From positions 1 through 64,000 of the forward strand of contig CAIKEH010000055.1 of assembly GCA_903826405.1 (NCBI GenBank): a stretch of DNA of 64,000 nucleotides, in the 5' to 3' direction. The translations under genes were made by a program, and so were the position numbers. Positions 1-64,000 of the stretch are shown in pieces. Within the stretch, counting starts at the first letter, position 1, and every line of letters starts with the position of its first letter. This DNA is from an uncultured bacterium (GTDB lineage Bacteria > Bacteroidota > Bacteroidia > Chitinophagales > Chitinophagaceae). The notes below the pieces were generated by a model that saw nothing but the letters and a program-made list of their open reading frames with translations, ran no database searches and had not been told where the DNA came from.

Positions 1-196
1 CAATCCAAAGATTGCGCTACTCAGTCAAATGACAAAATGCCCTTAAAAGCATTTTGTCATTTGCATTCAAAAATTGCACTAATCAGTTGAACTCAGCAAT
101 TATAAAAACCCTAACCAAGTGCTACTCGAAAAAAATTGCACTTATTACTTGAACTTAGAGATTATTTGATCGAATGGTGGGCTGTCTGCAAGGCGG
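1..196. repeat. Degenerate tandem repeat, 62-base period
   Basis: An ATTGC-led motif starts at 11, 73 and 135, so the copies are exactly 62 bases apart. Copies two and three agree over about 34 bases (AAAATTGCACT, then TTGAACT, then ATTAT) with roughly six differences; copy one is more diverged. The rest of each unit differs between copies. The array probably continues to the left of the window. The repeat length and the variable filler recall an array, but the copies are too divergent to call CRISPR. The stretch 1-211 holds no gene I can support. Confidence 0.5.
26..63. repeat. Perfect 15-base inverted repeat
   Basis: CAAATGACAAAATGC at 26-40 is exactly mirrored at 49-63, with an 8-base loop at 41-48. 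It lies inside the first 62-base repeat unit and is not conserved in the other two units. It would form a strong hairpin in RNA from either strand. It has no U-tract, so it is not a typical terminator. Confidence 0.7.
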
Positions 197-204
197 CCCT
201 TTTT
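179..204 (+). terminator. Rho-independent terminator
   Basis: GGGCTGTC (179-186) and GGCGGCCC (192-199) form an 8-base-pair stem with two G-U pairs and a 5-base loop, followed by five T (200-204). It would end a plus-strand transcript coming from the left of the window. The next gene converges on it. Confidence 0.7.
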
Positions 205-211
205 CATGCCA

Positions 212-934
212 TTATTTGAACTGGAAATCTTCCCAGTTCTGAATGGTTATCTGCCTTCCTCTCCTTATTTCGCTCATGACCTCCATCTTCTTTTGATTCA
301 GCATGATGCCAATGGCCATCAGCACTGCGGAAACGATGGTGGTAAGTTCGAACAGGATGTATGTATCCTGCTCCACACCGGAGCCCAATACGAAACGGAA
401 GAGGAAGATCAGGGTGTAGCTTCCATATAGGAAGGCCAAAGAGCCAGCCATGAATGCTTTGCCATTCTCTGAGCGTTGCTGAATGCCGGCATGTATGTAT
501 TTGATGAAAAAGGTCAGGCTGATGACATCCGCCAAAAACAGGCCGGGCCCCATGAGTATATTGATGGTTTTTTCTGAAAGTCCGATCAGGAGTGTGAGAA
601 AAACACCCAGGCCGATCCAGGACATCAGCGCATATCTGATCTTCTTCCTTATCTGCGGGTCTTCAGCGAAATATTGGGTGAAGAGCAAAAGCAGCGGAAG
701 ATCGAAGATGATATGTGAGAAGGTATCGAGGCTTCCGGGTTTGCCCGGCAAGGCCAAAAAACCATCATTGACCAGACTGAAGAAAAAAAACTGAGTGTAA
801 TAAATGAAAAGGGTCGCCATGCTGCTGTGCCACATGGACCTTTTGATCAGGATCGCCGCAATGGGCAGAATGAGGGTGAACGTACTGATCAAACGGATCA
901 GGTCTTCATTCCCAAAAGAAAAAACATCTTTCAT
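212..934 (-). CDS. Seven-helix integral membrane protein, unknown function
   Basis: The protein has 240 residues with about seven hydrophobic segments spread over its length and a short charged cytoplasmic tail (KKMEVMSEIRRGRQ). I recognise no catalytic motif and cannot assign a family. I placed the start at the ATG at 934 (MKDVFSF). The open frame runs on to 1057, but that would leave only 25 bases to the divergent gene at 1083, and the extra 41 residues look non-coding. It converges on the terminator at 179-204. Confidence 0.65.
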   Translation of the reverse strand: MKDVFSFGNEDLIRLISTFTLILPIAAILIKRSMWHSSMATLFIYYTQFFFFSLVNDGFLALPGKPGSLDTFSHIIFDLPLLLLFTQYFAEDPQIRKKIRYALMSWIGLGVFLTLLIGLSEKTINILMGPGLFLADVISLTFFIKYIHAGIQQRSENGKAFMAGSLAFLYGSYTLIFLFRFVLGSGVEQDTYILFELTTIVSAVLMAIGIMLNQKKMEVMSEIRRGRQITIQNWEDFQFK

Positions 935-1082
935 AAGAGGTAGGATTGGTAAGCTTATTGGAAACGCAGGATATGCGGCCTTCTTGTCGTGTACCGTGCA
1001 TTCCGTGAAAATCAAGTGAAACCACTTTGGAGTATTCGTATAAGTACCATGCTCCATCGGGCTTTTTGCTTATTTTGCCCAT

Positions 1083-2255
1083 ATGAAATGGCTGCTGGTA
1101 GTCTACTTTATTTTCAACTCTTTGTCATCTCTTGGGCAGCAAGGGGTGAAATATCTGATGTGCAGGACAAAGGGTAAGCTTCCTTATTTGGAATATGGTC
1201 TCGGTGATGATCGACTGGGTGGTGCTAAAATGACCTATCTCGATAGCCAGATACTCCTACGTGTGGTGGACAGCAGTAACGGGGATTACAGGGTGAGTCT
1301 ATCCGGCCAACATCATGCCTATATCGCCCGGGAAAGTGTCCAGTTACAACCCGAATTGGGACCAAGGCCTTATTATCTCAGTGGCAGTTGGAAAGTGTTC
1401 GGGGATTCCCTCTTCGATTATGTCACTGTGCAACTGGAAGACAAGCTGCCTTACAGGAGTTTCCAGCAGATCAACCCATCCCGATTGGTCGTGGAGATCT
1501 ATGGCGTCACTTCCAATACGAATTGGATCACTCAACTGAAAACGGCCAGAGAAATAAAAAATACTTGGTACGAGCAGACGGAGGACGATGTGTTACGCAT
1601 GTACATTGAGCTAAGGCATCCACAGCATTGGGGTCACCTGATTTATTATGATACGACAGGGAACAAGCTCATTGTCCGCATCAATCGTCAGCCAGATGTA
1701 CGGTCCATTAAAAATATGCACATCGCTATCGATGCCGGTCATGGGGGCGGGAATTCAGGGGCTTCCGGCGTGAATAGTGGCAAACTCGAAAAGGATCTGA
1801 CCCTGTTGTTCGCTGAAGAATTGGAGAAATCATTGAAGAAGTCCGGTGTCAAGCGCATTTATATGACCCGCCTCAGGGATACCACTTTGGGGATGCCTGA
1901 ACGTATCCTGGCACTACGAGCGGAGAGACCGGATTTTCTGATAAGCCTGCACTTGAATTCCGCAGGCATTGATACCGTTAAAGGGACCAGCACCTACTAC
2001 CGTTACGTCGGATTTCGCCCACTGTCACAGTCCATTCTTGGCCGTATGCTTGAATTGAAATTGAAGGAGTTCGGAAATGTGGGGAGTTTCAATTTCGCAT
2101 TGAGCGGGCCAACGGAATATCCCAACTGTCTGGTTGAAGTGGCTTTTCTGAGCAATCCTGAAGATGAGAAAAAGATCCTGGATCAGAAATTCAGGAAGGC
2201 CGTAGCCACAAAAATCTCGCTCGGCATTCAGGATTGGTTGAATCAGTTGAAATGA
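1083..2255 (+). CDS. N-acetylmuramoyl-L-alanine amidase (Amidase_3)
   Basis: This secreted zinc amidase of 390 residues should cut the bond between N-acetylmuramic acid and L-alanine in peptidoglycan. A hydrophobic N-terminus (to about residue 18) looks like a signal peptide. Residues 30-205 form an uncharacterised beta-rich region. The catalytic domain starts near residue 213: DAGHGG carries the first zinc histidine (about 220), KLEKDLTL the zinc glutamate, SLHLNS the second histidine, and LVEVAFLSNPED the catalytic glutamate. All four key residues are present, so it should be active. It is divergent from the membrane gene at 934 and followed 31 bases later by a Dabb protein. Confidence 0.9.
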   Translation: MKWLLVVYFIFNSLSSLGQQGVKYLMCRTKGKLPYLEYGLGDDRLGGAKMTYLDSQILLRVVDSSNGDYRVSLSGQHHAYIARESVQLQPELGPRPYYLSGSWKVFGDSLFDYVTVQLEDKLPYRSFQQINPSRLVVEIYGVTSNTNWITQLKTAREIKNTWYEQTEDDVLRMYIELRHPQHWGHLIYYDTTGNKLIVRINRQPDVRSIKNMHIAIDAGHGGGNSGASGVNSGKLEKDLTLLFAEELEKSLKKSGVKRIYMTRLRDTTLGMPERILALRAERPDFLISLHLNSAGIDTVKGTSTYYRYVGFRPLSQSILGRMLELKLKEFGNVGSFNFALSGPTEYPNCLVEVAFLSNPEDEKKILDQKFRKAVATKISLGIQDWLNQLK

Positions 2256-2286
2256 AGATCAATTTCCTTTCATAAAAATAAAAAAC

Positions 2287-2607
2287 ATGATCGCCAAGAA
2301 CAATCTCATCCATCACGTTTATTTCTGGCTCAAGAACCCGGATAGCGTTGAAGATCTGGCTGCACTGAAAGCTGGATTGGAGAAACTCAGTAAAGTGGCC
2401 AGCATCAAGGCCTTCCATATTGGCAGGCCTGCTTCCACCAGAAGAGAAGTGATCGACTCCAGTTATGCCTTATCCTGGTGGACACTTTTTGACCATAAAG
2501 AAGGGCAGGATAGTTATCAGATCGATCCGATACACCTCAAATTCATAGAGGAATGTGCTCACCTATGGAGCCGGGTTATCGTTTATGATACTGTTGATGC
2601 GGATTGA
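2287..2607 (+). CDS. Dabb (stress-responsive alpha/beta barrel) protein
   Basis: This 106-residue single-domain protein has the Dabb pattern: an N-terminal strand with IHHVYFWLK, a central helix, FHIGRP, and a C-terminal segment of the form DPIHLKFIEEC..W..V.VYDT. Dabb proteins are small dimeric ferredoxin-like barrels; some are enzymes and most have no known substrate. It follows the amidase by 31 bases and may be cotranscribed, although the functions are not obviously linked. The stop lies 6 bases from that of the convergent gene at 2614. Confidence 0.85.
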   Translation: MIAKNNLIHHVYFWLKNPDSVEDLAALKAGLEKLSKVASIKAFHIGRPASTRREVIDSSYALSWWTLFDHKEGQDSYQIDPIHLKFIEECAHLWSRVIVYDTVDAD

Positions 2608-2613
2608 TCGGGA

Positions 2614-3003
2614 TCAACAGTAAACGAGTGAAGATACTTCCGGGATGTCATCCGTTTGCAGGAAAAGGATCTTGCCGGATTCCTGGGCCGCCCTGATCAT
2701 CTCACTGGTTCCAAAAGATGCCCCTCCTATCCGGAGTACCGCATCGCATTTCTCCAATAGACGCATGGAAGCGGGATGGAAATATTCCGTGAACACCTCA
2801 TCTCCAATGGATCTTGAGCCGGCCATGCTGATCAAGGGCAGGGAAAGCCATTCACCCAGGATGGGGATGTGCCCTTTTCGGTACACCTCCATGGCGGCTT
2901 CTTCCATACGATGCATATTCGCGGCGATGCTTACGGGGTCGTCTCCAGTACCCGAGCGATAAGGCCCGGCGATCAGGATCATCAGGGGTTGATAGGCTTC
3001 CAT
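2614..3003 (-). CDS. DUF4406 / nucleoside 2-deoxyribosyltransferase-like protein
   Basis: This 129-residue protein begins with a strand followed by IAGPYRSG, the typical nucleotide-binding opening of DUF4406 and nucleoside 2-deoxyribosyltransferase-like proteins. The C-terminal half has CDAVLRIGG and SFGTSEMIRAAQESGK, which fit the conserved second half of the fold, where an E would be the nucleophile in true transferases. The substrate is unknown. The start is the ATG at 3003. It is divergent from the MFS gene at 3143. Confidence 0.75.
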   Translation of the reverse strand: MEAYQPLMILIAGPYRSGTGDDPVSIAANMHRMEEAAMEVYRKGHIPILGEWLSLPLISMAGSRSIGDEVFTEYFHPASMRLLEKCDAVLRIGGASFGTSEMIRAAQESGKILFLQTDDIPEVSSLVYC

Positions 3004-3142
3004 AGGGTTTAAATGGTTGTTGGTCCATTCATGTAACGGAGCGATCTGAGATTTATTTAACCGGGCATCGTTTTTTTATGTTCGACCCCTTTCTCAGGTA
3101 ATCAGTGGAATCCGTTATTTTTAACGCTTTCAAACATAAGCC

Positions 3143-4372
3143 ATGGCGGAAAAAGGAAGGGCGGCACTGGGATTCATATTCATTACGGTACTCATCGACG
3201 TGATCGGTTTGGGGATCATCATTCCCGTCATGCCCAAACTGATCGCCGATCTGATCCATGGGGACATCAGCACAGCCTCTTCTTGGGGTGGGTGGTTCAT
3301 TTTCACCTATGCCATCATGCAGTTCATCTTTGCACCGGTACTGGGGAACCTGAGTGACCGCTACGGAAGGCGTCCTGTACTGCTTGCCTCATTGTTCGGG
3401 TTCGGCATCGATTATCTCTTCCTTGCTTTTGCCCCAACCATCTGGTGGCTTTTTGTTGGCAGGACGATCGCGGGAATCACCGGAGCAAGTTTCACTACCG
3501 CGTCGGCTTATGTTGCTGACATCTCCTTACCTGAAAAGCGCGCGCAGAACTTCGGAATGATAGGTGCTGCCTTCGGTCTGGGATTCATCATCGGCCCCTT
3601 GATCGGAGGTATACTCGGTCAATTCGGACCTCGAATCCCTTTCATAGCCGCTGCTGTTCTGAGTCTATTGAATTTTTTTTATGGTTATTTCGTCCTGCCG
3701 GAATCACTGCCTGCAGACAAAAGAAGGGCTTTTGACTGGAAAAGAGCAAATCCGATGGGCTCGTTGATGCATCTGAGAAAATATCCTGCCGTATCGGAAC
3801 TTGTCGCCTCGCTGACACTGGTCAATATCGCGGGACATGCCGTTATGAGCACCTGGAGTTATTACGGAATGGAAAAATTTCAATGGAAGGAATCGATGGT
3901 CGGATACTCTCTTGCTTTTGTCGGTCTGATGATCACCATTGTCCAGGGTGCGCTCATCAGGACCATCATACCTAAGCTCGGGCAGGAGAAAAGTCTGTAT
4001 GTAGGTCTTTTTCTTTACAGTATCGGGATGGTACTATTCGCATTGGCCGGCCAAGGATGGATGATGTTCGCTTTCACGGTGGTGTATTGTATGGGCGCTA
4101 TCGCGGGCCCAGCTTTGCAGGGCATCATATCCGGCCACGTCCCATCCAATGAGCAGGGTGAATTGCAGGGGGCGTTGACCAGCCTGATGAGTGTGACCTC
4201 CATCTTCGGACCATTGCTCATGACCAACCTTTTTTACTATTTCACCCATAAATCAGCACCCGTTTATTTCCCGGGTGCGCCATTCATGTTGGGCGCGATA
4301 CTGATGCTGATCAGCACATACCTTGCATATAAAAGCCTGAAGAAGGAACATCAGGCTGGCGTTCATTATTAA
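3143..4372 (+). CDS. MFS transporter, TCR/Tet family
   Basis: This inner-membrane drug:proton antiporter-like protein has 409 residues and 12 predicted helices. After helix 2 it carries MFS motif A ([13 protein letters not shown], about residue 70) and in helix 5 the antiporter motif C ([12 protein letters not shown], about residue 150), both typical of TetA-like exporters. Bacteroidota chromosomes often carry such genes without tetracycline resistance, so the real substrate is unknown. There is no TetR repressor beside it. It converges on the hydroxylase at 4408. Confidence 0.88.
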
Positions 4373-4407
4373 GATATGGACGTAGATCCATCCCTGCTTC
4401 TGGGAAT

Positions 4408-5160
4408 TTATTTTGACTTGACCTCATCATATTTCAGGTCGTAATCCTGTCGGACCGTTCCCATCAACCTGTCCCAAAACAGGAGGTAAAGCCCATAATT
4501 GCCCTTGAAGTATTGATGATGCTGATTGTGGTTGACGGAAGTGTTTATCCATCTGCCAATGGGATGCTTGGAGAATCCCTTCGGATACAGTTCAAATCCC
4601 AGGTGCCCGTAAACGTTATAGATGATCATGAAAAGGAAAAAGAAAAGCAGATGGAATTTATGAATGGGGATCGTGAAGAGAAATACGACCAATATGCCTA
4701 CTTCAACGATGGCCTCAAGGGGATGAAAAGAATATGCGGCCCAGGGCGACGGGTTGACCGACTTGTGATGGACAAGGTGAATCCATTTGAATAGTCGGGG
4801 ATGGTGCATCATCCTGTGCATCCAATAGAAATAAGTATCGTGCATGAGGAACATGATGATGAATGCCGACCAGAAATATACCTTCCCGTATTGGTCGATG
4901 TTCGTATAAAAAGTGGTATGAGGGCGAATAAGAGGGCTTTTGATCAAGAACATAGGAACCAAGGTGAATAAACACATGGTCAGTATAGAATAGCCTATCT
5001 CCCGGAAGTAATCAGAAATGGCCGGGTACTTCGGCTGGATCTTCCTGAAAGTGGAATCCCTGCGCAGCACGATATAAAACAGGAAGAACGCGATACCTGC
5101 GAAAATGAAGTAACGCGATGATGTGATGGTGAAAAATCTGAAATATTCCTGCCAGTTCAT
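4408..5160 (-). CDS. Sterol desaturase / fatty acid hydroxylase family protein
   Basis: This 250-residue membrane-bound di-iron oxygenase has about four helices and the family's histidine clusters: HDTYFYWMHRMMHH, HLVHH, and near the C-terminus HNQHH. These eight or more histidines bind two irons. Family members hydroxylate or desaturate lipids; in bacteria lacking sterols the substrate is probably a fatty acyl or carotenoid group. It lies 18 bases downstream of polA on the same strand and may be cotranscribed with it. The start is the ATG at 5160. Confidence 0.88.
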   Translation of the reverse strand: MNWQEYFRFFTITSSRYFIFAGIAFFLFYIVLRRDSTFRKIQPKYPAISDYFREIGYSILTMCLFTLVPMFLIKSPLIRPHTTFYTNIDQYGKVYFWSAFIIMFLMHDTYFYWMHRMMHHPRLFKWIHLVHHKSVNPSPWAAYSFHPLEAIVEVGILVVFLFTIPIHKFHLLFFFLFMIIYNVYGHLGFELYPKGFSKHPIGRWINTSVNHNQHHQYFKGNYGLYLLFWDRLMGTVRQDYDLKYDEVKSK

Positions 5161-5178
5161 ATGCGATGAGTGAAATGT

Positions 5179-8013
5179 TCAATGTGCTTCCAGCCAATTG
5201 TCGCCCATTCCCGCCTCAGCGATGACAGGAACGTCATTGGGCAGGGGAAGTGCGGCCTGCATACCTTCCAACACCAAAGTCTTCAGTTCGTCGGATTCAG
5301 CCTTGATGACATCGAAGACGAGTTCATCATGCACCTGCATGATCATCCGACTTTTCATGCCGGCCCTCTTCATGTCATGATGAATGCGCACCATGGCCAT
5401 TTTGATCATGTCTGCCGCCGTTCCCTGTATCGGTGAGTTGATGGCATTTCTTTCAGCAAATCCCCGAACGGTGAAATTAGCGCTATTGATATCTCGCAGC
5501 CAGCGTTTCCGTCCCATCAGGGTTTGCACAAAACCCTTTTCACGGGCGATCGCGACTGTATCATCCATGTATCTGGTAATCCCGGGGAATTCCTTCTTGT
5601 AGTTGTCAATGATGGTCTTGGCCTCGGCGCGGCTGATGCCCAGATTATCGGCGAGTCCGAACGCGCCCTGACCATAGATGATACCGAAGTTGACGCTCTT
5701 TGCCTTGTAACGCATTTCCTTGGTGACCTCTTTTTCTTCCACTCCGTACACCTTGGCTGCCGTAGCGGTATGGATATCCTTTCCTGAACGGAAGGCGTCA
5801 CACATATTGAGATCCCCGCTGATTGCTGCAACGATCCGGAGTTCGATCTGGGAATAGTCTGCGGAGAGGAGGATGTGATCCTTGTCGCGGGCGATGAACG
5901 CCTTTCGGATCTCCTTACCCCTTTCCGTCCTCACAGGGATGTTCTGCAGGTTGGGGTTATTACTTGCCAAGCGACCTGTTACTGCAACGGCCTGCCCATA
6001 GGTGGTATGTACCCTTCCGGTCTTAGAGTTGATGAGTTGTGGAAGAGCGTCCACATAGGTGCTGCGCAATTTGGTCAGTTCACGGTAGGTAAGGATGTCT
6101 TCCACTATACCACTTTGGTGTGCCAGTTTGAGCAGGACATCTTCTCCGGTGGCGTATTGACCAGTCTTGGTTTTTTTCGCCTTGGGATCGAGCTGGAGTT
6201 TATCGAATAATACCTCACCGAGTTGCTTTGGCGAGGAGAGATTGAAACGAACGCCTGCCTGTTTGTACACGCTTTCTTCTGCAATTTTGGCATCTTTCTC
6301 CAACTGAAATGAATATTCTTTCAGGAACTGCTCGTCGATGCGCACCCCTTCATATTCCATGTCCGTGAGTACTTTGACCAATGGGTTCTCGACTTCATAG
6401 AATACCCTTTCCACATCCTTTTCCTTGAGTTTGGGCAGGAAGATATTCTTCAGTTGAAGTGTGATGTCAGCATCTTCTCCGGCATATTCCTTGATGCGTT
6501 CAGGTTCTACGTCACGCATGGTTCCCTGATTCTTACCTTTCTTCCCTATCAGTTCCTCAATGTGGACCGGTTCGTATCCGAGGTATTGGGCACTGAGCAT
6601 ATCCATACTTCTTTTCCCTTCCGGCTCGATGACATAGTGGGCCAACATGGTGTCGAAGAGTTTGCCGGCAAGTGTATGGCCATACCATTTGAGGATGAGC
6701 AGATCGTATTTGATGTTCTGTCCGATCCAAGTTCTCCCTTCATCCTTGAAAAGAGAACCGAATCTCGCGAGAATGGTTTTGGTCTCCACCTGATCTGGTG
6801 GGCATGGGACATACCAGGCTTCTCCGGACCTGATAGAGAAGCTCATCCCCACGATTTCTGCATTGTTCGCATCTATTCCTGTGGTCTCCGTATCGAAGCA
6901 GATCTCTTTGGAAAGTGAAAGTGTTTTCACCAGCGCATCGATTGCATCCTGACCCTGTACAAGTTCGTAGTGATGAGGGGTGTTTGTTATGTTCCTGTCT
7001 GCAGATGGGCTGTCGTTATTCTCTTCTGGAGGGGATGAGGCAAGGGTAGAAGGAGCAGCAGATGATACCGGATTTCCGAAAAGATCCTGTTGCACCCCTG
7101 CCGTAGCTTTTTCCACCTGAGGGTTGGCGACAGCGATCTCCTCGCCCAATATTCTCTTGCCGAGGGTTCGGAATTCAAGCGCTGCGAAAACATCCCTCAG
7201 GGCATCCTTATTTATTTCTTTGACACTGAAATCCTCTTCGTGGAAGGTGACCGGCGAATTCGTGATGATGGTCGCGAGTTTCTTGCTCATGATGGCTAAG
7301 TCCTTCCCGTTGCGGACTTTTTCTCCCACTGCTCCTTTGATATTATCGGCATTGGCCAATATATTTTCCAGGGTACCGTATTCCGAAAGAAGTTTTGCAG
7401 CGGTCTTTTCTCCTACACCGGGTATGCCCGGGATATTGTCCACGCTGTCACCCATCAATCCCAGCATATCGATCACCTGTGAAACTTCCCTGATATTCCA
7501 CTTGGCACAAACCTCAGCAGGCCCGAGGATCTCGAAATCACCACCTTGATAAGGAGGTTTGAAGATCTTGATGTTCTCAGAAACGAGTTGTCCATAGTCC
7601 TTATCGGGAGTGACCATGTAAACTTGGTAGCCAGCCTTCTCTGCTTGTTTGGCCAGCGTACCGATGACATCATCGGCCTCAAAGCCATGCTTCTCGATGA
7701 TGGGGATGTTGAACCCCTCGATCAACCTGCGTATATCGGGCAGGGAAGCAAGCAGGTCTTCAGGGGCTTCCTGTCGGTTGGCCTTGTAATCAGCAAAATC
7801 TGTGTGTCTTTCCGTTGGTTCAGCGGTGTCAAAGCAGATGGCCATGTGTGTAGGCTTCTGCTTGCTGAGCAGGTCGACAAGTGCATTGGTAAATCCGAAC
7901 TGGGCATTCGTGTTCTTCCCCTGGCTGGTGATCCTCGGGCTCCGGATCAGCGCATAGTACGCCCTGAAGATGAGGGCGAATGCATCCAGCAGGAAAAGTC
8001 TTTTATCATCCAT
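5179..8013 (-). CDS. polA: DNA polymerase I
   Basis: The full-length enzyme (944 residues) fills gaps and removes RNA primers in replication and repair. Residues 1-290 are the 5'-3' exonuclease (DAFALIFRAYYAL, EADDVIGTLA, GVGEKTA). Near residue 370 the 3'-5' proofreading domain begins with CFDTETTG, which keeps the metal-binding D and E, so proofreading is probably active. The polymerase has motif A (DYSQIELRIVAA), motif B (RYKAKSVNFGIIYGQ) and motif C (QVHDELVFDV). The C-terminal Klenow part is typical for Bacteroidota. It sits in a minus-strand run with the esterase upstream and the hydroxylase downstream. Confidence 0.97.
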   Translation of the reverse strand: MDDKRLFLLDAFALIFRAYYALIRSPRITSQGKNTNAQFGFTNALVDLLSKQKPTHMAICFDTAEPTERHTDFADYKANRQEAPEDLLASLPDIRRLIEGFNIPIIEKHGFEADDVIGTLAKQAEKAGYQVYMVTPDKDYGQLVSENIKIFKPPYQGGDFEILGPAEVCAKWNIREVSQVIDMLGLMGDSVDNIPGIPGVGEKTAAKLLSEYGTLENILANADNIKGAVGEKVRNGKDLAIMSKKLATIITNSPVTFHEEDFSVKEINKDALRDVFAALEFRTLGKRILGEEIAVANPQVEKATAGVQQDLFGNPVSSAAPSTLASSPPEENNDSPSADRNITNTPHHYELVQGQDAIDALVKTLSLSKEICFDTETTGIDANNAEIVGMSFSIRSGEAWYVPCPPDQVETKTILARFGSLFKDEGRTWIGQNIKYDLLILKWYGHTLAGKLFDTMLAHYVIEPEGKRSMDMLSAQYLGYEPVHIEELIGKKGKNQGTMRDVEPERIKEYAGEDADITLQLKNIFLPKLKEKDVERVFYEVENPLVKVLTDMEYEGVRIDEQFLKEYSFQLEKDAKIAEESVYKQAGVRFNLSSPKQLGEVLFDKLQLDPKAKKTKTGQYATGEDVLLKLAHQSGIVEDILTYRELTKLRSTYVDALPQLINSKTGRVHTTYGQAVAVTGRLASNNPNLQNIPVRTERGKEIRKAFIARDKDHILLSADYSQIELRIVAAISGDLNMCDAFRSGKDIHTATAAKVYGVEEKEVTKEMRYKAKSVNFGIIYGQGAFGLADNLGISRAEAKTIIDNYKKEFPGITRYMDDTVAIAREKGFVQTLMGRKRWLRDINSANFTVRGFAERNAINSPIQGTAADMIKMAMVRIHHDMKRAGMKSRMIMQVHDELVFDVIKAESDELKTLVLEGMQAALPLPNDVPVIAEAGMGDNWLEAH

Positions 8014-8096
8014 CAGGCGAAGTTAAGTCTTTCCCAAAAGCAAGGGAACGGATGCTGTTGTGATGACCATGGAACTTTGAAAAAAGGGAACAGTTT

Positions 8097-8825
8097 TCAA
8101 AACCGGGTTTCCAAGAAATAGGGGAGCATTTTCCTCCAAGTGGGCCAGTCATGAGTGATGTCTTCACCCCAGATATCCAATTCATGGGGTATCGATTTGG
8201 ATCGAAGCACGCCGGAGAATCTCCGGTTGGCTTCGGGATCCTCATGGGCGCCACTTCCGGTGGCAATGATGATCTTTCCCCGACGCTGCCTTTCCAGGAT
8301 TTCATGTTCAGTTAGGTTAGGGACATAATGTATGGGTGAATTGTAATAAACCTGCTCATCATAAAACCCCTTGGTGTATTCCGTAAGGTCATATACCCCG
8401 CTCATGGCGATAACACCATTGATCAGATCGGGACGTTTCAGGAAGAGGTTCATGGCGTGGAGTGCACCGAATGAAGCACCTGTCGTGATGATCGGCGTTT
8501 CCAGGGAAGTTTTTTCTCTGATGAACGGGATCACCTCATCAAAAATATACGCATTGAACTGGTTATGGCGTATGGCCTTGTGTGCGGGCTCCATGTCGTT
8601 GTTCAGCCAACTTTCGGTGTTTATGCTGTTCACCGAGAAGATCTTGATCTTCCCGCTTTCGATGAAAGGCGACAAATGATCTAGCAACTGGAAACGTTCA
8701 TACTCGAGGTAGTCGGCGGCGGCGGTAGGGATCATCAGCAAGGCGAATCCGTAATGTCCATATGTGGCGATAGGCATCTCACGCCCTAATGCGGGACTGT
8801 GCCAGCCCGTGATTTCTTTTTGCAT
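8097..8825 (-). CDS. Alpha/beta-hydrolase esterase
   Basis: This 242-residue cytoplasmic esterase D-like protein has no signal peptide. It has the nucleophile elbow GASFGA (about residue 120), a likely acid in the ATGSGAHEDPE region and a C-terminal histidine in ITHDWPTWR, so the Ser-Asp-His triad can be accounted for. An N-terminal beta-sandwich-like stretch (HSPALGREMPIATYGHYG) is typical of putative esterases annotated next to carbohydrate esterase family 1. The substrate is unknown. It lies 83 bases upstream of polA on the same strand. Confidence 0.85.
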   Translation of the reverse strand: MQKEITGWHSPALGREMPIATYGHYGFALLMIPTAAADYLEYERFQLLDHLSPFIESGKIKIFSVNSINTESWLNNDMEPAHKAIRHNQFNAYIFDEVIPFIREKTSLETPIITTGASFGALHAMNLFLKRPDLINGVIAMSGVYDLTEYTKGFYDEQVYYNSPIHYVPNLTEHEILERQRRGKIIIATGSGAHEDPEANRRFSGVLRSKSIPHELDIWGEDITHDWPTWRKMLPYFLETRF

Positions 8826-8940
8826 GGAGGTGAATTATCTACATGAATGTATTCAATTGGACGGGCAGAAGCCGTATGTTCTAAGGCTAAGTTGATATTC
8901 AGGGAAGGGCCATTCAGGATTTTGACTTTTTTTCTCCTGT

Positions 8941-9681
8941 TCAGAGAACGCCTTCCTTCATCTCTTCCCATAGATCTCCGTAGCATCTTGCTGCGTAGCT
9001 ACTTTTTGCATACGTTTCAACAGGTGCCCGATTCGTACCCATTTTCTCCACGTCCGAGAGATAAGGAATGTAATTTTCAAAGAAACGTTTGTCGCGGTAC
9101 AGCTCTTCCATCGTCTCGTTATGCATGTTCTTTCTCAGATCGACCATCGAGAAGAAGCACATCATCTTGGAAAGATCGATCTCCTTTTCCTTGAAAAAGG
9201 ACTTCACCATATGGTAGGTCCGGATCGAAAGGGTGGTCGGTATCACAGGCATGAGCACGATGTCTGCGGCGTGGAATATATTCTCCGCAAGGGCGGATAG
9301 GCCGGGAGGACAATCGATGAACAAGAAATCATAATGCTTGGACAAAGGGTGGATGATTGACCTTAGTTTCTTCCGGGAAATGCGCATCTCCTCCATGATG
9401 ACATCGAGGCTTTTGGCGGAGAGATCGGCAGGAAGCAGATCCAAATTCTCGTATTCCGTGGCTTTCACCAATTCGGAAAGATCGGTGCCTTGTGCTAGGA
9501 GGTTGCGCATCCCGACCTTGGAAGCCTGCTTGACCTGATAATAAAATGAAGCCGATCCCTGAGGGTCGATATCCCACAATAATGTTTTGAAACCATCCCG
9601 TGCGGACAGATAGGCCAGGTTGACGCAGGAGGCGGTCTTCCCAACACCTCCTTTCAGGTTGTAAAGTGCAATGGTTGTCAT
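8941..9681 (-). CDS. ParA-family ATPase, orphan
   Basis: This 246-residue P-loop ATPase has the deviant Walker A KGGVGKT near residue 10, the A' motif WDIDPQGSA, and Walker B FLFIDCPPG. Such proteins move plasmids, chromosomes or protein cargo along nucleoid or membrane. No ParB-type gene and no parS-like repeat is next to it, so it may position something other than DNA or pair with a distant partner. A short palindrome (9699-9712) lies 18 bases before its ATG. It follows uvrB on the same strand with a 54-base gap. Confidence 0.85.
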   Translation of the reverse strand: MTTIALYNLKGGVGKTASCVNLAYLSARDGFKTLLWDIDPQGSASFYYQVKQASKVGMRNLLAQGTDLSELVKATEYENLDLLPADLSAKSLDVIMEEMRISRKKLRSIIHPLSKHYDFLFIDCPPGLSALAENIFHAADIVLMPVIPTTLSIRTYHMVKSFFKEKEIDLSKMMCFFSMVDLRKNMHNETMEELYRDKRFFENYIPYLSDVEKMGTNRAPVETYAKSSYAARCYGDLWEEMKEGVL

Positions 9682-9698
9682 ATCCTATGTTTAATGTC

Positions 9699-9712
9699 CC
9701 TGCACCTGCAGG
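9699..9712. promoter_or_regulatory. Palindrome before parA-like gene
   Basis: CCTGCA and TGCAGG are separated by CC, making a near-perfect 14-base palindrome between uvrB and the orphan ParA gene. It could be an operator or a hairpin at the end of uvrB, but no T-tract follows on the minus strand. Function not shown. Confidence 0.3.
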
Positions 9713-9735
9713 AACGGTGTTTGCCCGACTTACCC

Positions 9736-11781
9736 TTAATGGGCTGTTTTCATCTCTTCCAGTGTTCGGTTCATTTTGAACATTTCGTCCCGCAATCGGG
9801 CCGCTTCCATGAAATCGAGGTCTCTGGCGGCTTTCTCCATCGCTTTCTTGGTCTGCTGAATGACTTTCTCCATTTGCGGGATGGTCCGGTATGTCTCCTG
9901 CTCCTCTTCAACACGTCTCACTATTTCTCCATCCGGTGCTATGGCCTGTGGGTTCTCAGGATCATAACCCTGTATGTCTATCACTGAGGTCTGTGCGAAT
10001 ACGTCATGCCTGTTCTTGAAAATGGTCGTTGGAATGATGTTGTGTTCCTTATTGAATGCGATCTGTTTATCACGACGACGGCTGGTTTCGTCGATCGTCC
10101 TTTTCATGCTATCCGTCATCTTGTCGGCATAGAAGATCACCAGACCATTGGAGTTGCGCGCGGCGCGACCTGCTGTCTGGGTAAGGGATCTTTCATTGCG
10201 TAGGAATCCTTCCTTGTCGGCATCCAGAATAGCTACGAGAGAGACTTCTGGCAGATCGAGGCCTTCCCGTAGCAGATTAACTCCCACAAGTACGTCGATC
10301 TCACCGAGTCGAAGCTGCCGAAGTATCTTGACCCTGTCCAGCGTATCCACTTCGCTATGGATGTATTTCGAACGTATGTTGATGCGGTGCAGGTATTTGT
10401 CCATCTCTTCCGCCATACGTTTGGTGAGGGTGGTGATCAATACGCGTTCATTCTTTTCGATGCGTTTGTCCACCTCATTCAACAGGTCGTCGATCTGGTT
10501 GAGGCTTGGCCTTACTTCAATGGGTGGGTCCAGAAGGCCTGTCGGTCTCACCACTTGTTCGACGACGACACCTCCTGTTCTTTCCAGTTCGTATTCGCCC
10601 GGAGTGGCGGAAACGAAGATGACCTGGTCGACCATCCTCTCGAATTCGTTGAAGTTGAGTGGACGGTTGTCCAGTGCCGAAGGCAGACGGAACCCGTAAT
10701 CAACGAGTACCATTTTTCTGCTGCGGTCACCACCATACATACCACTGATCTGAGGGACGGTTTGATGACTTTCGTCGAGTACGCAGAGAAAATCCTTGGG
10801 GAAATAATCCAACAGACAGAAAGGTCTTGTTCCCGGATTCCTGCGATCAAAGAAACGCGAATAGTTCTCCACGCCATTGCAGTAGCCGAGTTCCCGGATC
10901 ATTTCTATATCGTAGTTGACCCGCTCACTCAGTCTCTGAGCTTCGATCAATTTTCCGGTGGATCGAAAATACTCCACCTGTGCCCCGAGTTCATCCTGTA
11001 TCTCTGCCAGAATCTGCTGCATTTGTTCTTTGGGTGCGAGGTATAGATTGGCTGGGAAGATGGCAGCATTCTCGAGCACTCCGATGCGCTTGGAATGTTG
11101 AACATCGATCGATTCGATCTCTTCGATCTCATCTCCGAAAAAGGTGATGCGGTATCCATAATCTACATAAGGCAGATTAATATCCACCGTGTCTCCTTTA
11201 ACGCGGAATGTCCCCCGGGTGAACTCGATCTGGGTACGGTTGTAGAGTGCATTGACGAGCGAATGGAGGAAACCCTGCCGGCTGATCACCTGTCCTTTAT
11301 GGATGCGGATGATCCCATTCTCGAATTCTGTCGGGTTGCCCATTCCATATATGCAGCTCACTGAGGCTACCACGATGATATCACGCCGGCCACTCAACAA
11401 CTCCGAAGTGGCCTGAAGCCGGAGTTTGTCGAGCTCCTCGTTGATCGCCAGATCTTTTTCGATATAAGTATCAGAGACCGGCATGTATGCCTCCGGTTGA
11501 TAATAATCGTAATAGGACACGAAATAGCCAACTGCGTTGTCCGGAAAGAACTGCTTGAATTCTCCATACAACTGCGCAACTAAAGTCTTGTTATGGGTGA
11601 GGACCAAGGTGGGACGTTGCACCTGCTGGATGACATTGGCTATGGTGAAGGTTTTACCAGATCCCGTAACACCCAGCAGGGTCTGGTACTGCTCTCCTGA
11701 CTGCAATCCCTCTACGAGGTTGCGGATGGCCTCGGGCTGGTCACCTGCGGGTTCATATGGGGATCTGAGCTGGAATGGCAT
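9736..11781 (-). CDS. uvrB: Excinuclease ABC subunit B
   Basis: UvrB is the damage-verifying helicase of nucleotide excision repair; it takes over from UvrA and recruits UvrC. Visible features are the Walker A GVTGSGKT near residue 40, the beta-hairpin YYDYYQPEAY, the DExH-like motif LDESHQTVPQ, the helicase segments GVNLLREGLDLPEVSLVAILDADKEGFLR and QTAGRAAR, and a C-terminal UVR motif (EKAARDLDFMEAARLRDEM). I chose the ATG at 11781 (MPFQLRSPY, 681 residues). The frame stays open to a TTG at 11865, but those 28 residues are outside the family. It is downstream of the membrane gene ending at 11862. Confidence 0.96.
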   Translation of the reverse strand: MPFQLRSPYEPAGDQPEAIRNLVEGLQSGEQYQTLLGVTGSGKTFTIANVIQQVQRPTLVLTHNKTLVAQLYGEFKQFFPDNAVGYFVSYYDYYQPEAYMPVSDTYIEKDLAINEELDKLRLQATSELLSGRRDIIVVASVSCIYGMGNPTEFENGIIRIHKGQVISRQGFLHSLVNALYNRTQIEFTRGTFRVKGDTVDINLPYVDYGYRITFFGDEIEEIESIDVQHSKRIGVLENAAIFPANLYLAPKEQMQQILAEIQDELGAQVEYFRSTGKLIEAQRLSERVNYDIEMIRELGYCNGVENYSRFFDRRNPGTRPFCLLDYFPKDFLCVLDESHQTVPQISGMYGGDRSRKMVLVDYGFRLPSALDNRPLNFNEFERMVDQVIFVSATPGEYELERTGGVVVEQVVRPTGLLDPPIEVRPSLNQIDDLLNEVDKRIEKNERVLITTLTKRMAEEMDKYLHRINIRSKYIHSEVDTLDRVKILRQLRLGEIDVLVGVNLLREGLDLPEVSLVAILDADKEGFLRNERSLTQTAGRAARNSNGLVIFYADKMTDSMKRTIDETSRRRDKQIAFNKEHNIIPTTIFKNRHDVFAQTSVIDIQGYDPENPQAIAPDGEIVRRVEEEQETYRTIPQMEKVIQQTKKAMEKAARDLDFMEAARLRDEMFKMNRTLEEMKTAH

Positions 11782-11861
11782 GGGGCTGATCGTGTAAGGT
11801 GACCGTAAAGATAGGGTCAAAGAAGCATCGATGGTGTTGCAGGATGATGGTTTGACAGGGT

Positions 11862-12974
11862 TCAAACTTGGGGTGGGATATGCCTCAACAACAGGGCTTC
11901 CACTCCTTTCCCATTCAGGAAATCCTCCTGAAACCTGACGATCTCCGATTCGGAGTAAGGGATCATCCCTTCACCATGAAGTTCCCTGATCTTTGATTTT
12001 TCTCTGGCGGAGATCTTGCCGTCCAGCAAAAGACCCAAAACTATAAGCAGGGTACACAAGGACTGCATCTGTTCCGAGGCAGTTTTCAGTCTCGACTGAT
12101 AGACGCTCTCTTCCCAGATTTTATCCCGGTGAGCGATACCGTACAACTCAAAAAGATTCTGGGTCAGTAAATAGTGGTTTTGGTGGAAATCGCGTTTGCT
12201 GATGGCTATGTACTGCATGGTATCCTGAAGGAGTTCCTTATCATCATCCCCCACCGTCAGCCCATCTTCCATCCTGCGTATCACCAGTTCGATCAGGTTC
12301 TGTCCCATAATGATAACCCTTGCCTCCCTCAGGATGACGCTGGTTCCAAAAGCATTCCAGAAGGCGAAAATGGGCATACCTGCAAAATCCTGAATCGCCT
12401 TGAGGGCATAGCGTCCCAGCATGCGCTGGATCACGAACTTGAAAAGGAAATTGGTAAGAGTGGCCTTGAGAATGAAAAGCAGATTCCATACCATGAGTGC
12501 TTCCTTGTTCAGACCTTCCAGAGGGTCGATGCCATAGGTGAGCACTTTCTTGTTCTTTTTCTCTAAACTGATATCGAGCAGCAAGTTGATCTTCGATCCT
12601 TGAGATTTGTTCTGGTGATCCAGAAACCCGGTTGACACGGCTATCTCATGAGTGCACCAGATGTTCAGCAGAGTCAGCAGCATGATCTCTATCCAGACCA
12701 GAACGGCACTATAGGCTATGAAAACCAACGGAAGGTTGAATGTTTTACCGAACAGGTGGAAAGGTGTCACCGGGAACCAGGATGCATGCACGTAATAAGG
12801 AACATATAGCAGGATCACACCCATGGCTCCGATGATCGCTGACACGGAAACGGCGATACGCTCACGTATACGGATAGCAGCAGATTCTTTTTCATTCAAC
12901 AGGTAGATCTCATCATCCACATCGACGCGGGAGACGGGAAGGATTCGGTAGAACAGGGAGTATAGTCTTCTCAA
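11862..12974 (-). CDS. Uncharacterised membrane protein (possibly LBF_2804-type)
   Basis: This 370-residue protein has two N-terminal hydrophobic helices (about residues 42-62 and 85-110), a further hydrophobic region around 165-185, and a mostly helical C-terminal half with FHQNHYLLTQNLFELYG. I do not recognise it with certainty; it resembles a Bacteroidota family annotated only as LBF_2804. The only in-frame start before the first helix is a TTG at 12974, with a stop just upstream. It is 14 bases after the acetyltransferase and 80 bases before uvrB, so a three-gene unit is likely. Confidence 0.7.
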   Translation of the reverse strand: MRRLYSLFYRILPVSRVDVDDEIYLLNEKESAAIRIRERIAVSVSAIIGAMGVILLYVPYYVHASWFPVTPFHLFGKTFNLPLVFIAYSAVLVWIEIMLLTLLNIWCTHEIAVSTGFLDHQNKSQGSKINLLLDISLEKKNKKVLTYGIDPLEGLNKEALMVWNLLFILKATLTNFLFKFVIQRMLGRYALKAIQDFAGMPIFAFWNAFGTSVILREARVIIMGQNLIELVIRRMEDGLTVGDDDKELLQDTMQYIAISKRDFHQNHYLLTQNLFELYGIAHRDKIWEESVYQSRLKTASEQMQSLCTLLIVLGLLLDGKISAREKSKIRELHGEGMIPYSESEIVRFQEDFLNGKGVEALLLRHIPPQV

Positions 12975-12988
12975 GAGCTGTAATTAAT

Positions 12989-13495
12989 TTATCCATTGCG
13001 GAGCAGCACCCAAAGGTGATCATCTCCTACTTGGCCATTTTTGATGACCGACTTCCTCCGGATGCTTTCCAAATAGAAGCCGTTCTTTTCCAATGTGCGC
13101 ATGGAGGCTTTGTTATAATCGAATACGGATGCAAAGATCCTGGTCAGCATCGGGTTGTTCTTCCAGACTAAGGGTATGAACTGGCAGATGGCGAGGGTGG
13201 CAACTCCCTGATTCCAGAAAGATTCTCCAATCCAATAGCCCAACTCGGCTGAGCATCGACCCACATCATCCTGAATGACGATGCCTATGCTGCCTGCCAG
13301 TTTGCCATCCAACGTGATCGCGTAATTGCGCATGGGTTTCTTACCCAAAACGGCGGCGATCCACTCGTCTGCATTATGGACAGTATATGGATGGGGGAAC
13401 TGGTCCCGAACATTGTCCCAGATCTTCCTGTTGTTGGCCAGCCGGGCCAATTCCTGCGCATCGGTGAATTTCCATTCCCGTAGTTTGATCTCCAC
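12989..13495 (-). CDS. GNAT family N-acetyltransferase (RimJ-like)
   Basis: This 168-residue acetyl-CoA-dependent transferase opens with LREWKFTDAQELARLANN, typical of the RimJ/RimL-like subgroup. The middle has AELGYWIGESFWNQGVAT, the acetyl-CoA-binding motif A region, and then VFDYNKASMRTLEKNGF, the conserved asparagine-containing motif B. The acceptor could be a protein N-terminus or a small molecule. The start codon is GTG at 13495. It is divergent from the M20 hydrolase at 13638. Confidence 0.88.
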   Translation of the reverse strand: MEIKLREWKFTDAQELARLANNRKIWDNVRDQFPHPYTVHNADEWIAAVLGKKPMRNYAITLDGKLAGSIGIVIQDDVGRCSAELGYWIGESFWNQGVATLAICQFIPLVWKNNPMLTRIFASVFDYNKASMRTLEKNGFYLESIRRKSVIKNGQVGDDHLWVLLRNG

Positions 13496-13582
13496 TTAAT
13501 GCTTATGGGTTAAGGGTTATCTTTTTTCGATCCCGGAGAATGGCAAGAATTGACCATGTGTAATTTCTGATGCATGATCAAC

Positions 13583-13614
13583 TTTTGCCGTTTGCCGTAC
13601 AAGCCGTAAATTAG
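13583..13614 (+). promoter_or_regulatory. Likely promoter of the M20 hydrolase
   Basis: TTTTG at 13583-13587 is followed after 19 bases by TAAATTAG at 13607-13614, one base off the Bacteroidota -7 element TAnnTTTG. The spacing is as expected. Transcription would start about 20 bases before the ATG at 13638. Confidence 0.5.
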
Positions 13615-13637
13615 GACTCACCCCACAACTTCCACCC

Positions 13638-15266
13638 ATGCGTACGAAAAAAATAATGATCTCGTTTCTTTCCCTGTTCATTGCCACCCTGTCCCTTTCC
13701 GCGCAGACGACTGCTTTTGTCAAGAAGGCTGAAGGATGGAAAAAAGAGGTCATCGCCGGTATGGACGGTCGCGCAAAGGATGCGCAGGTGATGGTAGATC
13801 AGGTATTCAGCTTTTCAGAGTTGGGTTTTCAGGAGACCGAAACATCTGCTTATCTGACCGGGATCCTCGAGAAGAACGGCTTCAAGATAGAGCGGGGTAT
13901 CGCCGGGATACCAACGGCCTGGACCGCCAAATGGGGGAGTGGGAAACCGGTCATCGCCTTGGGTAGTGATATCGATTGCATTCCCAAAGCTTCTCAAAAA
14001 CCCGGTGTCGTTTGGAAGGAGCCGATCGTGGAAGGTGCTCCGGGACATGGAGAGGGTCATAATTCCGGGCAGGCAGTTATCATTCTTGCTGCATTGGAGT
14101 TGAAGAAGATCATGGAGAGGGATAAGATACCCGGAACGTTGATGATCTGGCCTGGCGTCGCCGAGGAGCAGATCGGCTCCAAAGCCTGGTATATCCGCGA
14201 CGGGTACTTCAAGGACGTCGATGCCTGCATTTTCACCCATGTTGCTAGCAACCTGTCTGTGGGTTGGGGTGTGGGCTGGGACAATGGTCTGGTTTCCGTT
14301 CAATACAGTTTTTCCGGAGAAGCCGCCCATGCTGCAGGTGCACCCTGGCGGGGTAAGAGTGCGTTGGATGCCGTCGAACTTATGGACGTGGGATGGAATT
14401 TTCACCGCGAACACCTCAAACCGACGCAACGTTCGCATTATGTTATCGTGGATGGTGGTGACCAGCCCAATGTGGTTCCTTCAAAATCATCGGTCTGGTA
14501 TTATTTCCGGGAGAGAAAATATGAAGATATCAAGTCGATGTACGAGGATGCGGATCGCATTGCCCAAGGGGCTTCACTCATGACCGGTACCACTTGGACC
14601 AAACGCGTCGTAGGGACGGCTTGGCCTGGTCATTTCAACAAGACCATCGCTGAAACAGTGCAGCGGAACATAAATACGATAGGTTTGCCAACATGGTCGT
14701 CGGATGATCAGGCATTTGCGCGTGCCGTGCAGAAACTCTGCAATGCACCTAAGACGCAGGATGATGGAACACCTATAGATGGTATGCCTTCCAAAGTGGA
14801 CAGCTTGCGTGGTCCCGTAAAATTTTCCTGGGGCGGTGGCTCTGATGATATCGCAGATATTTCCTGGAATGTACCCACCGTGGTGTTAGGTTATCCGAGC
14901 AATGTGCCCGGAACACCCGGTCATAGTTGGGTGGATGCCATTGCGATGGCCACACCTGTGGCGCATAAAGGTGTGGTAGCCGGCGGGAAGGTAGTGGCAA
15001 CTACTGTCATCGACCTTCTGACCCAACCGAAGTTGTTGGCGGATGCATGGGATTATTTCAAGAATGTACAGAACAAGGATGAGCATTATATTCCTTTCAT
15101 AGACAAAGAGACACCACCCGCCACTTTTTTGAACAAAGGAATCATGGACAAGTTTCGTCCCGAGCTGAAGAAATTTTATTACGATCCTTCTAAGTATGGG
15201 ACCTATCTTGAGCAATTGGGCATCAAATATCCATCATTGGAAAAACCGGCAGCCGGGAGTAAATAA
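13638..15266 (+). CDS. Secreted M20-family amidohydrolase (AbgB-like)
   Basis: This 542-residue metallo-hydrolase is related to the p-aminobenzoyl-glutamate hydrolase subunit AbgB and to M20 peptidases. A signal peptide covers about the first 21 residues (ending SLSAQ). Conserved features are FSELGFQET, GSDIDCIPKA (metal-binding D), the acidic-histidine segment GHGEGHNSG, the catalytic region WPGVAEEQIGSKA, FSGEAAHAAGAPW in the dimerisation domain, and VVLGYPSNVPGTPGHSW near the end. The export signal and the free-standing gene suggest a periplasmic amide or peptide scavenger. The substrate cannot be read from the sequence. Confidence 0.88.
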   Translation: MRTKKIMISFLSLFIATLSLSAQTTAFVKKAEGWKKEVIAGMDGRAKDAQVMVDQVFSFSELGFQETETSAYLTGILEKNGFKIERGIAGIPTAWTAKWGSGKPVIALGSDIDCIPKASQKPGVVWKEPIVEGAPGHGEGHNSGQAVIILAALELKKIMERDKIPGTLMIWPGVAEEQIGSKAWYIRDGYFKDVDACIFTHVASNLSVGWGVGWDNGLVSVQYSFSGEAAHAAGAPWRGKSALDAVELMDVGWNFHREHLKPTQRSHYVIVDGGDQPNVVPSKSSVWYYFRERKYEDIKSMYEDADRIAQGASLMTGTTWTKRVVGTAWPGHFNKTIAETVQRNINTIGLPTWSSDDQAFARAVQKLCNAPKTQDDGTPIDGMPSKVDSLRGPVKFSWGGGSDDIADISWNVPTVVLGYPSNVPGTPGHSWVDAIAMATPVAHKGVVAGGKVVATTVIDLLTQPKLLADAWDYFKNVQNKDEHYIPFIDKETPPATFLNKGIMDKFRPELKKFYYDPSKYGTYLEQLGIKYPSLEKPAAGSK

Positions 15267-15288
15267 TGCCTGTAAGAGGTGGTTGGAT

Positions 15289-15744
15289 TCAGACCTTTCT
15301 TTTGACATACTCCGAATAATCGGGAATGTTACAGGTGTATTCATCCTGCATCAAGGGTGATGTCAGCAGAAAATCGGCTGAGGCCCTGTCGCAGGCGAAT
15401 GGTAGATTCCATGTAACAGCTACACGAAGCAGTGCTTTGATGTCCGGGTCGTGGGGTTGTGCCTCCATCGGATCCCAGAAGAAGAACAATATGTCAACTT
15501 TACCTTCTGCTATGAGGGCGCCTATCTGTTGATCACCACCAAGAGGGCCACTCAGTAATTTTTTCACTGGGCGATCAAGATGATCCTCCAGCATATTACC
15601 CGTGGTCCCTGTTGCCAGCAATTCATGCTTTCCCAATGCACTTTTATTATAGACCGCCCAATCGATCAGATCTTTTTTCTTGTTGTCGTGTGCCACGAGC
15701 GCTATGCGCTTCCTGGTGTTCAGCTTCCTGTTCGTGATCATCAT
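15289..15744 (-). CDS. mgsA: Methylglyoxal synthase
   Basis: The enzyme converts dihydroxyacetone phosphate to methylglyoxal and phosphate, a bypass of lower glycolysis used when phosphate is short. The family features are all present: RIALVAHDNKK (phosphate-binding start), LLATGTTG, LSGPLGGDQQIGALIAEG with the catalytic aspartate region, FFWDPMEAQPHDPDIKALLR, and NLPFACDRASADFLLTSPLM. I chose the ATG pair at 15744/15741, giving 151 residues, the usual length; the open frame runs further but without similarity. It is downstream of recA behind a terminator and converges on the M20 gene. Confidence 0.96.
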   Translation of the reverse strand: MMITNRKLNTRKRIALVAHDNKKKDLIDWAVYNKSALGKHELLATGTTGNMLEDHLDRPVKKLLSGPLGGDQQIGALIAEGKVDILFFFWDPMEAQPHDPDIKALLRVAVTWNLPFACDRASADFLLTSPLMQDEYTCNIPDYSEYVKRKV

Positions 15745-15783
15745 TAGAAGGTTGACATGGGTGATTAGGAGCGGAAAAGGTAA

Positions 15784-15816
15784 CAAAAAAACCGTCTCTT
15801 ACGGGAGACGGTTTTT
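15784..15816 (-). terminator. Terminator between recA and mgsA (bidirectional)
   Basis: AACCGTCTC (15790-15798) and GAGACGGTT (15805-15813) form a perfect 9-base-pair stem with a 6-base loop. It is flanked by a run of A on one side and T on the other, so it can act on both strands. On the minus strand it ends the recA transcript 28 bases after its stop. Confidence 0.85.
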
Positions 15817-15840
15817 CCTCGAACCTGAACCAACTGCATC

Positions 15841-16842
15841 TTATGCGGTCTGCATTTCTTTGATTTTTTCCCTGATCTTGACTTCAATTTCATTGGCGAG
15901 TTCGGGGTTGTCGTGAAGCAACTGCCTGACTGAGTCGCGACCCTGCCCCAGTTTATCGCTATTGTAGCTGTACCAGCTTCCACTTTTCTGGACGATACCC
16001 AGTTCCACACCCATGTCGATGATCTCGCCGGTCTTGGAGATGCCCTCACCGAAGATGATGTCAAATTCGGCTGCACGGAATGGTGGCGCCACTTTGTTCT
16101 TGACCACTTTCACTTTGACACGGTTGCCGACAGCCTCATCACCGTCTTTCAATTGGGATATCCTGCGAATATCCAGCCTGACGGATGCATAGAATTTCAA
16201 GGCGTTTCCACCGGTGGTGGTCTCGGGGTTGCCGAACATCACGCCGATCTTCTCCCGCAGTTGGTTGATGAATATGCAGATCGTGTTCGTTTTGCTGATG
16301 GTGGCCGTGAGTTTGCGAAGAGCCTGGCTCATCAGGCGTGCCTGAAGACCCATTTTGCTGTCTCCCATTTCACCTTCCAGTTCACCTTTTGGAACAAGGG
16401 CGGCAACGGAGTCGATCACGACTACGTCGACGGCTCCGGAGAGGATCAGACGATCGGCTATCTCGAGACCCTGTTCGCCATAATCGGGCTGAGAGATCAG
16501 CAGGTTGTCCACGTCAACTCCCAGTTTCTGCGCATATGCACTGTCAAAAGCATGTTCCGCATCTATGAACGCACAAATACCTCCTTTCTTTTGCGCTTCG
16601 GCGATGACATGGGTCGCCACCGTGGTTTTACCGGAACTTTCCGGACCATAGATCTCGATCACCCTACCTCTGGGGAGACCACCGATTCCAAGAGCGGCAT
16701 CCAGACCGATCGATCCCGTGGATACGACCTCTTGGAGAACTTCGCCTTTCTCTCCCATCATCATCACGCTTCCCTTGCCGAAATCCTTGTCTATCTTGTC
16801 CAGCGTCAGCTTGAGCGCCTTCATTTTTTCATTGTTTGACAT
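15841..16842 (-). CDS. recA: Recombinase RecA
   Basis: RecA (333 residues) forms ATP-dependent filaments on single-stranded DNA for homologous recombination and SOS induction. The Walker [10 protein letters not shown] lies near residue 66; DNA-binding loops L1 and L2 are in [13 protein letters not shown] and [31 protein letters not shown] placed the start at the ATG at 16842 ([10 protein letters not shown]); the frame extends 22 residues further without similarity. A -7 element TAACTTTG lies just upstream (16863-16870). The C-terminus is short and weakly acidic, as usual in this phylum. Confidence 0.97.
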
Positions 16843-16862
16843 GCTTCTGATTTTAGATTTTT

Positions 16863-16870
16863 CAAAGTTA
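16863..16870 (-). promoter_or_regulatory. -7 element of recA
   Basis: On the minus strand this reads TAACTTTG, an exact match to the Bacteroidota -7 consensus TAnnTTTG. It lies 20 bases before the recA ATG. I see no good -33 element at the usual distance and no obvious LexA palindrome. Confidence 0.5.
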
Positions 16871-17097
16871 TTTGTTGGATAAAGGTAGGGGTTTTTAATT
16901 ATCAACACTAATATTTTTAGTATTTTAAAACTAAATATTTTGGCTGTTTTCCCCGTCCCCGGTTCGTGGAAATCTTCCGGGCATGGCTGAGCAACCTGCT
17001 TTTTTCTGACTTTCCCACATTATAAATAGATGAACTGTTGCAGACATTGCACAGGGAACTGCCATTAGTTTTACTTTAGTGGTCTAATCACCTGTAG

Positions 17098-19509
17098 ATG
17101 AAACGTATTCCCGCCTTCCTCCTGTTATTGCTCCCGATCTTGTCCAATGCCCAACTGCCTGCAGCAAAGCGCCTGCCTAATGGCTGGAGTCTGAGCCCGG
17201 CTGGTCGAAGCCTGCCTTTGGGAGACCTTCCTCTAAATATGGCATTGAACAAATCCGGAAATCTACTGGCTGTGACCAATAATGGACAGAGCATTCAGTC
17301 CCTCTACCTCATAGACCCGATCAAGGAAAAACTCCTCGACACGATCGTTCTTTCCAAATCCTGGTATGGTCTGAAATTCACGGCTGATGGTAAAAAAATA
17401 TATGCCTCCGGCGGTCATGATAACTGGATTCTGGGCTTTCAGGTGTCTAATGGCAAATTGAAACCCGCCGATACCATCAGGTTGGGTAAACCATGGCCCG
17501 TCAAGATCGGTCCAGGCGGGTTAGAGATAGATGACAACACCAACTCCATGTACGTGGTTACGCGGGAAAACAAAAGTTTATATAAGATAGATCTGAAAAG
17601 TGGGACGGTAAAGAAAGCGGTTCCCATGGGGGCAGAGGGTTATACCTGCTTGCTTTCTCCCGACAGGAAGATATTGTATGTTTCCCTCTGGGGAGGAGAT
17701 AAAATCCTCCTCTATGATCCGGCGACACTTAAACTGTCCGGTGAAGTTCCAGTCGGGGACAATCCCAATGCGCTTTGCCTCAATAAGGAAGGATCTCGAC
17801 TTTTCGTAGCTAACTCCAATGACAACTCTGTTTCTGTCATCGACACGCGATCCCGCAAAGTCACGGAGACACTGCAGACTTCTCTTTTCCCGGATGCGCC
17901 CCAGGGCTCGACCACTAATGGTCTTGCCCTTTCTCCGGATGGCAAAACGCTCTATATCTCCAATGCTGATAACAACTGTCTGGCCGTTTTCGATATCTCC
18001 ATTGTTGACCAGAGCAGATCAAAGGGATTCATTCCCGTCGGCTGGTATCCGACCGAAGTGAAGGTATTGGGAAAGAAAATCCTCGTTGCCAATGGAAAGG
18101 GATTCACTTCGATGGCTAATCCCTATGGTCCCAATCCGATGAACAAGCGTAACGTGATCTCCTTTCAGAAAGGGGACACCACCCGTACGATGAAGGTGCA
18201 GTATATCGGAGGTCTTTTCCAAGGAACATTGTCGATCATCCCGGAGCCGGATGAAAAGACCTTGGGCGTCTATTCCAAGGCGGTCTATGCTAATGCTCCA
18301 TATAACAAGGAAAGGGAAACCAACTCTGAAGGCGAAGTAGGGAATCCTATACCCATGCGCGTCGGTGACGCATCTCCGATAAAATATGTTTTTTATATCG
18401 TCAAGGAGAACCGTACCTATGATCAGGTCCTGGCGGACATGCCCGGTGGTAATGGGGATACCAGCATTCTCCTGTTCGGCAAGCGTGTGACACCCAATCA
18501 GCATGCTATCGCCGGCGAGTTCGTTCTACTGGACAATTTCTATGTTGATGGCGAGGTGAGTGCGGACGGTCACAACTGGTCCCTTGGCGGTTACGCGACC
18601 GATTATCTGGAAAAGACCTGGCCCACCAGCTACGGTGGTCGTGGCGGAAATTATGATGCAGAAGGGAACAGGCCCGTGGCCAATAACAAGAACGGATTCA
18701 TCTGGGATGCCTGTAAGCGCAAAGGAATCAGCTACCGTACCTATGGTGAATTCGCTGACGATTACAAAGCGAATATCCCCATTCTCGAAGGTCATTTCTG
18801 TCCATATTTTACCAGTTGGGATCAGCGTGTTCGGGATACCACCAGAGTATCCCAATGGTCGAGAGAATTTGACTCCATGGTCGTCGTGAACGCCGTACCT
18901 CGCCTGAATACCCTGCGTATCATAAATGATCATACCGAGGGACTTTCCATGAACCGGCCCACACCATTTGCCCATGTTGCTGATAATGATCTGGCAATCG
19001 GACTATTTGTGGAACACCTTTCCAAAAGTCCCATCTGGAAGGAAAGCGTTGTATTCATCGTTGAAGACGATGCACAGGATGGACCTGACCACGTGGACGC
19101 GCACCGGACCACCGCCTATGTGGCTGGTGGATTCGTGAAGAGGCACTATGTGGATCATTCGATGTATTCCACCAGTTCAATGCTCCGTACGATCGAACTC
19201 ATACTTGGCCTTTCACCCATGAGCCAATATGATGCCGCAGCCGTTCCTATGTGGCGTAGTTTCAGCAAAGTTGCCGATCTCACGCCATTCCATTCACTTC
19301 CGGCACTGATCGATCTTAACGAAAAGAACAGAACCATGAACGCCCTTGCCCGAAAAAGTGCTGAATTTGATTTTTCCAAAGAGGATCGTGCACCCGACTT
19401 GGAATTCAATGAAGTGATCTGGAAAGCCGTAAGGGGTGAGCATTCCCCAATGCCTGCGCCACGGCGAAGTGCTTTCCTCATGACGGAAGTGGAAATGGAC
19501 AAAGATTAA
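17098..19509 (+). CDS. Secreted YncE beta-propeller / phosphoesterase fusion
   Basis: This 803-residue exported protein (signal peptide to about residue 19, ending SNAQ) joins two domains. Residues 40-390 are a seven-bladed propeller of YncE type with repeated stretches such as SPDRKILYVSLWGGDKI and LSPDGKTLYISNADNN. Residues 420-780 are an alkaline-phosphatase-fold phosphoesterase: KYVFYIVKENRTYDQVLADMPGGN at its start, VDGEVSADGHNW in the middle, and FIVEDDAQDGPDHVDAHRT, which holds the D and H metal ligands. The family is common in Bacteroidota; the natural substrate is unknown. Confidence 0.88.
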   Translation: MKRIPAFLLLLLPILSNAQLPAAKRLPNGWSLSPAGRSLPLGDLPLNMALNKSGNLLAVTNNGQSIQSLYLIDPIKEKLLDTIVLSKSWYGLKFTADGKKIYASGGHDNWILGFQVSNGKLKPADTIRLGKPWPVKIGPGGLEIDDNTNSMYVVTRENKSLYKIDLKSGTVKKAVPMGAEGYTCLLSPDRKILYVSLWGGDKILLYDPATLKLSGEVPVGDNPNALCLNKEGSRLFVANSNDNSVSVIDTRSRKVTETLQTSLFPDAPQGSTTNGLALSPDGKTLYISNADNNCLAVFDISIVDQSRSKGFIPVGWYPTEVKVLGKKILVANGKGFTSMANPYGPNPMNKRNVISFQKGDTTRTMKVQYIGGLFQGTLSIIPEPDEKTLGVYSKAVYANAPYNKERETNSEGEVGNPIPMRVGDASPIKYVFYIVKENRTYDQVLADMPGGNGDTSILLFGKRVTPNQHAIAGEFVLLDNFYVDGEVSADGHNWSLGGYATDYLEKTWPTSYGGRGGNYDAEGNRPVANNKNGFIWDACKRKGISYRTYGEFADDYKANIPILEGHFCPYFTSWDQRVRDTTRVSQWSREFDSMVVVNAVPRLNTLRIINDHTEGLSMNRPTPFAHVADNDLAIGLFVEHLSKSPIWKESVVFIVEDDAQDGPDHVDAHRTTAYVAGGFVKRHYVDHSMYSTSSMLRTIELILGLSPMSQYDAAAVPMWRSFSKVADLTPFHSLPALIDLNEKNRTMNALARKSAEFDFSKEDRAPDLEFNEVIWKAVRGEHSPMPAPRRSAFLMTEVEMDKD

Positions 19510-19678
19510 TGCAGAGCAGCCTTACTGCGTTCCAGATGTTGGGATGCCATTTGATGGTAATTGGATGTACTACCAAGAAAGATGCTGCTCATTGTATGGG
19601 GACACTTACCGACAAGTTGTAGTATAGGCATACTGATTTTTCTTTTCCCGATCTTCAAGTTTGATGCCGTCCCCTACA

Positions 19679-20275
19679 CTACCGTTGCCTGAGTCCGTCT
19701 ATGAAATGCTTCACCATGTTCTCCTCCAGGGCCTCAGCGGAAATGTTCTTCTTCGTCCTATGCCAGAATTCAATGCCCCTGACCATGCTCAGTAAGGTCA
19801 ATACGGCGGAATAGGGTTGGATCCCGCTCAGTTGTCCCTTCCTTATCCCATCCTCCATGATAGCCTCTATCCTGCGGACATATAAGCGGCGCTCATTCAT
19901 GAAGGTGCTGAGATAAGGCTCTTGCAGATATTTGCTTTCGTTGTTTGTGACCAGCATGTCGTCAGGTTTGGCCACCCACCATTGGATATGATGGCGAAGT
20001 ATGGCTTCAACTTTCTGCAGACTGGTTTGACTGTTGTCCAGCTCCAATTCATTCAATTGCGCCGAGAATTGATTGGCCGTGCGAAAACAGATCTCTTGAA
20101 GCAGTTCCGCCTTGGATCGAATGTGGTTGTACAGGCTGGCAGCCTCGACACCAACCTCACCAGCCAGATCCCTCATCCCCGTTGCGGAAAATCCCTTTTC
20201 CCGGAACAGTCTGGCTGCTGCCGAAGTGATGAACTCCTTCCTGGTTTCATTCTTATTATTTTGGATCCTGGCCAT
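19679..20275 (-). CDS. TetR/AcrR family transcriptional regulator
   Basis: This 198-residue repressor-type protein has an N-terminal helix-turn-helix (FITSAAARLFREKGFSATGMRDLAGEVGVEAASLYNHIRSKAELL) and an all-helical ligand-binding C-terminus with HHIQWWVAKPDDM. A six-base inverted repeat and its own -7 element lie directly upstream, so it probably represses itself. The ligand is unknown; relatives in this phylum often respond to acyl-CoA compounds, which is only an analogy. The quoted HTH is in residues 15-58. Other regulated genes are not evident in the window. Confidence 0.9.
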   Translation of the reverse strand: MARIQNNKNETRKEFITSAAARLFREKGFSATGMRDLAGEVGVEAASLYNHIRSKAELLQEICFRTANQFSAQLNELELDNSQTSLQKVEAILRHHIQWWVAKPDDMLVTNNESKYLQEPYLSTFMNERRLYVRRIEAIMEDGIRKGQLSGIQPYSAVLTLLSMVRGIEFWHRTKKNISAEALEENMVKHFIDGLRQR

Positions 20276-20295
20276 GGTTAGTGAGAATGTGTATT

Positions 20296-20303
20296 CAAAT
20301 CTA
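20296..20303 (-). promoter_or_regulatory. -7 element of the TetR gene
   Basis: TAGATTTG on the minus strand matches TAnnTTTG exactly. It lies 20 bases before the ATG at 20275. The -33 region falls on the inverted repeat at 20314-20329. Confidence 0.5.
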
Positions 20304-20313
20304 TTGAAAATGC

Positions 20314-20329
20314 ACTAACGGTTGTTAGT
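20314..20329. promoter_or_regulatory. Likely operator of the TetR regulator
   Basis: ACTAAC and GTTAGT are separated by four bases, a symmetric 16-base site 38 bases upstream of the TetR start codon. It overlaps the expected -33 position of the gene's own promoter, which fits negative autoregulation. Confidence 0.6.
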
Positions 20330-20406
20330 AAAATTCGTCTGGTCGTCCTTTACTTTCATTGGAGTTGAATTTCCCGCCAAAGAATATGGTCCCGGACCTG
20401 GTAGGA

Positions 20407-20955
20407 TCAGTAGACGGTGTCATATGTTTTAAGGAACTCGTCCAGACGGATGCCTGCGACCTGCTTTTTCTGGGGGATGGCAAGAGACGGGCTCATTTCA
20501 GGGATCATCTTACGGATGTCCCTGCCACCATTGGGGTTTGCATCGGCGAATCGCCATTCCCGTCCATTGGTGGAAATGCCTACGAGGTGTGAGACCACGC
20601 TGATATAATTACCTTGATAGAGGATCTCTGACAACTGTTCCACAAGGCATTGCATGGGCTTTTCACCAGGAAGTACCCTGAGTATACGGCCCGCCCGGAC
20701 AACACTGAATGACAGGTCCTTCAGGGACGAGACCTGATTTTCGACAAAATTGGCGAAACTCTCTTCTCCCCCTACCATTCCAACAAGGGTAGCGTTATTA
20801 TAGGTTGTGAATGTCCTGAAATCCTTCCGTGTGAAAGCAGCGGTCATGCTATCTGCAGCTTCACGAATGAAGGGTACCAGAGAGGCGGAATCGGTTTGCG
20901 CTTTCGAAGATGCTGGAAGTGCAATGAGGCAAATAAAAAGTATCCGTTGATACAT
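20407..20955 (-). CDS. Small secreted protein, unknown function
   Basis: This 182-residue protein has a signal peptide (MYQRILFICLIALPASSKAQ). The mature part has a helix followed by beta segments (AAFTRKDFRTFTTYNNATLVGMVGG), which hints at an NTF2-like fold without proof. I recognise no catalytic residues. The start is the ATG at 20955; a TTG two codons earlier is possible. It lies upstream of the TetR gene on the same strand, but the 131-base gap contains the TetR promoter, so they are probably separate units. Confidence 0.6.
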   Translation of the reverse strand: MYQRILFICLIALPASSKAQTDSASLVPFIREAADSMTAAFTRKDFRTFTTYNNATLVGMVGGEESFANFVENQVSSLKDLSFSVVRAGRILRVLPGEKPMQCLVEQLSEILYQGNYISVVSHLVGISTNGREWRFADANPNGGRDIRKMIPEMSPSLAIPQKKQVAGIRLDEFLKTYDTVY

Positions 20956-20991
20956 GATCAATATTTAAACAGGTAAAATACCATTTACAAT

Positions 20992-20999
20992 TACCTTTG
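20992..20999 (+). promoter_or_regulatory. -7 element of the PfkB kinase gene
   Basis: TACCTTTG matches the Bacteroidota -7 consensus exactly and lies 22 bases before the ATG at 21022. No clear -33 element is seen. Confidence 0.5.
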
Positions 21000-21021
21000 A
21001 CAAGTTTAAAATATCAATGAT

Positions 21022-21945
21022 ATGTCCCTGATCGCTGTCGGCACCATGGCCTTTGATGATATTGAGACCCCTTTCGGGAAGAGTGACCGCATCATTGGCG
21101 GCTCTGCTACTTACATAGCTTGGAGTGCTTCCAATTTCATAAGACCCGTCCGTCAGATCTCCGTCATCGGCGGGGATTTTCCCACTAGTGAACTGGATGC
21201 TCTTGCTGAACGTGGTGTCGACCTTGCAGGCGTTCAGGTGAAGAAGAATGAAAGATCCTTTTTTTGGGCAGGGCGCTACCATCTCGATATGAACACCCGG
21301 GATACATTGGACACCCAGTTGAACGTATTGGGAGATTTCAAGCCCACTGTACCGGAGTCTTATCAAGGAAGTGAATTCCTCATCTTGGGTAACCTGATGC
21401 CTTCATTGCAATTGGACGTCATTCGGCAGTTGAGACACAGACCAGATTTGATTGTGCTGGATACCATGAATTTCTGGATGGAGACCGCCATGCCGGATCT
21501 GGAATTGGTGCTGAAAGAGGTTGATGTGCTCATGATCAACGATAGCGAGGCACGTCAACTCAGTGCCCAATTCTCTCTGGTCAAAGCAGCACGAGAGATC
21601 ATGGCCATGGGTCCCGAGTACCTGGTCATCAAGAAAGGGGAACACGGCGCTTTGCTTTTTCACAAGGATCAGGTTTTCTATGCGCCTGCACTCCCCCTCG
21701 AGGATGTTTTCGATCCTACCGGTGCGGGGGATACTTTCGCCGGTGGTTTCATCGGTCATCTGGCCCGCACGAAGGACATCTCCTTTGAGAACATGAAAAC
21801 GGCTATCATCGTTGGATCCGCCATGGCGTCATTCTGTGTGGAGAAATTTGGCACCACCCGGCTGAAGGAACTTAAAGAGGCGGATATCAATGCCAGAATC
21901 AAACAATTCGTGGATCTGGTCAACTTCGACATCAGTCTGGTCTGA
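21022..21945 (+). CDS. PfkB-family carbohydrate/nucleoside kinase
   Basis: This 307-residue ribokinase-fold enzyme has the N-terminal GG motif (IIGGSATYIAWSAS), which contacts the sugar, and the C-terminal anion-hole and base motif DPTGAGDTFAGGF near residue 234, with D as the catalytic base. MNFWMETAMPDLELVLKEVDVLMINDSEA fits the nucleotide-side segment in the middle. The substrate could be a sugar or a nucleoside such as adenosine; it cannot be settled from motifs. It is a single-gene unit with its own promoter. Confidence 0.85.
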   Translation: MSLIAVGTMAFDDIETPFGKSDRIIGGSATYIAWSASNFIRPVRQISVIGGDFPTSELDALAERGVDLAGVQVKKNERSFFWAGRYHLDMNTRDTLDTQLNVLGDFKPTVPESYQGSEFLILGNLMPSLQLDVIRQLRHRPDLIVLDTMNFWMETAMPDLELVLKEVDVLMINDSEARQLSAQFSLVKAAREIMAMGPEYLVIKKGEHGALLFHKDQVFYAPALPLEDVFDPTGAGDTFAGGFIGHLARTKDISFENMKTAIIVGSAMASFCVEKFGTTRLKELKEADINARIKQFVDLVNFDISLV

Positions 21946-22088
21946 TCCTGTTCCGATCACTAGTAGCTTCATTACCATTTCTGCTTTACCCTAAAGACGT
22001 CTTCCACTTCATTCCGAAGGTGGGGATTATCATAACGTCATCACCCTGAAAATTTGTTCAGTAACGCTCAACCTGCCTGTAATCGGTC

Positions 22089-22943
22089 ATGGAGAAAGCA
22101 TTTCCTGTTTTCATACTGCGAAGTGTTGCTTATTTTCATGAAAACTGCCGAGGCATGTACGAACCCATCATCAATCGAGCCCCGACCTATCTCATCGCCT
22201 TATCTCTTTTTCTCCTCATCATACTTTTTTTCTGGATGGGTGGTGTATGGCGGAATTACCGTATGACCAGGAAAGAATCACGCGGAGAGGATATATCCGG
22301 AAGCCTTGAAGGGTCGATGCTGGGTTTGCTGGCCTTGCTCTTGGCTTTCACATTCGGGATCAGCAACAGCAGGTACGACGCCAGGAGGGATATACTCATC
22401 CGGGAGGCGAACTCAATCGGAACGGTCATACTTCGGGCAGATCTTTATCCTGAACCGATCAGAACAGAACTTCGTAAAGAGCTCAAAACATATGTTGATG
22501 AAAGGATCGCATATTATAAAGCCGGAACCAAGAAGGATTCTGTATCCGCTTCACTGGCCCGCGCCGTATCCATCAGTGATCGGATATGGAGTAAAGCATC
22601 CAGCCTGGTTCAGAAAGACAGCCTGACCAGTAGAAGCACATTATTCATTAATGCACTGAATGATATGATCGATTTAGCCAATACCCGCGATGCCATGGGT
22701 AGGGCCAGGGTACCTGCGTCCATCATTTGGATGACGATCCTGATTTGCATGGCAGTGAGTTTTCTTCTAGGTTATGGTATGAAGGGCAGAAAGCCGGATT
22801 GGATGCTGGTCTGTACATTCAGCCTCATCATTTCCCTTACTGTCTTCCTTATCCTTGACCTGGACAGGCCACGAACGGGCATGATCACCATGGACTCCAT
22901 TCATGGCAAGATGGAAGAACTTCGTGCACTTTTCAAACCCTGA
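22089..22943 (+). CDS. DUF4239 (bestrophin-like) membrane protein
   Basis: This protein has 284 residues from the first ATG; the ATG at 22155 (MYEPIINRAP) is an equally good start. It has an N-terminal helix (about 35-52), a second helix containing GLLALLLAFTFGISNSRYDARRD, a long helical soluble region, and two C-terminal helices beginning with RVPASIIWMTILICMAVSF. The combination of SMLGLLALLLAFTF and the PxxIW segment is diagnostic of DUF4239, a family distantly related to bestrophin channels; its role is not known. It ends 2 bases from the convergent gene. Confidence 0.8.
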   Translation: MEKAFPVFILRSVAYFHENCRGMYEPIINRAPTYLIALSLFLLIILFFWMGGVWRNYRMTRKESRGEDISGSLEGSMLGLLALLLAFTFGISNSRYDARRDILIREANSIGTVILRADLYPEPIRTELRKELKTYVDERIAYYKAGTKKDSVSASLARAVSISDRIWSKASSLVQKDSLTSRSTLFINALNDMIDLANTRDAMGRARVPASIIWMTILICMAVSFLLGYGMKGRKPDWMLVCTFSLIISLTVFLILDLDRPRTGMITMDSIHGKMEELRALFKP

Positions 22944-22945
22944 TC

Positions 22946-24658
22946 TCATCTTCCCATCCCTGCTATGACCACTCTGGTCCGGTAAACTTTCCTGATCCCT
23001 TTGCGATTGAAGGCATCTGCTACCAGTATGTAAGGGCCGTATCCTGGGTGTTGCCTATCTTCATTCAAGCCATCCCACCGAAATGCACCCTCGGTCCCAC
23101 AGAGTGAATTACTGCAAATGCATCTGATCAGGTTGCCGGCCATGTCGTATACTGAGACCGTTGCACTCCATCCTGACTCCTGGAACCGATAATGGATGGT
23201 GAGGTAATCATCGCGACCATCCTGATCAGGCGAAAATATCTCTGGAGAAACTGTCCATTGCCCGTTTCCTTCGACAGAGCCCAGCGACTGAGAGTTTCGC
23301 CAAGTGGGGGTCGCATAACCCACATCCGCTGATGCGGAATGCCAGTTACCTGCATCCTGTGTGACAGCCTTAGGGTCGATGCGTTCCAATGCAACTCCTT
23401 CCGGGTCGTTGAGCAACGGGAAATGCCATCGTTCATCATAGTGCAGTTCATCCAGTACCGAACCCTGTCGATCGGTAATGAGGATGGTCCCTTCAGCATC
23501 AGGCATTGAAGGCATGTTCACTGGATCTGAAAGCAGTCTGGGTTCTTTAACCAGGAATGTATGCATGGTGATTTCTGGATCTTCGGAAACTACATAATGA
23601 TCACCCGGGAAGATCAAGAATGGTCGTGATGAACTGGCGATAAGGGACCTGATCATCCCCTGCACATTACGGCTTCCAATGTGGATCTGACCTGCATCAA
23701 TGATCGACTTCCCTGTATTCAGCAATTCCACATGATCCGTCCCTTCAGGCTTTGGATTGAAAAGGATCTCGTTGATGATCAATTCTCCCGGTTTTGGATC
23801 CTGTGCCAGTCCTGTTCGAATGGTGGAGAACGGCGGCACGGCATTGCCTGAGCAATCCATGACAGAAGTGACGGTCAATCTGTAGATCAGGTCTTTACGC
23901 AGGGGTTCGGAAAGAGCCAGTCGTATCGAGTTGAAGAAAGGGGGTAAGGGTTCCGCATTATTCACTACAAGTCCGTTGTCAAGTTGATAACGGTAAGGAA
24001 TACATGCAGTTTGGCTGTCCAGTGTCTTATCCATATCCAGCAATATGTGTAGGCTGTCAGGGGCATATGCTCCCTTTGCGTGTGGCGGATCCTCGTCCAC
24101 GATCGGGGCATATACGGAGTTCCTCTTTCCAGGGGTGCCCCCAGCGGGGTCGATGCTCGAGGTCCAGTTGGCATTACCCATGCAAGGCTTTGTGGGATCG
24201 ATCATTTCCAGGGACCACCCACCCTCGCCTTTCAATGTATTCCGATAGTCTTTTTTGGTATACCGTACTGCATGGATCGTCCGATGATCCGAAGTGAAAA
24301 GGGCAATGGTTGAACCTGCATCGGGCAGGGCGGGGAAGCCCGTCAGCGGCAATACGTTACCAAATTTCTTATAGGAAGCGGATGCTGATGCGCTACAAAC
24401 GATGACCATACTGTCGGGATCGAGGGTATATTCCTTCGATATCCTGATACTTGCCGCGCCGATCTCGATGAAGCAACCTTTCAGTGTGGCGGGTCTGCCG
24501 GATACATTTTGCAGTTCAAGAAAACTGCTGTTGGGCAAGCCTGCCGATGGTTCCGGGTCGGCAAGAATCTCCGTGATCAATACATCGTATCTACTGGGGA
24601 TCTGTGCCATCGACGGGGCTTTCAAAAGCAATAACAGAACGACTGATGTCCATTTCAC
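22946..24658 (-). CDS. Secreted protein with two lamin-tail domains
   Basis: This 570-residue exported protein has a signal peptide to about residue 18. Two lamin-tail domains open with VLITEILADPEPSAG (residues about 25-180) and ELIINEILFNPKPEG (about 290-450), separated by an Ig-like segment. The C-terminal 90 residues (SPDQDGRDDYLTIHYRF, then DMAGN, WDGLNEDRQHPGYGPYIL) form the FlgD/gliding-associated type of fold seen in many cell-surface proteins of this phylum. It may be anchored or secreted; no enzyme motif is seen. The start is GTG at 24658. Confidence 0.8.
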   Translation of the reverse strand: MKWTSVVLLLLLKAPSMAQIPSRYDVLITEILADPEPSAGLPNSSFLELQNVSGRPATLKGCFIEIGAASIRISKEYTLDPDSMVIVCSASASASYKKFGNVLPLTGFPALPDAGSTIALFTSDHRTIHAVRYTKKDYRNTLKGEGGWSLEMIDPTKPCMGNANWTSSIDPAGGTPGKRNSVYAPIVDEDPPHAKGAYAPDSLHILLDMDKTLDSQTACIPYRYQLDNGLVVNNAEPLPPFFNSIRLALSEPLRKDLIYRLTVTSVMDCSGNAVPPFSTIRTGLAQDPKPGELIINEILFNPKPEGTDHVELLNTGKSIIDAGQIHIGSRNVQGMIRSLIASSSRPFLIFPGDHYVVSEDPEITMHTFLVKEPRLLSDPVNMPSMPDAEGTILITDRQGSVLDELHYDERWHFPLLNDPEGVALERIDPKAVTQDAGNWHSASADVGYATPTWRNSQSLGSVEGNGQWTVSPEIFSPDQDGRDDYLTIHYRFQESGWSATVSVYDMAGNLIRCICSNSLCGTEGAFRWDGLNEDRQHPGYGPYILVADAFNRKGIRKVYRTRVVIAGMGR

Positions 24659-24710
24659 TAAGGCAAGTTCAATACATGATCGTTGGTGAGAAAGTCCATC
24701 CCAACATTTA

Positions 24711-24742
24711 TTTGGCAGAAAAAAACGCGGAATCTATTTTTG
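24711..24742 (+). promoter_or_regulatory. Promoter of the asd leader
   Basis: TTTG at 24711-24714, 20 bases, then TATTTTTG at 24735-24742. Both elements and the spacing match the Bacteroidota housekeeping promoter. Transcription should start near 24748-24750, about 170 bases before asd and almost on the leader-peptide ATG at 24751. Confidence 0.75.
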
Positions 24743-24750
24743 CAACCTGA

Positions 24751-24813
24751 ATGAACAAGATCATCAAGCATATGAAGCAAACCCAGAAACGTTCCTTAAA
24801 AGGGGAAGGTTGA
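24751..24813 (+). CDS. Leader peptide of the asd attenuator
   Basis: Twenty codons read MNKIIKHMKQTQKRSLKGEG and a TGA stop. Eight of the first nine residues (M, N, K, I, I, K, M, K) are amino acids made from aspartate, and the enzyme downstream makes aspartate semialdehyde. Its last codons cover the antiterminator strand 24803-24809, so a ribosome reaching the stop would block the antiterminator and let the terminator form. The first ATG lies only 1-3 bases after the expected transcription start; the in-frame ATG at 24772 is an alternative start. Translation is inferred. Confidence 0.55.
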   Translation: MNKIIKHMKQTQKRSLKGEG

Positions 24814-24843
24814 GGATGTTTTTCAGGAACAAACATATATCAG

Positions 24844-24869
24844 GCCTTCCCGGAACGGAAGGCTTTTTT
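24844..24869 (+). terminator. Intrinsic terminator upstream of asd
   Basis: GCCTTCC (24844-24850) and GGAAGGC (24857-24863) form a perfect 7-base-pair stem with a 6-base loop, followed by six T (24864-24869). It lies between the promoter and the asd gene, so it can only act as a conditional terminator or end a small RNA of about 120 bases. Confidence 0.85.
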
Positions 24870-24919
24870 ATTTCAACAACAATCTAAAACTTCCCATTGG
24901 GAAGAAGCAGGAGGGAAAC

Positions 24920-25927
24920 ATGAAAGTTGCAGTCGTCGGGGCTACCGGTCTGGTGGGTACCAAAATGTTACAGGTTCTGGCTGAAAGGAATTTTCCCGTG
25001 GATGAACTGATCCCCGTGGCCTCTGAAAAGTCCATTGGTAAAGAAGTGCTCTTCAAAGGGAAGGCATACAAGGTGGTCAGTGCGGATGATGCGATAGCCG
25101 CCAAACCGAACGTGGCCATTTTTTCCGCAGGAGGTAGCAGCTCCCTGGAACTGGCACCCCGTTTCGCCGCTGCCGGTATCACCGTCATCGATAATTCCTC
25201 CGCCTGGAGGATGGATCCCACGAAGAAGTTGGTCGTTCCGGAGATCAATGCTTCCACGCTCACGGCAGCGGACAAGATCATCGCCAATCCGAACTGTTCC
25301 ACCATTCAGATGGTGGTAGCGCTGTTTCCTTTGCACCAGCGTTATCGGATGAAACGCATTGTCGTATCCACCTATCAGAGTGTGACCGGAACGGGCAAGA
25401 AGGCGGTCGACCAGCTCATGGGTGAAAGAGAGAAGACCGTCAAAGGGTCAAGCGCGGAATACCCCATGGCATACAAATATCCTATCGACCTGAATGTGAT
25501 CCCTCAGATCGATGTGTTCCTGGATAACGGCTACACCAAGGAAGAGATGAAGATGGTCAACGAAACAAAGAAGATCATCGGCGACGATTCCATCCGCGTT
25601 ACAGCCACCACTGTTCGTATTCCCGTAATGGGAGGGCACAGCGAAAGCGTGAACGTGGAGTTCGCTCAGGATTTCGATCTGGCAGAAGTGCGTTCCATAC
25701 TAGAGAAAGCTCCTGGCGTCATGGTGGTGGATGATCCGGCAAATGCGAGATATCCCATGCCCAAGGACGCCCACGAGCGTGACGAGGTGTTCGTCGGCAG
25801 GATCCGTCGTGATGAATCTCAACCCAACACGCTCAACCTCTGGATCGTCTCGGATAACCTTCGTAAAGGTGCTGCGACGAATGCAGTTCAGATCGCTGAA
25901 TACCTCATGGGAAAAGGGATGCTTTGA
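24920..25927 (+). CDS. asd: Aspartate-semialdehyde dehydrogenase
   Basis: The enzyme (335 residues) reduces aspartyl phosphate to aspartate semialdehyde with NADPH, the branch point to lysine, diaminopimelate, threonine and methionine. The NADP-binding start is VAVVGATGLVGTKMLQVL, followed by FSAGGSSSLELAP and DNSSAWRMD. The catalytic cysteine lies in IIANPNCSTIQMVVALFPL (about residue 129), and the active-site histidine in RIPVMGGHSESVNVEF (about residue 240). Its start codon has a strong AGGAGG five bases upstream, rare in this phylum. It is preceded by the attenuator described above. Confidence 0.96.
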   Translation: MKVAVVGATGLVGTKMLQVLAERNFPVDELIPVASEKSIGKEVLFKGKAYKVVSADDAIAAKPNVAIFSAGGSSSLELAPRFAAAGITVIDNSSAWRMDPTKKLVVPEINASTLTAADKIIANPNCSTIQMVVALFPLHQRYRMKRIVVSTYQSVTGTGKKAVDQLMGEREKTVKGSSAEYPMAYKYPIDLNVIPQIDVFLDNGYTKEEMKMVNETKKIIGDDSIRVTATTVRIPVMGGHSESVNVEFAQDFDLAEVRSILEKAPGVMVVDDPANARYPMPKDAHERDEVFVGRIRRDESQPNTLNLWIVSDNLRKGAATNAVQIAEYLMGKGML

Positions 25928-26002
25928 TCAGGAGCCTGCCTGAATGCTCAAAGAAGTGAATTTGATCGGTCGGGTTCAGCCTATCTTTTTAGGCAGAGGA
26001 GT

Positions 26003-26668
26003 TCAATCCAGAGCGGAGTTGAGGAAGCCGATAAGGGGTTGCAAGGCGTTGAAGGCATCGAGTGTGATCTTTCGAAAGTCTTTCGACAGCAATTCCTTGT
26101 CGGTGACCTGCCTCATCGCGATATAGCTTTTCAACTTCAGGTATTCAGATGCGGGGTTATCCACCTCATATCCCTTGGGTAAGCGGGTGAGCAAGGTGTC
26201 ATCCCCCTTGTACAGTTCACCATACGCCTTCTTGAATTTCGCGGAACCCACGATCTTCTTGAAGTCCACAAAGCTGTAATCTATCTCCTGACGGATCTTG
26301 GCGAGTTCTGGAGGCATGGGCATCCAGACGCCTCCCCCGACGAAGGACCCACCGGGTTCCACATGGACATAATAACTGGCGAGGACCGATTTCTTACCGC
26401 CTCGGTTGATGGTGGCACCGAAATTGGTCTTGTACGGAGATTTGTCTTTGGAGAAACGGATATCGCGATTTATACGGAATAGGCAATTCTTCGACACTAT
26501 GCCGGCAAGACCATCATCTTTTTTAGCGTGTGTGTCGATGATATCCTGAAGGAAGATGATGAAATCAGCCTTGGCGCTTTCATAGCGCTTCCTGTTGACA
26601 TCGAACCAGGACTTATCGTTGTGCTTCTTCAATTCCCTGAGGAAGGCTAATGTTTGTTTCTGCAGCAT
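26003..26668 (-). CDS. DUF2461 family protein
   Basis: This 221-residue protein has the pattern of DUF2461: LAFLRELKKHNDKSWFDVNRKRYESAKADF at the start, RINRDIRFSKDKSPYKTNFGA near residue 70, a central YYVHVEPGGSFVGGGVWMP, and a lysine-rich end. It is widespread and cytoplasmic with no established function. The start is the ATG at 26668. It lies 60 bases downstream of the HNH gene on the same strand. Confidence 0.88.
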   Translation of the reverse strand: MLQKQTLAFLRELKKHNDKSWFDVNRKRYESAKADFIIFLQDIIDTHAKKDDGLAGIVSKNCLFRINRDIRFSKDKSPYKTNFGATINRGGKKSVLASYYVHVEPGGSFVGGGVWMPMPPELAKIRQEIDYSFVDFKKIVGSAKFKKAYGELYKGDDTLLTRLPKGYEVDNPASEYLKLKSYIAMRQVTDKELLSKDFRKITLDAFNALQPLIGFLNSALD

Positions 26669-26728
26669 GTGAGTCTACTGTTCCTCTATCAGCGGTTATA
26701 CAAGAACGTGATGAAATTCGGTCGGGGA

Positions 26729-27289
26729 TCAGATTCTTCCCCAGTTCTCTCCGCTTCGGATACGGTACAATGTCATTTCGCTGACTCCGTACTTTCCGGC
26801 AAGCTGGCGGTAGGTGACCTTGCGTTTGGGGTTTTCAAGCATTTTTTTGATGGACTTGACCTGGACCGCATTCAATTTGAGCCCTACGGTTCTGGACGCT
26901 TGAACTTTCTTGTAGGCTATCTTGGCGGGGGATTTTTGCTGATGCTTGGCCACTTCATCCGATGTCGCCCATTTCAGGTTGGATGACCGATTGTCCAGTT
27001 TGTTGTGGTTGACATGGATCACAAATCGGCTTTTCGGAGACGCCTTCTTGCAGAAGATCTTCGCCACCTCACGGTGTATGTATATGGTGCCTTTGCTGTT
27101 CGGCCGATGCAGATTCAGGCTTCGGTACCCTGTTGTCAGGGAACCATTGAGAAGCTTTCCGTCCTCCAATATATCACTGTTGTAACTCGCCACTCTACCC
27201 TGGCTGGACACAGCGTACTTCTTACGGAGTTCCCTCCAACCCGAGAATTGCAGTGCTTTCCAGGTCTCTCCAGCATGCTTCTTGATCAT
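26729..27289 (-). CDS. NUMOD4-HNH endonuclease with HTH tail
   Basis: This 186-residue free-standing homing-endonuclease-like protein has three parts. Residues 10-50 resemble NUMOD4 (WRELRKKYAVSSQGRVASYN). Residues 68-112 form an HNH fold with IHREVAKIFC, then VIHVNHNKLDNRSSNLKWAT, where H, N and H fit the active site. Residues 130-186 have a helix-turn-helix-like end (VTYRQLAGKYGVSEMTLYRIRSG). Such genes often lie in phages or introns; here it is alone between DUF2461 and ligA, with a TAAATTAG box at 27309-27316 upstream. No intron or interrupted gene is visible around it. Confidence 0.82.
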   Translation of the reverse strand: MIKKHAGETWKALQFSGWRELRKKYAVSSQGRVASYNSDILEDGKLLNGSLTTGYRSLNLHRPNSKGTIYIHREVAKIFCKKASPKSRFVIHVNHNKLDNRSSNLKWATSDEVAKHQQKSPAKIAYKKVQASRTVGLKLNAVQVKSIKKMLENPKRKVTYRQLAGKYGVSEMTLYRIRSGENWGRI

Positions 27290-27418
27290 ATGATGATGAT
27301 TTAGTTTCCTAATTTAACACTATCCATGGGCTTTCTGGAAGAAAAATTCACTGGTTTTTATCTTCTCGCCTTTCCTGGGATAAATACTTTACCCTGCTCA
27401 TATTGATCGGGAGAGGGA

Positions 27419-29566
<2,148 letters not shown>

Positions 29567-29621
29567 TCATCGGCCTGAACAGATTTGGGTTACCTCTTTT
29601 TGTATCGGGTACACAATAAAA

Positions 29622-29654
29622 TTTGCCATATTCCCACACTTGCGTTAATTTTTG
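29622..29654 (+). promoter_or_regulatory. Likely promoter of the Nudix-type regulator
   Basis: TTTG at 29622-29625 and, 20 bases later, TAATTTTTG at 29646-29654. The second box has one extra T compared with TAnnTTTG. It lies 27 bases before the ATG at 29682. Confidence 0.4.
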
Positions 29655-29681
29655 CGACCCAACTAAAACGATTATTGCCTG

Positions 29682-30407
29682 ATGCCCCAACCGAGTACAA
29701 AGCCGAACATCAATACCTCATTGATGGAACTCATGCCCGAGTTCCAATTCGCCGTCTCGGTGGACTGCGTGATCTTTGGTTTCGATGAGAACGTACTCAA
29801 GGTATTGCTCATCAAGAGTGATCTTGAAGCTTTTCGGGAAAAATGGTCTTTACTGGGCGACCTTGTACAGCCCGATGAGGGTTTGGACGAGGCTTCCTAT
29901 AGGGTATTGACAGAGCGAACAGGCCTGGATACCCTTTATCTGGAGCAGGTGCACACGTTTGGCGCGGTCCACCGCCATCCGGCAGGGCGCGTGGTCAGTA
30001 CGGCTTATTATTGTTTGGTCAACATCAAGCATACCCAACTCACGCAACTCGGAAACGAGCTGCATTGGCATCCTGTGAAGGACATCGCTACCATGGCCTT
30101 CGATCACAAGAAGATCCTGGATACCTGCTACAGTACTTTGAAGAAGAAGATACAAGAGGAGCCGATCATCTTCAATCTGCTGGAACGGAAATTCTCGCTT
30201 CGTGAATTACAGAACCTCTACGAGGCCATTCTCGATGTCAAGCTCGACCGCAGGAATTTCAGGAAGAAGCTTTTTTCAACCGGATTGCTCACCGATCTTA
30301 ATGAGATGGAGAGGAATGTTCCCCACAGGCCAGGCAAACTCTATACGTTCAACCATGAGGCCTACTATCAAATGCGGAAGAAAGCCTTCTCGGGTATCCG
30401 TTTCTGA
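29682..30407 (+). CDS. NrtR-type transcriptional regulator with degenerate Nudix domain
   Basis: This 241-residue protein has an N-terminal Nudix domain (residues 20-150) and a C-terminal winged helix (about 160-230, with FSLRELQNLYEAIL and RRNFRKKLFSTGLL), the layout of NrtR-like regulators. In the Nudix box, the REUxEE signature reads RVLTER: two of three glutamates needed for metal binding and hydrolysis are lost. It is therefore more likely a ligand sensor than a hydrolase. In this phylum relatives control sugar and NAD genes; the adjacent LacI and Sus genes are plausible targets. Confidence 0.85.
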   Translation: MPQPSTKPNINTSLMELMPEFQFAVSVDCVIFGFDENVLKVLLIKSDLEAFREKWSLLGDLVQPDEGLDEASYRVLTERTGLDTLYLEQVHTFGAVHRHPAGRVVSTAYYCLVNIKHTQLTQLGNELHWHPVKDIATMAFDHKKILDTCYSTLKKKIQEEPIIFNLLERKFSLRELQNLYEAILDVKLDRRNFRKKLFSTGLLTDLNEMERNVPHRPGKLYTFNHEAYYQMRKKAFSGIRF

Positions 30408-30473
30408 TTCTTTTGACCCGAATGGGAACTGGGAAAGGTTGATGTTTGTTGATCCGGTCGAGAAATCCATTGC

Positions 30474-31469
30474 CTAGAGGGAACCCGCCCTAACCAACCT
30501 GACAGGCACTTCAACGGAGATCGGATTGGTGAGCCCATTGAGGTGGTTCATCATGCTTTCGAATGCTTGAATGCCGAGAGCATGACCGCTGGTTTCCACA
30601 TAAGTTATTTCTGGCGAAAAAAGTGTAGGGATATATCCGTTGCTGATCCCGATAATGGCAATATCTTCTGGTATACGCAAACCTGATGACTGAACGGCTT
30701 TAATGGCACCTGCAAGGATCTCGTCGCTCATGCAGAAAAGGGCATCCGGACGTTCTTGTGAGTCGAGAGCCAGACGGGTTTGTTCGCGAGCGGATATACG
30801 GTCTTTCGCATAGCCGGTGAGTAATTTGGTTCCTGACGACAGTTTGGAGACCTGCTCCGTAAAAGCTTTTTCCCTGTTCCGGGTGATGGAGAATTCCTTA
30901 TCACCGAACAGGGCGAATATGGTTTCGTGCTTTTTTTCGAGGAGGGCATCTGCCGCGATCACGGCGGCCCTGACGTCGTTCATCGCCACTTTGTCGAAAC
31001 CTTCATCATCCGGTACCTTATCCATGAATACAATATGTGTACCGTTTTCTTCCAGTTTGCGGAATGGCGCCATATCTGTACCGGAAGAGGATAGTGCAAT
31101 GAATATTCCGGCTGCACGGTTGTATTTGCACAACCTGATGCAGGATTGTTCGATCTCAGGGTCGTTACTGGATTGAAGTATGAGTAAGGAATAACCGATT
31201 TTACGGGTTTCCTTTTCGATGGCGGAGATGACGGAGTCGTAGAAGTTATTGGAGATATCCTCTACGATAAGGCCGAGCACCTTGGAGGCATTCGTACGCA
31301 GATATACGGCATAGGAGTTAGGTTCATAATCCAGCATTTCAGCGAGTTCGCGTACTTTCAGTTTGGTGGTCGCGGAGATATCAGGATGGTCACTCAGGGC
31401 CCTGGAGACCGTGGAGATGCTGATGCCGAGCAAGCTTGAAATATTCTTCAGTGTTGCTTTTGCCTTCAT
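30474..31469 (-). CDS. LacI-family transcriptional regulator
   Basis: This 331-residue regulator has an N-terminal helix-turn-helix (TLKNISSLLGISISTVSRALSD, residues 5-26), the hinge helix near PNSYAVYL, and a periplasmic-binding-protein-like effector domain (VLGLIVEDISNNFYDSVI, FVDKVPDDEGF-like segment, ALFCMSDEILAGAIKAVQ, DIAIIGISNG). It is divergent from susC and shares a 324-base control region with it. A PurR/LacI-like site (31524-31535) lies upstream of its own start. A sugar effector is likely by family and position. Confidence 0.92.
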   Translation of the reverse strand: MKAKATLKNISSLLGISISTVSRALSDHPDISATTKLKVRELAEMLDYEPNSYAVYLRTNASKVLGLIVEDISNNFYDSVISAIEKETRKIGYSLLILQSSNDPEIEQSCIRLCKYNRAAGIFIALSSSGTDMAPFRKLEENGTHIVFMDKVPDDEGFDKVAMNDVRAAVIAADALLEKKHETIFALFGDKEFSITRNREKAFTEQVSKLSSGTKLLTGYAKDRISAREQTRLALDSQERPDALFCMSDEILAGAIKAVQSSGLRIPEDIAIIGISNGYIPTLFSPEITYVETSGHALGIQAFESMMNHLNGLTNPISVEVPVRLVRAGSL

Positions 31470-31523
31470 TTTTGATGCGGTTGAGGTCTAAATATACAAA
31501 AGTTTTCCACAGAAAATATTTCC

Positions 31524-31535
31524 GCAAACCTTTGC
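31524..31535. promoter_or_regulatory. LacI-family operator candidate
   Basis: GCAAACCTTTGC differs only in one central base from the fully symmetric GCAAACGTTTGC recognised by many LacI/PurR-type regulators. It lies 55 bases before the LacI start codon and 259 before susC. Confidence 0.55.
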
Positions 31536-31741
31536 ATATCAAATTATTTGTCTTTATAAGCTTCAACATGATAAATTAGCCTGAGATTTTCAATAGTATG
31601 CCGATCAATATATTGAGCTAATAGGCATTGAAAAACAACCTCTGTGCAGCAATATCGTTGATCTGGTTGTCCTTGTGAAGATTCTGTGTACTTAATCATA
31701 TAGGTATACCTCCAGAATAAATGTATTTATGTTTTTAACAG

Positions 31742-31760
31742 TTATGTAATATTTACATAA
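31742..31760. promoter_or_regulatory. 19-base palindrome before susC
   Basis: TTATGTAA and TTACATAA are perfect inverted copies separated by TAT, 33 bases upstream of the susC ATG. The position overlaps where the promoter or early leader must be, so it is a likely repressor or activator site, possibly of the Nudix-type regulator. Confidence 0.55.
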
Positions 31761-31793
31761 TTTTAGATAGTCCAAATATTTAAACCACTGTTT

Positions 31794-34745
31794 ATGACTC
31801 CAAAACGTTTATTGCATGCGATCTTACTTCCTGTGCTGCTGCTTTTTGCCGTACAGGTATCTTTCGCTCAACAAAAGACCATTACCGGCCGCGTAACAGA
31901 CAGCAGGGATGGTTCACCCGTCTCTGGTGCGACGGTAACTGCGAAAGGAAGCAAAGTAGCCACCTCCACAGCTGCAGACGGTTCCTACAAGATCACCGTC
32001 CCATCTGCAACCAGCACTTTGGTTATCACTGGTGTTGGCTTCGCGACAACACAGATCGCTGCCGTCGATAATGCTGTGGTTTCTTTTGTATCCACCGCTG
32101 CGAGCCTGAATGAGATCGTGGTGACAGGTTACGGTACGAGCCGGAAGAAGGACGTGACCGGAGCAGTTGCCTCCGTTTCTGCCAAAGACTTCAACCAAGG
32201 TATCGTCACCAACGCCATTGAGCAGATTCAAGGCAAGGTTTCCGGTCTGGTCATCACCACGCCCGGCGGTGACCCCAACCAGTCCCCGTTGATCAAACTC
32301 CGTGGTCAGACCTCATTGCTCGGCTCTCAGGCTCCGCTCATCGTAGTTGATGGGATACCGCTTGATAATGCTGACCAGTTCAATAATATTCCTCCTGGCG
32401 ACATCGCCACCTACGACGTACTTAAAGATGCCTCCGCCGCAGCCATCTACGGTGCAAGGGGTGCGAACGGTGTAATTCTGGTGACCACCAAGAGGGGTCG
32501 TGAGGGCCAGACCCGCGTGGAATACAGCGGTTATGTTACCGTGAGCCATCAGGCCAAATATTTCGAAATGCTTTCCGCGGACGAATGGCGCAATGCACTG
32601 AAAACGTTGAACATCCCTGCAGGAAGTCTGGATAAAGGGGTCAACACCGATTGGCAGAAAGAGATCACCCGCACTGCATTCTCGCACAACCATAACCTGG
32701 CTGTTTCCGGTGGTGCAAAGGGATTCTCGTACAGGGCCGCTGTATCCTACCTCAACCAACAAGGTATCGTTCTGAATACCGGTAAGGATCAGATCGGTCT
32801 CCGGTTCAACGCCACTCAAAAAGCATTGAATGACAAGTTGGAACTGCAGGTAGGCATCGTGAGTACCACGACCAACAGGAGCCTGCTCAACTACGGCAAT
32901 ATCACCAAGATCTTCAATACACCTCCAACTTACCCTGTTCGCAATGCTGATGGCTCTTATTTCTATTTCTCTGACTTCGAGCAGTACAATGCCGTTGCCC
33001 ATCTGAATCAGGAACTGAACAAAGGCAAGGAATATTTGTCATTATTATCAGGTACGGCCAATTATGAGATCATAAAAGGATTAAAAGTGGGTGTAACAGG
33101 TTCCTTGAACCATTTAGGCAATCAAACGCGTTTCTTCCAACCGGCATTCCCGGTTGAGGGCAACGTTAACAATGCCTCAAACAACACCTACAACAACGAT
33201 TCCAAACACGGTGATTTCCACATCAACTACCTGAAGGATTTCGGCAAGCATAGTCTCGGACTAACCGGGGTTTACGAATACAATAAGTTTGAATCCAACT
33301 TTCAGGGTATAAGCAGCCAAAACTTCCTGGTTCCTGAAAATCAGGATAACAACTTCCAAGGTGCGATCGATGCAGCCAGGACAAGAGCGAATACTTACCG
33401 TGATGAGTTCACCCTAATCTCCTTCTTGGGAAGGGTCAACTATAACTATAATCAGAAATATTACCTCACTGCGAGTATTCGCCGTGACGGTTCCTCTAAG
33501 TTCGGTGCCAACAACCGCTGGGGTCTGTTCCCATCCTTCGACGTGGCATGGCGCATCAGCCAAGAAGCTTTCCTAAAGGACGCAACATGGCTGACCGAAT
33601 TGAAACTTCGTGCCGGTTATGGTGTCACGGGTAACTCCGACGCCATCGGCCCTTACAGCACCCAATTGCTCTATGGCCCGATCGGTCGTTATTATGATGC
33701 TGCTAGTGGTGTCTACCCTCAGGCCTACGCTCCCGTACAGAATCAGAACCCTGACCTCCGCTGGGAGGAAAGGCACGGTAGGAATATCGGCCTCGACTTC
33801 GGTTTGTTCAATAACAGGATTACCGGTGATATCAACTACTTCAGTGATAAAACCGTGAACCTCCTCTACAACTATACCGTTCCAGTACCTCCTTTCTTCA
33901 TCAATACCATCTTGGCAAACGTAGGAACACTGACCAACAAGGGTCTTGAGTTCCAAGTGAACGCTCAAGTGGTTAAGCAGAAGAATTTCTCCTGGACACT
34001 CAGCGGTCAGTTGACCTTCATCAACACCAAAGTGGATGCACTTTCCGGTACCTATCAGGGCTTCAATGTAAGAACCGACCAGATTGGTGGAAGCTCTGCT
34101 GTAGGTCGTGGTCTGAGCGCATACCCGATCACGTTCCTGAAGCCGGGATATGCTCCTTCAGTTTTCTACCTGCCTCACTATATGGGTCTGGATGCCAACG
34201 GTCACCAATTGTTCGAGACCGCCAATGGCCCCAAGACTCAGGATCAGGATCCCAACCCGACCAAGAAGTATATCGACCCCAGTCCCAAGATGCTTTATGG
34301 CGTCAACAACAATTTCACTTATGGGAACTGGAGCCTCAACTTCTTCCTCAGGGGTTTGGTCGGACAGAAGATATTCAACAACACCAGGCTTGACTTTGAC
34401 AACGTAAACAGGCTTCCTGGTAACAACGTGACCCGTAGCGCACTCACCAATGGTATCAAAGATGCGGCAGCCGTATCTGACCTTTGGTTGGAAAAAGCCA
34501 GCTACCTCCGTTTGGACAACGCCACACTGGCTTACAATTTCGGTCAGCTCAAGGGCATGCAGAACCTCAGGGTTTACGTATCAGGGAACAACCTGTTCGT
34601 GATCACTCCTTACAAGGGAATAGATCCTGAAATTCAGACCTCCAACACCGGTTCCAGCCAGGCATACCTTGATGTGAGCTATTATGGTTCCGCATTCTAT
34701 CCCAGGGCCCGTTCTTTCACTTTCGGTGTGAACGTTACCTTCTGA
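31794..34745 (+). CDS. SusC/RagA TonB-dependent outer-membrane transporter
   Basis: This 983-residue outer-membrane channel imports oligosaccharides or similar ligands with energy from TonB. A signal peptide ends at about residue 25 (SFAQQ). Residues 28-100 form a carboxypeptidase-D-like domain (TITGRVTDSRDGSPVSGATV), followed by the plug with IVVTGYGT, LRGQTSL and AIYGARGANGVILVTTK, and then the 22-strand barrel. The end (ARSFTFGVNVTF) has the terminal phenylalanine. No STN domain is present, so signalling through an anti-sigma factor is not expected. SusD follows after 53 bases. Confidence 0.96.
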   Translation: MTPKRLLHAILLPVLLLFAVQVSFAQQKTITGRVTDSRDGSPVSGATVTAKGSKVATSTAADGSYKITVPSATSTLVITGVGFATTQIAAVDNAVVSFVSTAASLNEIVVTGYGTSRKKDVTGAVASVSAKDFNQGIVTNAIEQIQGKVSGLVITTPGGDPNQSPLIKLRGQTSLLGSQAPLIVVDGIPLDNADQFNNIPPGDIATYDVLKDASAAAIYGARGANGVILVTTKRGREGQTRVEYSGYVTVSHQAKYFEMLSADEWRNALKTLNIPAGSLDKGVNTDWQKEITRTAFSHNHNLAVSGGAKGFSYRAAVSYLNQQGIVLNTGKDQIGLRFNATQKALNDKLELQVGIVSTTTNRSLLNYGNITKIFNTPPTYPVRNADGSYFYFSDFEQYNAVAHLNQELNKGKEYLSLLSGTANYEIIKGLKVGVTGSLNHLGNQTRFFQPAFPVEGNVNNASNNTYNNDSKHGDFHINYLKDFGKHSLGLTGVYEYNKFESNFQGISSQNFLVPENQDNNFQGAIDAARTRANTYRDEFTLISFLGRVNYNYNQKYYLTASIRRDGSSKFGANNRWGLFPSFDVAWRISQEAFLKDATWLTELKLRAGYGVTGNSDAIGPYSTQLLYGPIGRYYDAASGVYPQAYAPVQNQNPDLRWEERHGRNIGLDFGLFNNRITGDINYFSDKTVNLLYNYTVPVPPFFINTILANVGTLTNKGLEFQVNAQVVKQKNFSWTLSGQLTFINTKVDALSGTYQGFNVRTDQIGGSSAVGRGLSAYPITFLKPGYAPSVFYLPHYMGLDANGHQLFETANGPKTQDQDPNPTKKYIDPSPKMLYGVNNNFTYGNWSLNFFLRGLVGQKIFNNTRLDFDNVNRLPGNNVTRSALTNGIKDAAAVSDLWLEKASYLRLDNATLAYNFGQLKGMQNLRVYVSGNNLFVITPYKGIDPEIQTSNTGSSQAYLDVSYYGSAFYPRARSFTFGVNVTF

Positions 34746-34798
34746 TCAAAACCTGAATAAAATAGTCATCAGTCTAATTAGAAATAACAACAAATATC

Positions 34799-36319
34799 AT
34801 GAGAACAAAATTCTTAATCAGGAGCTCGGTAGCAACGGTACTGCTTATCGCCATAGCTACTTCCTGTACAAAACTCGACCAGAAGGTGTATAGCGTTGTG
34901 CCTGAGTCGGAGTTCTGGCAGACCCCTGCTCAGATCGCTGCTGGTCTGGCCCCGGCCTATCAGGCTTTAACCAACATCACCGACGCCGACGTCCGTGATT
35001 TGAATGAAGTCTCCGGTGGTGGCATCCTTGTTCCAACTCGGGGCAATGACTGGTACGACAACGGTAACTGGCAGGCTCTGTGGACACACCAGTGGAAACC
35101 CGATCTCGGCCCGATCGATGGCGCTTGGAGTGCTATCTTCAACGGCATCGGTAAGGTGAACTTCACCCTGAATGCGGTGAACGCCCTTTCCAGTAAACCA
35201 TCCAATATCGACGCCATCAACGCCGAGCTGAAAGTCCTTCGTGCCTATTATTATTTCCTGGCTATGGACATGTTCGGGCAGATCCCCGTGGTCACCGATT
35301 TCAACACTGACCCTGCCGCCGTGAACAACTCACAGTCCAGGTCTGAAACATACAACTTCATTGTAAACGAGATCACTTCAAACATCGGGGCACTTCCTGA
35401 TAAGACCGGCGAAACCTATGGCCGTATGACCAAATGGGGTGCTAATGCACTGCTCGCCAAATTGTATTTGAATGCTGGTGTATATACCGGAACTCCGAAT
35501 TGGGAAGCTGCCATTGCTGCTTGTGACAATGTGATCAACTCCGGTAAATACTCTCTCTCCGGCGATTATCTTTCCAACTTCGCGGTGAGCAATGAAGGTT
35601 CCCCCGAGAATATCTTCGTCGTTCCTTTCGACAAGATCAATATCGGTGGTAACAACTGGGAAATGAGGACTCTCCACTATCAATCTCAGCTTACCTACAA
35701 CCTGAACGGTGGTCCTTGGAACGGATATTGCGTCACAGCTGATTTCTACAATCAATATGACAATTCAGACAACAGGAAGCAGATGTTTGCTGTTGGTCAG
35801 CAATTCGGTTCTGACGGAACTGCTCTGAAGGATGCTCAAACTGGATTGCCCTTGGTGTTCAGCAAATATGTGAATGAACTTTCCAACCCCACCGACACTT
35901 TCCGTTTGGCAGGTGCAAGGAATGTTAAATATCATCCTGAAGCAGGAACTTCTGGTGGTCAGAGCAATGACATGGTTGTTTTCCGTCTTGCTGATATCTA
36001 TCTCATGCGTGCAGAAGCGAAATTGTGGTCCAGTACGGATCTCGGTGGAGCTCTTGCAGATGTGAACATGGTCAGAGGAAGAGCTGGCGTTTCAGCTTGG
36101 TCCGCAGGCGATCTGAACAAGGAAAATCTGTATCATGAGCGTCAGCGTGAACTCGCTTGGGAAGGATGGGGCAGGAATGATGCCATCCGCTTCAGCCATT
36201 TTGGAGATGCACGTACACCGGGAAAACCCGCTGATGCCGACAAGCACCTTGAATTGTTCCCGATCCCTTCTCCTGAGATCTCCGCTAACGGAAACCTCAA
36301 GCAGAACCCCGGTTATTGA
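34799..36319 (+). CDS. SusD/RagB-family lipoprotein
   Basis: This 506-residue outer-surface lipoprotein forms the lid of the SusC channel and binds the ligand. The signal peptide ends in a lipobox with cysteine at about residue 23 (IATSCTKLDQ). The N-terminal SusD-like domain includes LKVLRAYYYFLAMDMFGQIPVVTDF, the usual tetratricopeptide-like segment, and the C-terminal part has LADIYLMRAEAKL and NLYHERQRELAWEGWGRNDAIRF, conserved in RagB/SusD. It forms the second gene of the Sus unit; a terminator hairpin stands just after it. Confidence 0.96.
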   Translation: MRTKFLIRSSVATVLLIAIATSCTKLDQKVYSVVPESEFWQTPAQIAAGLAPAYQALTNITDADVRDLNEVSGGGILVPTRGNDWYDNGNWQALWTHQWKPDLGPIDGAWSAIFNGIGKVNFTLNAVNALSSKPSNIDAINAELKVLRAYYYFLAMDMFGQIPVVTDFNTDPAAVNNSQSRSETYNFIVNEITSNIGALPDKTGETYGRMTKWGANALLAKLYLNAGVYTGTPNWEAAIAACDNVINSGKYSLSGDYLSNFAVSNEGSPENIFVVPFDKINIGGNNWEMRTLHYQSQLTYNLNGGPWNGYCVTADFYNQYDNSDNRKQMFAVGQQFGSDGTALKDAQTGLPLVFSKYVNELSNPTDTFRLAGARNVKYHPEAGTSGGQSNDMVVFRLADIYLMRAEAKLWSSTDLGGALADVNMVRGRAGVSAWSAGDLNKENLYHERQRELAWEGWGRNDAIRFSHFGDARTPGKPADADKHLELFPIPSPEISANGNLKQNPGY

Positions 36320-36360
36320 TCCCCTCTTAAGTAAAGATCAATATCTTTTCATACCGAATA

Positions 36361-36392
36361 GGAGTAGTAATCCCTGATTACTACTCCTTTTT
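36361..36392 (+). terminator. Terminator between susD and the VCBS genes
   Basis: GGAGTAGTAATC (36361-36372) and GATTACTACTCC (36376-36387) are a perfect 12-base-pair stem with a 3-base loop, followed by five T. The next gene starts 11 bases later, so read-through, not a new promoter, probably expresses it, at lower level than susCD. Confidence 0.8.
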
Positions 36393-36402
36393 CATTGACA
36401 CC

Positions 36403-39400
36403 ATGAACTCTACGACATCCTTATCTTCTCTGATTTCGCGGTTGACATTTTTATTTATTGGATTGTCAATCCTGATCTCCTGTCGCAGGGGCAACGAAGT
36501 TGTGGTCAAGGATGCCCTATTCCAATTGACCGATCCCCAAAATACCCATATCGATTTCTCGAACAAGGTCAAGGACACAAAAGAATTCAATGTCTTTAAA
36601 TATCGGAATTTCTATAACGGTGGCGGTGTCGCCATCGGCGATGTCAACAATGACGGTAAGCCGGATGTGTTCTTCACAGCCAACCAGGGTGATAACAAGC
36701 TATACCTGAACCAGGGTAACTGGTCATTCAAGGATGTTACAGGTTCTGCTGGATTGAAGGGTAATCCACGTTGGCATACCGGCGTTTCCATGGCAGATAT
36801 AAACGGAGATGGCTGGCTGGATATTTATATCTGCAATAGCGGCGGTAGCCCTGATGGTGATGATCGAGATAATGAACTCTACATAAATCAGCATGACGGT
36901 ACATTCAAAGAAGAAGCTAAAACCTACGGGCTTGACGATCCGGGTTTAGGAACGCATGCGGCTTTCTTCGATTTTGACCACGATGGTGATTTAGATTGCT
37001 TTATACTCAACAATAGCTACCGCCCCATTGAAAGCTTCGGATACAACAAGCAATTGCGTGATATCCGGGATCCAAAGAATGGGGACAAACTATATCGAAA
37101 TGATAAAGGGCATTATACGGATATAAGCGCAAAAGCCGGTATCTACGGTAGTGAGATCGGATTCGGACTTGGTGTCACAGTCGGTGACCTTAACAACGAT
37201 GGTTGGGACGATATTTATGTTTCCAATGATTTCTTCGAACGGGATTACCTCTACATCAACCAACATGATGGCACATTCAAGGAAGTACTCACTGAGTCGA
37301 TAGGCCATGTAAGCCTATCATCAATGGGATCTGACATGATGGACATCAACAACGATGGCTGGCTGGATATTTTCACAACGGATATGCTTCCGGAGGATGA
37401 TTACAAGTTGAAGACCACCACTCGCTTCGATGATTATGACGTGCAGAACGCAAAGCTCAAGAACGATTTCCATCACCAGTTCACCAGCAATTGCCTGCAA
37501 CTAAATAATGGTGACGGTACGTTCAGTGAGATAGCTCAGCTCGCAGGTGTGGATGCCACCGACTGGAGCTGGGGTGCATTGGGGTTTGACTTCAACAATG
37601 ATGGGTGGAAAGACATCTTCGTCAGTAATGGGATCAGCAAGGACCTCACCGATCAGGATTTTCTCGAGTATTTCAGCAGTACGGAGGTTGCTAATCAGGT
37701 CAGAAAGGGGGGACTCAATTACAAGGAATTCTTGGACAAAATGAGTTCAACTCCGGTTGCCAATTACGGTTTCCTAAACCAGAAAAACCTTCGCTTCCAG
37801 GAAAAGTCAAGGGAGCTGGGTCTGGCGACACCCAGCTTCAGCAATGGTGCGGCATATGGTGATCTTGATGGGGACGGAGATCTGGATCTGGTAGTGAACA
37901 ATGAAAACATGACCGCATTCGTCTACAGGAATACTTCCTCCGAAAAATTCCATCGTCATTTCCTGAAGATCCGATTATCTGGGAGGGCGCCAAATACTTT
38001 CGGAGTAGGCGCCCGCGTCACCCTGTTTACCCCTAATGGCATTCAGGTACTCGAACAGATGCCTTCAAGAGGTTTCGAAAGTTCCGTGGAACCCGTATTG
38101 AATTTTGGACTCGGTGACAGTGCACGTGTGGACAGTTTGGTCGTCTGGTGGCCAGATATGAAGAGTCAGGTCATCACCGTTCCGACACTAGATTCCACCT
38201 ATGTGTTGCGCCAAGAGGATGCAAAGAAGTTCATGAAACTTCCGATCACTCAAAACCCTGCATTATATGCGAACCTCACTTCCGATCACCTGACTGGGAA
38301 TTTCATGCACCGCGATGACCTCTACAACGATTTCAATCGGGAAAATCTAATCCCCAAAATGCTGTCCACCGAAGGTCCCAAACTGTCGGTCGGTGATGTG
38401 AGCGGAGATGGCCTTCCTGATTTTTTCATGGGAGGCGCAAAGTCCGACACGGCAAAACTGTTCATCCAACAGCCTAACGGAACTTATTTACAAAAACGTG
38501 AATTCGTATTCGAGCAGGACAAGGATTTCGAAGATGTCGGTTCGGCTTTTTTCGACGCCGATCATGATGGGGACTTGGACCTTGTAGTTGTTTCTGGAGG
38601 TAATGAAGAGAAGCCCGGATCATTCGGACTACTTGCACGACTATACCTGAATGACGGGAAAGCCAATTTCAAACATACGGTCACTGGATGGCCCATAGTC
38701 TCCGTGAACGCCTCCTGTGTTCGGATCGTAGATGTTGACGGCGATGGCAACGAAGATATTTTCATTGGTGCCCGCTCGGTACCCGGCGATTATGGGACCG
38801 CCCCGAACAGTGTACTATTGCACAACGACAAGGCAGGTCATTTTACGGATATCACTGCATCACTTGCACCTGAATTGCTGAAACTTGGGATGGTCACCGA
38901 TGCACAGTGGGGTGATTTCGGAAGTCAGTACGGAAAAGAACTAGCTCTTGTTGGCGATTGGATGCCCTTGACCTTTTTTACCTGGTCCGGTGGGAAGTTT
39001 CATAAAAGTCGCGAGACGATGAGCTCCTCTGGATGGTGGAATTGCTTGACCATAGCAGATATGGATGGAGATGGTGACTTGGACCTGATCGCAGGCAACC
39101 GTGGACTTAATTCAAGAGTCAAGGCGGATAAAGACCAACCCGCCAAATTGTATGTGGGTGATTTCGACATGAATGGTAAGAGAGAATGCATCCCCGTATA
39201 TTATAAAACCGACGGGAAACCCTATCCTTATTTCCTCCGGGGTGATATGGTTTCACAAATACCCTCACTCAAGAAAAAGTTCCTCCGCTACGATGAATAT
39301 GCTGGGAAAGGGATCGAAGAGATCTTTGACCGTGATGCTCTTTCCAGAGCAACCGTACTTTCTGTTCAACAGACACAGACATCCCTTTTCGTCAATGATG

Positions 39401-39747
39401 GGAAAGGTAATTTCAAGTGCATGCCGCTTCCTGTTGAGGCACAACTATCCCCGGTATATGCCATTCATGCAGGAGATCTGAATGGAGATGGTATAAAAGA
39501 TCTTTTCATGGGCGGAAATTTTTATGGGCTGAAACCGGAAATGGGCAGGTTCGATGCAGGATACGGAACAACGCTCATCGGAGACCACGAGCATGTGTTC
39601 ACCTTGCTGCCACCTCAAGCCAGTGGATTGTTCATCAGAGGTGAGGTACGCGATATACGCTCCATCAATACGGCCAATACGGAATACATACTGGTGGCCC
39701 GAAACAACGATTCGCTACAGATCTTCGGAAAAAGGAAAAAGTACTGA
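36403..39747 (+). CDS. VCBS/FG-GAP and ASPIC/UnbV lipoprotein (1)
   Basis: This 1114-residue surface lipoprotein has a lipobox (ILISC, cysteine about residue 28). It has about twelve calcium-binding-type repeats of the form DxNxDGxxD, for example DVNNDGKPD, DINGDGWLD and DLDGDGDLD, which build FG-GAP propellers before and after an ASPIC/UnbV domain (SRGFESSVEPVLNFGLGDSARVDSLVVWWPD, about residues 550-600). CRTAC1-like proteins of this kind often follow SusCD pairs in Chitinophagaceae; the ligand and role are not known. No hydrolase motif is seen. Its stop overlaps the start of the next gene by one base. Confidence 0.9.
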   Translation: MNSTTSLSSLISRLTFLFIGLSILISCRRGNEVVVKDALFQLTDPQNTHIDFSNKVKDTKEFNVFKYRNFYNGGGVAIGDVNNDGKPDVFFTANQGDNKLYLNQGNWSFKDVTGSAGLKGNPRWHTGVSMADINGDGWLDIYICNSGGSPDGDDRDNELYINQHDGTFKEEAKTYGLDDPGLGTHAAFFDFDHDGDLDCFILNNSYRPIESFGYNKQLRDIRDPKNGDKLYRNDKGHYTDISAKAGIYGSEIGFGLGVTVGDLNNDGWDDIYVSNDFFERDYLYINQHDGTFKEVLTESIGHVSLSSMGSDMMDINNDGWLDIFTTDMLPEDDYKLKTTTRFDDYDVQNAKLKNDFHHQFTSNCLQLNNGDGTFSEIAQLAGVDATDWSWGALGFDFNNDGWKDIFVSNGISKDLTDQDFLEYFSSTEVANQVRKGGLNYKEFLDKMSSTPVANYGFLNQKNLRFQEKSRELGLATPSFSNGAAYGDLDGDGDLDLVVNNENMTAFVYRNTSSEKFHRHFLKIRLSGRAPNTFGVGARVTLFTPNGIQVLEQMPSRGFESSVEPVLNFGLGDSARVDSLVVWWPDMKSQVITVPTLDSTYVLRQEDAKKFMKLPITQNPALYANLTSDHLTGNFMHRDDLYNDFNRENLIPKMLSTEGPKLSVGDVSGDGLPDFFMGGAKSDTAKLFIQQPNGTYLQKREFVFEQDKDFEDVGSAFFDADHDGDLDLVVVSGGNEEKPGSFGLLARLYLNDGKANFKHTVTGWPIVSVNASCVRIVDVDGDGNEDIFIGARSVPGDYGTAPNSVLLHNDKAGHFTDITASLAPELLKLGMVTDAQWGDFGSQYGKELALVGDWMPLTFFTWSGGKFHKSRETMSSSGWWNCLTIADMDGDGDLDLIAGNRGLNSRVKADKDQPAKLYVGDFDMNGKRECIPVYYKTDGKPYPYFLRGDMVSQIPSLKKKFLRYDEYAGKGIEEIFDRDALSRATVLSVQQTQTSLFVNDGKGNFKCMPLPVEAQLSPVYAIHAGDLNGDGIKDLFMGGNFYGLKPEMGRFDAGYGTTLIGDHEHVFTLLPPQASGLFIRGEVRDIRSINTANTEYILVARNNDSLQIFGKRKKY

Positions 39748-42700
39748 TGCGCTTACATCACCGATATCACTGGGCCCCCCGGATACCCCAACTGTTTTAT
39801 CGGACTCCCGTCATGCTAATGGCTTTCGTTTTATCCTGCAGAACGGACACGCCTCCTCTGTTCACCAACTTGCCCTCCAGCATTACCGGGATCACTTTCG
39901 TCAACCCGAATGAGGATTCGGACAGCCTGAACATCCTGGATTACCTTTATTATTATAACGGAGGTGGCGTTTCGGCTGGAGATATAAATAACGATGGATT
40001 GCCTGATCTGTATTTCACCTCCAATCGATCTGGAAATAAACTTTACCTGAACAAGGGTCATTGGAAATTCGAGGACATCACTGCCCATGCTGGTGTAAAA
40101 GGAAATGCCGACTGGACCACGGGGACTGTCATGGCTGATGTGAATGGGGATGGACTTCTCGATATTTATGTTTGTGCCGTGGGCAAGCATTCCCCTATCC
40201 GGAATGATGGGACCGAGCCACACACCTGGTTCAATAACTCTAGGAATCAACTCTTCATCAATAAGGGGGATCTAACCTTCAGGGAAGATGCCGCGAGATA
40301 TGGATTGGACATCGAAGGTTATAACACCCAGGCCGCTTTTTTCGACTACGACAAGGATGGAGACTTAGACATGTTCCTTTTACAACATTCCATCCATCAG
40401 ACCGATAATTATGGAGATATTTCTGCCCGTCGTAAATACAGTTCTGTCAGCGGGTGCAAGCTTTTTCGGAACGATGGTTCGCGTTTCACTGATGTCAGTA
40501 AAGTCTCCGGAATGATCAGCAGCAGCCTTGGGTATGGACTTGGTGTGGGTATAGCCGACCTCAATCATGATGGATATGATGACATCTATGTGAGTAACGA
40601 CTTTCATGAAAACGATTATTATTACCTGAATCAGGGTAACGGCACTTTCAAGGAGATCAACCGACAGGCATTTGGGCATGAATCCAAATTTTCCATGGGC
40701 AATGAGATCGCAGATATGAATAATGACGGTTGGCCGGATATTCTCACACTCGATATGCTGCCGTCTGATGAGCGCGTGTTGAAATCCTCGATGGGCGATG
40801 AGACTCCGGATAATTACAATATCAAGATCGGACTAGGGTATAATCATCAATTCAGTAGGAATTGTCTCCAGATCAACACTGGAAAGGGCTTACGATTTTC
40901 CGACGTCGCATTATATTCCGGAGTCTCCGCTACCGACTGGAGTTGGTGCCCGCTGGTTGCCGATTTCGATCTGGATGGTCGGAATGACCTCTTCATCAGC
41001 AACGGGATAAAGAGTCGGCCTAACGATCTGGATTACATCAATTTCCTGTCTTCATCCCAAAGAAGTAGACGTGCCGCATCTCCGGGTTCAAGCGACCGGG
41101 ACTTACTCGAAAAACAACCCCCCGGAGCCTGGCATAATTATATATTCCAAGGTTCTGGCGACTTGATATTCAAGGATAGGTCTATGGACTGGGGAATGAA
41201 GGAGCCAACTCTTTCCCAAGGCGCTGCTTATGCTGATCTTGATGGTGATGGTGCTCCCGATCTGATCACCAATAACATGAATGCACCCCCTGGTATTTAC
41301 AGGAACAATAGCATGACGAATGGGAATAACAAACATTATTTGTCTGTCGCACTGAAGTATAAACTACCTGATCTCTTCGCAACAGGAAGCAAGCTCATTG
41401 CATTCATCGGTGATTCCATACAATATAGGGAGGTTCAAAGCTCGAGGGGATTCATGAGTTCTTCAGACGTAGTGATACACTTCGGTCTGGCTGACCACAC
41501 ACACCTGGACAGCTTGATCGTCATCTGGCCAGACAATACTTTCCGGTTGATCAAAGATGTAAAAGCAGACCAACAGCTGCACATCAATTGGACGGGAGCG
41601 CGTTCGGATACGATCTTCGATCAACGCACTTTCATGACCCGATTGCTCAGGCAGGAATATCCAAAGTTGTTCACCGATGTAACCCGGGAAAAAGCTATTG
41701 TATTTGATCACTTGTCCTCTGATTGCCCCAACGACCTGAACACACAACTCTTCATACCGCACCAGGTGAGTTGCAAAGGTCCTCGACTTGCCAAGGCAGA
41801 TGTGAACCTGGATGGCCTTGAGGATATTTTCATCTGTGGCGCCAAAGGACAGCCAGGGTTATTGTGGATGCAGAAAGCGGATGGTAGTTTCATCCCTTCG
41901 AATGAATCCTTGTTCGCTATAGATGCGGGCATCAATAAATCTGATGCCGTATTCCTGGATGCTGATCAGGACGGATTCCCAGACCTCTTCGTGTTGAATG
42001 GAGGGGAACAACAAGGGCAGTCAAGTATCGATGATGCGGATAGATTATATATCAATGATGGTAAAGGAAACTTCCGAAGGAGCCTGACCATTCCCCTTCT
42101 GCATGGGGACAAAGGCGTCGTCTCCGCATCCGACTATGATGGCGACGGAAGGGTCGATCTTTTCATCGGAGGCAGGGATGTACCTTCATCGTATGGAGAT
42201 ATTCCGGAATCCTATCTGCTGCATAATGAGGGTGGAGGTCGATTCTCTGAGGTGACCAAGAAGATAGCACCCGAATTGGTGAAGGCAGGCATGGTGACAG
42301 ATGCCTGTTGGACCGATGTGAATGGGGACTCAAAACCTGATTTGGTCATTGTCGGCGAATGGATGCCTGTCACCATTTTCATCAACGAAAAAGGAAGACT
42401 GAAGAAAGTGAAGGGGACATTGGACAGGTATAAGGGCTTCTGGAATCGGGTGAAAGCTGCGGATCTCAATGGGGATGGACAAATGGATCTTCTTGTAGGG
42501 AATTATGGGCTGAACTCCAAACTAAAAGCATCACTTACTTATCCGTTGAGGATGTATCTCGGGGATTTCGACCAGAATGGAACTCGTGAGCAATTGCTCG
42601 CCATTCAAAAGGACGGCAAGTACTATCCATTCCTCGGCAAGGAAGAACTGGAAAAGAAATTACCGTATTTGAAAAAGGAGTTCCTGCATTATGGAGAAAT

Positions 42701-43133
42701 GGCAGGTAAGACAATGGAAGAGATCTTCGGACAAAGACTGGACAAATGTACATTGCTAGAGATCACGTCGATGGCTTCAGTGGCATTGATAAATGATACC
42801 CATGGTGGGTTCACTCGCATACAGTTGCCCGACATGATGCAATGGTCTCCAGTTTATTCTTTTGAGGTTGACGATTTCGATCACGATGGCAAAGCCGACT
42901 TGATCGCTGGTGGTAATTTCAACGGAGTGATCCCCTACGAAGGCAGATATGATGCCATGCCACTGGTTTTCGGGCATGGCGATGGGAAAGGGAATTTTTC
43001 CAGCCGAATACCTGTTCAACCAGAACTTTTGGTTGATGGGGAGGTCCGCGACCTGAAGACTGTTTCCGTGCATGGGAAATCGGTTTTAGTGGCCGCCAGA
43101 AGGAATGGAACCACGAAGGTTTTTTCTTACTAG
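39747..43133 (+). CDS. VCBS/FG-GAP and ASPIC/UnbV lipoprotein (2)
   Basis: This 1128-residue paralogue of the preceding protein has the same order: lipobox (FVLSC, about residue 31), N-terminal propeller repeats, an ASPIC/UnbV domain (SSRGFMSSSDVVIHFGLADHTHLDSLIVIWPD), and a C-terminal propeller with LPYLKKEFLHYGEMAGKTMEEIF matching a similar segment in protein 1. About thirteen DxNxDG-type repeats are visible. The first ATG overlaps the upstream stop (TGATG), so translation is likely coupled; the ATG about 21 codons later (MLMAFVLSC) is an alternative start that would give a tighter signal peptide. Confidence 0.9.
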   Translation: MRLHHRYHWAPRIPQLFYRTPVMLMAFVLSCRTDTPPLFTNLPSSITGITFVNPNEDSDSLNILDYLYYYNGGGVSAGDINNDGLPDLYFTSNRSGNKLYLNKGHWKFEDITAHAGVKGNADWTTGTVMADVNGDGLLDIYVCAVGKHSPIRNDGTEPHTWFNNSRNQLFINKGDLTFREDAARYGLDIEGYNTQAAFFDYDKDGDLDMFLLQHSIHQTDNYGDISARRKYSSVSGCKLFRNDGSRFTDVSKVSGMISSSLGYGLGVGIADLNHDGYDDIYVSNDFHENDYYYLNQGNGTFKEINRQAFGHESKFSMGNEIADMNNDGWPDILTLDMLPSDERVLKSSMGDETPDNYNIKIGLGYNHQFSRNCLQINTGKGLRFSDVALYSGVSATDWSWCPLVADFDLDGRNDLFISNGIKSRPNDLDYINFLSSSQRSRRAASPGSSDRDLLEKQPPGAWHNYIFQGSGDLIFKDRSMDWGMKEPTLSQGAAYADLDGDGAPDLITNNMNAPPGIYRNNSMTNGNNKHYLSVALKYKLPDLFATGSKLIAFIGDSIQYREVQSSRGFMSSSDVVIHFGLADHTHLDSLIVIWPDNTFRLIKDVKADQQLHINWTGARSDTIFDQRTFMTRLLRQEYPKLFTDVTREKAIVFDHLSSDCPNDLNTQLFIPHQVSCKGPRLAKADVNLDGLEDIFICGAKGQPGLLWMQKADGSFIPSNESLFAIDAGINKSDAVFLDADQDGFPDLFVLNGGEQQGQSSIDDADRLYINDGKGNFRRSLTIPLLHGDKGVVSASDYDGDGRVDLFIGGRDVPSSYGDIPESYLLHNEGGGRFSEVTKKIAPELVKAGMVTDACWTDVNGDSKPDLVIVGEWMPVTIFINEKGRLKKVKGTLDRYKGFWNRVKAADLNGDGQMDLLVGNYGLNSKLKASLTYPLRMYLGDFDQNGTREQLLAIQKDGKYYPFLGKEELEKKLPYLKKEFLHYGEMAGKTMEEIFGQRLDKCTLLEITSMASVALINDTHGGFTRIQLPDMMQWSPVYSFEVDDFDHDGKADLIAGGNFNGVIPYEGRYDAMPLVFGHGDGKGNFSSRIPVQPELLVDGEVRDLKTVSVHGKSVLVAARRNGTTKVFSY

Positions 43134-44080
43134 AGTATGGGGTAGAAAAGTTCGATCTTAACATGAAGACTGTCTGCACCGTTCAATGGGGATATGATAT
43201 ATCGCTCGAATGGTGAAGCAACGGGCACCAGGTTCCGGATCAGTTTGTATCTGTCCATGGCTTTGTACAGTTCCCGGATACCAGAGTATCTTCCTTCGTA
43301 TTCGCCGACCAACATCTTGCCACCTGCAGGCATCTCCAGGTATTTTATGTTATTCCCAGATACAATCTTTTGCCTTACCGGCAAACCGGCCATGACAACC
43401 ATGCTATCATTTCCGTGCCGTTGGAACCCTCCGAGCGGGTATCTGCTATCTTCTGCATGAGTATGGTTCTTTTCGAGAAAGTCATGCATTTCCTCATACA
43501 GGCCTGCGAGGCTTTTCAAAGCGTCCTTTTTATGGGATATGGTATTCATGGTCATGACCAACGTATCCTGTACGGGCATGATCTTGATCTTGAATCCGAA
43601 AAATCGGGACGGGTCATCCGCAAAGGCTTTAAGTGCAAAGATGTTCCGATCCACACTCGATCTTTGGAGTAGATGGGATGCCAACCATCCGGGAAGAAGT
43701 TCATATTCTGTCCATTTCACATTGGTGGCGAAACCGAATGAATCGGCGAAAAGGCGGATGGAATGGTATCGACTTTGTGTTCCTACCTGTTCCTTCAAGT
43801 TGATGTAATCAGGACCGGAATTTACCATCTGTAAGTAAAGTCCCGGAGCGTTCAGGATGGAGTCCGATCCGGAAAGGGCAATGTCTGTACCATATGCAGA
43901 CTGTAATCCCGGGAACCATTTCACCCAATTTCGAAATTGGGTGAATTCTGGAGATACTTCATTTATCGGAAGAGCCACCCTGACCTGTCTGCTGGTCGGA
44001 TAGCGTATGGGTAACAAGAAAACAAGTCCGGTCAATACAATCAGTATAGATAGTAAGATCAAAAGTGTTTTCTTCTTCAT
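43130..44080 (-). CDS. Membrane-anchored GyrI-like / SRPBCC protein
   Basis: This 316-residue protein has one N-terminal membrane helix (MKKKTLLILLSILIVLTGLVF) and two soluble parts. Residues 35-175 look like a polyketide-cyclase/SRPBCC fold (FRNWVKWFPGLQSA), and the C-terminal 150 resemble the GyrI-like effector-binding domain (LEMPAGGKMLVGEYEGRYSGIRELYKAMDRY). Such two-domain proteins are common in Bacteroidota and have no known substrate. I chose the ATG at 44080; the frame extends 50 residues upstream without similarity. It is convergent to protein 2 and shares the palindromic CTAG of both stops. Confidence 0.78.
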   Translation of the reverse strand: MKKKTLLILLSILIVLTGLVFLLPIRYPTSRQVRVALPINEVSPEFTQFRNWVKWFPGLQSAYGTDIALSGSDSILNAPGLYLQMVNSGPDYINLKEQVGTQSRYHSIRLFADSFGFATNVKWTEYELLPGWLASHLLQRSSVDRNIFALKAFADDPSRFFGFKIKIMPVQDTLVMTMNTISHKKDALKSLAGLYEEMHDFLEKNHTHAEDSRYPLGGFQRHGNDSMVVMAGLPVRQKIVSGNNIKYLEMPAGGKMLVGEYEGRYSGIRELYKAMDRYKLIRNLVPVASPFERYIISPLNGADSLHVKIELFYPIL

Positions 44081-44411
44081 CTCAAAACGAATTGTCTTGC
44101 GGTTAGATGATTTACCGTGCCTCATCGCGTAGTAGTGGCAGGTCATCCATGGACCGGTGAAATTAGATAATAAATTATTCATCCTGGCTGGCCGAGAATC
44201 AGTATTAGGAGGACCCGGACTGCTATTCACCGTTAATATCCAGTCTGAAAGCGAAGGAATCGGGGGGATGCGATCAGCGAAACTATTGAGCAGGCATGAA
44301 AGCCTTTCGTAGGTTTTATAAAGAGCACAAAATTTATATTGAAAATCAATATGTTATAAAGGTGTCTGAAAAAAAACTTCCATTTCTTTAGTTTATAATC
44401 CTGTGCTGCCC

Positions 44412-44419
44412 TACCTTTG
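44412..44419 (+). promoter_or_regulatory. -7 element of rplM-rpsI
   Basis: TACCTTTG matches TAnnTTTG exactly and lies 85 bases before the rplM ATG. A TTTA run about 16 bases upstream may act as a weak -33 element. The transcript would have a leader of roughly 80 bases with two short hairpins. Confidence 0.55.
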
Positions 44420-44421
44420 CG

Positions 44422-44500
44422 CTCCCCGACGGAAAAGGAGGGGCAGGAACCGGGTTGGCGGACCTGCATTATTCAAAAGGGGGAGACCCCGAAAAAAAAG
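44422..44500 (+). promoter_or_regulatory. Structured leader of rplM
   Basis: The leader contains CCCC (44424-44427) facing GGGG (44440-44443), CAGG (44444-44447) facing CCTG (44463-44466), and a hairpin GGGG-AGA-CCCC (44480-44490) with an A-tract, ending 14 bases before the ATG. Ribosomal protein L13 regulates its own mRNA in other bacteria; the same here is only an inference. Confidence 0.35.
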
Positions 44501-44504
44501 TTCA

Positions 44505-44948
44505 ATGAGCAAATTACATTTCACCACCAAGCATGCAAATGCAGCTTCCGTTCAGCACAACTGGTATGTTGTCGACGGGACCAATCAAACTGTAGGTCGC
44601 GTGTGTAGCAAGATTGCCGCTGTATTGCGCGGTAAGAACAAGGCTTACTACACGCCACACGTTGATTGCGGAGATTACATCATCTTCATCAATGCCGACA
44701 AAGTCAAATTCACAGGTAACAAAGCTGAGCAGAAAATCTATCAGAATTTCTCTGGCTATCCGGGTGGACTCCGTGAGGAGGTCGCCAAAGATCTGCTGAA
44801 GCGTCGTCCAGAGGCGGTTATTGAAAGGGCTGTGAAAGGTATGCTTCCCAAGAACAGGCTGGGTCGCAAGATGGTGAAGAAACTCTTCGTCTATTCCGGC
44901 TCCGAGCATCCGCACAAAGCGCAACAGCCCGTCGAATTGAAATTCTGA
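44505..44948 (+). CDS. rplM: 50S ribosomal protein L13
   Basis: This 147-residue ribosomal protein has WYVVDGTNQTVGRVCSKIAAVLRGKNK near the start and CGDYIIFINADKVKFTGNKAEQKIY, GGLREE and ERAVKGMLPKNRLGRKMVKKLFVYSG, which cover the L13 signature. It is the first gene of the L13-S9 unit and helps assemble the 50S subunit. I chose the ATG at 44505; the frame starts 34 codons earlier in the leader, but that part is not conserved. Confidence 0.97.
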   Translation: MSKLHFTTKHANAASVQHNWYVVDGTNQTVGRVCSKIAAVLRGKNKAYYTPHVDCGDYIIFINADKVKFTGNKAEQKIYQNFSGYPGGLREEVAKDLLKRRPEAVIERAVKGMLPKNRLGRKMVKKLFVYSGSEHPHKAQQPVELKF

Positions 44949-44980
44949 TCAATTAAAAAAGACCTTCAAAAAGTATATAC

Positions 44981-45370
44981 ATGGAAAAACAGAAGAACGG
45001 ACTTGGCCGTCGCAAGGAAGCCGTTACCAGGGTATTCCTGAGTAAGGGTGACGGTAAGATCACCGTGAACGATCTGGACTATAAAGCATATTTCCCCCAA
45101 GTGTATCTCCAAAACCAGGTGGAACTCCCCTTCAAGACGATCGATAGCGTCGGCAAGTTCGATGTTACCGTCAATGCCGCTGGTGGTGGTAAAAAGGGAC
45201 AGGCGGAAGCAACCAAACTGGGTATCTCCCGTGCCCTCATCCAGGTGAATGCGGAATGGCGTCCGGCCTTGAAAGCCGCAGGATTGCTCCATCGCGACCC
45301 CAGGTCTGTGGAAAGGAAGAAATTCGGTAAGAAGAAGGCCCGTAGAAGCTACCAGTTCAGCAAACGTTAA
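44981..45370 (+). CDS. rpsI: 30S ribosomal protein S9
   Basis: The 129-residue protein starts with NGLGRRKEAVTRVFLSKGDGKITVN and ends with the basic tail KKARRSYQFSKR, which reaches the tRNA in the P site. GGGKKGQAEATKLGISRAL is the central signature. It follows rplM by 32 bases and is cotranscribed. Length and sequence are normal. Confidence 0.97.
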   Translation: MEKQKNGLGRRKEAVTRVFLSKGDGKITVNDLDYKAYFPQVYLQNQVELPFKTIDSVGKFDVTVNAAGGGKKGQAEATKLGISRALIQVNAEWRPALKAAGLLHRDPRSVERKKFGKKKARRSYQFSKR

Positions 45371-45466
45371 TCTGTTGCTACATGTCAAAGTCCCAGACTT
45401 ACCGAAAGGTGTGGCCGGGGTGGAAGGCGGCGGTATCAACATCACAAACATTCATACAAGAAATAC

Positions 45467-46330
45467 ATGGAAAATAACACTTCATTGCAGCAGCAACTCC
45501 TGGAAGCCGGTGTCCACTTTGGTCACTTGCGTAAGAAGTGGAACCCCAAGATGCTCCCTTACATCTATGCAGAGAAAAAGGGCATCCACATCATCGACCT
45601 CAACAAGACTGTTGAGTGCCTGCAGGAAACTGCGGCGGCTCTCAAGAGCATCGCCAAGAGCGGCAAGAAGATCATGTTCGTGGGTACCAAGAAACAGGCC
45701 AAGGAGATCGTCACCGAATGTGCGCGCAGGGTCAACATGCCCTTCGTGACCGAACGTTGGCTCGGTGGCATGCTCACCAACTTCAATACGGTCCGCAAGA
45801 GCGTGAAGAAGATGCAGAGCATTGAGAAGATGCTTACTGACGGCACTTTCGACAACATCACCAAGAAGGAGCGCCTGCAACTAGCGCGCGACAGGGATAA
45901 GATGGAAAAGGTACTGGGTGGTATCGCACAATTAGGTCGCGTACCCGCAGCCCTTTTCATCGTGGACATTGGCCACGAGCATATCGCTCTGGCTGAAGCC
46001 AAAAAACTCGGCATCTCCACATTTGGCGTAGTGGATACTAACTGCGATCCGAACAAAGTGGACTATCCCGTTCCCGGTAACGATGATGCGACCAAATCCA
46101 TCGCCATCATCACCAATTACATCACCGCAGCCATTTCCGAAGGCCTTGCCGAAAGACAGGCTGAAAAGGCCGATGAAGGTGAAGAGAACGAAGAAGGGGC
46201 AGAAAAGATCCGGTTTTCCGTTGATGAGGACGAGGAAAAACGCAGTGGTGACCGCAGGGGCAAGCCCCAACCGAAACGTCGTGTTGCTGGCCCTGGCGGC
46301 GGCGGACGCCGGCCGGCTACCAAGCGCTGA
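45467..46330 (+). CDS. rpsB: 30S ribosomal protein S2
   Basis: S2 (287 residues) is built into the small subunit late and helps recruit S1. Signature segments are LLEAGVHFGHLRKKWNPKMLPYI, FVGTKKQAKEIV, RVNMPFVTERWLGGMLTNF, and PAALFIVDIGHEHIALAEAKKLGI. The last 60 residues are an acidic then basic, low-complexity extension (EGEENEEGAEK, then KRRVAGPGGGGRRPATKR), typical for this phylum. It lies 96 bases after rpsI and 62 before tsf. Confidence 0.97.
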   Translation: MENNTSLQQQLLEAGVHFGHLRKKWNPKMLPYIYAEKKGIHIIDLNKTVECLQETAAALKSIAKSGKKIMFVGTKKQAKEIVTECARRVNMPFVTERWLGGMLTNFNTVRKSVKKMQSIEKMLTDGTFDNITKKERLQLARDRDKMEKVLGGIAQLGRVPAALFIVDIGHEHIALAEAKKLGISTFGVVDTNCDPNKVDYPVPGNDDATKSIAIITNYITAAISEGLAERQAEKADEGEENEEGAEKIRFSVDEDEEKRSGDRRGKPQPKRRVAGPGGGGRRPATKR

Positions 46331-46392
46331 TCCATTTCATAACACAAAACAATCTCCTGAAGGGTTCAACCCCTCAGGATTCCATTAAGAAT

Positions 46393-47232
46393 ATGTCTAC
46401 AACAACGATCACAGCAGCAGATATCAACAAGCTGCGCCAGATGACCGGCGCAGGCATGATGGATTGCCGTAAGGCTCTGACCGAGACCAACGGCGATTTC
46501 GAAGCGGCCATAGACTGGCTGCGCAAAAAAGGCCAGAAAGTAGCCGCCCTCCGCGGCGACCGCGAAGCCAAGGAAGGTGTCGTACTCGCCAAAACTACTT
46601 CAGACCATAAGACCGGTATTGCGCTTTGCCTTAGCTGCGAGACCGATTTCGTAAGTAAGAATGCAGAATTCGTGGCCTTTGCACAAAGCATCATCGATGC
46701 TGCCATCGCCGGCAATGTCAAAAGTGCTGAAGAACTGAACAACTCCGTCATCAATGGCGGCAAGGTCGCCGATCTGGTGAATGATAAACTAGCCAGCATC
46801 GGAGAAAAGATCGGCATCTCCAAGTTCGAGCGGATTGATTCCGAATATGTGGCATCCTATATCCACGGTGCCAACCGCATGGCCGTGCTGGTTGGTTTGA
46901 ACAAGTCGAATGAAGAAGTGGGTAAGGATGTCGCTATGCAGATCGCTGCCATGAATCCCGTTGCCGTGGATCCCGCCGCCGTTCCTGCTGAGGTTGTTTC
47001 TCGAGAAAAAGCCATTGTCACCGAACAGATCAAAGCAGACCCCAAAATGGCCGGTAAGCCTGATGAAATGATCAACAAGATCGCTGAAGGCAAGTTGAAT
47101 GCATTCTTCAAGGAGAGCACTTTACTCGCACAAGCTTTCGTGAAAGATGGATCCAAGAACGTCGGTGATCATATCAAAGGTGTCGACGGATCTCTGTCCG
47201 TTCTATCCTTCAAGCGAATTGCCCTCGGATAA
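46393..47232 (+). CDS. tsf: Translation elongation factor Ts
   Basis: EF-Ts (279 residues) is the nucleotide exchange factor of EF-Tu. The N-terminal UBA-like domain reads INKLRQMTGAGMMDCRKALTETNGDFEAAIDWLR, and the core has CETDFVSKNAEFVAFA and IGEKIGISKFERI. GKPDEMINKIAEGKLNAFFKESTLLAQAF is the conserved C-terminal segment. It follows rpsB, the usual partner, and the unit ends with a strong terminator. Confidence 0.97.
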   Translation: MSTTTITAADINKLRQMTGAGMMDCRKALTETNGDFEAAIDWLRKKGQKVAALRGDREAKEGVVLAKTTSDHKTGIALCLSCETDFVSKNAEFVAFAQSIIDAAIAGNVKSAEELNNSVINGGKVADLVNDKLASIGEKIGISKFERIDSEYVASYIHGANRMAVLVGLNKSNEEVGKDVAMQIAAMNPVAVDPAAVPAEVVSREKAIVTEQIKADPKMAGKPDEMINKIAEGKLNAFFKESTLLAQAFVKDGSKNVGDHIKGVDGSLSVLSFKRIALG

Positions 47233-47265
47233 TCGAATATACTCAGTCAAAGAGAACATAAATCA

Positions 47266-47300
47266 AACCGGATGATCACTCGATCATCCGGTTTTTTTTT
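47266..47300 (+). terminator. Terminator of the rpsB-tsf unit
   Basis: AACCGGATGATC (47266-47277) and GATCATCCGGTT (47282-47293) form a perfect 12-base-pair stem with a 4-base loop, running into nine T (47292-47300). Confidence 0.92.
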
Positions 47301-47418
47301 ATCACGCCTCTTGATTATTCAGAGGGCTATCCATATCCTACGCAACACTTCTGCTTACGGCACCGTTTTGCTCTTCTGGAATTCAGGTGTCAAGCTAAAG
47401 GTCTTTTTGATCGGGGCA

Positions 47419-48219
47419 TCATTGGATGTAGCGAATGACTCCAACATCAAGGGCACTCTTTCCTATTCCATAAAGCCAACCCTTTGAAAAAATAGTCGTG
47501 ACGCTGCCGGGTGGAAGGATCAAACCTCCTTCCAGAAGAACCTCATGCGAGCCTGATATGGTAGCATAAAAATAGTAGGGTCCCGATCTTATCCTGGCGA
47601 AGCGCTGCGCATCGTTGATCGTGGAGGTGTGGGTGGGTAGGTATTCCCGGCCTGTAAATAATTTCGATCCTGAAGGGCCAGCATTATAATATACATAGAT
47701 GTCCATTGGAGGAGTCCCGGGAGAAAGATTGATGAACCTGACCTGCGCCCAAGCGGAATCAGGTACCCTCAAGCTATCCTTCAAGACCACACATTGAGCC
47801 TGGCCATGCTTGATCGAATCCGTGATGAAAACGGAATACTTTTCATTAGGGGAGAAGTAGCCGTTCCTCGTGGCAATATAATTTCTGCTTGTGGGCAAGG
47901 CGAAGTTCAGTTGGCGGTAGCCATTCATTAAATATATATAGGGCACCTTTTTTGTCGTGTTTCCGGAAACGCCGGGGATCTCTTGAAGAGTGTAACTGGT
48001 CTTTCCAGAAGGGAGTGTGGTATCCGGCAGCAGTTGAATCTGATTGTCCACAAAGAATTGCAGGCCCTGAATGTCCGTTGATGCATTGGTGACGGAAATT
48101 GACGTGACGGCATCGGAGATATTCAGGACGTTCGGCCTTTGCTCTTTTCTGCAGGATGTGAGAGCAAGGGCGATCATCAGGAACCGGACAGCAATATGTT
48201 CATTGTGGAATCGCTTCAT
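47419..48219 (-). CDS. DUF4397 lipoprotein
   Basis: This 266-residue surface or periplasmic lipoprotein has a lipobox ALALTSC (cysteine about residue 23). Two beta-sandwich halves follow: the first has VTNASTDIQGLQFFVDNQI, the second AQVRFINLSPGTPPMDIYVYY, both typical of DUF4397, along with FARIRSGPYYFYATISG. It has no known activity. It is downstream of nothing obvious, transcribed towards the tsf terminator, and divergent from the gene at 48440. Confidence 0.82.
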   Translation of the reverse strand: MKRFHNEHIAVRFLMIALALTSCRKEQRPNVLNISDAVTSISVTNASTDIQGLQFFVDNQIQLLPDTTLPSGKTSYTLQEIPGVSGNTTKKVPYIYLMNGYRQLNFALPTSRNYIATRNGYFSPNEKYSVFITDSIKHGQAQCVVLKDSLRVPDSAWAQVRFINLSPGTPPMDIYVYYNAGPSGSKLFTGREYLPTHTSTINDAQRFARIRSGPYYFYATISGSHEVLLEGGLILPPGSVTTIFSKGWLYGIGKSALDVGVIRYIQ

Positions 48220-48349
48220 CTTTCTATGTCAATAGGACACTGAATTTACGTCACTTTTATGGCTCCGCCAAGAACGTGGAAGGCAATGGGGTGGTTATCC
48301 TAACCGGCTCTGAAAGATCAATTTAAGGTCGGGTTCGAATGCAGGTCGT

Positions 48350-48357
48350 TATATTTG
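48350..48357 (+). promoter_or_regulatory. -7 element of the gene at 48440
   Basis: TATATTTG matches TAnnTTTG exactly, 82 bases before the ATG. No -33 element is seen. The leader has a weak hairpin (AAGGTG with CACCTT). Confidence 0.4.
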
Positions 48358-48439
48358 TCCCATCCCAAAGGTGTTGAAGTCCTGATGAAAGCACCTTGAT
48401 ATTGCCTCCGGATTTCAAACGAGAAAAAATGATCAACGT

Positions 48440-49798
48440 ATGGACTTGTCGAATTTCTCCCGAAGCATATTTCTCCTTCTGATTTTTGCACCCCTCGGGA
48501 CCTGGTCTCAGCAAAAAAGTATTCATGATAAGCCTGGTCAGGCGGTCCTAAGCATTGGGAATCATGCAGCGAAATATGATGAAAAGGGTATGCTGTTGCC
48601 TTGGACATCATGGGCCGATGCATTAGATAGGGAAATGTCCTGGTATCTGAAATGCCCGAAAGCAAATGGGTACCCCAGTTTTGTCTGGATGACATTCATG
48701 GATGGGGATTTCAAGCCAGATCCGGATCGGCACGATCTGATCCCGGCAACGCAGAATGGCATGGGTATTATTTCCTATCTCAAATATTACGAATATGAGG
48801 GACGTAAAAATCCCAAGTTGCTGGACTGGGCACGTTTCATGGGGGATTATTTGGTGAAGGAATGCAACACCCCGAATGAAGGGAGATATCCAGGATTCAC
48901 TCGCTCCACAGGTACTGTTGGACAGTTCCCTCAATCCCCGAACTGCGGCACACAGCAGGATGCGCCATATGAGATCCAGCCCGATAAGGGAGGATTGGCT
49001 GGTTATGCACTTTTATTACTCTACAAGGAGACCAAAAATAACAGGTATCTCGATCAGGCACTGAATAATGCAAGGGTGTTAGCCAGGAATATGAAGGATG
49101 GCGATGCGCGTCATTCCCCCTGGCCTTTTCGCGTGGACTTTCGCACCGGAGACGGCCGCGGTGATGTATCCGGGAATATGGTCTATATCTTGCGCTTGTA
49201 CGATATGCTTGGTGACATGGGATACAGCGAATTCTCCGATCAGCGCCAACGTCTTTGGAAATGGATACGTGAACAACAGCTACCCAATCTGAAAGGTGAT
49301 GGAATGCTGTGGGTGCAGTTTTTTGAAGACCATGCCGAGGCCAATAACAGGACCGCATGGTCTCCGCTTAACCTCGCACGATACCTCTTGGAAAAAAAGG
49401 AAAACCTGGACCCGGAATGGCAGCCACATGCAAAGGCATTGATCGAATTCGTCAATACACATTTTACGAGTATTCGGTATGGGGTGACCGTTTGTGGGGA
49501 ACAGGACAATGACCGGAATCCTTGGGGAGGTATACTATCCACTTACGGTGCGGTTCTAGCCATGTACAGTGCTGCCACGGGGTCCGATGAATTCAAGGGA
49601 CTTGCCTGGCAGGCGCTCACCTTTGCACTTTATGCGATCAACGACGACGGTTGTCCCGGAGAACAAGCTTCATACTCAGGTCGTGGTGGCTGGCAGGAAG
49701 ATGCGCATACTGATGTGATCCATAATTATATGGATGCGATACGGGCTATTCCCGCCTGGGCAGGCAAAAAGAACACGCCCGCCAAAGCTTCACGATGA
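48440..49798 (+). CDS. Secreted six-hairpin-like protein, unknown function
   Basis: This 452-residue exported protein has a signal peptide to about residue 23 (LGTWSQQ). The mature part is mainly helical pairs (KYYEYEGRKNPKLLDWARFMGDYLV, LLLYKETKNNRYLDQALNNARVLA), with aromatic and glycine-rich turns such as DFRTGDGRGDVSGN, the pattern of alpha/alpha-toroid enzymes (glycosidases, lyases, epimerases). Acidic residues in the turns, e.g. DFRTGDG and GGWQEDAHTD, could be catalytic but this is a guess. I do not recognise the family. Neighbours give no hint. Confidence 0.6.
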   Translation: MDLSNFSRSIFLLLIFAPLGTWSQQKSIHDKPGQAVLSIGNHAAKYDEKGMLLPWTSWADALDREMSWYLKCPKANGYPSFVWMTFMDGDFKPDPDRHDLIPATQNGMGIISYLKYYEYEGRKNPKLLDWARFMGDYLVKECNTPNEGRYPGFTRSTGTVGQFPQSPNCGTQQDAPYEIQPDKGGLAGYALLLLYKETKNNRYLDQALNNARVLARNMKDGDARHSPWPFRVDFRTGDGRGDVSGNMVYILRLYDMLGDMGYSEFSDQRQRLWKWIREQQLPNLKGDGMLWVQFFEDHAEANNRTAWSPLNLARYLLEKKENLDPEWQPHAKALIEFVNTHFTSIRYGVTVCGEQDNDRNPWGGILSTYGAVLAMYSAATGSDEFKGLAWQALTFALYAINDDGCPGEQASYSGRGGWQEDAHTDVIHNYMDAIRAIPAWAGKKNTPAKASR

Positions 49799-50108
49799 GT
49801 CCATGGTACGGAATGTCCCATAAGGTTTGAACCGGATCCTTGATTTCTCACCATCCGAAAGGGGATTCATCTCCATACTTGATGACTATCAGGAGGAATT
49901 CAAGAAATACGAAATCGCAAATCGTATAATTGGATGATTGGGGTTGAATCACAAACCCGGATCGGCACATCTTTCACTCCAGTTTCATTTCTTATTTTCT
50001 ACTCATCTGTGCTAATTCTCCAAGTTGACGGCAGGTAATGGGCAACGAAATTGGTCCGGATATGCTACATTCGCATCGCCATCATAAACCTATTTTAAAT
50101 AGACATTC
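49799..50108. other. Intergenic stretch before phnA
   Basis: No complete gene is supported in these 310 bases. A 36-codon open frame from a TTG at 49827 to 49937 has a protein-like composition (see findings). TACATTCG at 50066-50073 is a poor -7 box. Nothing else stands out. Confidence 0.5.
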
Positions 50109-51356
50109 ATGTCCACGATCTCCACGAAGTCTTTTGGGATAAACCATCGTACTTATCAACCTGCCGCCCAACCCATTGTCGTGATCTGTATAGACGGATC
50201 TGCGGATGAATATCTGGATTCGGCGCTCGCTCATGGACGTATGCCCAATCTTTCTAAAATGGCTGTGAACGGATATCGTGGGATGGTACGTGGCGCACTG
50301 CCATCATTCACTAATGTCAACAACACATCCATAGTAACGGGGGTCACCCCAGCGATACACGGAATCAGCGGAAATTTTTTCTATGAAGCCGATAAGGATC
50401 GTGAGGTCATGATGAATTCCTCTGAATATCTGCGCGCAGAGACCATATTGGCTGCGGCTGCGAATTCGGGCAGGAAGGTGGCTGTGGTCACGGCGAAGGA
50501 GAAGCTGCGGGATATATTATCTTACAAATTGAATGGGGGCATCGCATTTTCCTCAGAAAAAGCAGATCAGGCCAAGCTGGCCACCCATGGCATCGAGCAC
50601 GCTGAAAAAGTAGTAGGTATCCCTACCCCGGAAATCTATAGCGGAGAGGCCAGTCTGTTCGTACTTAGAGCCGGTGCAGCGCTCATTGAAAAAGGACTTG
50701 CAGACTTTCTCTACCTGTCGTTGACCGATTACATGCAACACACCTATGATCCATACGCCGAGGAGTCGCTTGCTTTTTATGAAGCCATGGACAAGGAGTT
50801 TGGTCGTTTGGTATCACTTGGCGCCATCGTGGGAGCCACGGCCGATCATGGCATGAATGCCAAGATCAAAGAAGATGGTACACCGAACGTACTCTTCGTG
50901 GAAGATCTGTTGGAAGCGGAATTCGGAAACCACTTCCGGGTCATATGCCCAATCACGGATCCATACGTGAAGCATCATGGCGCTTTGGGATCTTATGTAG
51001 TGGTTCATGTGAATGATCAATCTTTATTGTCGGCTGCGGAGAAATTCCTGAAAAATCTTGATGGGATCACCGAGGTTTACGGTAACGATCTAGCCGTACG
51101 TTTGCTTGAATTGCCAGCAGATCGCATAGGGGACCTTGTTGTCTTGAGTGGCAGGAATGTGGTACTCGGCAGAAGGCCTCAATATCATGAACTTTCTGCC
51201 TTGGACAGCACATTGCGATCACATGGCGGACGATACGAGGAGATGGTGCCCATGATCATCTCGCATCCCCTGAATGCTACTTACCTCCGCAAAGCTGCGG
51301 GGGACCCTCGCAACTTCGATATTTTCGATTTCACGATCAACGGTACCCGAAAATAA
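50109..51356 (+). CDS. phnA: Phosphonoacetate hydrolase
   Basis: This 415-residue alkaline-phosphatase-superfamily enzyme splits phosphonoacetate into acetate and phosphate. Metal-binding and active-site segments fit the family: VVICIDGSADEYLDSALAHGRMPNLSKM (first D), SFTNVNNTSIVTG with the nucleophilic threonine, YLSLTDYMQHTYDP, and ATADHGMNAK (D-H pair), then PITDPYVKHHGALGSYVVV. It is the first gene of a pair with phnY 35 bases later. The absence of a signal peptide fits a cytosolic enzyme acting on imported phosphonate. Confidence 0.92.
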   Translation: MSTISTKSFGINHRTYQPAAQPIVVICIDGSADEYLDSALAHGRMPNLSKMAVNGYRGMVRGALPSFTNVNNTSIVTGVTPAIHGISGNFFYEADKDREVMMNSSEYLRAETILAAAANSGRKVAVVTAKEKLRDILSYKLNGGIAFSSEKADQAKLATHGIEHAEKVVGIPTPEIYSGEASLFVLRAGAALIEKGLADFLYLSLTDYMQHTYDPYAEESLAFYEAMDKEFGRLVSLGAIVGATADHGMNAKIKEDGTPNVLFVEDLLEAEFGNHFRVICPITDPYVKHHGALGSYVVVHVNDQSLLSAAEKFLKNLDGITEVYGNDLAVRLLELPADRIGDLVVLSGRNVVLGRRPQYHELSALDSTLRSHGGRYEEMVPMIISHPLNATYLRKAAGDPRNFDIFDFTINGTRK

Positions 51357-51391
51357 GGGGGATGGTGCCGCCCGGAACATAAATAATCGAC

Positions 51392-52837
51392 ATGCCGAAA
51401 CACGAAGCAGATCATAAAGGGATATTGAAGATGAGCTGCCTTATAGCAGGCCAGCCTGTCCAATCTGGGAAATTCCATGAAGTACATAGTCCTTTCGATA
51501 ACCGTTTAGTCGGCACCGTGGAACTGGCAGATGCCACTCATACGGAATCTGCGATACTGGCGGGATTGGCTGGTGGTCCGAAAACCACACGCTATGACCG
51601 ATATCTTGTTCTGGAGAAAGCGAGGCAACTGCTCGTTGAGCGAAAGGAGTCCTTTGCTCAAGTGATCAGTGCAGAATCGGGGTTGGCGATCCGGGAGGCT
51701 CGTTATGAAACAGGCCGTGCTCATGATGTATTGATGTTCGCCGCAATGGAAACACTCAAGGATGACGGACAGATCTTCAGTTGTGATATATCTCCTTCCG
51801 GCAAGGCCAGAAAGATCTTCACTTTGCGTGAACCACTTGCCCTTGCCACGGCGATCACTCCGTTCAACCATCCATTGAATCAGGTCGTGCACAAGATCGC
51901 GCCAGCTATTGCAGCCGGTACTCCTGTGATCCTGAAGCCATCGGAGAAAACCCCGTTGACCGCGATCATGGTCACGGAACTGCTATATGAGGCGGGACTC
52001 CCGCCTCACATGCTCAGCGTAGTACTCGGACCGACAACAGAAGTAGCTGAGAGATTGGTCAAGGACCCTCGCGTTGAACTGGTATCTTTCACCGGTAGCG
52101 TTGCGGTGGGCAAAAGGATCGCTGCGGCAGCAGGGTATAAAAAAGTGATCCTTGAACTTGGAGGCAATGACCCCATCATCATTTTGGAAGACGCGAATCT
52201 GGATACCGCAGTTGCTCTGGCCGCGGAAGGTTCTTTCCGAAACAGTGGACAGCGATGCACCGCTGTAAAAAGGATACTGGTTCATGAAAAGATCAAAGAT
52301 GCATTCCTGTCGAAATTCCTGGAAAAGGTCAAGGAGTACACTTGCGGCGACCCTTCCGATCCCGAAACGAAGGTAGGTACCGTCATCAGTGAGGAATCCG
52401 CCATTTATCTCGAGCAGGTAGTGAACAAGGCGGTGGAACAAGGAGCTAAAGTACTTTACGGTGGGAAACGCAATGGAGCTCTCATGGAGCCTACGGTGAT
52501 CACTGATGTTCCCAGAGATGCGGACATGGTGGTACACGAGTCATTCGGACCGCTGGCACCGATACTCACGTTCAGAGATATCGATGATGCCATTTCCCTT
52601 TCGAATTCCACAGATTACGGTCTCTCTTCAGGGATCGTCACCAACAATATGGAATATGCTTTGCGTTTCATTCGGGAATTGAAAGTTGGGACGGTCAATA
52701 TCAATGAGGTTCCAGGTTACCGGATCGAGAGTTCACCTTTCGGGGGGATCAAGGACTCAGGACTCGGCATCAAAGAAGGCGTTATCGAGGCCATCAAGTG
52801 CTTCACGTTCGTCAAGACCTTCTCCCTGCCTTGGTAG
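51392..52837 (+). CDS. phnY: Phosphonoacetaldehyde dehydrogenase
   Basis: This NAD-dependent aldehyde dehydrogenase of 481 residues (468 if started at the ATG at 51431, MSCLIAGQPVQ) should oxidise phosphonoacetaldehyde to phosphonoacetate, the substrate of PhnA. Signatures are TPFNHPLNQVVHKIAPAIAAG, SFTGSVAVGKRIAAAAG, the catalytic glutamate in LELGGNDP and the catalytic cysteine in FRNSGQRCTAVKR. The tail (GGIKDSGLGIKEG) is typical. The assignment to PhnY rather than a general aldehyde dehydrogenase rests mainly on its neighbour phnA. Confidence 0.85.
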   Translation: MPKHEADHKGILKMSCLIAGQPVQSGKFHEVHSPFDNRLVGTVELADATHTESAILAGLAGGPKTTRYDRYLVLEKARQLLVERKESFAQVISAESGLAIREARYETGRAHDVLMFAAMETLKDDGQIFSCDISPSGKARKIFTLREPLALATAITPFNHPLNQVVHKIAPAIAAGTPVILKPSEKTPLTAIMVTELLYEAGLPPHMLSVVLGPTTEVAERLVKDPRVELVSFTGSVAVGKRIAAAAGYKKVILELGGNDPIIILEDANLDTAVALAAEGSFRNSGQRCTAVKRILVHEKIKDAFLSKFLEKVKEYTCGDPSDPETKVGTVISEESAIYLEQVVNKAVEQGAKVLYGGKRNGALMEPTVITDVPRDADMVVHESFGPLAPILTFRDIDDAISLSNSTDYGLSSGIVTNNMEYALRFIRELKVGTVNINEVPGYRIESSPFGGIKDSGLGIKEGVIEAIKCFTFVKTFSLPW

Positions 52838-52939
52838 TCAGCACCATTTTCCTCTGGAGTAGGTCAAAAGTTGATTTCAGCAGCACTGCCGGAGTGCGAA
52901 AATGATAGAATTTCTTTCGCGGCATCGTATATTCGCTAC

Positions 52940-53650
52940 ATGCAACCCCGATACAAACGCATCTTGCTCAAGCTTTCCGGAGAATCCCTGATGGGAGACA
53001 ACAGTTTCGGTCTTGACCCTCTCGTCATAGAACGTTATGCCAGCGAGATCAAAAAGATCGTTGCACTGGGTGTGGAGGTCGCGGTTGTCATAGGTGGTGG
53101 AAATATCTACCGTGGCATGAATGAGAAACAAACTGGCATCGAACGCGCGCACGGGGATTATATGGGCATGTTGGCCACGGTGATCAATGGTATGGCCATG
53201 CAGGCGATGCTAGAGAAACTCGGGGTCTATACCCGACTGCAAAGTGCCATCAAGATGGAGCAGGTTGCCGAGCCATATATACGCCGTCGGGCCATCCGTC
53301 ACCTGGAGAAGCACCGTGTGGTCATCTTCGGGGCAGGAACCGGTAATCCTTACTTCACTACAGACACGGCCGGATCGTTGCGTGCCATTGAGATCGGTGC
53401 CGAGGTGATACTAAAAGGAACAAGAGTGGACGGAATCTATACCGCCGATCCCGAAAAGGACACCACGGCCACCCGATTCGAGAACATCAGTTTCAAGGAG
53501 TGCATCGATAAGAACCTGAAAGTGATGGATATGACTGCTTTCACACTTTGCATGGAGAACAACTTGCCCATCATCGTTTTTGATATGAACCGGGAAGGAA
53601 ATTTAAGTCGTGTCGTCATGGGTGAGCAGGTGGGAACCTTGGTGAAATGA
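52940..53650 (+). CDS. pyrH: UMP kinase
   Basis: This 236-residue hexameric bacterial UMP kinase converts UMP to UDP. The amino-acid-kinase fold has [14 protein letters not shown] at the start, [13 protein letters not shown] (phosphate-binding), [17 protein letters not shown] and the end [20 protein letters not shown] chose the ATG at 52940; the frame starts 23 residues earlier without similarity. It lies 102 bases after phnY on the same strand but is probably an independent housekeeping gene. Confidence 0.96.
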
Positions 53651-53836
53651 TCAATGGATTAGTAGATTGATAGAAAGAGTCAAATATGAAACCTCTGGAC
53701 ATGGTAACCCATTTTTGGGGATTCAAAAGTGAATGCGCATCCATGACCGCCAGGTTCTTGATTCAGTAGAAAAGAGATCCCATTTCATTTTAAAAAATTC
53801 CTCCATCCATTCATCCACTAATCCATTCTCTTTCCC

Positions 53837-54478
53837 ATGTCTAAGATCTCTGACCTCCGCAAGGAATACATGAGGGAATCACTCAACGAGGATGATGTGG
53901 AAAGGGATCCATTCCAACAATTCGGCAAATGGTGGTCCGAGGTGTTGGGTTCAGGTGTGGAAGAAGCCAATGCCATGACTTTGGCCACCTCCAGCAGGGA
54001 AGGGGAGCCGTCTGCACGTATCGTATTGCTCAAAGGATATGATCAGAATGGATTCCTATTCTTCACGAACTATGAAAGTCGTAAAGGAATGGAATTGCAA
54101 GCCAACCCCCAGGCTGCACTGCTATTCTTCTGGCCAGCTTTGGAAAGGCAAGTGCGCATTGAAGGTATTTGTGAGAAGGTAAGTGAGCAGGAAAGCGATG
54201 ATTATTTCCATTCTCGGCCCGAGGGAAGTCGAATTGGTGCTTGGGCATCGCCTCAGAGCAGGGTCATTAAGGGACGGTCTGTGCTGGACGACCTGCTTAA
54301 AGGGGTGGAAGTTGGATTCGAGGGTAAGCAGATCCCCCGCCCTGCACATTGGGGGGGATTTATTGTCGTTCCTCGCATGATCGAATTTTGGCAGGGCAGG
54401 CCAAATCGACTTCATGATCGCATCCGCTACACCAAAGTTGAATCCGGCTCATGGGAAATTGACCGGTTGGCTCCCTGA
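53837..54478 (+). CDS. pdxH: Pyridoxamine 5'-phosphate oxidase
   Basis: This FMN enzyme of 213 residues oxidises pyridoxine or pyridoxamine phosphate to pyridoxal phosphate, the last step of vitamin B6 synthesis and salvage. LRKEYMRESLNEDDVERDPFQQFGKWW is the N-terminal segment; ARIVLLKGYDQNGFLFFTNYESRKG and ALLFFWPALERQVRIEG bind FMN. The C-terminus has FIVVPRMIEFWQGRPNRLHDRIRY, the PNPOx dimerisation signature. Length and motifs are normal. Confidence 0.96.
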   Translation: MSKISDLRKEYMRESLNEDDVERDPFQQFGKWWSEVLGSGVEEANAMTLATSSREGEPSARIVLLKGYDQNGFLFFTNYESRKGMELQANPQAALLFFWPALERQVRIEGICEKVSEQESDDYFHSRPEGSRIGAWASPQSRVIKGRSVLDDLLKGVEVGFEGKQIPRPAHWGGFIVVPRMIEFWQGRPNRLHDRIRYTKVESGSWEIDRLAP

Positions 54479-54538
54479 GCGGACCGGAGATCAAGACCCC
54501 ACAAGCGTTAATGAATCATTATACCGGGGAAGTCGGCA

Positions 54539-54667
54539 TTACTTCTTCTCAGCTGCTTTCTTTGCTGCTGATGCTTTTCTTGCTGAAGCAGGCTTTGCAG
54601 GTCTGGATTTCCCAAAAGTGCCTTTGAATATCTTTCCTTTCTTGGTTTTCTTGTCTCCGCGTCCCAT
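54539..54667 (-). CDS. 30S ribosomal protein bTHX
   Basis: Forty-two codons on the minus strand, with ATG at 54667 and TAA at 54539-54541, encode MGRGDKKTKKGKIFKGTF and then a basic tail rich in lysine and alanine (KPASARKASAAKKAAEKK). The start matches the small ribosomal protein THX, which fills a cavity in the head of the 30S subunit. It was too short for usual ORF limits. It sits between the HU terminator and the convergent pdxH. Confidence 0.88.
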   Translation of the reverse strand: MGRGDKKTKKGKIFKGTFGKSRPAKPASARKASAAKKAAEKK

Positions 54668-54694
54668 GTTTTTGATTTTAAGGTGAAGTTCAAT

Positions 54695-54729
54695 AAAAAA
54701 AGCAAGACACGGTGCAGTGACTTGCTTTT
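54695..54729 (-). terminator. Terminator after the HU gene
   Basis: AAAAGCAAG (54698-54706) and CTTGCTTTT (54721-54729) form a 9-base-pair stem with a 14-base loop. On the minus strand a run of T follows, so it ends the HU transcript; A-T richness also makes it usable from the other side. Confidence 0.7.
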
Positions 54730-54748
54730 ATTATGCAATGGAGCTCAC

Positions 54749-55018
54749 TTATAATTTTCCGGCTAGTTCCTTGCCTGCTTTGAAGCGAGCCACTTTTTTG
54801 GCCTTGATCTTGATAACTGCTCCTGTCTGGGGATTACGGCCATTCCGTGCCGCCCTTTTGGAAACAGAGAATGTACCAAAGCCGACCAAGGTCACTTTGC
54901 CATTTCCTTTCAGTGTTTTCGTAACAGCTTCAATGAATGAGTCCAGTGCGGAATTGGCCTGAGTTTTCGTGATCTCTGCATCATCTGAGATCTTGGCGAT
55001 CAGTTCAGCTTTGTTCAT
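54749..55018 (-). CDS. HU-family DNA-binding protein
   Basis: This 89-residue histone-like protein bends and packs DNA as a dimer. NKAELIAKISDDAEITKTQANSALDSFIEAVT forms the helical body, and GFGTFSVSKRAARNGRNPQTGAVIKI holds the beta arms with the conserved proline that inserts between bases. The end (KKVARFKAGKELAGKL) is usual. It has its own promoter 34 bases upstream of the start and a terminator behind it. Confidence 0.96.
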   Translation of the reverse strand: MNKAELIAKISDDAEITKTQANSALDSFIEAVTKTLKGNGKVTLVGFGTFSVSKRAARNGRNPQTGAVIKIKAKKVARFKAGKELAGKL

Positions 55019-55051
55019 GGTCAGTAGTTTTAAAGGAATTTATGAGGTCAG

Positions 55052-55081
55052 CAAAATTATACGGTTTTGCGTTCCTGCAAA
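55052..55081 (-). promoter_or_regulatory. Promoter of the HU gene
   Basis: On the minus strand TTTG (55081-55078), 18 bases, TAATTTTG (55059-55052). The -7 box matches TAnnTTTG; the spacing is one base shorter than the usual 19. Confidence 0.55.
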
Positions 55082-55288
55082 ATTTATTTTGATGATGAAG
55101 ATCATGTGGGATTCAGTGTGGGTGAAGATTTCAGCCGTTCAGCATAGGGCGGGTTCCAGCTGTTCCTTGCCGAGTATACTGAACGTATTGCTGGTGAAGG
55201 TTTTCTGCAAGAATCTCAGAGAATTCACTGAGTTATGAAAAGGAGTAGGCATTTTCAAAAGAAAGACAGATTTTTTAATTATCCACAC

Positions 55289-55594
55289 TCACGATATTAT
55301 TTCCATCAAGGATCGGAAGGACACGAATCGATCCCCCCATTTCTGAATGACATCATTTCTCAACTTAGGGGCATGAATTTCGAAATAAACATTGCAGATA
55401 TCCATCGAATTGCAGAAATACTGGATCGCAAAAGTTGGACCTTCCGTATCGTCCGTTTGAAGAAGGCGTACAAGTTGATGATGTGTGAAGCATCCGGTTG
55501 CAAGCACCTGGGGTATATGTTCGATTTTCATCCATTCCAGCCAGTCCTCGTGGATGCTCCAGTCCAATCTGGATGTGACATTATATATGATCAT
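55289..55594 (-). CDS. DUF4286 family protein
   Basis: This 101-residue protein has MIIYNVTSRLDWSIHEDWLEWMKIEHIP and VLATGCFTHHQLVRLL, the pattern of DUF4286, a small alpha/beta-barrel-like domain found in nearly all Bacteroidota. The later part YFCNSMDICNVYFEIHAPKLR is also typical. Function is unknown. It lies 38 bases after the exonuclease gene on the same strand. Confidence 0.88.
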   Translation of the reverse strand: MIIYNVTSRLDWSIHEDWLEWMKIEHIPQVLATGCFTHHQLVRLLQTDDTEGPTFAIQYFCNSMDICNVYFEIHAPKLRNDVIQKWGDRFVSFRSLMEIIS

Positions 55595-55632
55595 GGACTA
55601 TGTGTGTTTTTACGCGAGGGGTAGCTTCGCGG

Positions 55633-56409
55633 TCATTTAGTAGGTCCTTTGAGCTCCAGATAAACCGGACAATGGTCACTGTGTTTTACTTCTGGAAAGA
55701 TCTCGGCATCCAGGAGATCTTGTTTGAGTGGGGAGGTGACATTGATATAATCTATACGCCAGCCTTTGTTCTGCAGCCGGACGGAGGGGAATCGCTGACT
55801 CCACCAACTGTAACGGTGGGGTTCGGAATGGAATTCCCGGAAGGCGTCCACCCATCCGCTTTCATAGAAACGATCCATCCAGGCTCTTTCTTCAGGAAGA
55901 AAACCTGAGGATTGCTTGTTTCCCTTGGGGTCGTGGATATCGATCTCCCTATGGGCAATATTATAATCCCCGCAGAGGATCAGCTTCGGATGGTTCTTCC
56001 TCATTGTTTCCAGCCAGGTTTGCAATTCGTTCAACCAAAGGAATTTGAAATCCTGTCTTTCGGATCCTGATGTGCCCGATGGGAAATAGGCATTAATCAG
56101 GCGCAGTTCGCCAAAATCGAGCTGGATGACACGTCCTTCTTCATCACTTGGCCCATGTCCGTTACCATAGGTGACGTTGTCAGGCTTGAATTTGCTGAAA
56201 ACAGCCACGCCGCTGTATCCTTTCTTGCGTGCGCTGAACCAATAATCATGAAAACCGAGTTCTGTGAATGATCGATGATCGACATTGTCGCGTTCGGCTT
56301 TTGTTTCCTGAATACAGATGATGTCGGCCGGGTCTGTCTTGAGCCAATCGATGAATCCTTTTTTGATGGCGGACCGTATACCATTCACGTTATAGGAAAT
56401 GATGCGCAA
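55633..56409 (-). CDS. xth: Exodeoxyribonuclease III
   Basis: This 258-residue AP endonuclease and 3'-exonuclease acts in base-excision repair. Catalytic segments are SYNVNGIRSA (N), CIQETKAERD (metal-binding E), YFPSGTSGSERQDFK, CGDYNIAHREIDIHDPK (D and N), and SDHCPVYLEL (D-H pair) near the C-terminus. All match the Xth family. The start codon is TTG at 56409 (MRIISYNVNG), with no better ATG. The gene comes 66 bases after the outer-membrane gene. Confidence 0.93.
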   Translation of the reverse strand: MRIISYNVNGIRSAIKKGFIDWLKTDPADIICIQETKAERDNVDHRSFTELGFHDYWFSARKKGYSGVAVFSKFKPDNVTYGNGHGPSDEEGRVIQLDFGELRLINAYFPSGTSGSERQDFKFLWLNELQTWLETMRKNHPKLILCGDYNIAHREIDIHDPKGNKQSSGFLPEERAWMDRFYESGWVDAFREFHSEPHRYSWWSQRFPSVRLQNKGWRIDYINVTSPLKQDLLDAEIFPEVKHSDHCPVYLELKGPTK

Positions 56410-56475
56410 GGTGGAATGTTTTAATTCAGCTCAAATGTATTGAAATCGTCGAGCGTATCAAATGGGTGTTTGCCA

Positions 56476-57306
56476 TCAGTTGGCAGCTGCCGTTATTTTC
56501 ACCCTTTTACCCATGGGGAAAGTGACTCCCAAGTTCAGGATCATCTCGTAGGTGCCAAAGGCATGCCTAGCCGTGCCTTTGTATATCCTCAGGCCGAAGT
56601 ACCTGGCATAGTCCAATTTGTTGCAGTATTCCAGGAATGCATATTTGAAGAAAGTGGCTTTAATGGTTCCTTCTACCCCGATGTTCCATCCTCCTAATTG
56701 GAAATGCTGGTCGTTGGCTTGACCGAAAAAGCTGTTCTGGACATGAGGCACCACTGGCCCGATACCTGCCTTACCGAGGATGTCTATTTTGAAGTTGCCA
56801 TCCCTGGATTCAAATGCATGCCAGCGCTTCACAAAATTGAAGAGGAAGAAGTTCGCGCCGTTATTGAGGTAATAATAAAATCCGTTCGCTTCCGTGAACA
56901 GAACGCTGGTATCCACTTGACGTCCACCCAGCTTACCCTTGACATTAGCTTGTTGTCCATCGGTGAAGATGAATTTCGTGTGGTCGAAGTTCAATTCGAA
57001 GCCCAGACCTTTCAACTTGTTGAAGAAATATCCTATACGGTAGTTGTATTGTGGTATGGTTATAGCCTTGTGCAGGAGGCCTTCATCCCATCCTTTCCGA
57101 TCGTGGCCTTTGATCTGATGGAACATGTAATCGTTGCCCAATTCGGGCTGGTTCACTTTGACATTGCTTTTGGTGTACCATTCTGTGTTGTATCCCCAGG
57201 AGAAATAGAATTCCCCTTTTCTACTGGGTTTGGATTGTGCTTCCGTCCGGTTGAACGCATTCATTGCCATGAAAAGAAAAAACAAGATTCGTAAAACGGT
57301 ACTCAT
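56476..57306 (-). CDS. Predicted outer-membrane beta-barrel protein
   Basis: This 276-residue exported protein has a signal peptide (MSTVLRILFFLFMAMNA, cleaved near residue 22, EAQSK). The mature part is made of alternating, aromatic-rich strands (GEFYFSWGYNTEWYTKSNV, YNYRIGYFFNKLKGLGFELNF, FFKYAFLEYCNKLDYARYF) and ends in a strand-like segment, as for small beta-barrels. I know no specific family. The ATG at 57306 fits the signal peptide; another ATG lies two codons earlier. Confidence 0.6.
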   Translation of the reverse strand: MSTVLRILFFLFMAMNAFNRTEAQSKPSRKGEFYFSWGYNTEWYTKSNVKVNQPELGNDYMFHQIKGHDRKGWDEGLLHKAITIPQYNYRIGYFFNKLKGLGFELNFDHTKFIFTDGQQANVKGKLGGRQVDTSVLFTEANGFYYYLNNGANFFLFNFVKRWHAFESRDGNFKIDILGKAGIGPVVPHVQNSFFGQANDQHFQLGGWNIGVEGTIKATFFKYAFLEYCNKLDYARYFGLRIYKGTARHAFGTYEMILNLGVTFPMGKRVKITAAAN

Positions 57307-57379
57307 TTGCATAGCGCCTGTGGTTCCAAGAGGTGAGTAGTAAAATTAATGCGGGTTGATCAGATGTGGTTATTCAAAT

Positions 57380-60070
57380 TCATTCCAGTACGGGCCTCAG
57401 CCATTTCTCTGCTTCGGCCTCGTCCATCCCCTTTCTTTCTGTATAATCCCTGAGCTGGTCTCTCTGGATATGTCCTACGCCAAAGTACTGGCTCTGCGGG
57501 TGCGCGAAATACCAGCCACATACTGAAGAAGCGGGATACATGGCCAGAGATTCGGTCAGCGTGATCCCGGTATGTTTTGTGGCATCCAGCAATCCGAAAA
57601 GTTTGTATTTCTCCGTATGGTCCGGGCATGCGGGATACCCTGGAGCTGGCCGGATGCCAACATATTTTTCTGCGATGATCTCTTCCGGTGTCAGATGCTC
57701 TGTTGATGCGTATCCCCAATATTCTTTTCTCATGTATTCATGGAGCAGTTCGGCAAAGGCCTCAGCAAGCCTGTCGGCGAGAGCCTGCAAGATGATCTTG
57801 TTGTAGTCGTCGTGATCTTTCTCGAATCGTGCTATGTGATTTTCGATACCCGCGATGGTTACCGCGAAAGCGCCGATATGGTCCTGTTCGGGCGAGTCGG
57901 CAGGCAGGATGAAATCGGCCAAAGACAGATTAGGCTGCCCCTGTGCCTTCTTCACTTGTTGACGCAGGAATTCCAGATGAACCACTTCATCATTACCTTG
58001 CTCCACATGGAGTACGGAAACCGTATCTCTTCCGTTGCTGTTTGCAGGCCAGCATCCCATGACCCCGTGGGCCTGAAGCCAATTTTCATCAATTACTTTT
58101 TTCAGCAAGGAGATCGCATCTGCATGGAGCTTCGATGCTTCCTTGCCCACCTTCTCATCGGTGAGGATCTGGGGGAATTTTCCAGCCAATTCCCATGCGA
58201 TGAAAAAGGGTTGCCAGTCTATGTATTCGGCGATGGATGCCAGATCATGATCCCTGAACACTTTGATGCCTTTATTGCGTGGTGCTACGGGCGAAAAAGT
58301 CTGCCAATCTATTAAGGTCTTGTTCCTGATTGAATCGGCATAGTTCAGGTATTCCTTTTTGTGCTGTCGTCTGGCGAAGTCCATCCTGAGTTTCTCGTAT
58401 TCTTCTTTCAGCAGTCCCAGAAATTTCGTTTTCAGTCCTGGATTCAACAGGCTTCCTGCAACGGTCACACTTCTTGATGCGTCCAATACATGCACCACGC
58501 CGTTGGGATATTGTTGTTCGATCTTGACCGCTGTATGGGTACGTGAAGTGGTTGCGCCTCCGATCAGAAGAGGTTGTTGCATGCCACGTCTTTTCATCTC
58601 GTGCGCCACATGTACCATTTCATCCAATGATGGCGTGATGAGTCCACTCAGGCCGATGATGTCAACGGCTTGTTTCTGGGCTTCATCAAGGATCCGATCC
58701 GTCGGCACCATCACTCCAAGGTCGATGATCTCGTATCCATTGCATCCGAGGACCACTCCAACGATGTTCTTCCCGATATCGTGCACATCACCTTTTACAG
58801 TGGCGAGCAAAATCTTACCTGCAGAGGATACGGATGCCTTTTCCAGCTCTATGAAGGGAGTGAGTACGGCTACGCTTTTCTTCATGACGCGTGCACTTTT
58901 GACCACCTGTGGCAGGAACATTTTCCCGCTTCCAAACAGGTCTCCCACCACGTTCATCCCATCCATCAAAGGACCCTCGATCACATCAAGTGGTCTTGGA
59001 TATTGTAATCTCGCCTCTTCGGTATCTGCCTCAATGTATTCAGTGATGCCGTTGACAAGAGCGTGCTTCAATCTTTCGGTCACCGAGGTCTGTCTCCAGC
59101 TTTCGTCACGTTCCTGAATCTTGCCCTTTGCTTTGACGGTTTCGGCGAAGGCGATCAGTTTTTCGGTCGCCTCATTCTTGTCGTTATTCCGGTTGAGGAT
59201 GACATCTTCACACAAATTGCGCAATGTGGGTTCTATCTCGTCGTAGATGAGCAGTTGTCCGGCGTTCACGATGCCCATGTCCATACCCGCTCTTATGGCG
59301 TGGTATAAGAATACCGAATGCATGGCCTCGCGTACATGATCGTTGCCCCGGAAGGAAAAGGAAAGGTTGCTCACTCCGCCACTGATCTTTGCAGAGGGAT
59401 ATTTCTTTTTGAGCGCAAGCGTTGCTTCGATGAAGTCGACCGCATAGTTATTGTGCTCTTCGAGGCCGGTGGCCACTGCGAAAATGTTGAGGTCGAAGAT
59501 GATGTCCTCTGCGGGAAAACCGATTTGCTGAGTGAGTATCCGGTATGCGCGGGAGCAGATATCGATGCGTTTTTGCAGGGTGTCGGCCTGACCATTTTCA
59601 TCGAAGGCCATGATGATGACGGCGGCTCCGAAGTTGCGGCAGGTGAGGGCTTGATCGATGAATTTCTCTTCTCCCTCCTTGAGTGAAATAGAGTTCACGA
59701 TACATTTACCCTGCACGCATTTCAGGCCGGCTTCGATGATATTGAATTTGGACGAATCGATCATCACCGGTATGCGGGCGATGTCGGGCTCGCTCTGCAT
59801 GAGATTCAGATAGGTGGTCATGGCCATTTGACCATCGAGCAGGGCATCATCCATGTTGACATCGATCACCTGGGCACCGCTCTCCACCTGTTGCCTGGCG
59901 ACATCAAGCGCCTCTTCGTATTTATCCTCTCTGATCAACCGGGCGAATTTTTTCGATCCAGTGACGTTGGTTCGTTCGCCAATGTTGATGAAATTGGTCT
60001 CCGGTCTGACCACTAGAGGTTCCAGGCCCGAAAGTCGCAGGTAGGATGGTATTTTGATCCTTTCGCTCAT
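57380..60070 (-). CDS. metH: Methionine synthase, folate/cobalamin/activation domains
   Basis: This 896-residue larger half of cobalamin-dependent methionine synthase carries three domains. The pterin-binding part starts with [21 protein letters not shown], the cobalamin domain has [25 protein letters not shown] (the histidine of DxHxxG binds cobalt), and the activation domain has [22 protein letters not shown], which binds S-adenosylmethionine. The homocysteine domain is encoded separately by the upstream gene, with an ATGA overlap at 60067-60070. Together the two have 1244 residues, about the size of the usual single-chain enzyme. Confidence 0.95.
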
Positions 60071-61113
60071 GATGTTTGAATTACCGGTGCTGCCACTGGC
60101 TCGATCTCCGGCAACGGCCTGGGCTGGATCTTACTGACTTGCTCCGCGATATGGCGGATGTGTTCGGGAGTGGTCCCACAGCAACCGCCTACGATGTTCA
60201 CAAATCCTTCCCTAGCCCATTCCTCAATATGATGTGCCGTATCAGCCGGGGCTTCATCATATTCTCCCATGGTATTGGGCAGGCCGGCATTGGGATAGGC
60301 CGATGTGTAGCAAGTGGCGATCTGGGAGAGTTCTTCAATATGTGAGCGCATCTGCTCAGCCCCCAGTGCGCAGTTAAGACCGATGCTGAGTGGACGTGCA
60401 TGCATCACGGAAGTATAGAATGCCTCGAGAGTCTGGCCACTGAGGGTGCGCCCGGATGCATCTGTGATAGTGCCGCTGATCATGATAGGCAGTTCGGGTT
60501 TCCCCGTATGCCGGAAATACTGTTTGATAGCGAAGATCGCGGCCTTGGCATTGAGTGTGTCGAAAATAGTCTCGATCAGCAGCAGGTCCACTCCACCATC
60601 CACGAGTGCACTTACTTGTTCGGTATATGCAGCGGTCACTTCGTCGAAGCTCACGCTACGGAAGCCGGGATTATTGACATCCGGTGACAGTGAAAGTGTT
60701 TTATTCATGGGCCCGATGGCTCCAGCTACGAAGGGTCCTGGACCGCCAGCCTTCTCCGGGTACTTGATACGGAACTCTTCGATCGCTTCGCGTGCGCAGC
60801 GTGCGGCTGCGATATTCAATTCGTATGCCAGAGCACTCATGTCATAGTCCGCCAATGATATCGCTTGTGCATTGAAGGTGTTGGTCTCAATGATGTCGGC
60901 ACCGGCTTCCAAGTATTGAAGATGGATGGATCGGATGATGTCTGGTCGGGTCAGGCAAAGCAGATCGTTGTTGCCTTTCAGGTCGGAAGGCCAGTCCGAG
61001 AATCTGCTACCGCGGTAATCGGATTCCGACAGCTTGTACCGCTGGATCATCGTGCCCATGGCACCGTCGATCACGAGGATCCTTTGCTGTAATGCTTCCT
61101 GTATCGTGCCCAT
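60067..61113 (-). CDS. metH: Methionine synthase, homocysteine-binding subunit
   Basis: This 348-residue homocysteine S-methyltransferase domain transfers the methyl group from cobalamin to homocysteine. [11 protein letters not shown] is the start of the barrel; the zinc cysteines lie in [11 protein letters not shown] and [12 protein letters not shown] (about residues 240 and 310). It corresponds to the N-terminal domain of single-chain MetH. It overlaps the second half by four bases, so both are translated from one transcript. A 150-base leader with its own promoter stands in front. Confidence 0.93.
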
Positions 61114-61265
61114 TCAGATTGGTTGGCCTCTTTTGCCGAGTTGGCGGTTGACTGAAGATGTTGAACGGAAAAGTCGCTCTGAAGCGCCTTTTTACATTTA
61201 TTAGTTCAGTTCACCCCGCCTCCGGGGTCTGCAGGCTGAACAATAAACAAATCCGCCTGCGGAGG
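61114..61265 (-). promoter_or_regulatory. Structured leader of the split metH operon
   Basis: On the minus strand two folds compete. Fold A: CCTCCG (61265-61260) with CGGAGG (61224-61219), enclosing CAGGC (61259-61255) with GCCTG (61236-61232). Fold B: GTTCA (61241-61237) with TGAAC (61213-61209), enclosing ACCCC (61228-61224) and GGGGT (61217-61213). They share bases, so only one can form. I see no known SAM or cobalamin riboswitch signature. Regulation is inferred. Confidence 0.45.
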
Positions 61266-61270
61266 TCGCG

Positions 61271-61301
61271 CAAAGTTAACCTATACGGCCATGAATTCAA
61301 A
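61271..61301 (-). promoter_or_regulatory. Promoter of the split metH operon
   Basis: On the minus strand TTTG (61301-61298), 19 bases, TAACTTTG (61278-61271). Both boxes and the spacing match the Bacteroidota consensus. Start of transcription should be near 61265, giving a leader of about 150 bases. It lies within the sequence after recR's stop. Confidence 0.72.
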
Positions 61302-61332
61302 ATCAGTGCGGGTTTCAGCGGATTTCATCAAT

Positions 61333-61953
61333 TCAACGGGAAGACACATAATTCTCCACCGGAAGGCGGTTCTGCAGACTTCGTGCGAGGGTCATTTCAT
61401 CGGCGTATTCCAGCTCCCCTCCAAAAGATATGCCCCTTGCGATAGTGGTTACTCGTACGGGGAGTGCATGCAATTTCTTTTGTATGTAGTAGATGGTGGT
61501 ATCCCCCTGGATCGTTGGGCTCAAGGCGAAAATGACCTCTTCGGTGCCGGCGCGTTTGACTCTTTCCGTCAGTTGATCAATGAATAGTTGGTCTGGCCCC
61601 ACGCCATCCAACGGCGATATGACTCCTCCCAAGACATGGTAGGTGCCATTGAACTGTTGGGTGCTTTCGATGGCGATCACATCGCGAATGTTCTCCACTA
61701 CACAGATCATCTGTTGTTTACGCATGGGGTTGCTGCAAATGCTGCATATGTCCGTGTCGGAAATGTTATTGCAATTCCTGCAGAATCTGATCTCTGAACG
61801 AACACGGGCGATCACCTCACTGAATTGGTTCACCTCGGCAGGGTCCTGCTTGAGCAGGTGCAAGACCAAGCGCAGGGCGGTCTTTTTGCCGATGCCCGGA
61901 AGACGGGAAAAAGCATTGACGGCGGACTCCAATAAATGGGAGGAAAATTGCAT
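61333..61953 (-). CDS. recR: Recombination protein RecR
   Basis: This 206-residue DNA-clamp protein works with RecF and RecO to load RecA at gaps. The helix-hairpin-helix is in FSRLPGIGKKTALRLVLHLL, a four-cysteine zinc finger in CRNCNNISDTDICSICSNP, and a Toprim domain in ICVVENIRDVIAIESTQQF. The end has ARGISFGGELEYADEMTLARSLQNR, the usual conserved RecR tail. It lies 40 bases after the Ig-like lipoprotein gene on the same strand. Confidence 0.96.
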   Translation of the reverse strand: MQFSSHLLESAVNAFSRLPGIGKKTALRLVLHLLKQDPAEVNQFSEVIARVRSEIRFCRNCNNISDTDICSICSNPMRKQQMICVVENIRDVIAIESTQQFNGTYHVLGGVISPLDGVGPDQLFIDQLTERVKRAGTEEVIFALSPTIQGDTTIYYIQKKLHALPVRVTTIARGISFGGELEYADEMTLARSLQNRLPVENYVSSR

Positions 61954-61993
61954 CGGTTAAAATTAGCACATCTAGCGGCATTTCCTGCATGGA

Positions 61994-63427
61994 TCAGTTG
62001 AACCCTGAACCAAGGTCTATCGTGATCTCATTGTCCATGTTGGAGCGGGCATTCCATTTCTGTGGTCGACTGAGCACTTTTTCGGGCTGGATCTTCTTCC
62101 AGTAGTCGCCAGTGTCCCATATGCCGTTCCGGTTGCGGTCGTACAGTATTCTGACTTCGTAGTCGCCAGGTCTGAACAGCTTGTATCTTATGCGTTGGGC
62201 GTCCACCGGCCGACTGAGTTCGATCTTGTCGTTCGCCATGAGTATCAGTACGGGGTGGAGGCTGGTGTCCAGGTTGCTGAATTTGAGGTCGATACTGGCG
62301 TAGTCCGATTCACGGTGAGCATTGATGGCAATGGTATCCGTTCGCATCACTGCATTACCCAAACTGTCGCCTGCGAGGTCCTTTTGCACGATCAGTTTAT
62401 AATGTTCACCTTCTTTCCAGGCATTGCTGATGGTGACCCGGGTATTCGTAGTGTCTGTACTTATAGTATATCTGGGCAGACGGTTGAATTTCTCATCGGT
62501 GAGTAAGAGTTTTGAAGTGTCCATACGGTTGAACGGTCGTTCAAAAATGAGGGTGAAAGGTCCGAGCAGATCTTGTTGACCATTATCCAGGTTGTTGGTA
62601 TACTTCAACCTTTTGTCATCCTTATTCTGCTTGGGAGGAGCAGGAGACGGTGTTTTGGTGGGAGTTAATGGCTTCTGCTTCTTTTCTTCCGCTGCCTGAA
62701 AAGCATAGAGTTGGACCGGTCCTTCCTGGCCTGCTTGAACTGGTTTTTCAAGGAATCCGATCATTTCAGATGCTTGATCGTATTTTCTGCTGTTGTCGAC
62801 ATCTTTCAGTGCAAATATGTGATAGGCGCCAGCTGCAAGCCCCTTGAATAGGAACTCTCCCTTCGCATTGGATTTGGTGAAATATCGTGGTCTGTCCTTG
62901 GCGATGGCAGAGTCGTCCGCGCTGCGATGTAGCACCACAGTAAGGGTACTGTCCGGCATGCCTGATTCCGCGAGCAGAACTTTTCCGAATATCCGTGCAC
63001 TGTCCAGACGATCACCCGTAGAGAAGGTATAACTGTAGTGACGCAGGATATTGTTCTCATTGATGTCGCGTATGGAATTCCCGAAGTCAATGGTATAGGT
63101 GGTATTGGGTTCAAGGGTATCCCTGAGTTTGATGATGACCTGCTTCAGTTTACCGTCCACCTGCGGAGCAGATTTGGGAAGTGGGGAAACGATGACATTT
63201 TCATACGCCCTGTCCACGGAGATGTATTCGTTGAAATTCAGGATGATCCGATTCCCTTTGACATTCACGGCAGAGTCCTTTGGCTCCGCTCCCACAAAAA
63301 AGGGCGGCAGGGTGTCACGAGGGCCACCGGTCGGTGGAATTGGCTGACCACAACTGCCATGCATGAACCAAAGCAGGAGTAAGAAGGAGAGGGAAAGGAT
63401 TGATTTGGTCAGCCTATGGAGCATCAT
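61994..63427 (-). CDS. Ig-like domain lipoprotein
   Basis: This 477-residue lipoprotein has a lipobox in WFMHGSC (cysteine about residue 25 from the ATG at 63427). The mature start has TGGPRDTLPPFFVGAEPKDSAVNV, typical of Bacteroidota Big_5/SbsA-like Ig proteins, followed by several beta domains and a low-complexity linker (KQKPLTPTKTPSPAPPK, about residues 240-265). The last part is a PDB-like beta region with YKLFRPGDYEVRILYDRNRNGIWDTGDYWKK. No enzymatic motif. An ATG at 63424 and a TTG at 63433 are alternatives. Confidence 0.82.
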   Translation of the reverse strand: MMLHRLTKSILSLSFLLLLWFMHGSCGQPIPPTGGPRDTLPPFFVGAEPKDSAVNVKGNRIILNFNEYISVDRAYENVIVSPLPKSAPQVDGKLKQVIIKLRDTLEPNTTYTIDFGNSIRDINENNILRHYSYTFSTGDRLDSARIFGKVLLAESGMPDSTLTVVLHRSADDSAIAKDRPRYFTKSNAKGEFLFKGLAAGAYHIFALKDVDNSRKYDQASEMIGFLEKPVQAGQEGPVQLYAFQAAEEKKQKPLTPTKTPSPAPPKQNKDDKRLKYTNNLDNGQQDLLGPFTLIFERPFNRMDTSKLLLTDEKFNRLPRYTISTDTTNTRVTISNAWKEGEHYKLIVQKDLAGDSLGNAVMRTDTIAINAHRESDYASIDLKFSNLDTSLHPVLILMANDKIELSRPVDAQRIRYKLFRPGDYEVRILYDRNRNGIWDTGDYWKKIQPEKVLSRPQKWNARSNMDNEITIDLGSGFN

Positions 63428-63462
63428 GTTCAATTGGTTGCAAACTTATGGGGTTTCGTGCA

Positions 63463-64000
63463 TTAACGGATTGGTGGGTCTGTTGGATCATCTTTCCATT
63501 GTTCTTCTGATCCGAGGTCAGGGTCGATATTGATGGTCAGTTTGTGGTCACGCACGAAGTTGCACCAATGGCAATCGGGCTTCCCGCATCCGGTGAAAAA
63601 ATCTCTTGCCTGAATGCGGTCCCAAGCTGTTCTGACCTGTTGCCGGACGGTAGTTTCATCGGCTGGAGTTATGGTCAATTTCCTTCTGCGGTATTGCTTG
63701 GCGTTGTCGGGTTCCACGAAGTCGAATTCCGTGCTGTCCACAGTCATTCCCCTTGGAGAATGGTCGACCAGCAGTTTGTAGAAGACGGCCTGACGCCAAT
63801 AATCACCACCATGGGGAACTTTATCAGACGGCCCTTTCAGTTTGGCGTCTGCATTTTCCGGCTTGCCGGTCTTGTAGTCAACAACATTAACGGAATGTCC
63901 AAATTTCTCGATTTTGTCGAGCTTGCCTCGGAGTGGCACTCCATCAACGACCACTTTCGTGAAGAATACCTCCAGGTCAACATTCCTGTGGGAGCCATCG
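63463..64000 (-). CDS. PD-(D/E)XK nuclease (RecB/AddB-type), 3' part
   Basis: This is the C-terminal 178 residues of a larger protein; the frame is open through the right edge of the window. The nuclease core has GKLDKIE (metal-binding D), VVDYKTGKP (motif with D and K) and DYWRQAVFYKLLV (QxxxY), the signature of the RecB-type family. The end CGKPDCHWCNF has cysteines that may bind an iron-sulfur cluster, as in AddB-type nucleases. It is probably the tail of a helicase-nuclease. The ORF starting at 63954 is only an internal valine codon. Confidence 0.85.
   Translation of the reverse strand, partial: DGSHRNVDLEVFFTKVVVDGVPLRGKLDKIEKFGHSVNVVDYKTGKPENADAKLKGPSDKVPHGGDYWRQAVFYKLLVDHSPRGMTVDSTEFDFVEPDNAKQYRRRKLTITPADETTVRQQVRTAWDRIQARDFFTGCGKPDCHWCNFVRDHKLTINIDPDLGSEEQWKDDPTDPPIR

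Follow-up and report, generated by a model that had tools for sequence, protein, structure and literature searches.

A probable lysine-sensing, ribosome-mediated transcription attenuator in the asd leader of a Bacteroidota family

The stretch of DNA which we have analysed, called here the window, has a length of 64,000 nt. It contains a gene for aspartate-semialdehyde dehydrogenase, asd, which is recognized by NCBIfam TIGR01296 with 438 bits, above the cut-off. The nearest long frame upstream (22946–24658) is found on the minus strand; it is divergent from asd, so that the region 24743–24920 is the leader of asd itself. Its elements are collected in Table 1. A promoter, a frame of 20 codons, an antiterminator of 7 bp and a terminator with six T had all been proposed by the first-pass annotation and are present at the positions it gave. 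Only the spacer of the promoter has to be corrected, from 20 to 21 nt. We assign this promoter to the Bacteroidota type by the consensus of its -7 box; transcription would start a few bases 5' of the leader ATG. The antiterminator rests on GGGAAGG (24803–24809), which is fully complementary to CCTTCCC (24845–24851). The 1:2 protector hairpin, and a longer protector stem found in relatives, were absent from that annotation.

Table 1. Elements of the asd leader and the gene downstream, in window coordinates
Feature	Position	Strand	Basis
Promoter, Bacteroidota type: TTTG 24711–24714, 21 nt, TATTTTTG 24736–24743	24711..24743	+	sequence
Leader peptide frame MNKIIKHMKQTQKRSLKGEG, 20 codons, ATG 24751, stop TGA 24811–24813	24751..24813	+	
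Outer protector strand A (AAGCAU), partner 24816–24821 (AUGUUU)	24766..24771	+	duplex energy; covariation in relatives
Region 1, partner 24802–24807 (1:2 protector hairpin)	24792..24797	+	folding energy
Region 2, antiterminator 5' strand, within the final leader codons and stop	24803..24813	+	sequence, folding
Strand A' 24816–24821; in the antiterminator state, inner hairpin with 24831–24836	24816..24836	+	folding
Region 3: antiterminator 3' strand (24840–24842, 24844–24851) and terminator 5' arm (24842–24850)	24840..24851	+	
Intrinsic terminator: stem 24842–24850 / 24857–24865, T tract 24864–24869	24842..24869	+	
asd, regulated gene	24920..25927	+	NCBIfam TIGR01296

The entire antiterminator (24803–24851) has a folding energy of -19.2 kcal/mol (z -3.69), and none of 200 shuffled sequences is equally stable. 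The terminator (-13.9 kcal/mol) is equalled by 3 of 200 shuffles and the 1:2 hairpin (-6.1 kcal/mol) by 5 of 200; for the stretch 24780–24880 taken whole, z is -2.33, again with 5 of 200 shuffles. The outer protector duplex is weak in the window copy: -5.6 kcal/mol, versus a mean of -10.6 in 55 leaders. This copy is degenerate in other features too: it has five Lys in 20 residues, and Met in the place of Thr. Scans with consensus sequences do not exceed chance by number, with one promoter versus 1.6 expected and three terminators versus 1.7. It is by conservation, rather than by such counts, that we judge the element to be real. The T tract is also followed, ahead of the asd ATG, by a CCC-loop-GGG stretch, at 24890–24904 in the window; this stretch is found in 25 of 69 leaders, often with a GNRA-like loop.

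In order to describe the distribution of the device we compared 169 asd upstream regions with a placed start. They come from 99 related genomes, 90 of them with an asd match, and from named GTDB genomes, represented by the best 80 of at least 595 loci. The device was found by pattern in 69 of these regions. As the first-pass annotation had expected, frame, terminator and alternative pairing are kept in relatives: this is the case for 35 of 37 asd genes in the genus of the window and for 12 of the 18 which come from the family's other genera. A cultured species, Niastella yeongjuensis DSM 17621, is among the carriers (L091). Loss of the device from a kept gene, which that annotation had counted against itself, is seen in the remaining two and six, and in all 34 asd genes of other families, none of which has the device. 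In L061, which is among the six, the bases at this place are masked. Among the 80 named loci the device is found in 22 by pattern, or 23 with L099, which was seen by eye. The two asd genes of the same genus which have neither attenuator nor terminator (L019 and L032) have a promoter of the same type, whose end lies 7 bases upstream of the asd ATG; it looks as though the complete leader had been excised.

A covariance model of the leader (R1) matches 171 of 244 genomes of the family, in 77 of 101 genera (E <= 0.01). When 198 genomes of the order were searched, 31 matched at E <= 0.001; the only one outside the family was G080, with E 9.7e-4. In 296 genomes of the phylum there were 14 matches, eight in the family and six outside, the latter with E from 9.1e-5 to 1e-3. 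Five of these six have no leader and are apparently plain terminators. The sixth, L237 (G495:C11), is found before ilvD in another family of the phylum: it has a short frame rich in Ile, Val and Thr, MITHTTITVIINVIGTKYRPGK, and a CCTTCC terminator, and its score with the Rfam Thr_leader is 35.6 bits, below the cut-off of 55. The window's own genome has five weaker matches (E 0.62 to 9.3); three of them, L172–L174, were inspected and have no such leader. From the counts we have left out L089, where the asd start was not found, L170, a chance terminator, ten near-duplicates, and L003, L016, L120 and L130, in which the block described below was unplaced or below the score limit. L100 was left out of alignment A1 only. 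The DNA available upstream is short in L106 (46 bases) and L101 (236 bases).

The 55 non-redundant leaders have in common a block of amino acids, K-H-T-K-[KR]-x-K-K. Lys is found at block positions 1, 4, 7 and 8 in 50, 51, 46 and 48 of the 55 leaders, respectively, His and Thr in 42 each. The Lys codons are exchanged between AAA and AAG: at position 7 there are 33 AAG and 13 AAA. Among 343 pairs of block sequences with one to six differences, 1571 differences were counted, distributed as 222, 423 and 926 over the three codon positions. We take the leader frame to be under coding constraint. Lys accounts for 26.7% of the leader residues, versus 14.9% after shuffling of the bases, so that it is partly favoured by an A-rich sequence. 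The residues ahead of the block behave differently. It had been remarked that eight of the first nine residues in the window copy derive from aspartate, and the count is right; it does not extend to relatives, where Met, Asn and Ile are variable and only Lys is kept.

We looked for a -7 box in 67 leaders and found it in all but seven. Of these 60 boxes, 57 end 5–10 nt before the leader ATG, and the frame is therefore probably leaderless. Two leaders lack an ATG close to the promoter: that of L003 gives VNCYKHTKQAKKRFRNGKV when read from a GTG, and L013 has an in-frame GTG together with more distant ATG codons.

Besides the 2:3 and 3:4 pairings, in the relatives the codons for H-T-K of the block (strand A) pair with bases just 3' of the stop codon (A'), which gives the longer protector stem. 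Unguided RNAalifold on alignment A1 (54 sequences) returns only the terminator; we therefore specified the pairings on a single sequence and counted them against controls, and the protector stems rest on this specified structure. It is paired in 79.5% of the cells, versus 74.4 in shuffles, and 96 cells are changed on both sides, versus 49.6; none of 500 shuffles reaches either value. Pairs with a change on both sides are 18 of 26, versus 13.4 (6 of 500 shuffles). Further pair types (47 versus 42.2, 31 of 500 shuffles) are not clearly beyond chance, as one slid version of the structure has 49. In general the slid versions have 38.0–56.9% of their cells paired and 38–63 cells changed on both sides.

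Covariation is found in the outer protector stems (helices 1 and 2). An example pair in the outer helix is UA in 23 sequences, UG in 13 and CG in 10. In the inner helix 2, which is paired in only 51.5% of the cells, an example pair is GC in 17, CG in 8, UA in 6 and GU in 3. The 2:3 pairing has no covariation beyond shuffles in this alignment, but it is retained: 92.3% of its cells are paired in the 54 sequences, versus 38.7–68.3% in slid controls. Its support lies in this retention and in L099, the asd leader of a Flavihumibacter MAG, where we have seen by eye that regions 2, 3 and 4 have changed jointly (GGGGCU, GGCCCCGAC and GUCGGGGC) while the peptide MIIMKHTKRTKKPS is kept. The 1:2 hairpin (helix 3) is paired in 77.8% of the cells; a synonymous-codon test favours it weakly (13 of 15, mean z -0.57), and it appears less well supported than the outer stems.

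The pairing of block and A' was also examined independently of the alignment. With uniform codon choice, the native codons pair more strongly than random synonymous ones do on average in 54 of 55 leaders, and with pooled choice in 52 of 55; among the single synonymous versions, 16% and 21%, respectively, equal or exceed the native stability. With its own A' partner a block has a mean of -10.6 kcal/mol, versus -7.4 with swapped partners, and the own partner is better in 46 of 55 leaders.

Since these stems covary and sit within the frame, one might think of a structured RNA, either a riboswitch or a protein site, in which the frame is accidental. We regard this as very improbable: the third codon positions change most (926 of 1571), Lys is kept through exchange of AAA and AAG, the spacing between -7 box and ATG varies little, and no Rfam family is found at curated score in the window leader nor in 14 further loci. 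It is also true that the terminator (helix 4) is the best conserved helix, with 95.8% of its cells paired, as it might be in a plain terminator or insulator which has no conditional read-through. Such an element is hardly credible here. The terminator sits between asd and its promoter while the gene upstream is divergent, L019 and L032 have no terminator and the same type of promoter right at asd, and region 2, which competes with region 4, has been conserved.

The behaviour of the leader with respect to ribosome position was studied in the 55 leaders by placing a ribosome at each codon and folding the RNA downstream, in a transcript which ends before region 4. This sweep describes equilibrium and not kinetics, and assumes a ribosome edge located 12 bases beyond the first base of the A-site codon. 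The probability of the antiterminator, P(2:3), is 0.98–0.99 whichever block codon occupies the A site; it falls to 0.85, 0.51 and 0.22 at the three codons after it and is 0.02 at the stop codon. The last conserved Lys is therefore found just before the switch point. For the window copy the value stays at 1.00 through codon 14 and is 0.32 at codon 16. Four of its five Lys codons (3, 6, 9 and 13) are in the stall-sensitive part, in which a halted ribosome releases the antiterminator; codon 17 lies outside it. Without ribosome P(2:3) has a mean of 0.65, with variation between leaders, and is 1.00 in the window copy, so that the protector alone leaves many copies on at equilibrium.

From the elements, their conservation and covariation and this equilibrium folding we infer a start site, translation, stalling and a response to lysine, as follows. 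RNA polymerase would begin the transcript only a few bases ahead of the leader ATG, and a ribosome would translate the lysine-rich leader. When lysyl-tRNA is scarce, the ribosome would stall at the Lys codons of the block, over one or both protector strands, and leave region 2 free; region 2 would then form the 2:3 antiterminator, keep region 3 from region 4, and asd would be transcribed. When lysyl-tRNA is plentiful, the ribosome would arrive at the stop codon and cover region 2, the 3:4 terminator would form and transcription would end before asd. If no ribosome is present, region 2 would be paired with region 1, and the block codons with the sequence that follows the stop; these pairings would keep region 2 closed in part of the family.

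The genes downstream tell which amino acid may be the signal. We selected 20 matches of the covariance model, mostly from genomes with two strong matches: 12 precede asd and eight precede dapA (NCBIfam TIGR00674). Among the best 30 loci in genomes with at least two matches, 20 are found before asd, five before hisG, one before dapA and one before an aspartate kinase gene; the other three are before none of these, and one of them sits at a contig end. Altogether the Lys leader is found before dapA in nine distinct places, with a closely similar block, for example KKHTKQVKKHS. In one genome a weaker match precedes aspartate kinase, with the leader MQIKKHNKMMKCITRR. The dapA and aspartate kinase genes of the window's own genome have no Lys leader, and a pattern scan of 30 upstream regions of each gene gave one leader for dapA and none for aspartate kinase. 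The product of dapA goes to diaminopimelate and lysine, and lysine is therefore the signal which fits these genes. The signal is most likely the charging of lysyl-tRNA.

The first-pass annotation had proposed an aspartate-family attenuator; such a leader would read the charging of Met, Asn, Ile, Thr and Lys together, as asd makes a common precursor. The asd product does feed several amino acids of the aspartate family, the composition of the first nine residues in the window copy agrees with it, and 42 of 55 leaders retain Thr. We consider it unlikely all the same and prefer lysine alone. The residues ahead of the block are variable, the Thr codon belongs to the covarying protector stem, and the same block, with its Thr codon, is found before dapA. 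Furthermore the window's own genome has a separate frame, rich in Thr and Ile, before a gene for a bifunctional aspartate kinase/homoserine dehydrogenase: it is L332 (G000:C52, gene at 7659; NCBIfam NF006959, 1017 bits), with the frame MEMRFSSGNIRTTTTAASVCISTRFTITIPTNIITTR and no evident terminator.

The conservation of the block could have a different meaning. In leaders of the TnaC and SpeFL type it is the nascent chain which arrests the ribosome. A nascent chain K-H-T-K-[KR]-x-K-K, perhaps together with free lysine or another ligand, might halt it here in the same way, rather than an empty A site. The residue pattern is strongly kept, including His and Thr, and stalls are required only within the block. 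Against this, the His and Thr codons are explained by the pairing with A', leaders of similar build before hisG use runs of His, and in the window copy the pattern is broken (KHMKQTQK) and yet terminator and antiterminator are kept. An arrest peptide appears improbable to us, and we retain the sensing of lysyl-tRNA.

This leader has those features of a trp-type attenuator which can be read from sequence and folding. Promoter, short translatable frame and intrinsic terminator stand in this order before the gene; the 2:3 antiterminator uses the 5' arm of the terminator and is kept in relatives; and leader codons pair as protectors with region 2 or its flank. The control codons are placed where a stalled ribosome frees region 2 and a ribosome at the stop codon covers it, and the probable control amino acid, Lys, is a product of the pathway of the genes downstream (asd, dapA and one aspartate kinase). 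Covariation, retention of 2:3 and the low P(2:3) at the stop codon bear out the earlier proposal of a ribosome-mediated attenuation of asd, in which a finished ribosome allows the terminator. We conclude with good confidence that the asd leader is a trp-type transcription attenuator which senses lysine.

Leaders of similar build before hisG, with runs of His codons, are also found in the genus of the window and in its own genome. The latter, L274 (G000:C41, hisG at 20771), has the frame MKRTEHIHHHHFLP, region 2 GGTAAGCC and the terminator GGGCTTAC / GTGAGCC followed by a T tract. In 26 hisG leaders, picked for at least three His, the same sweep gives a P(2:3) of 0.94 as far as the first codon after the last His, which then drops to 0.74 and 0.34 and is 0.17 at the stop: the turn comes two to three codons past the last His. 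The hisG matches to the model are weak (E 1.7e-4 to 1.9e-3), and for this reason we do not claim a common descent of Lys and His leaders. The contig of L274 has another short leader, L336, before a trpE-like gene at 29882: its frame MTNLIANKIWWWHTKS has three Trp codons and is followed by a GGCCCC...GGGGCC terminator. It scores 28.6 bits with the Rfam Trp_leader, below the cut-off of 41.

A wider interpretation, to which we give only a small chance, is that a lysine-attenuator cassette with a leaderless peptide has been copied before asd, dapA and perhaps aspartate kinase. Its codons would have two roles, the sensing of lysine and the formation of the protector stem; arrest by the nascent peptide of the strongly kept block may be a further contribution. 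If this is true, the cassette does in this family what lysine riboswitches do elsewhere.

The trpL, hisL and thrL leaders of E. coli are leader-peptide attenuators, and E. coli leader peptides have a ribosome-binding site. The asd leader resembles the trp and his type attenuators of Proteobacteria in its frame with control codons, its 1:2, 2:3 and 3:4 pairings and its terminator before a biosynthetic gene. Unlike those represented in Rfam by Trp_leader, Thr_leader and Phe_leader, it appears to sense lysine and has a different sequence; the best Rfam score in the window is that of Phe_leader, 22.6 bits versus a cut-off of 55. Unlike the E. coli leaders, its ATG lies 5–10 nt past the -7 box and it is probably leaderless. 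RNA control of lysine-pathway genes is also exerted by the lysine riboswitch (L-box) and the lysine T-box, which bind lysine and tRNA-Lys, respectively, in a direct way. For these two, Rfam gives no match at gathering threshold in the whole window, nor at E up to 10 in 24400–26100. The Rfam asd motif (RF01732) has no match in the window either, and the matches of the window and of the 14 further loci do not include the Bacteroid-trp motif (RF01692).

RF01732, from Lactobacillales, and an attenuator-like sequence before asd in S. mutans are, by name, elements preceding asd (PMC2864571), in a phylum different from that of the window. By its name RF01692, a proposed cis-regulatory RNA of Bacteroidota, belongs to trp genes (PMC2864571). 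In the same phylum, strong clues of leader-peptide attenuation before operons for amino acid biosynthesis have been presented for Flavobacterium psychrophilum; the part of that paper cited here does not name a lysine gene (PMC9723704). In the survey by Seliverstov et al. (2005), as far as the part cited here extends, attenuators are listed for histidine, threonine and phenylalanine, and L-box riboswitches for lysine (PMC1262725). According to the part cited of Naville and Gautheret (2010), no leader-peptide system was known beyond Proteobacteria and Actinobacteria before their own case in Firmicutes, with the exception of the atypical ermC (PMC2965389). General context on attenuation is found in portions of PMC7366714, PMC4833913 and PMC2659441.

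Within a partial set of openly licensed literature we have found no description of a lysine leader-peptide attenuator, and for this family little is described there on leader-peptide attenuation. Most likely lysine is a new specificity of a known type of control. Natural pairs for a test are offered by genomes which have the device and genomes which lack it, and by the hisG leaders of similar build, which would read another amino acid. If our interpretation is right, the list of amino acids sensed through leader-peptide attenuation gains lysine, in a large part of one Bacteroidota family, and the device would be a starting point for predicting amino-acid regulons in bacteria which use few Shine-Dalgarno sequences.
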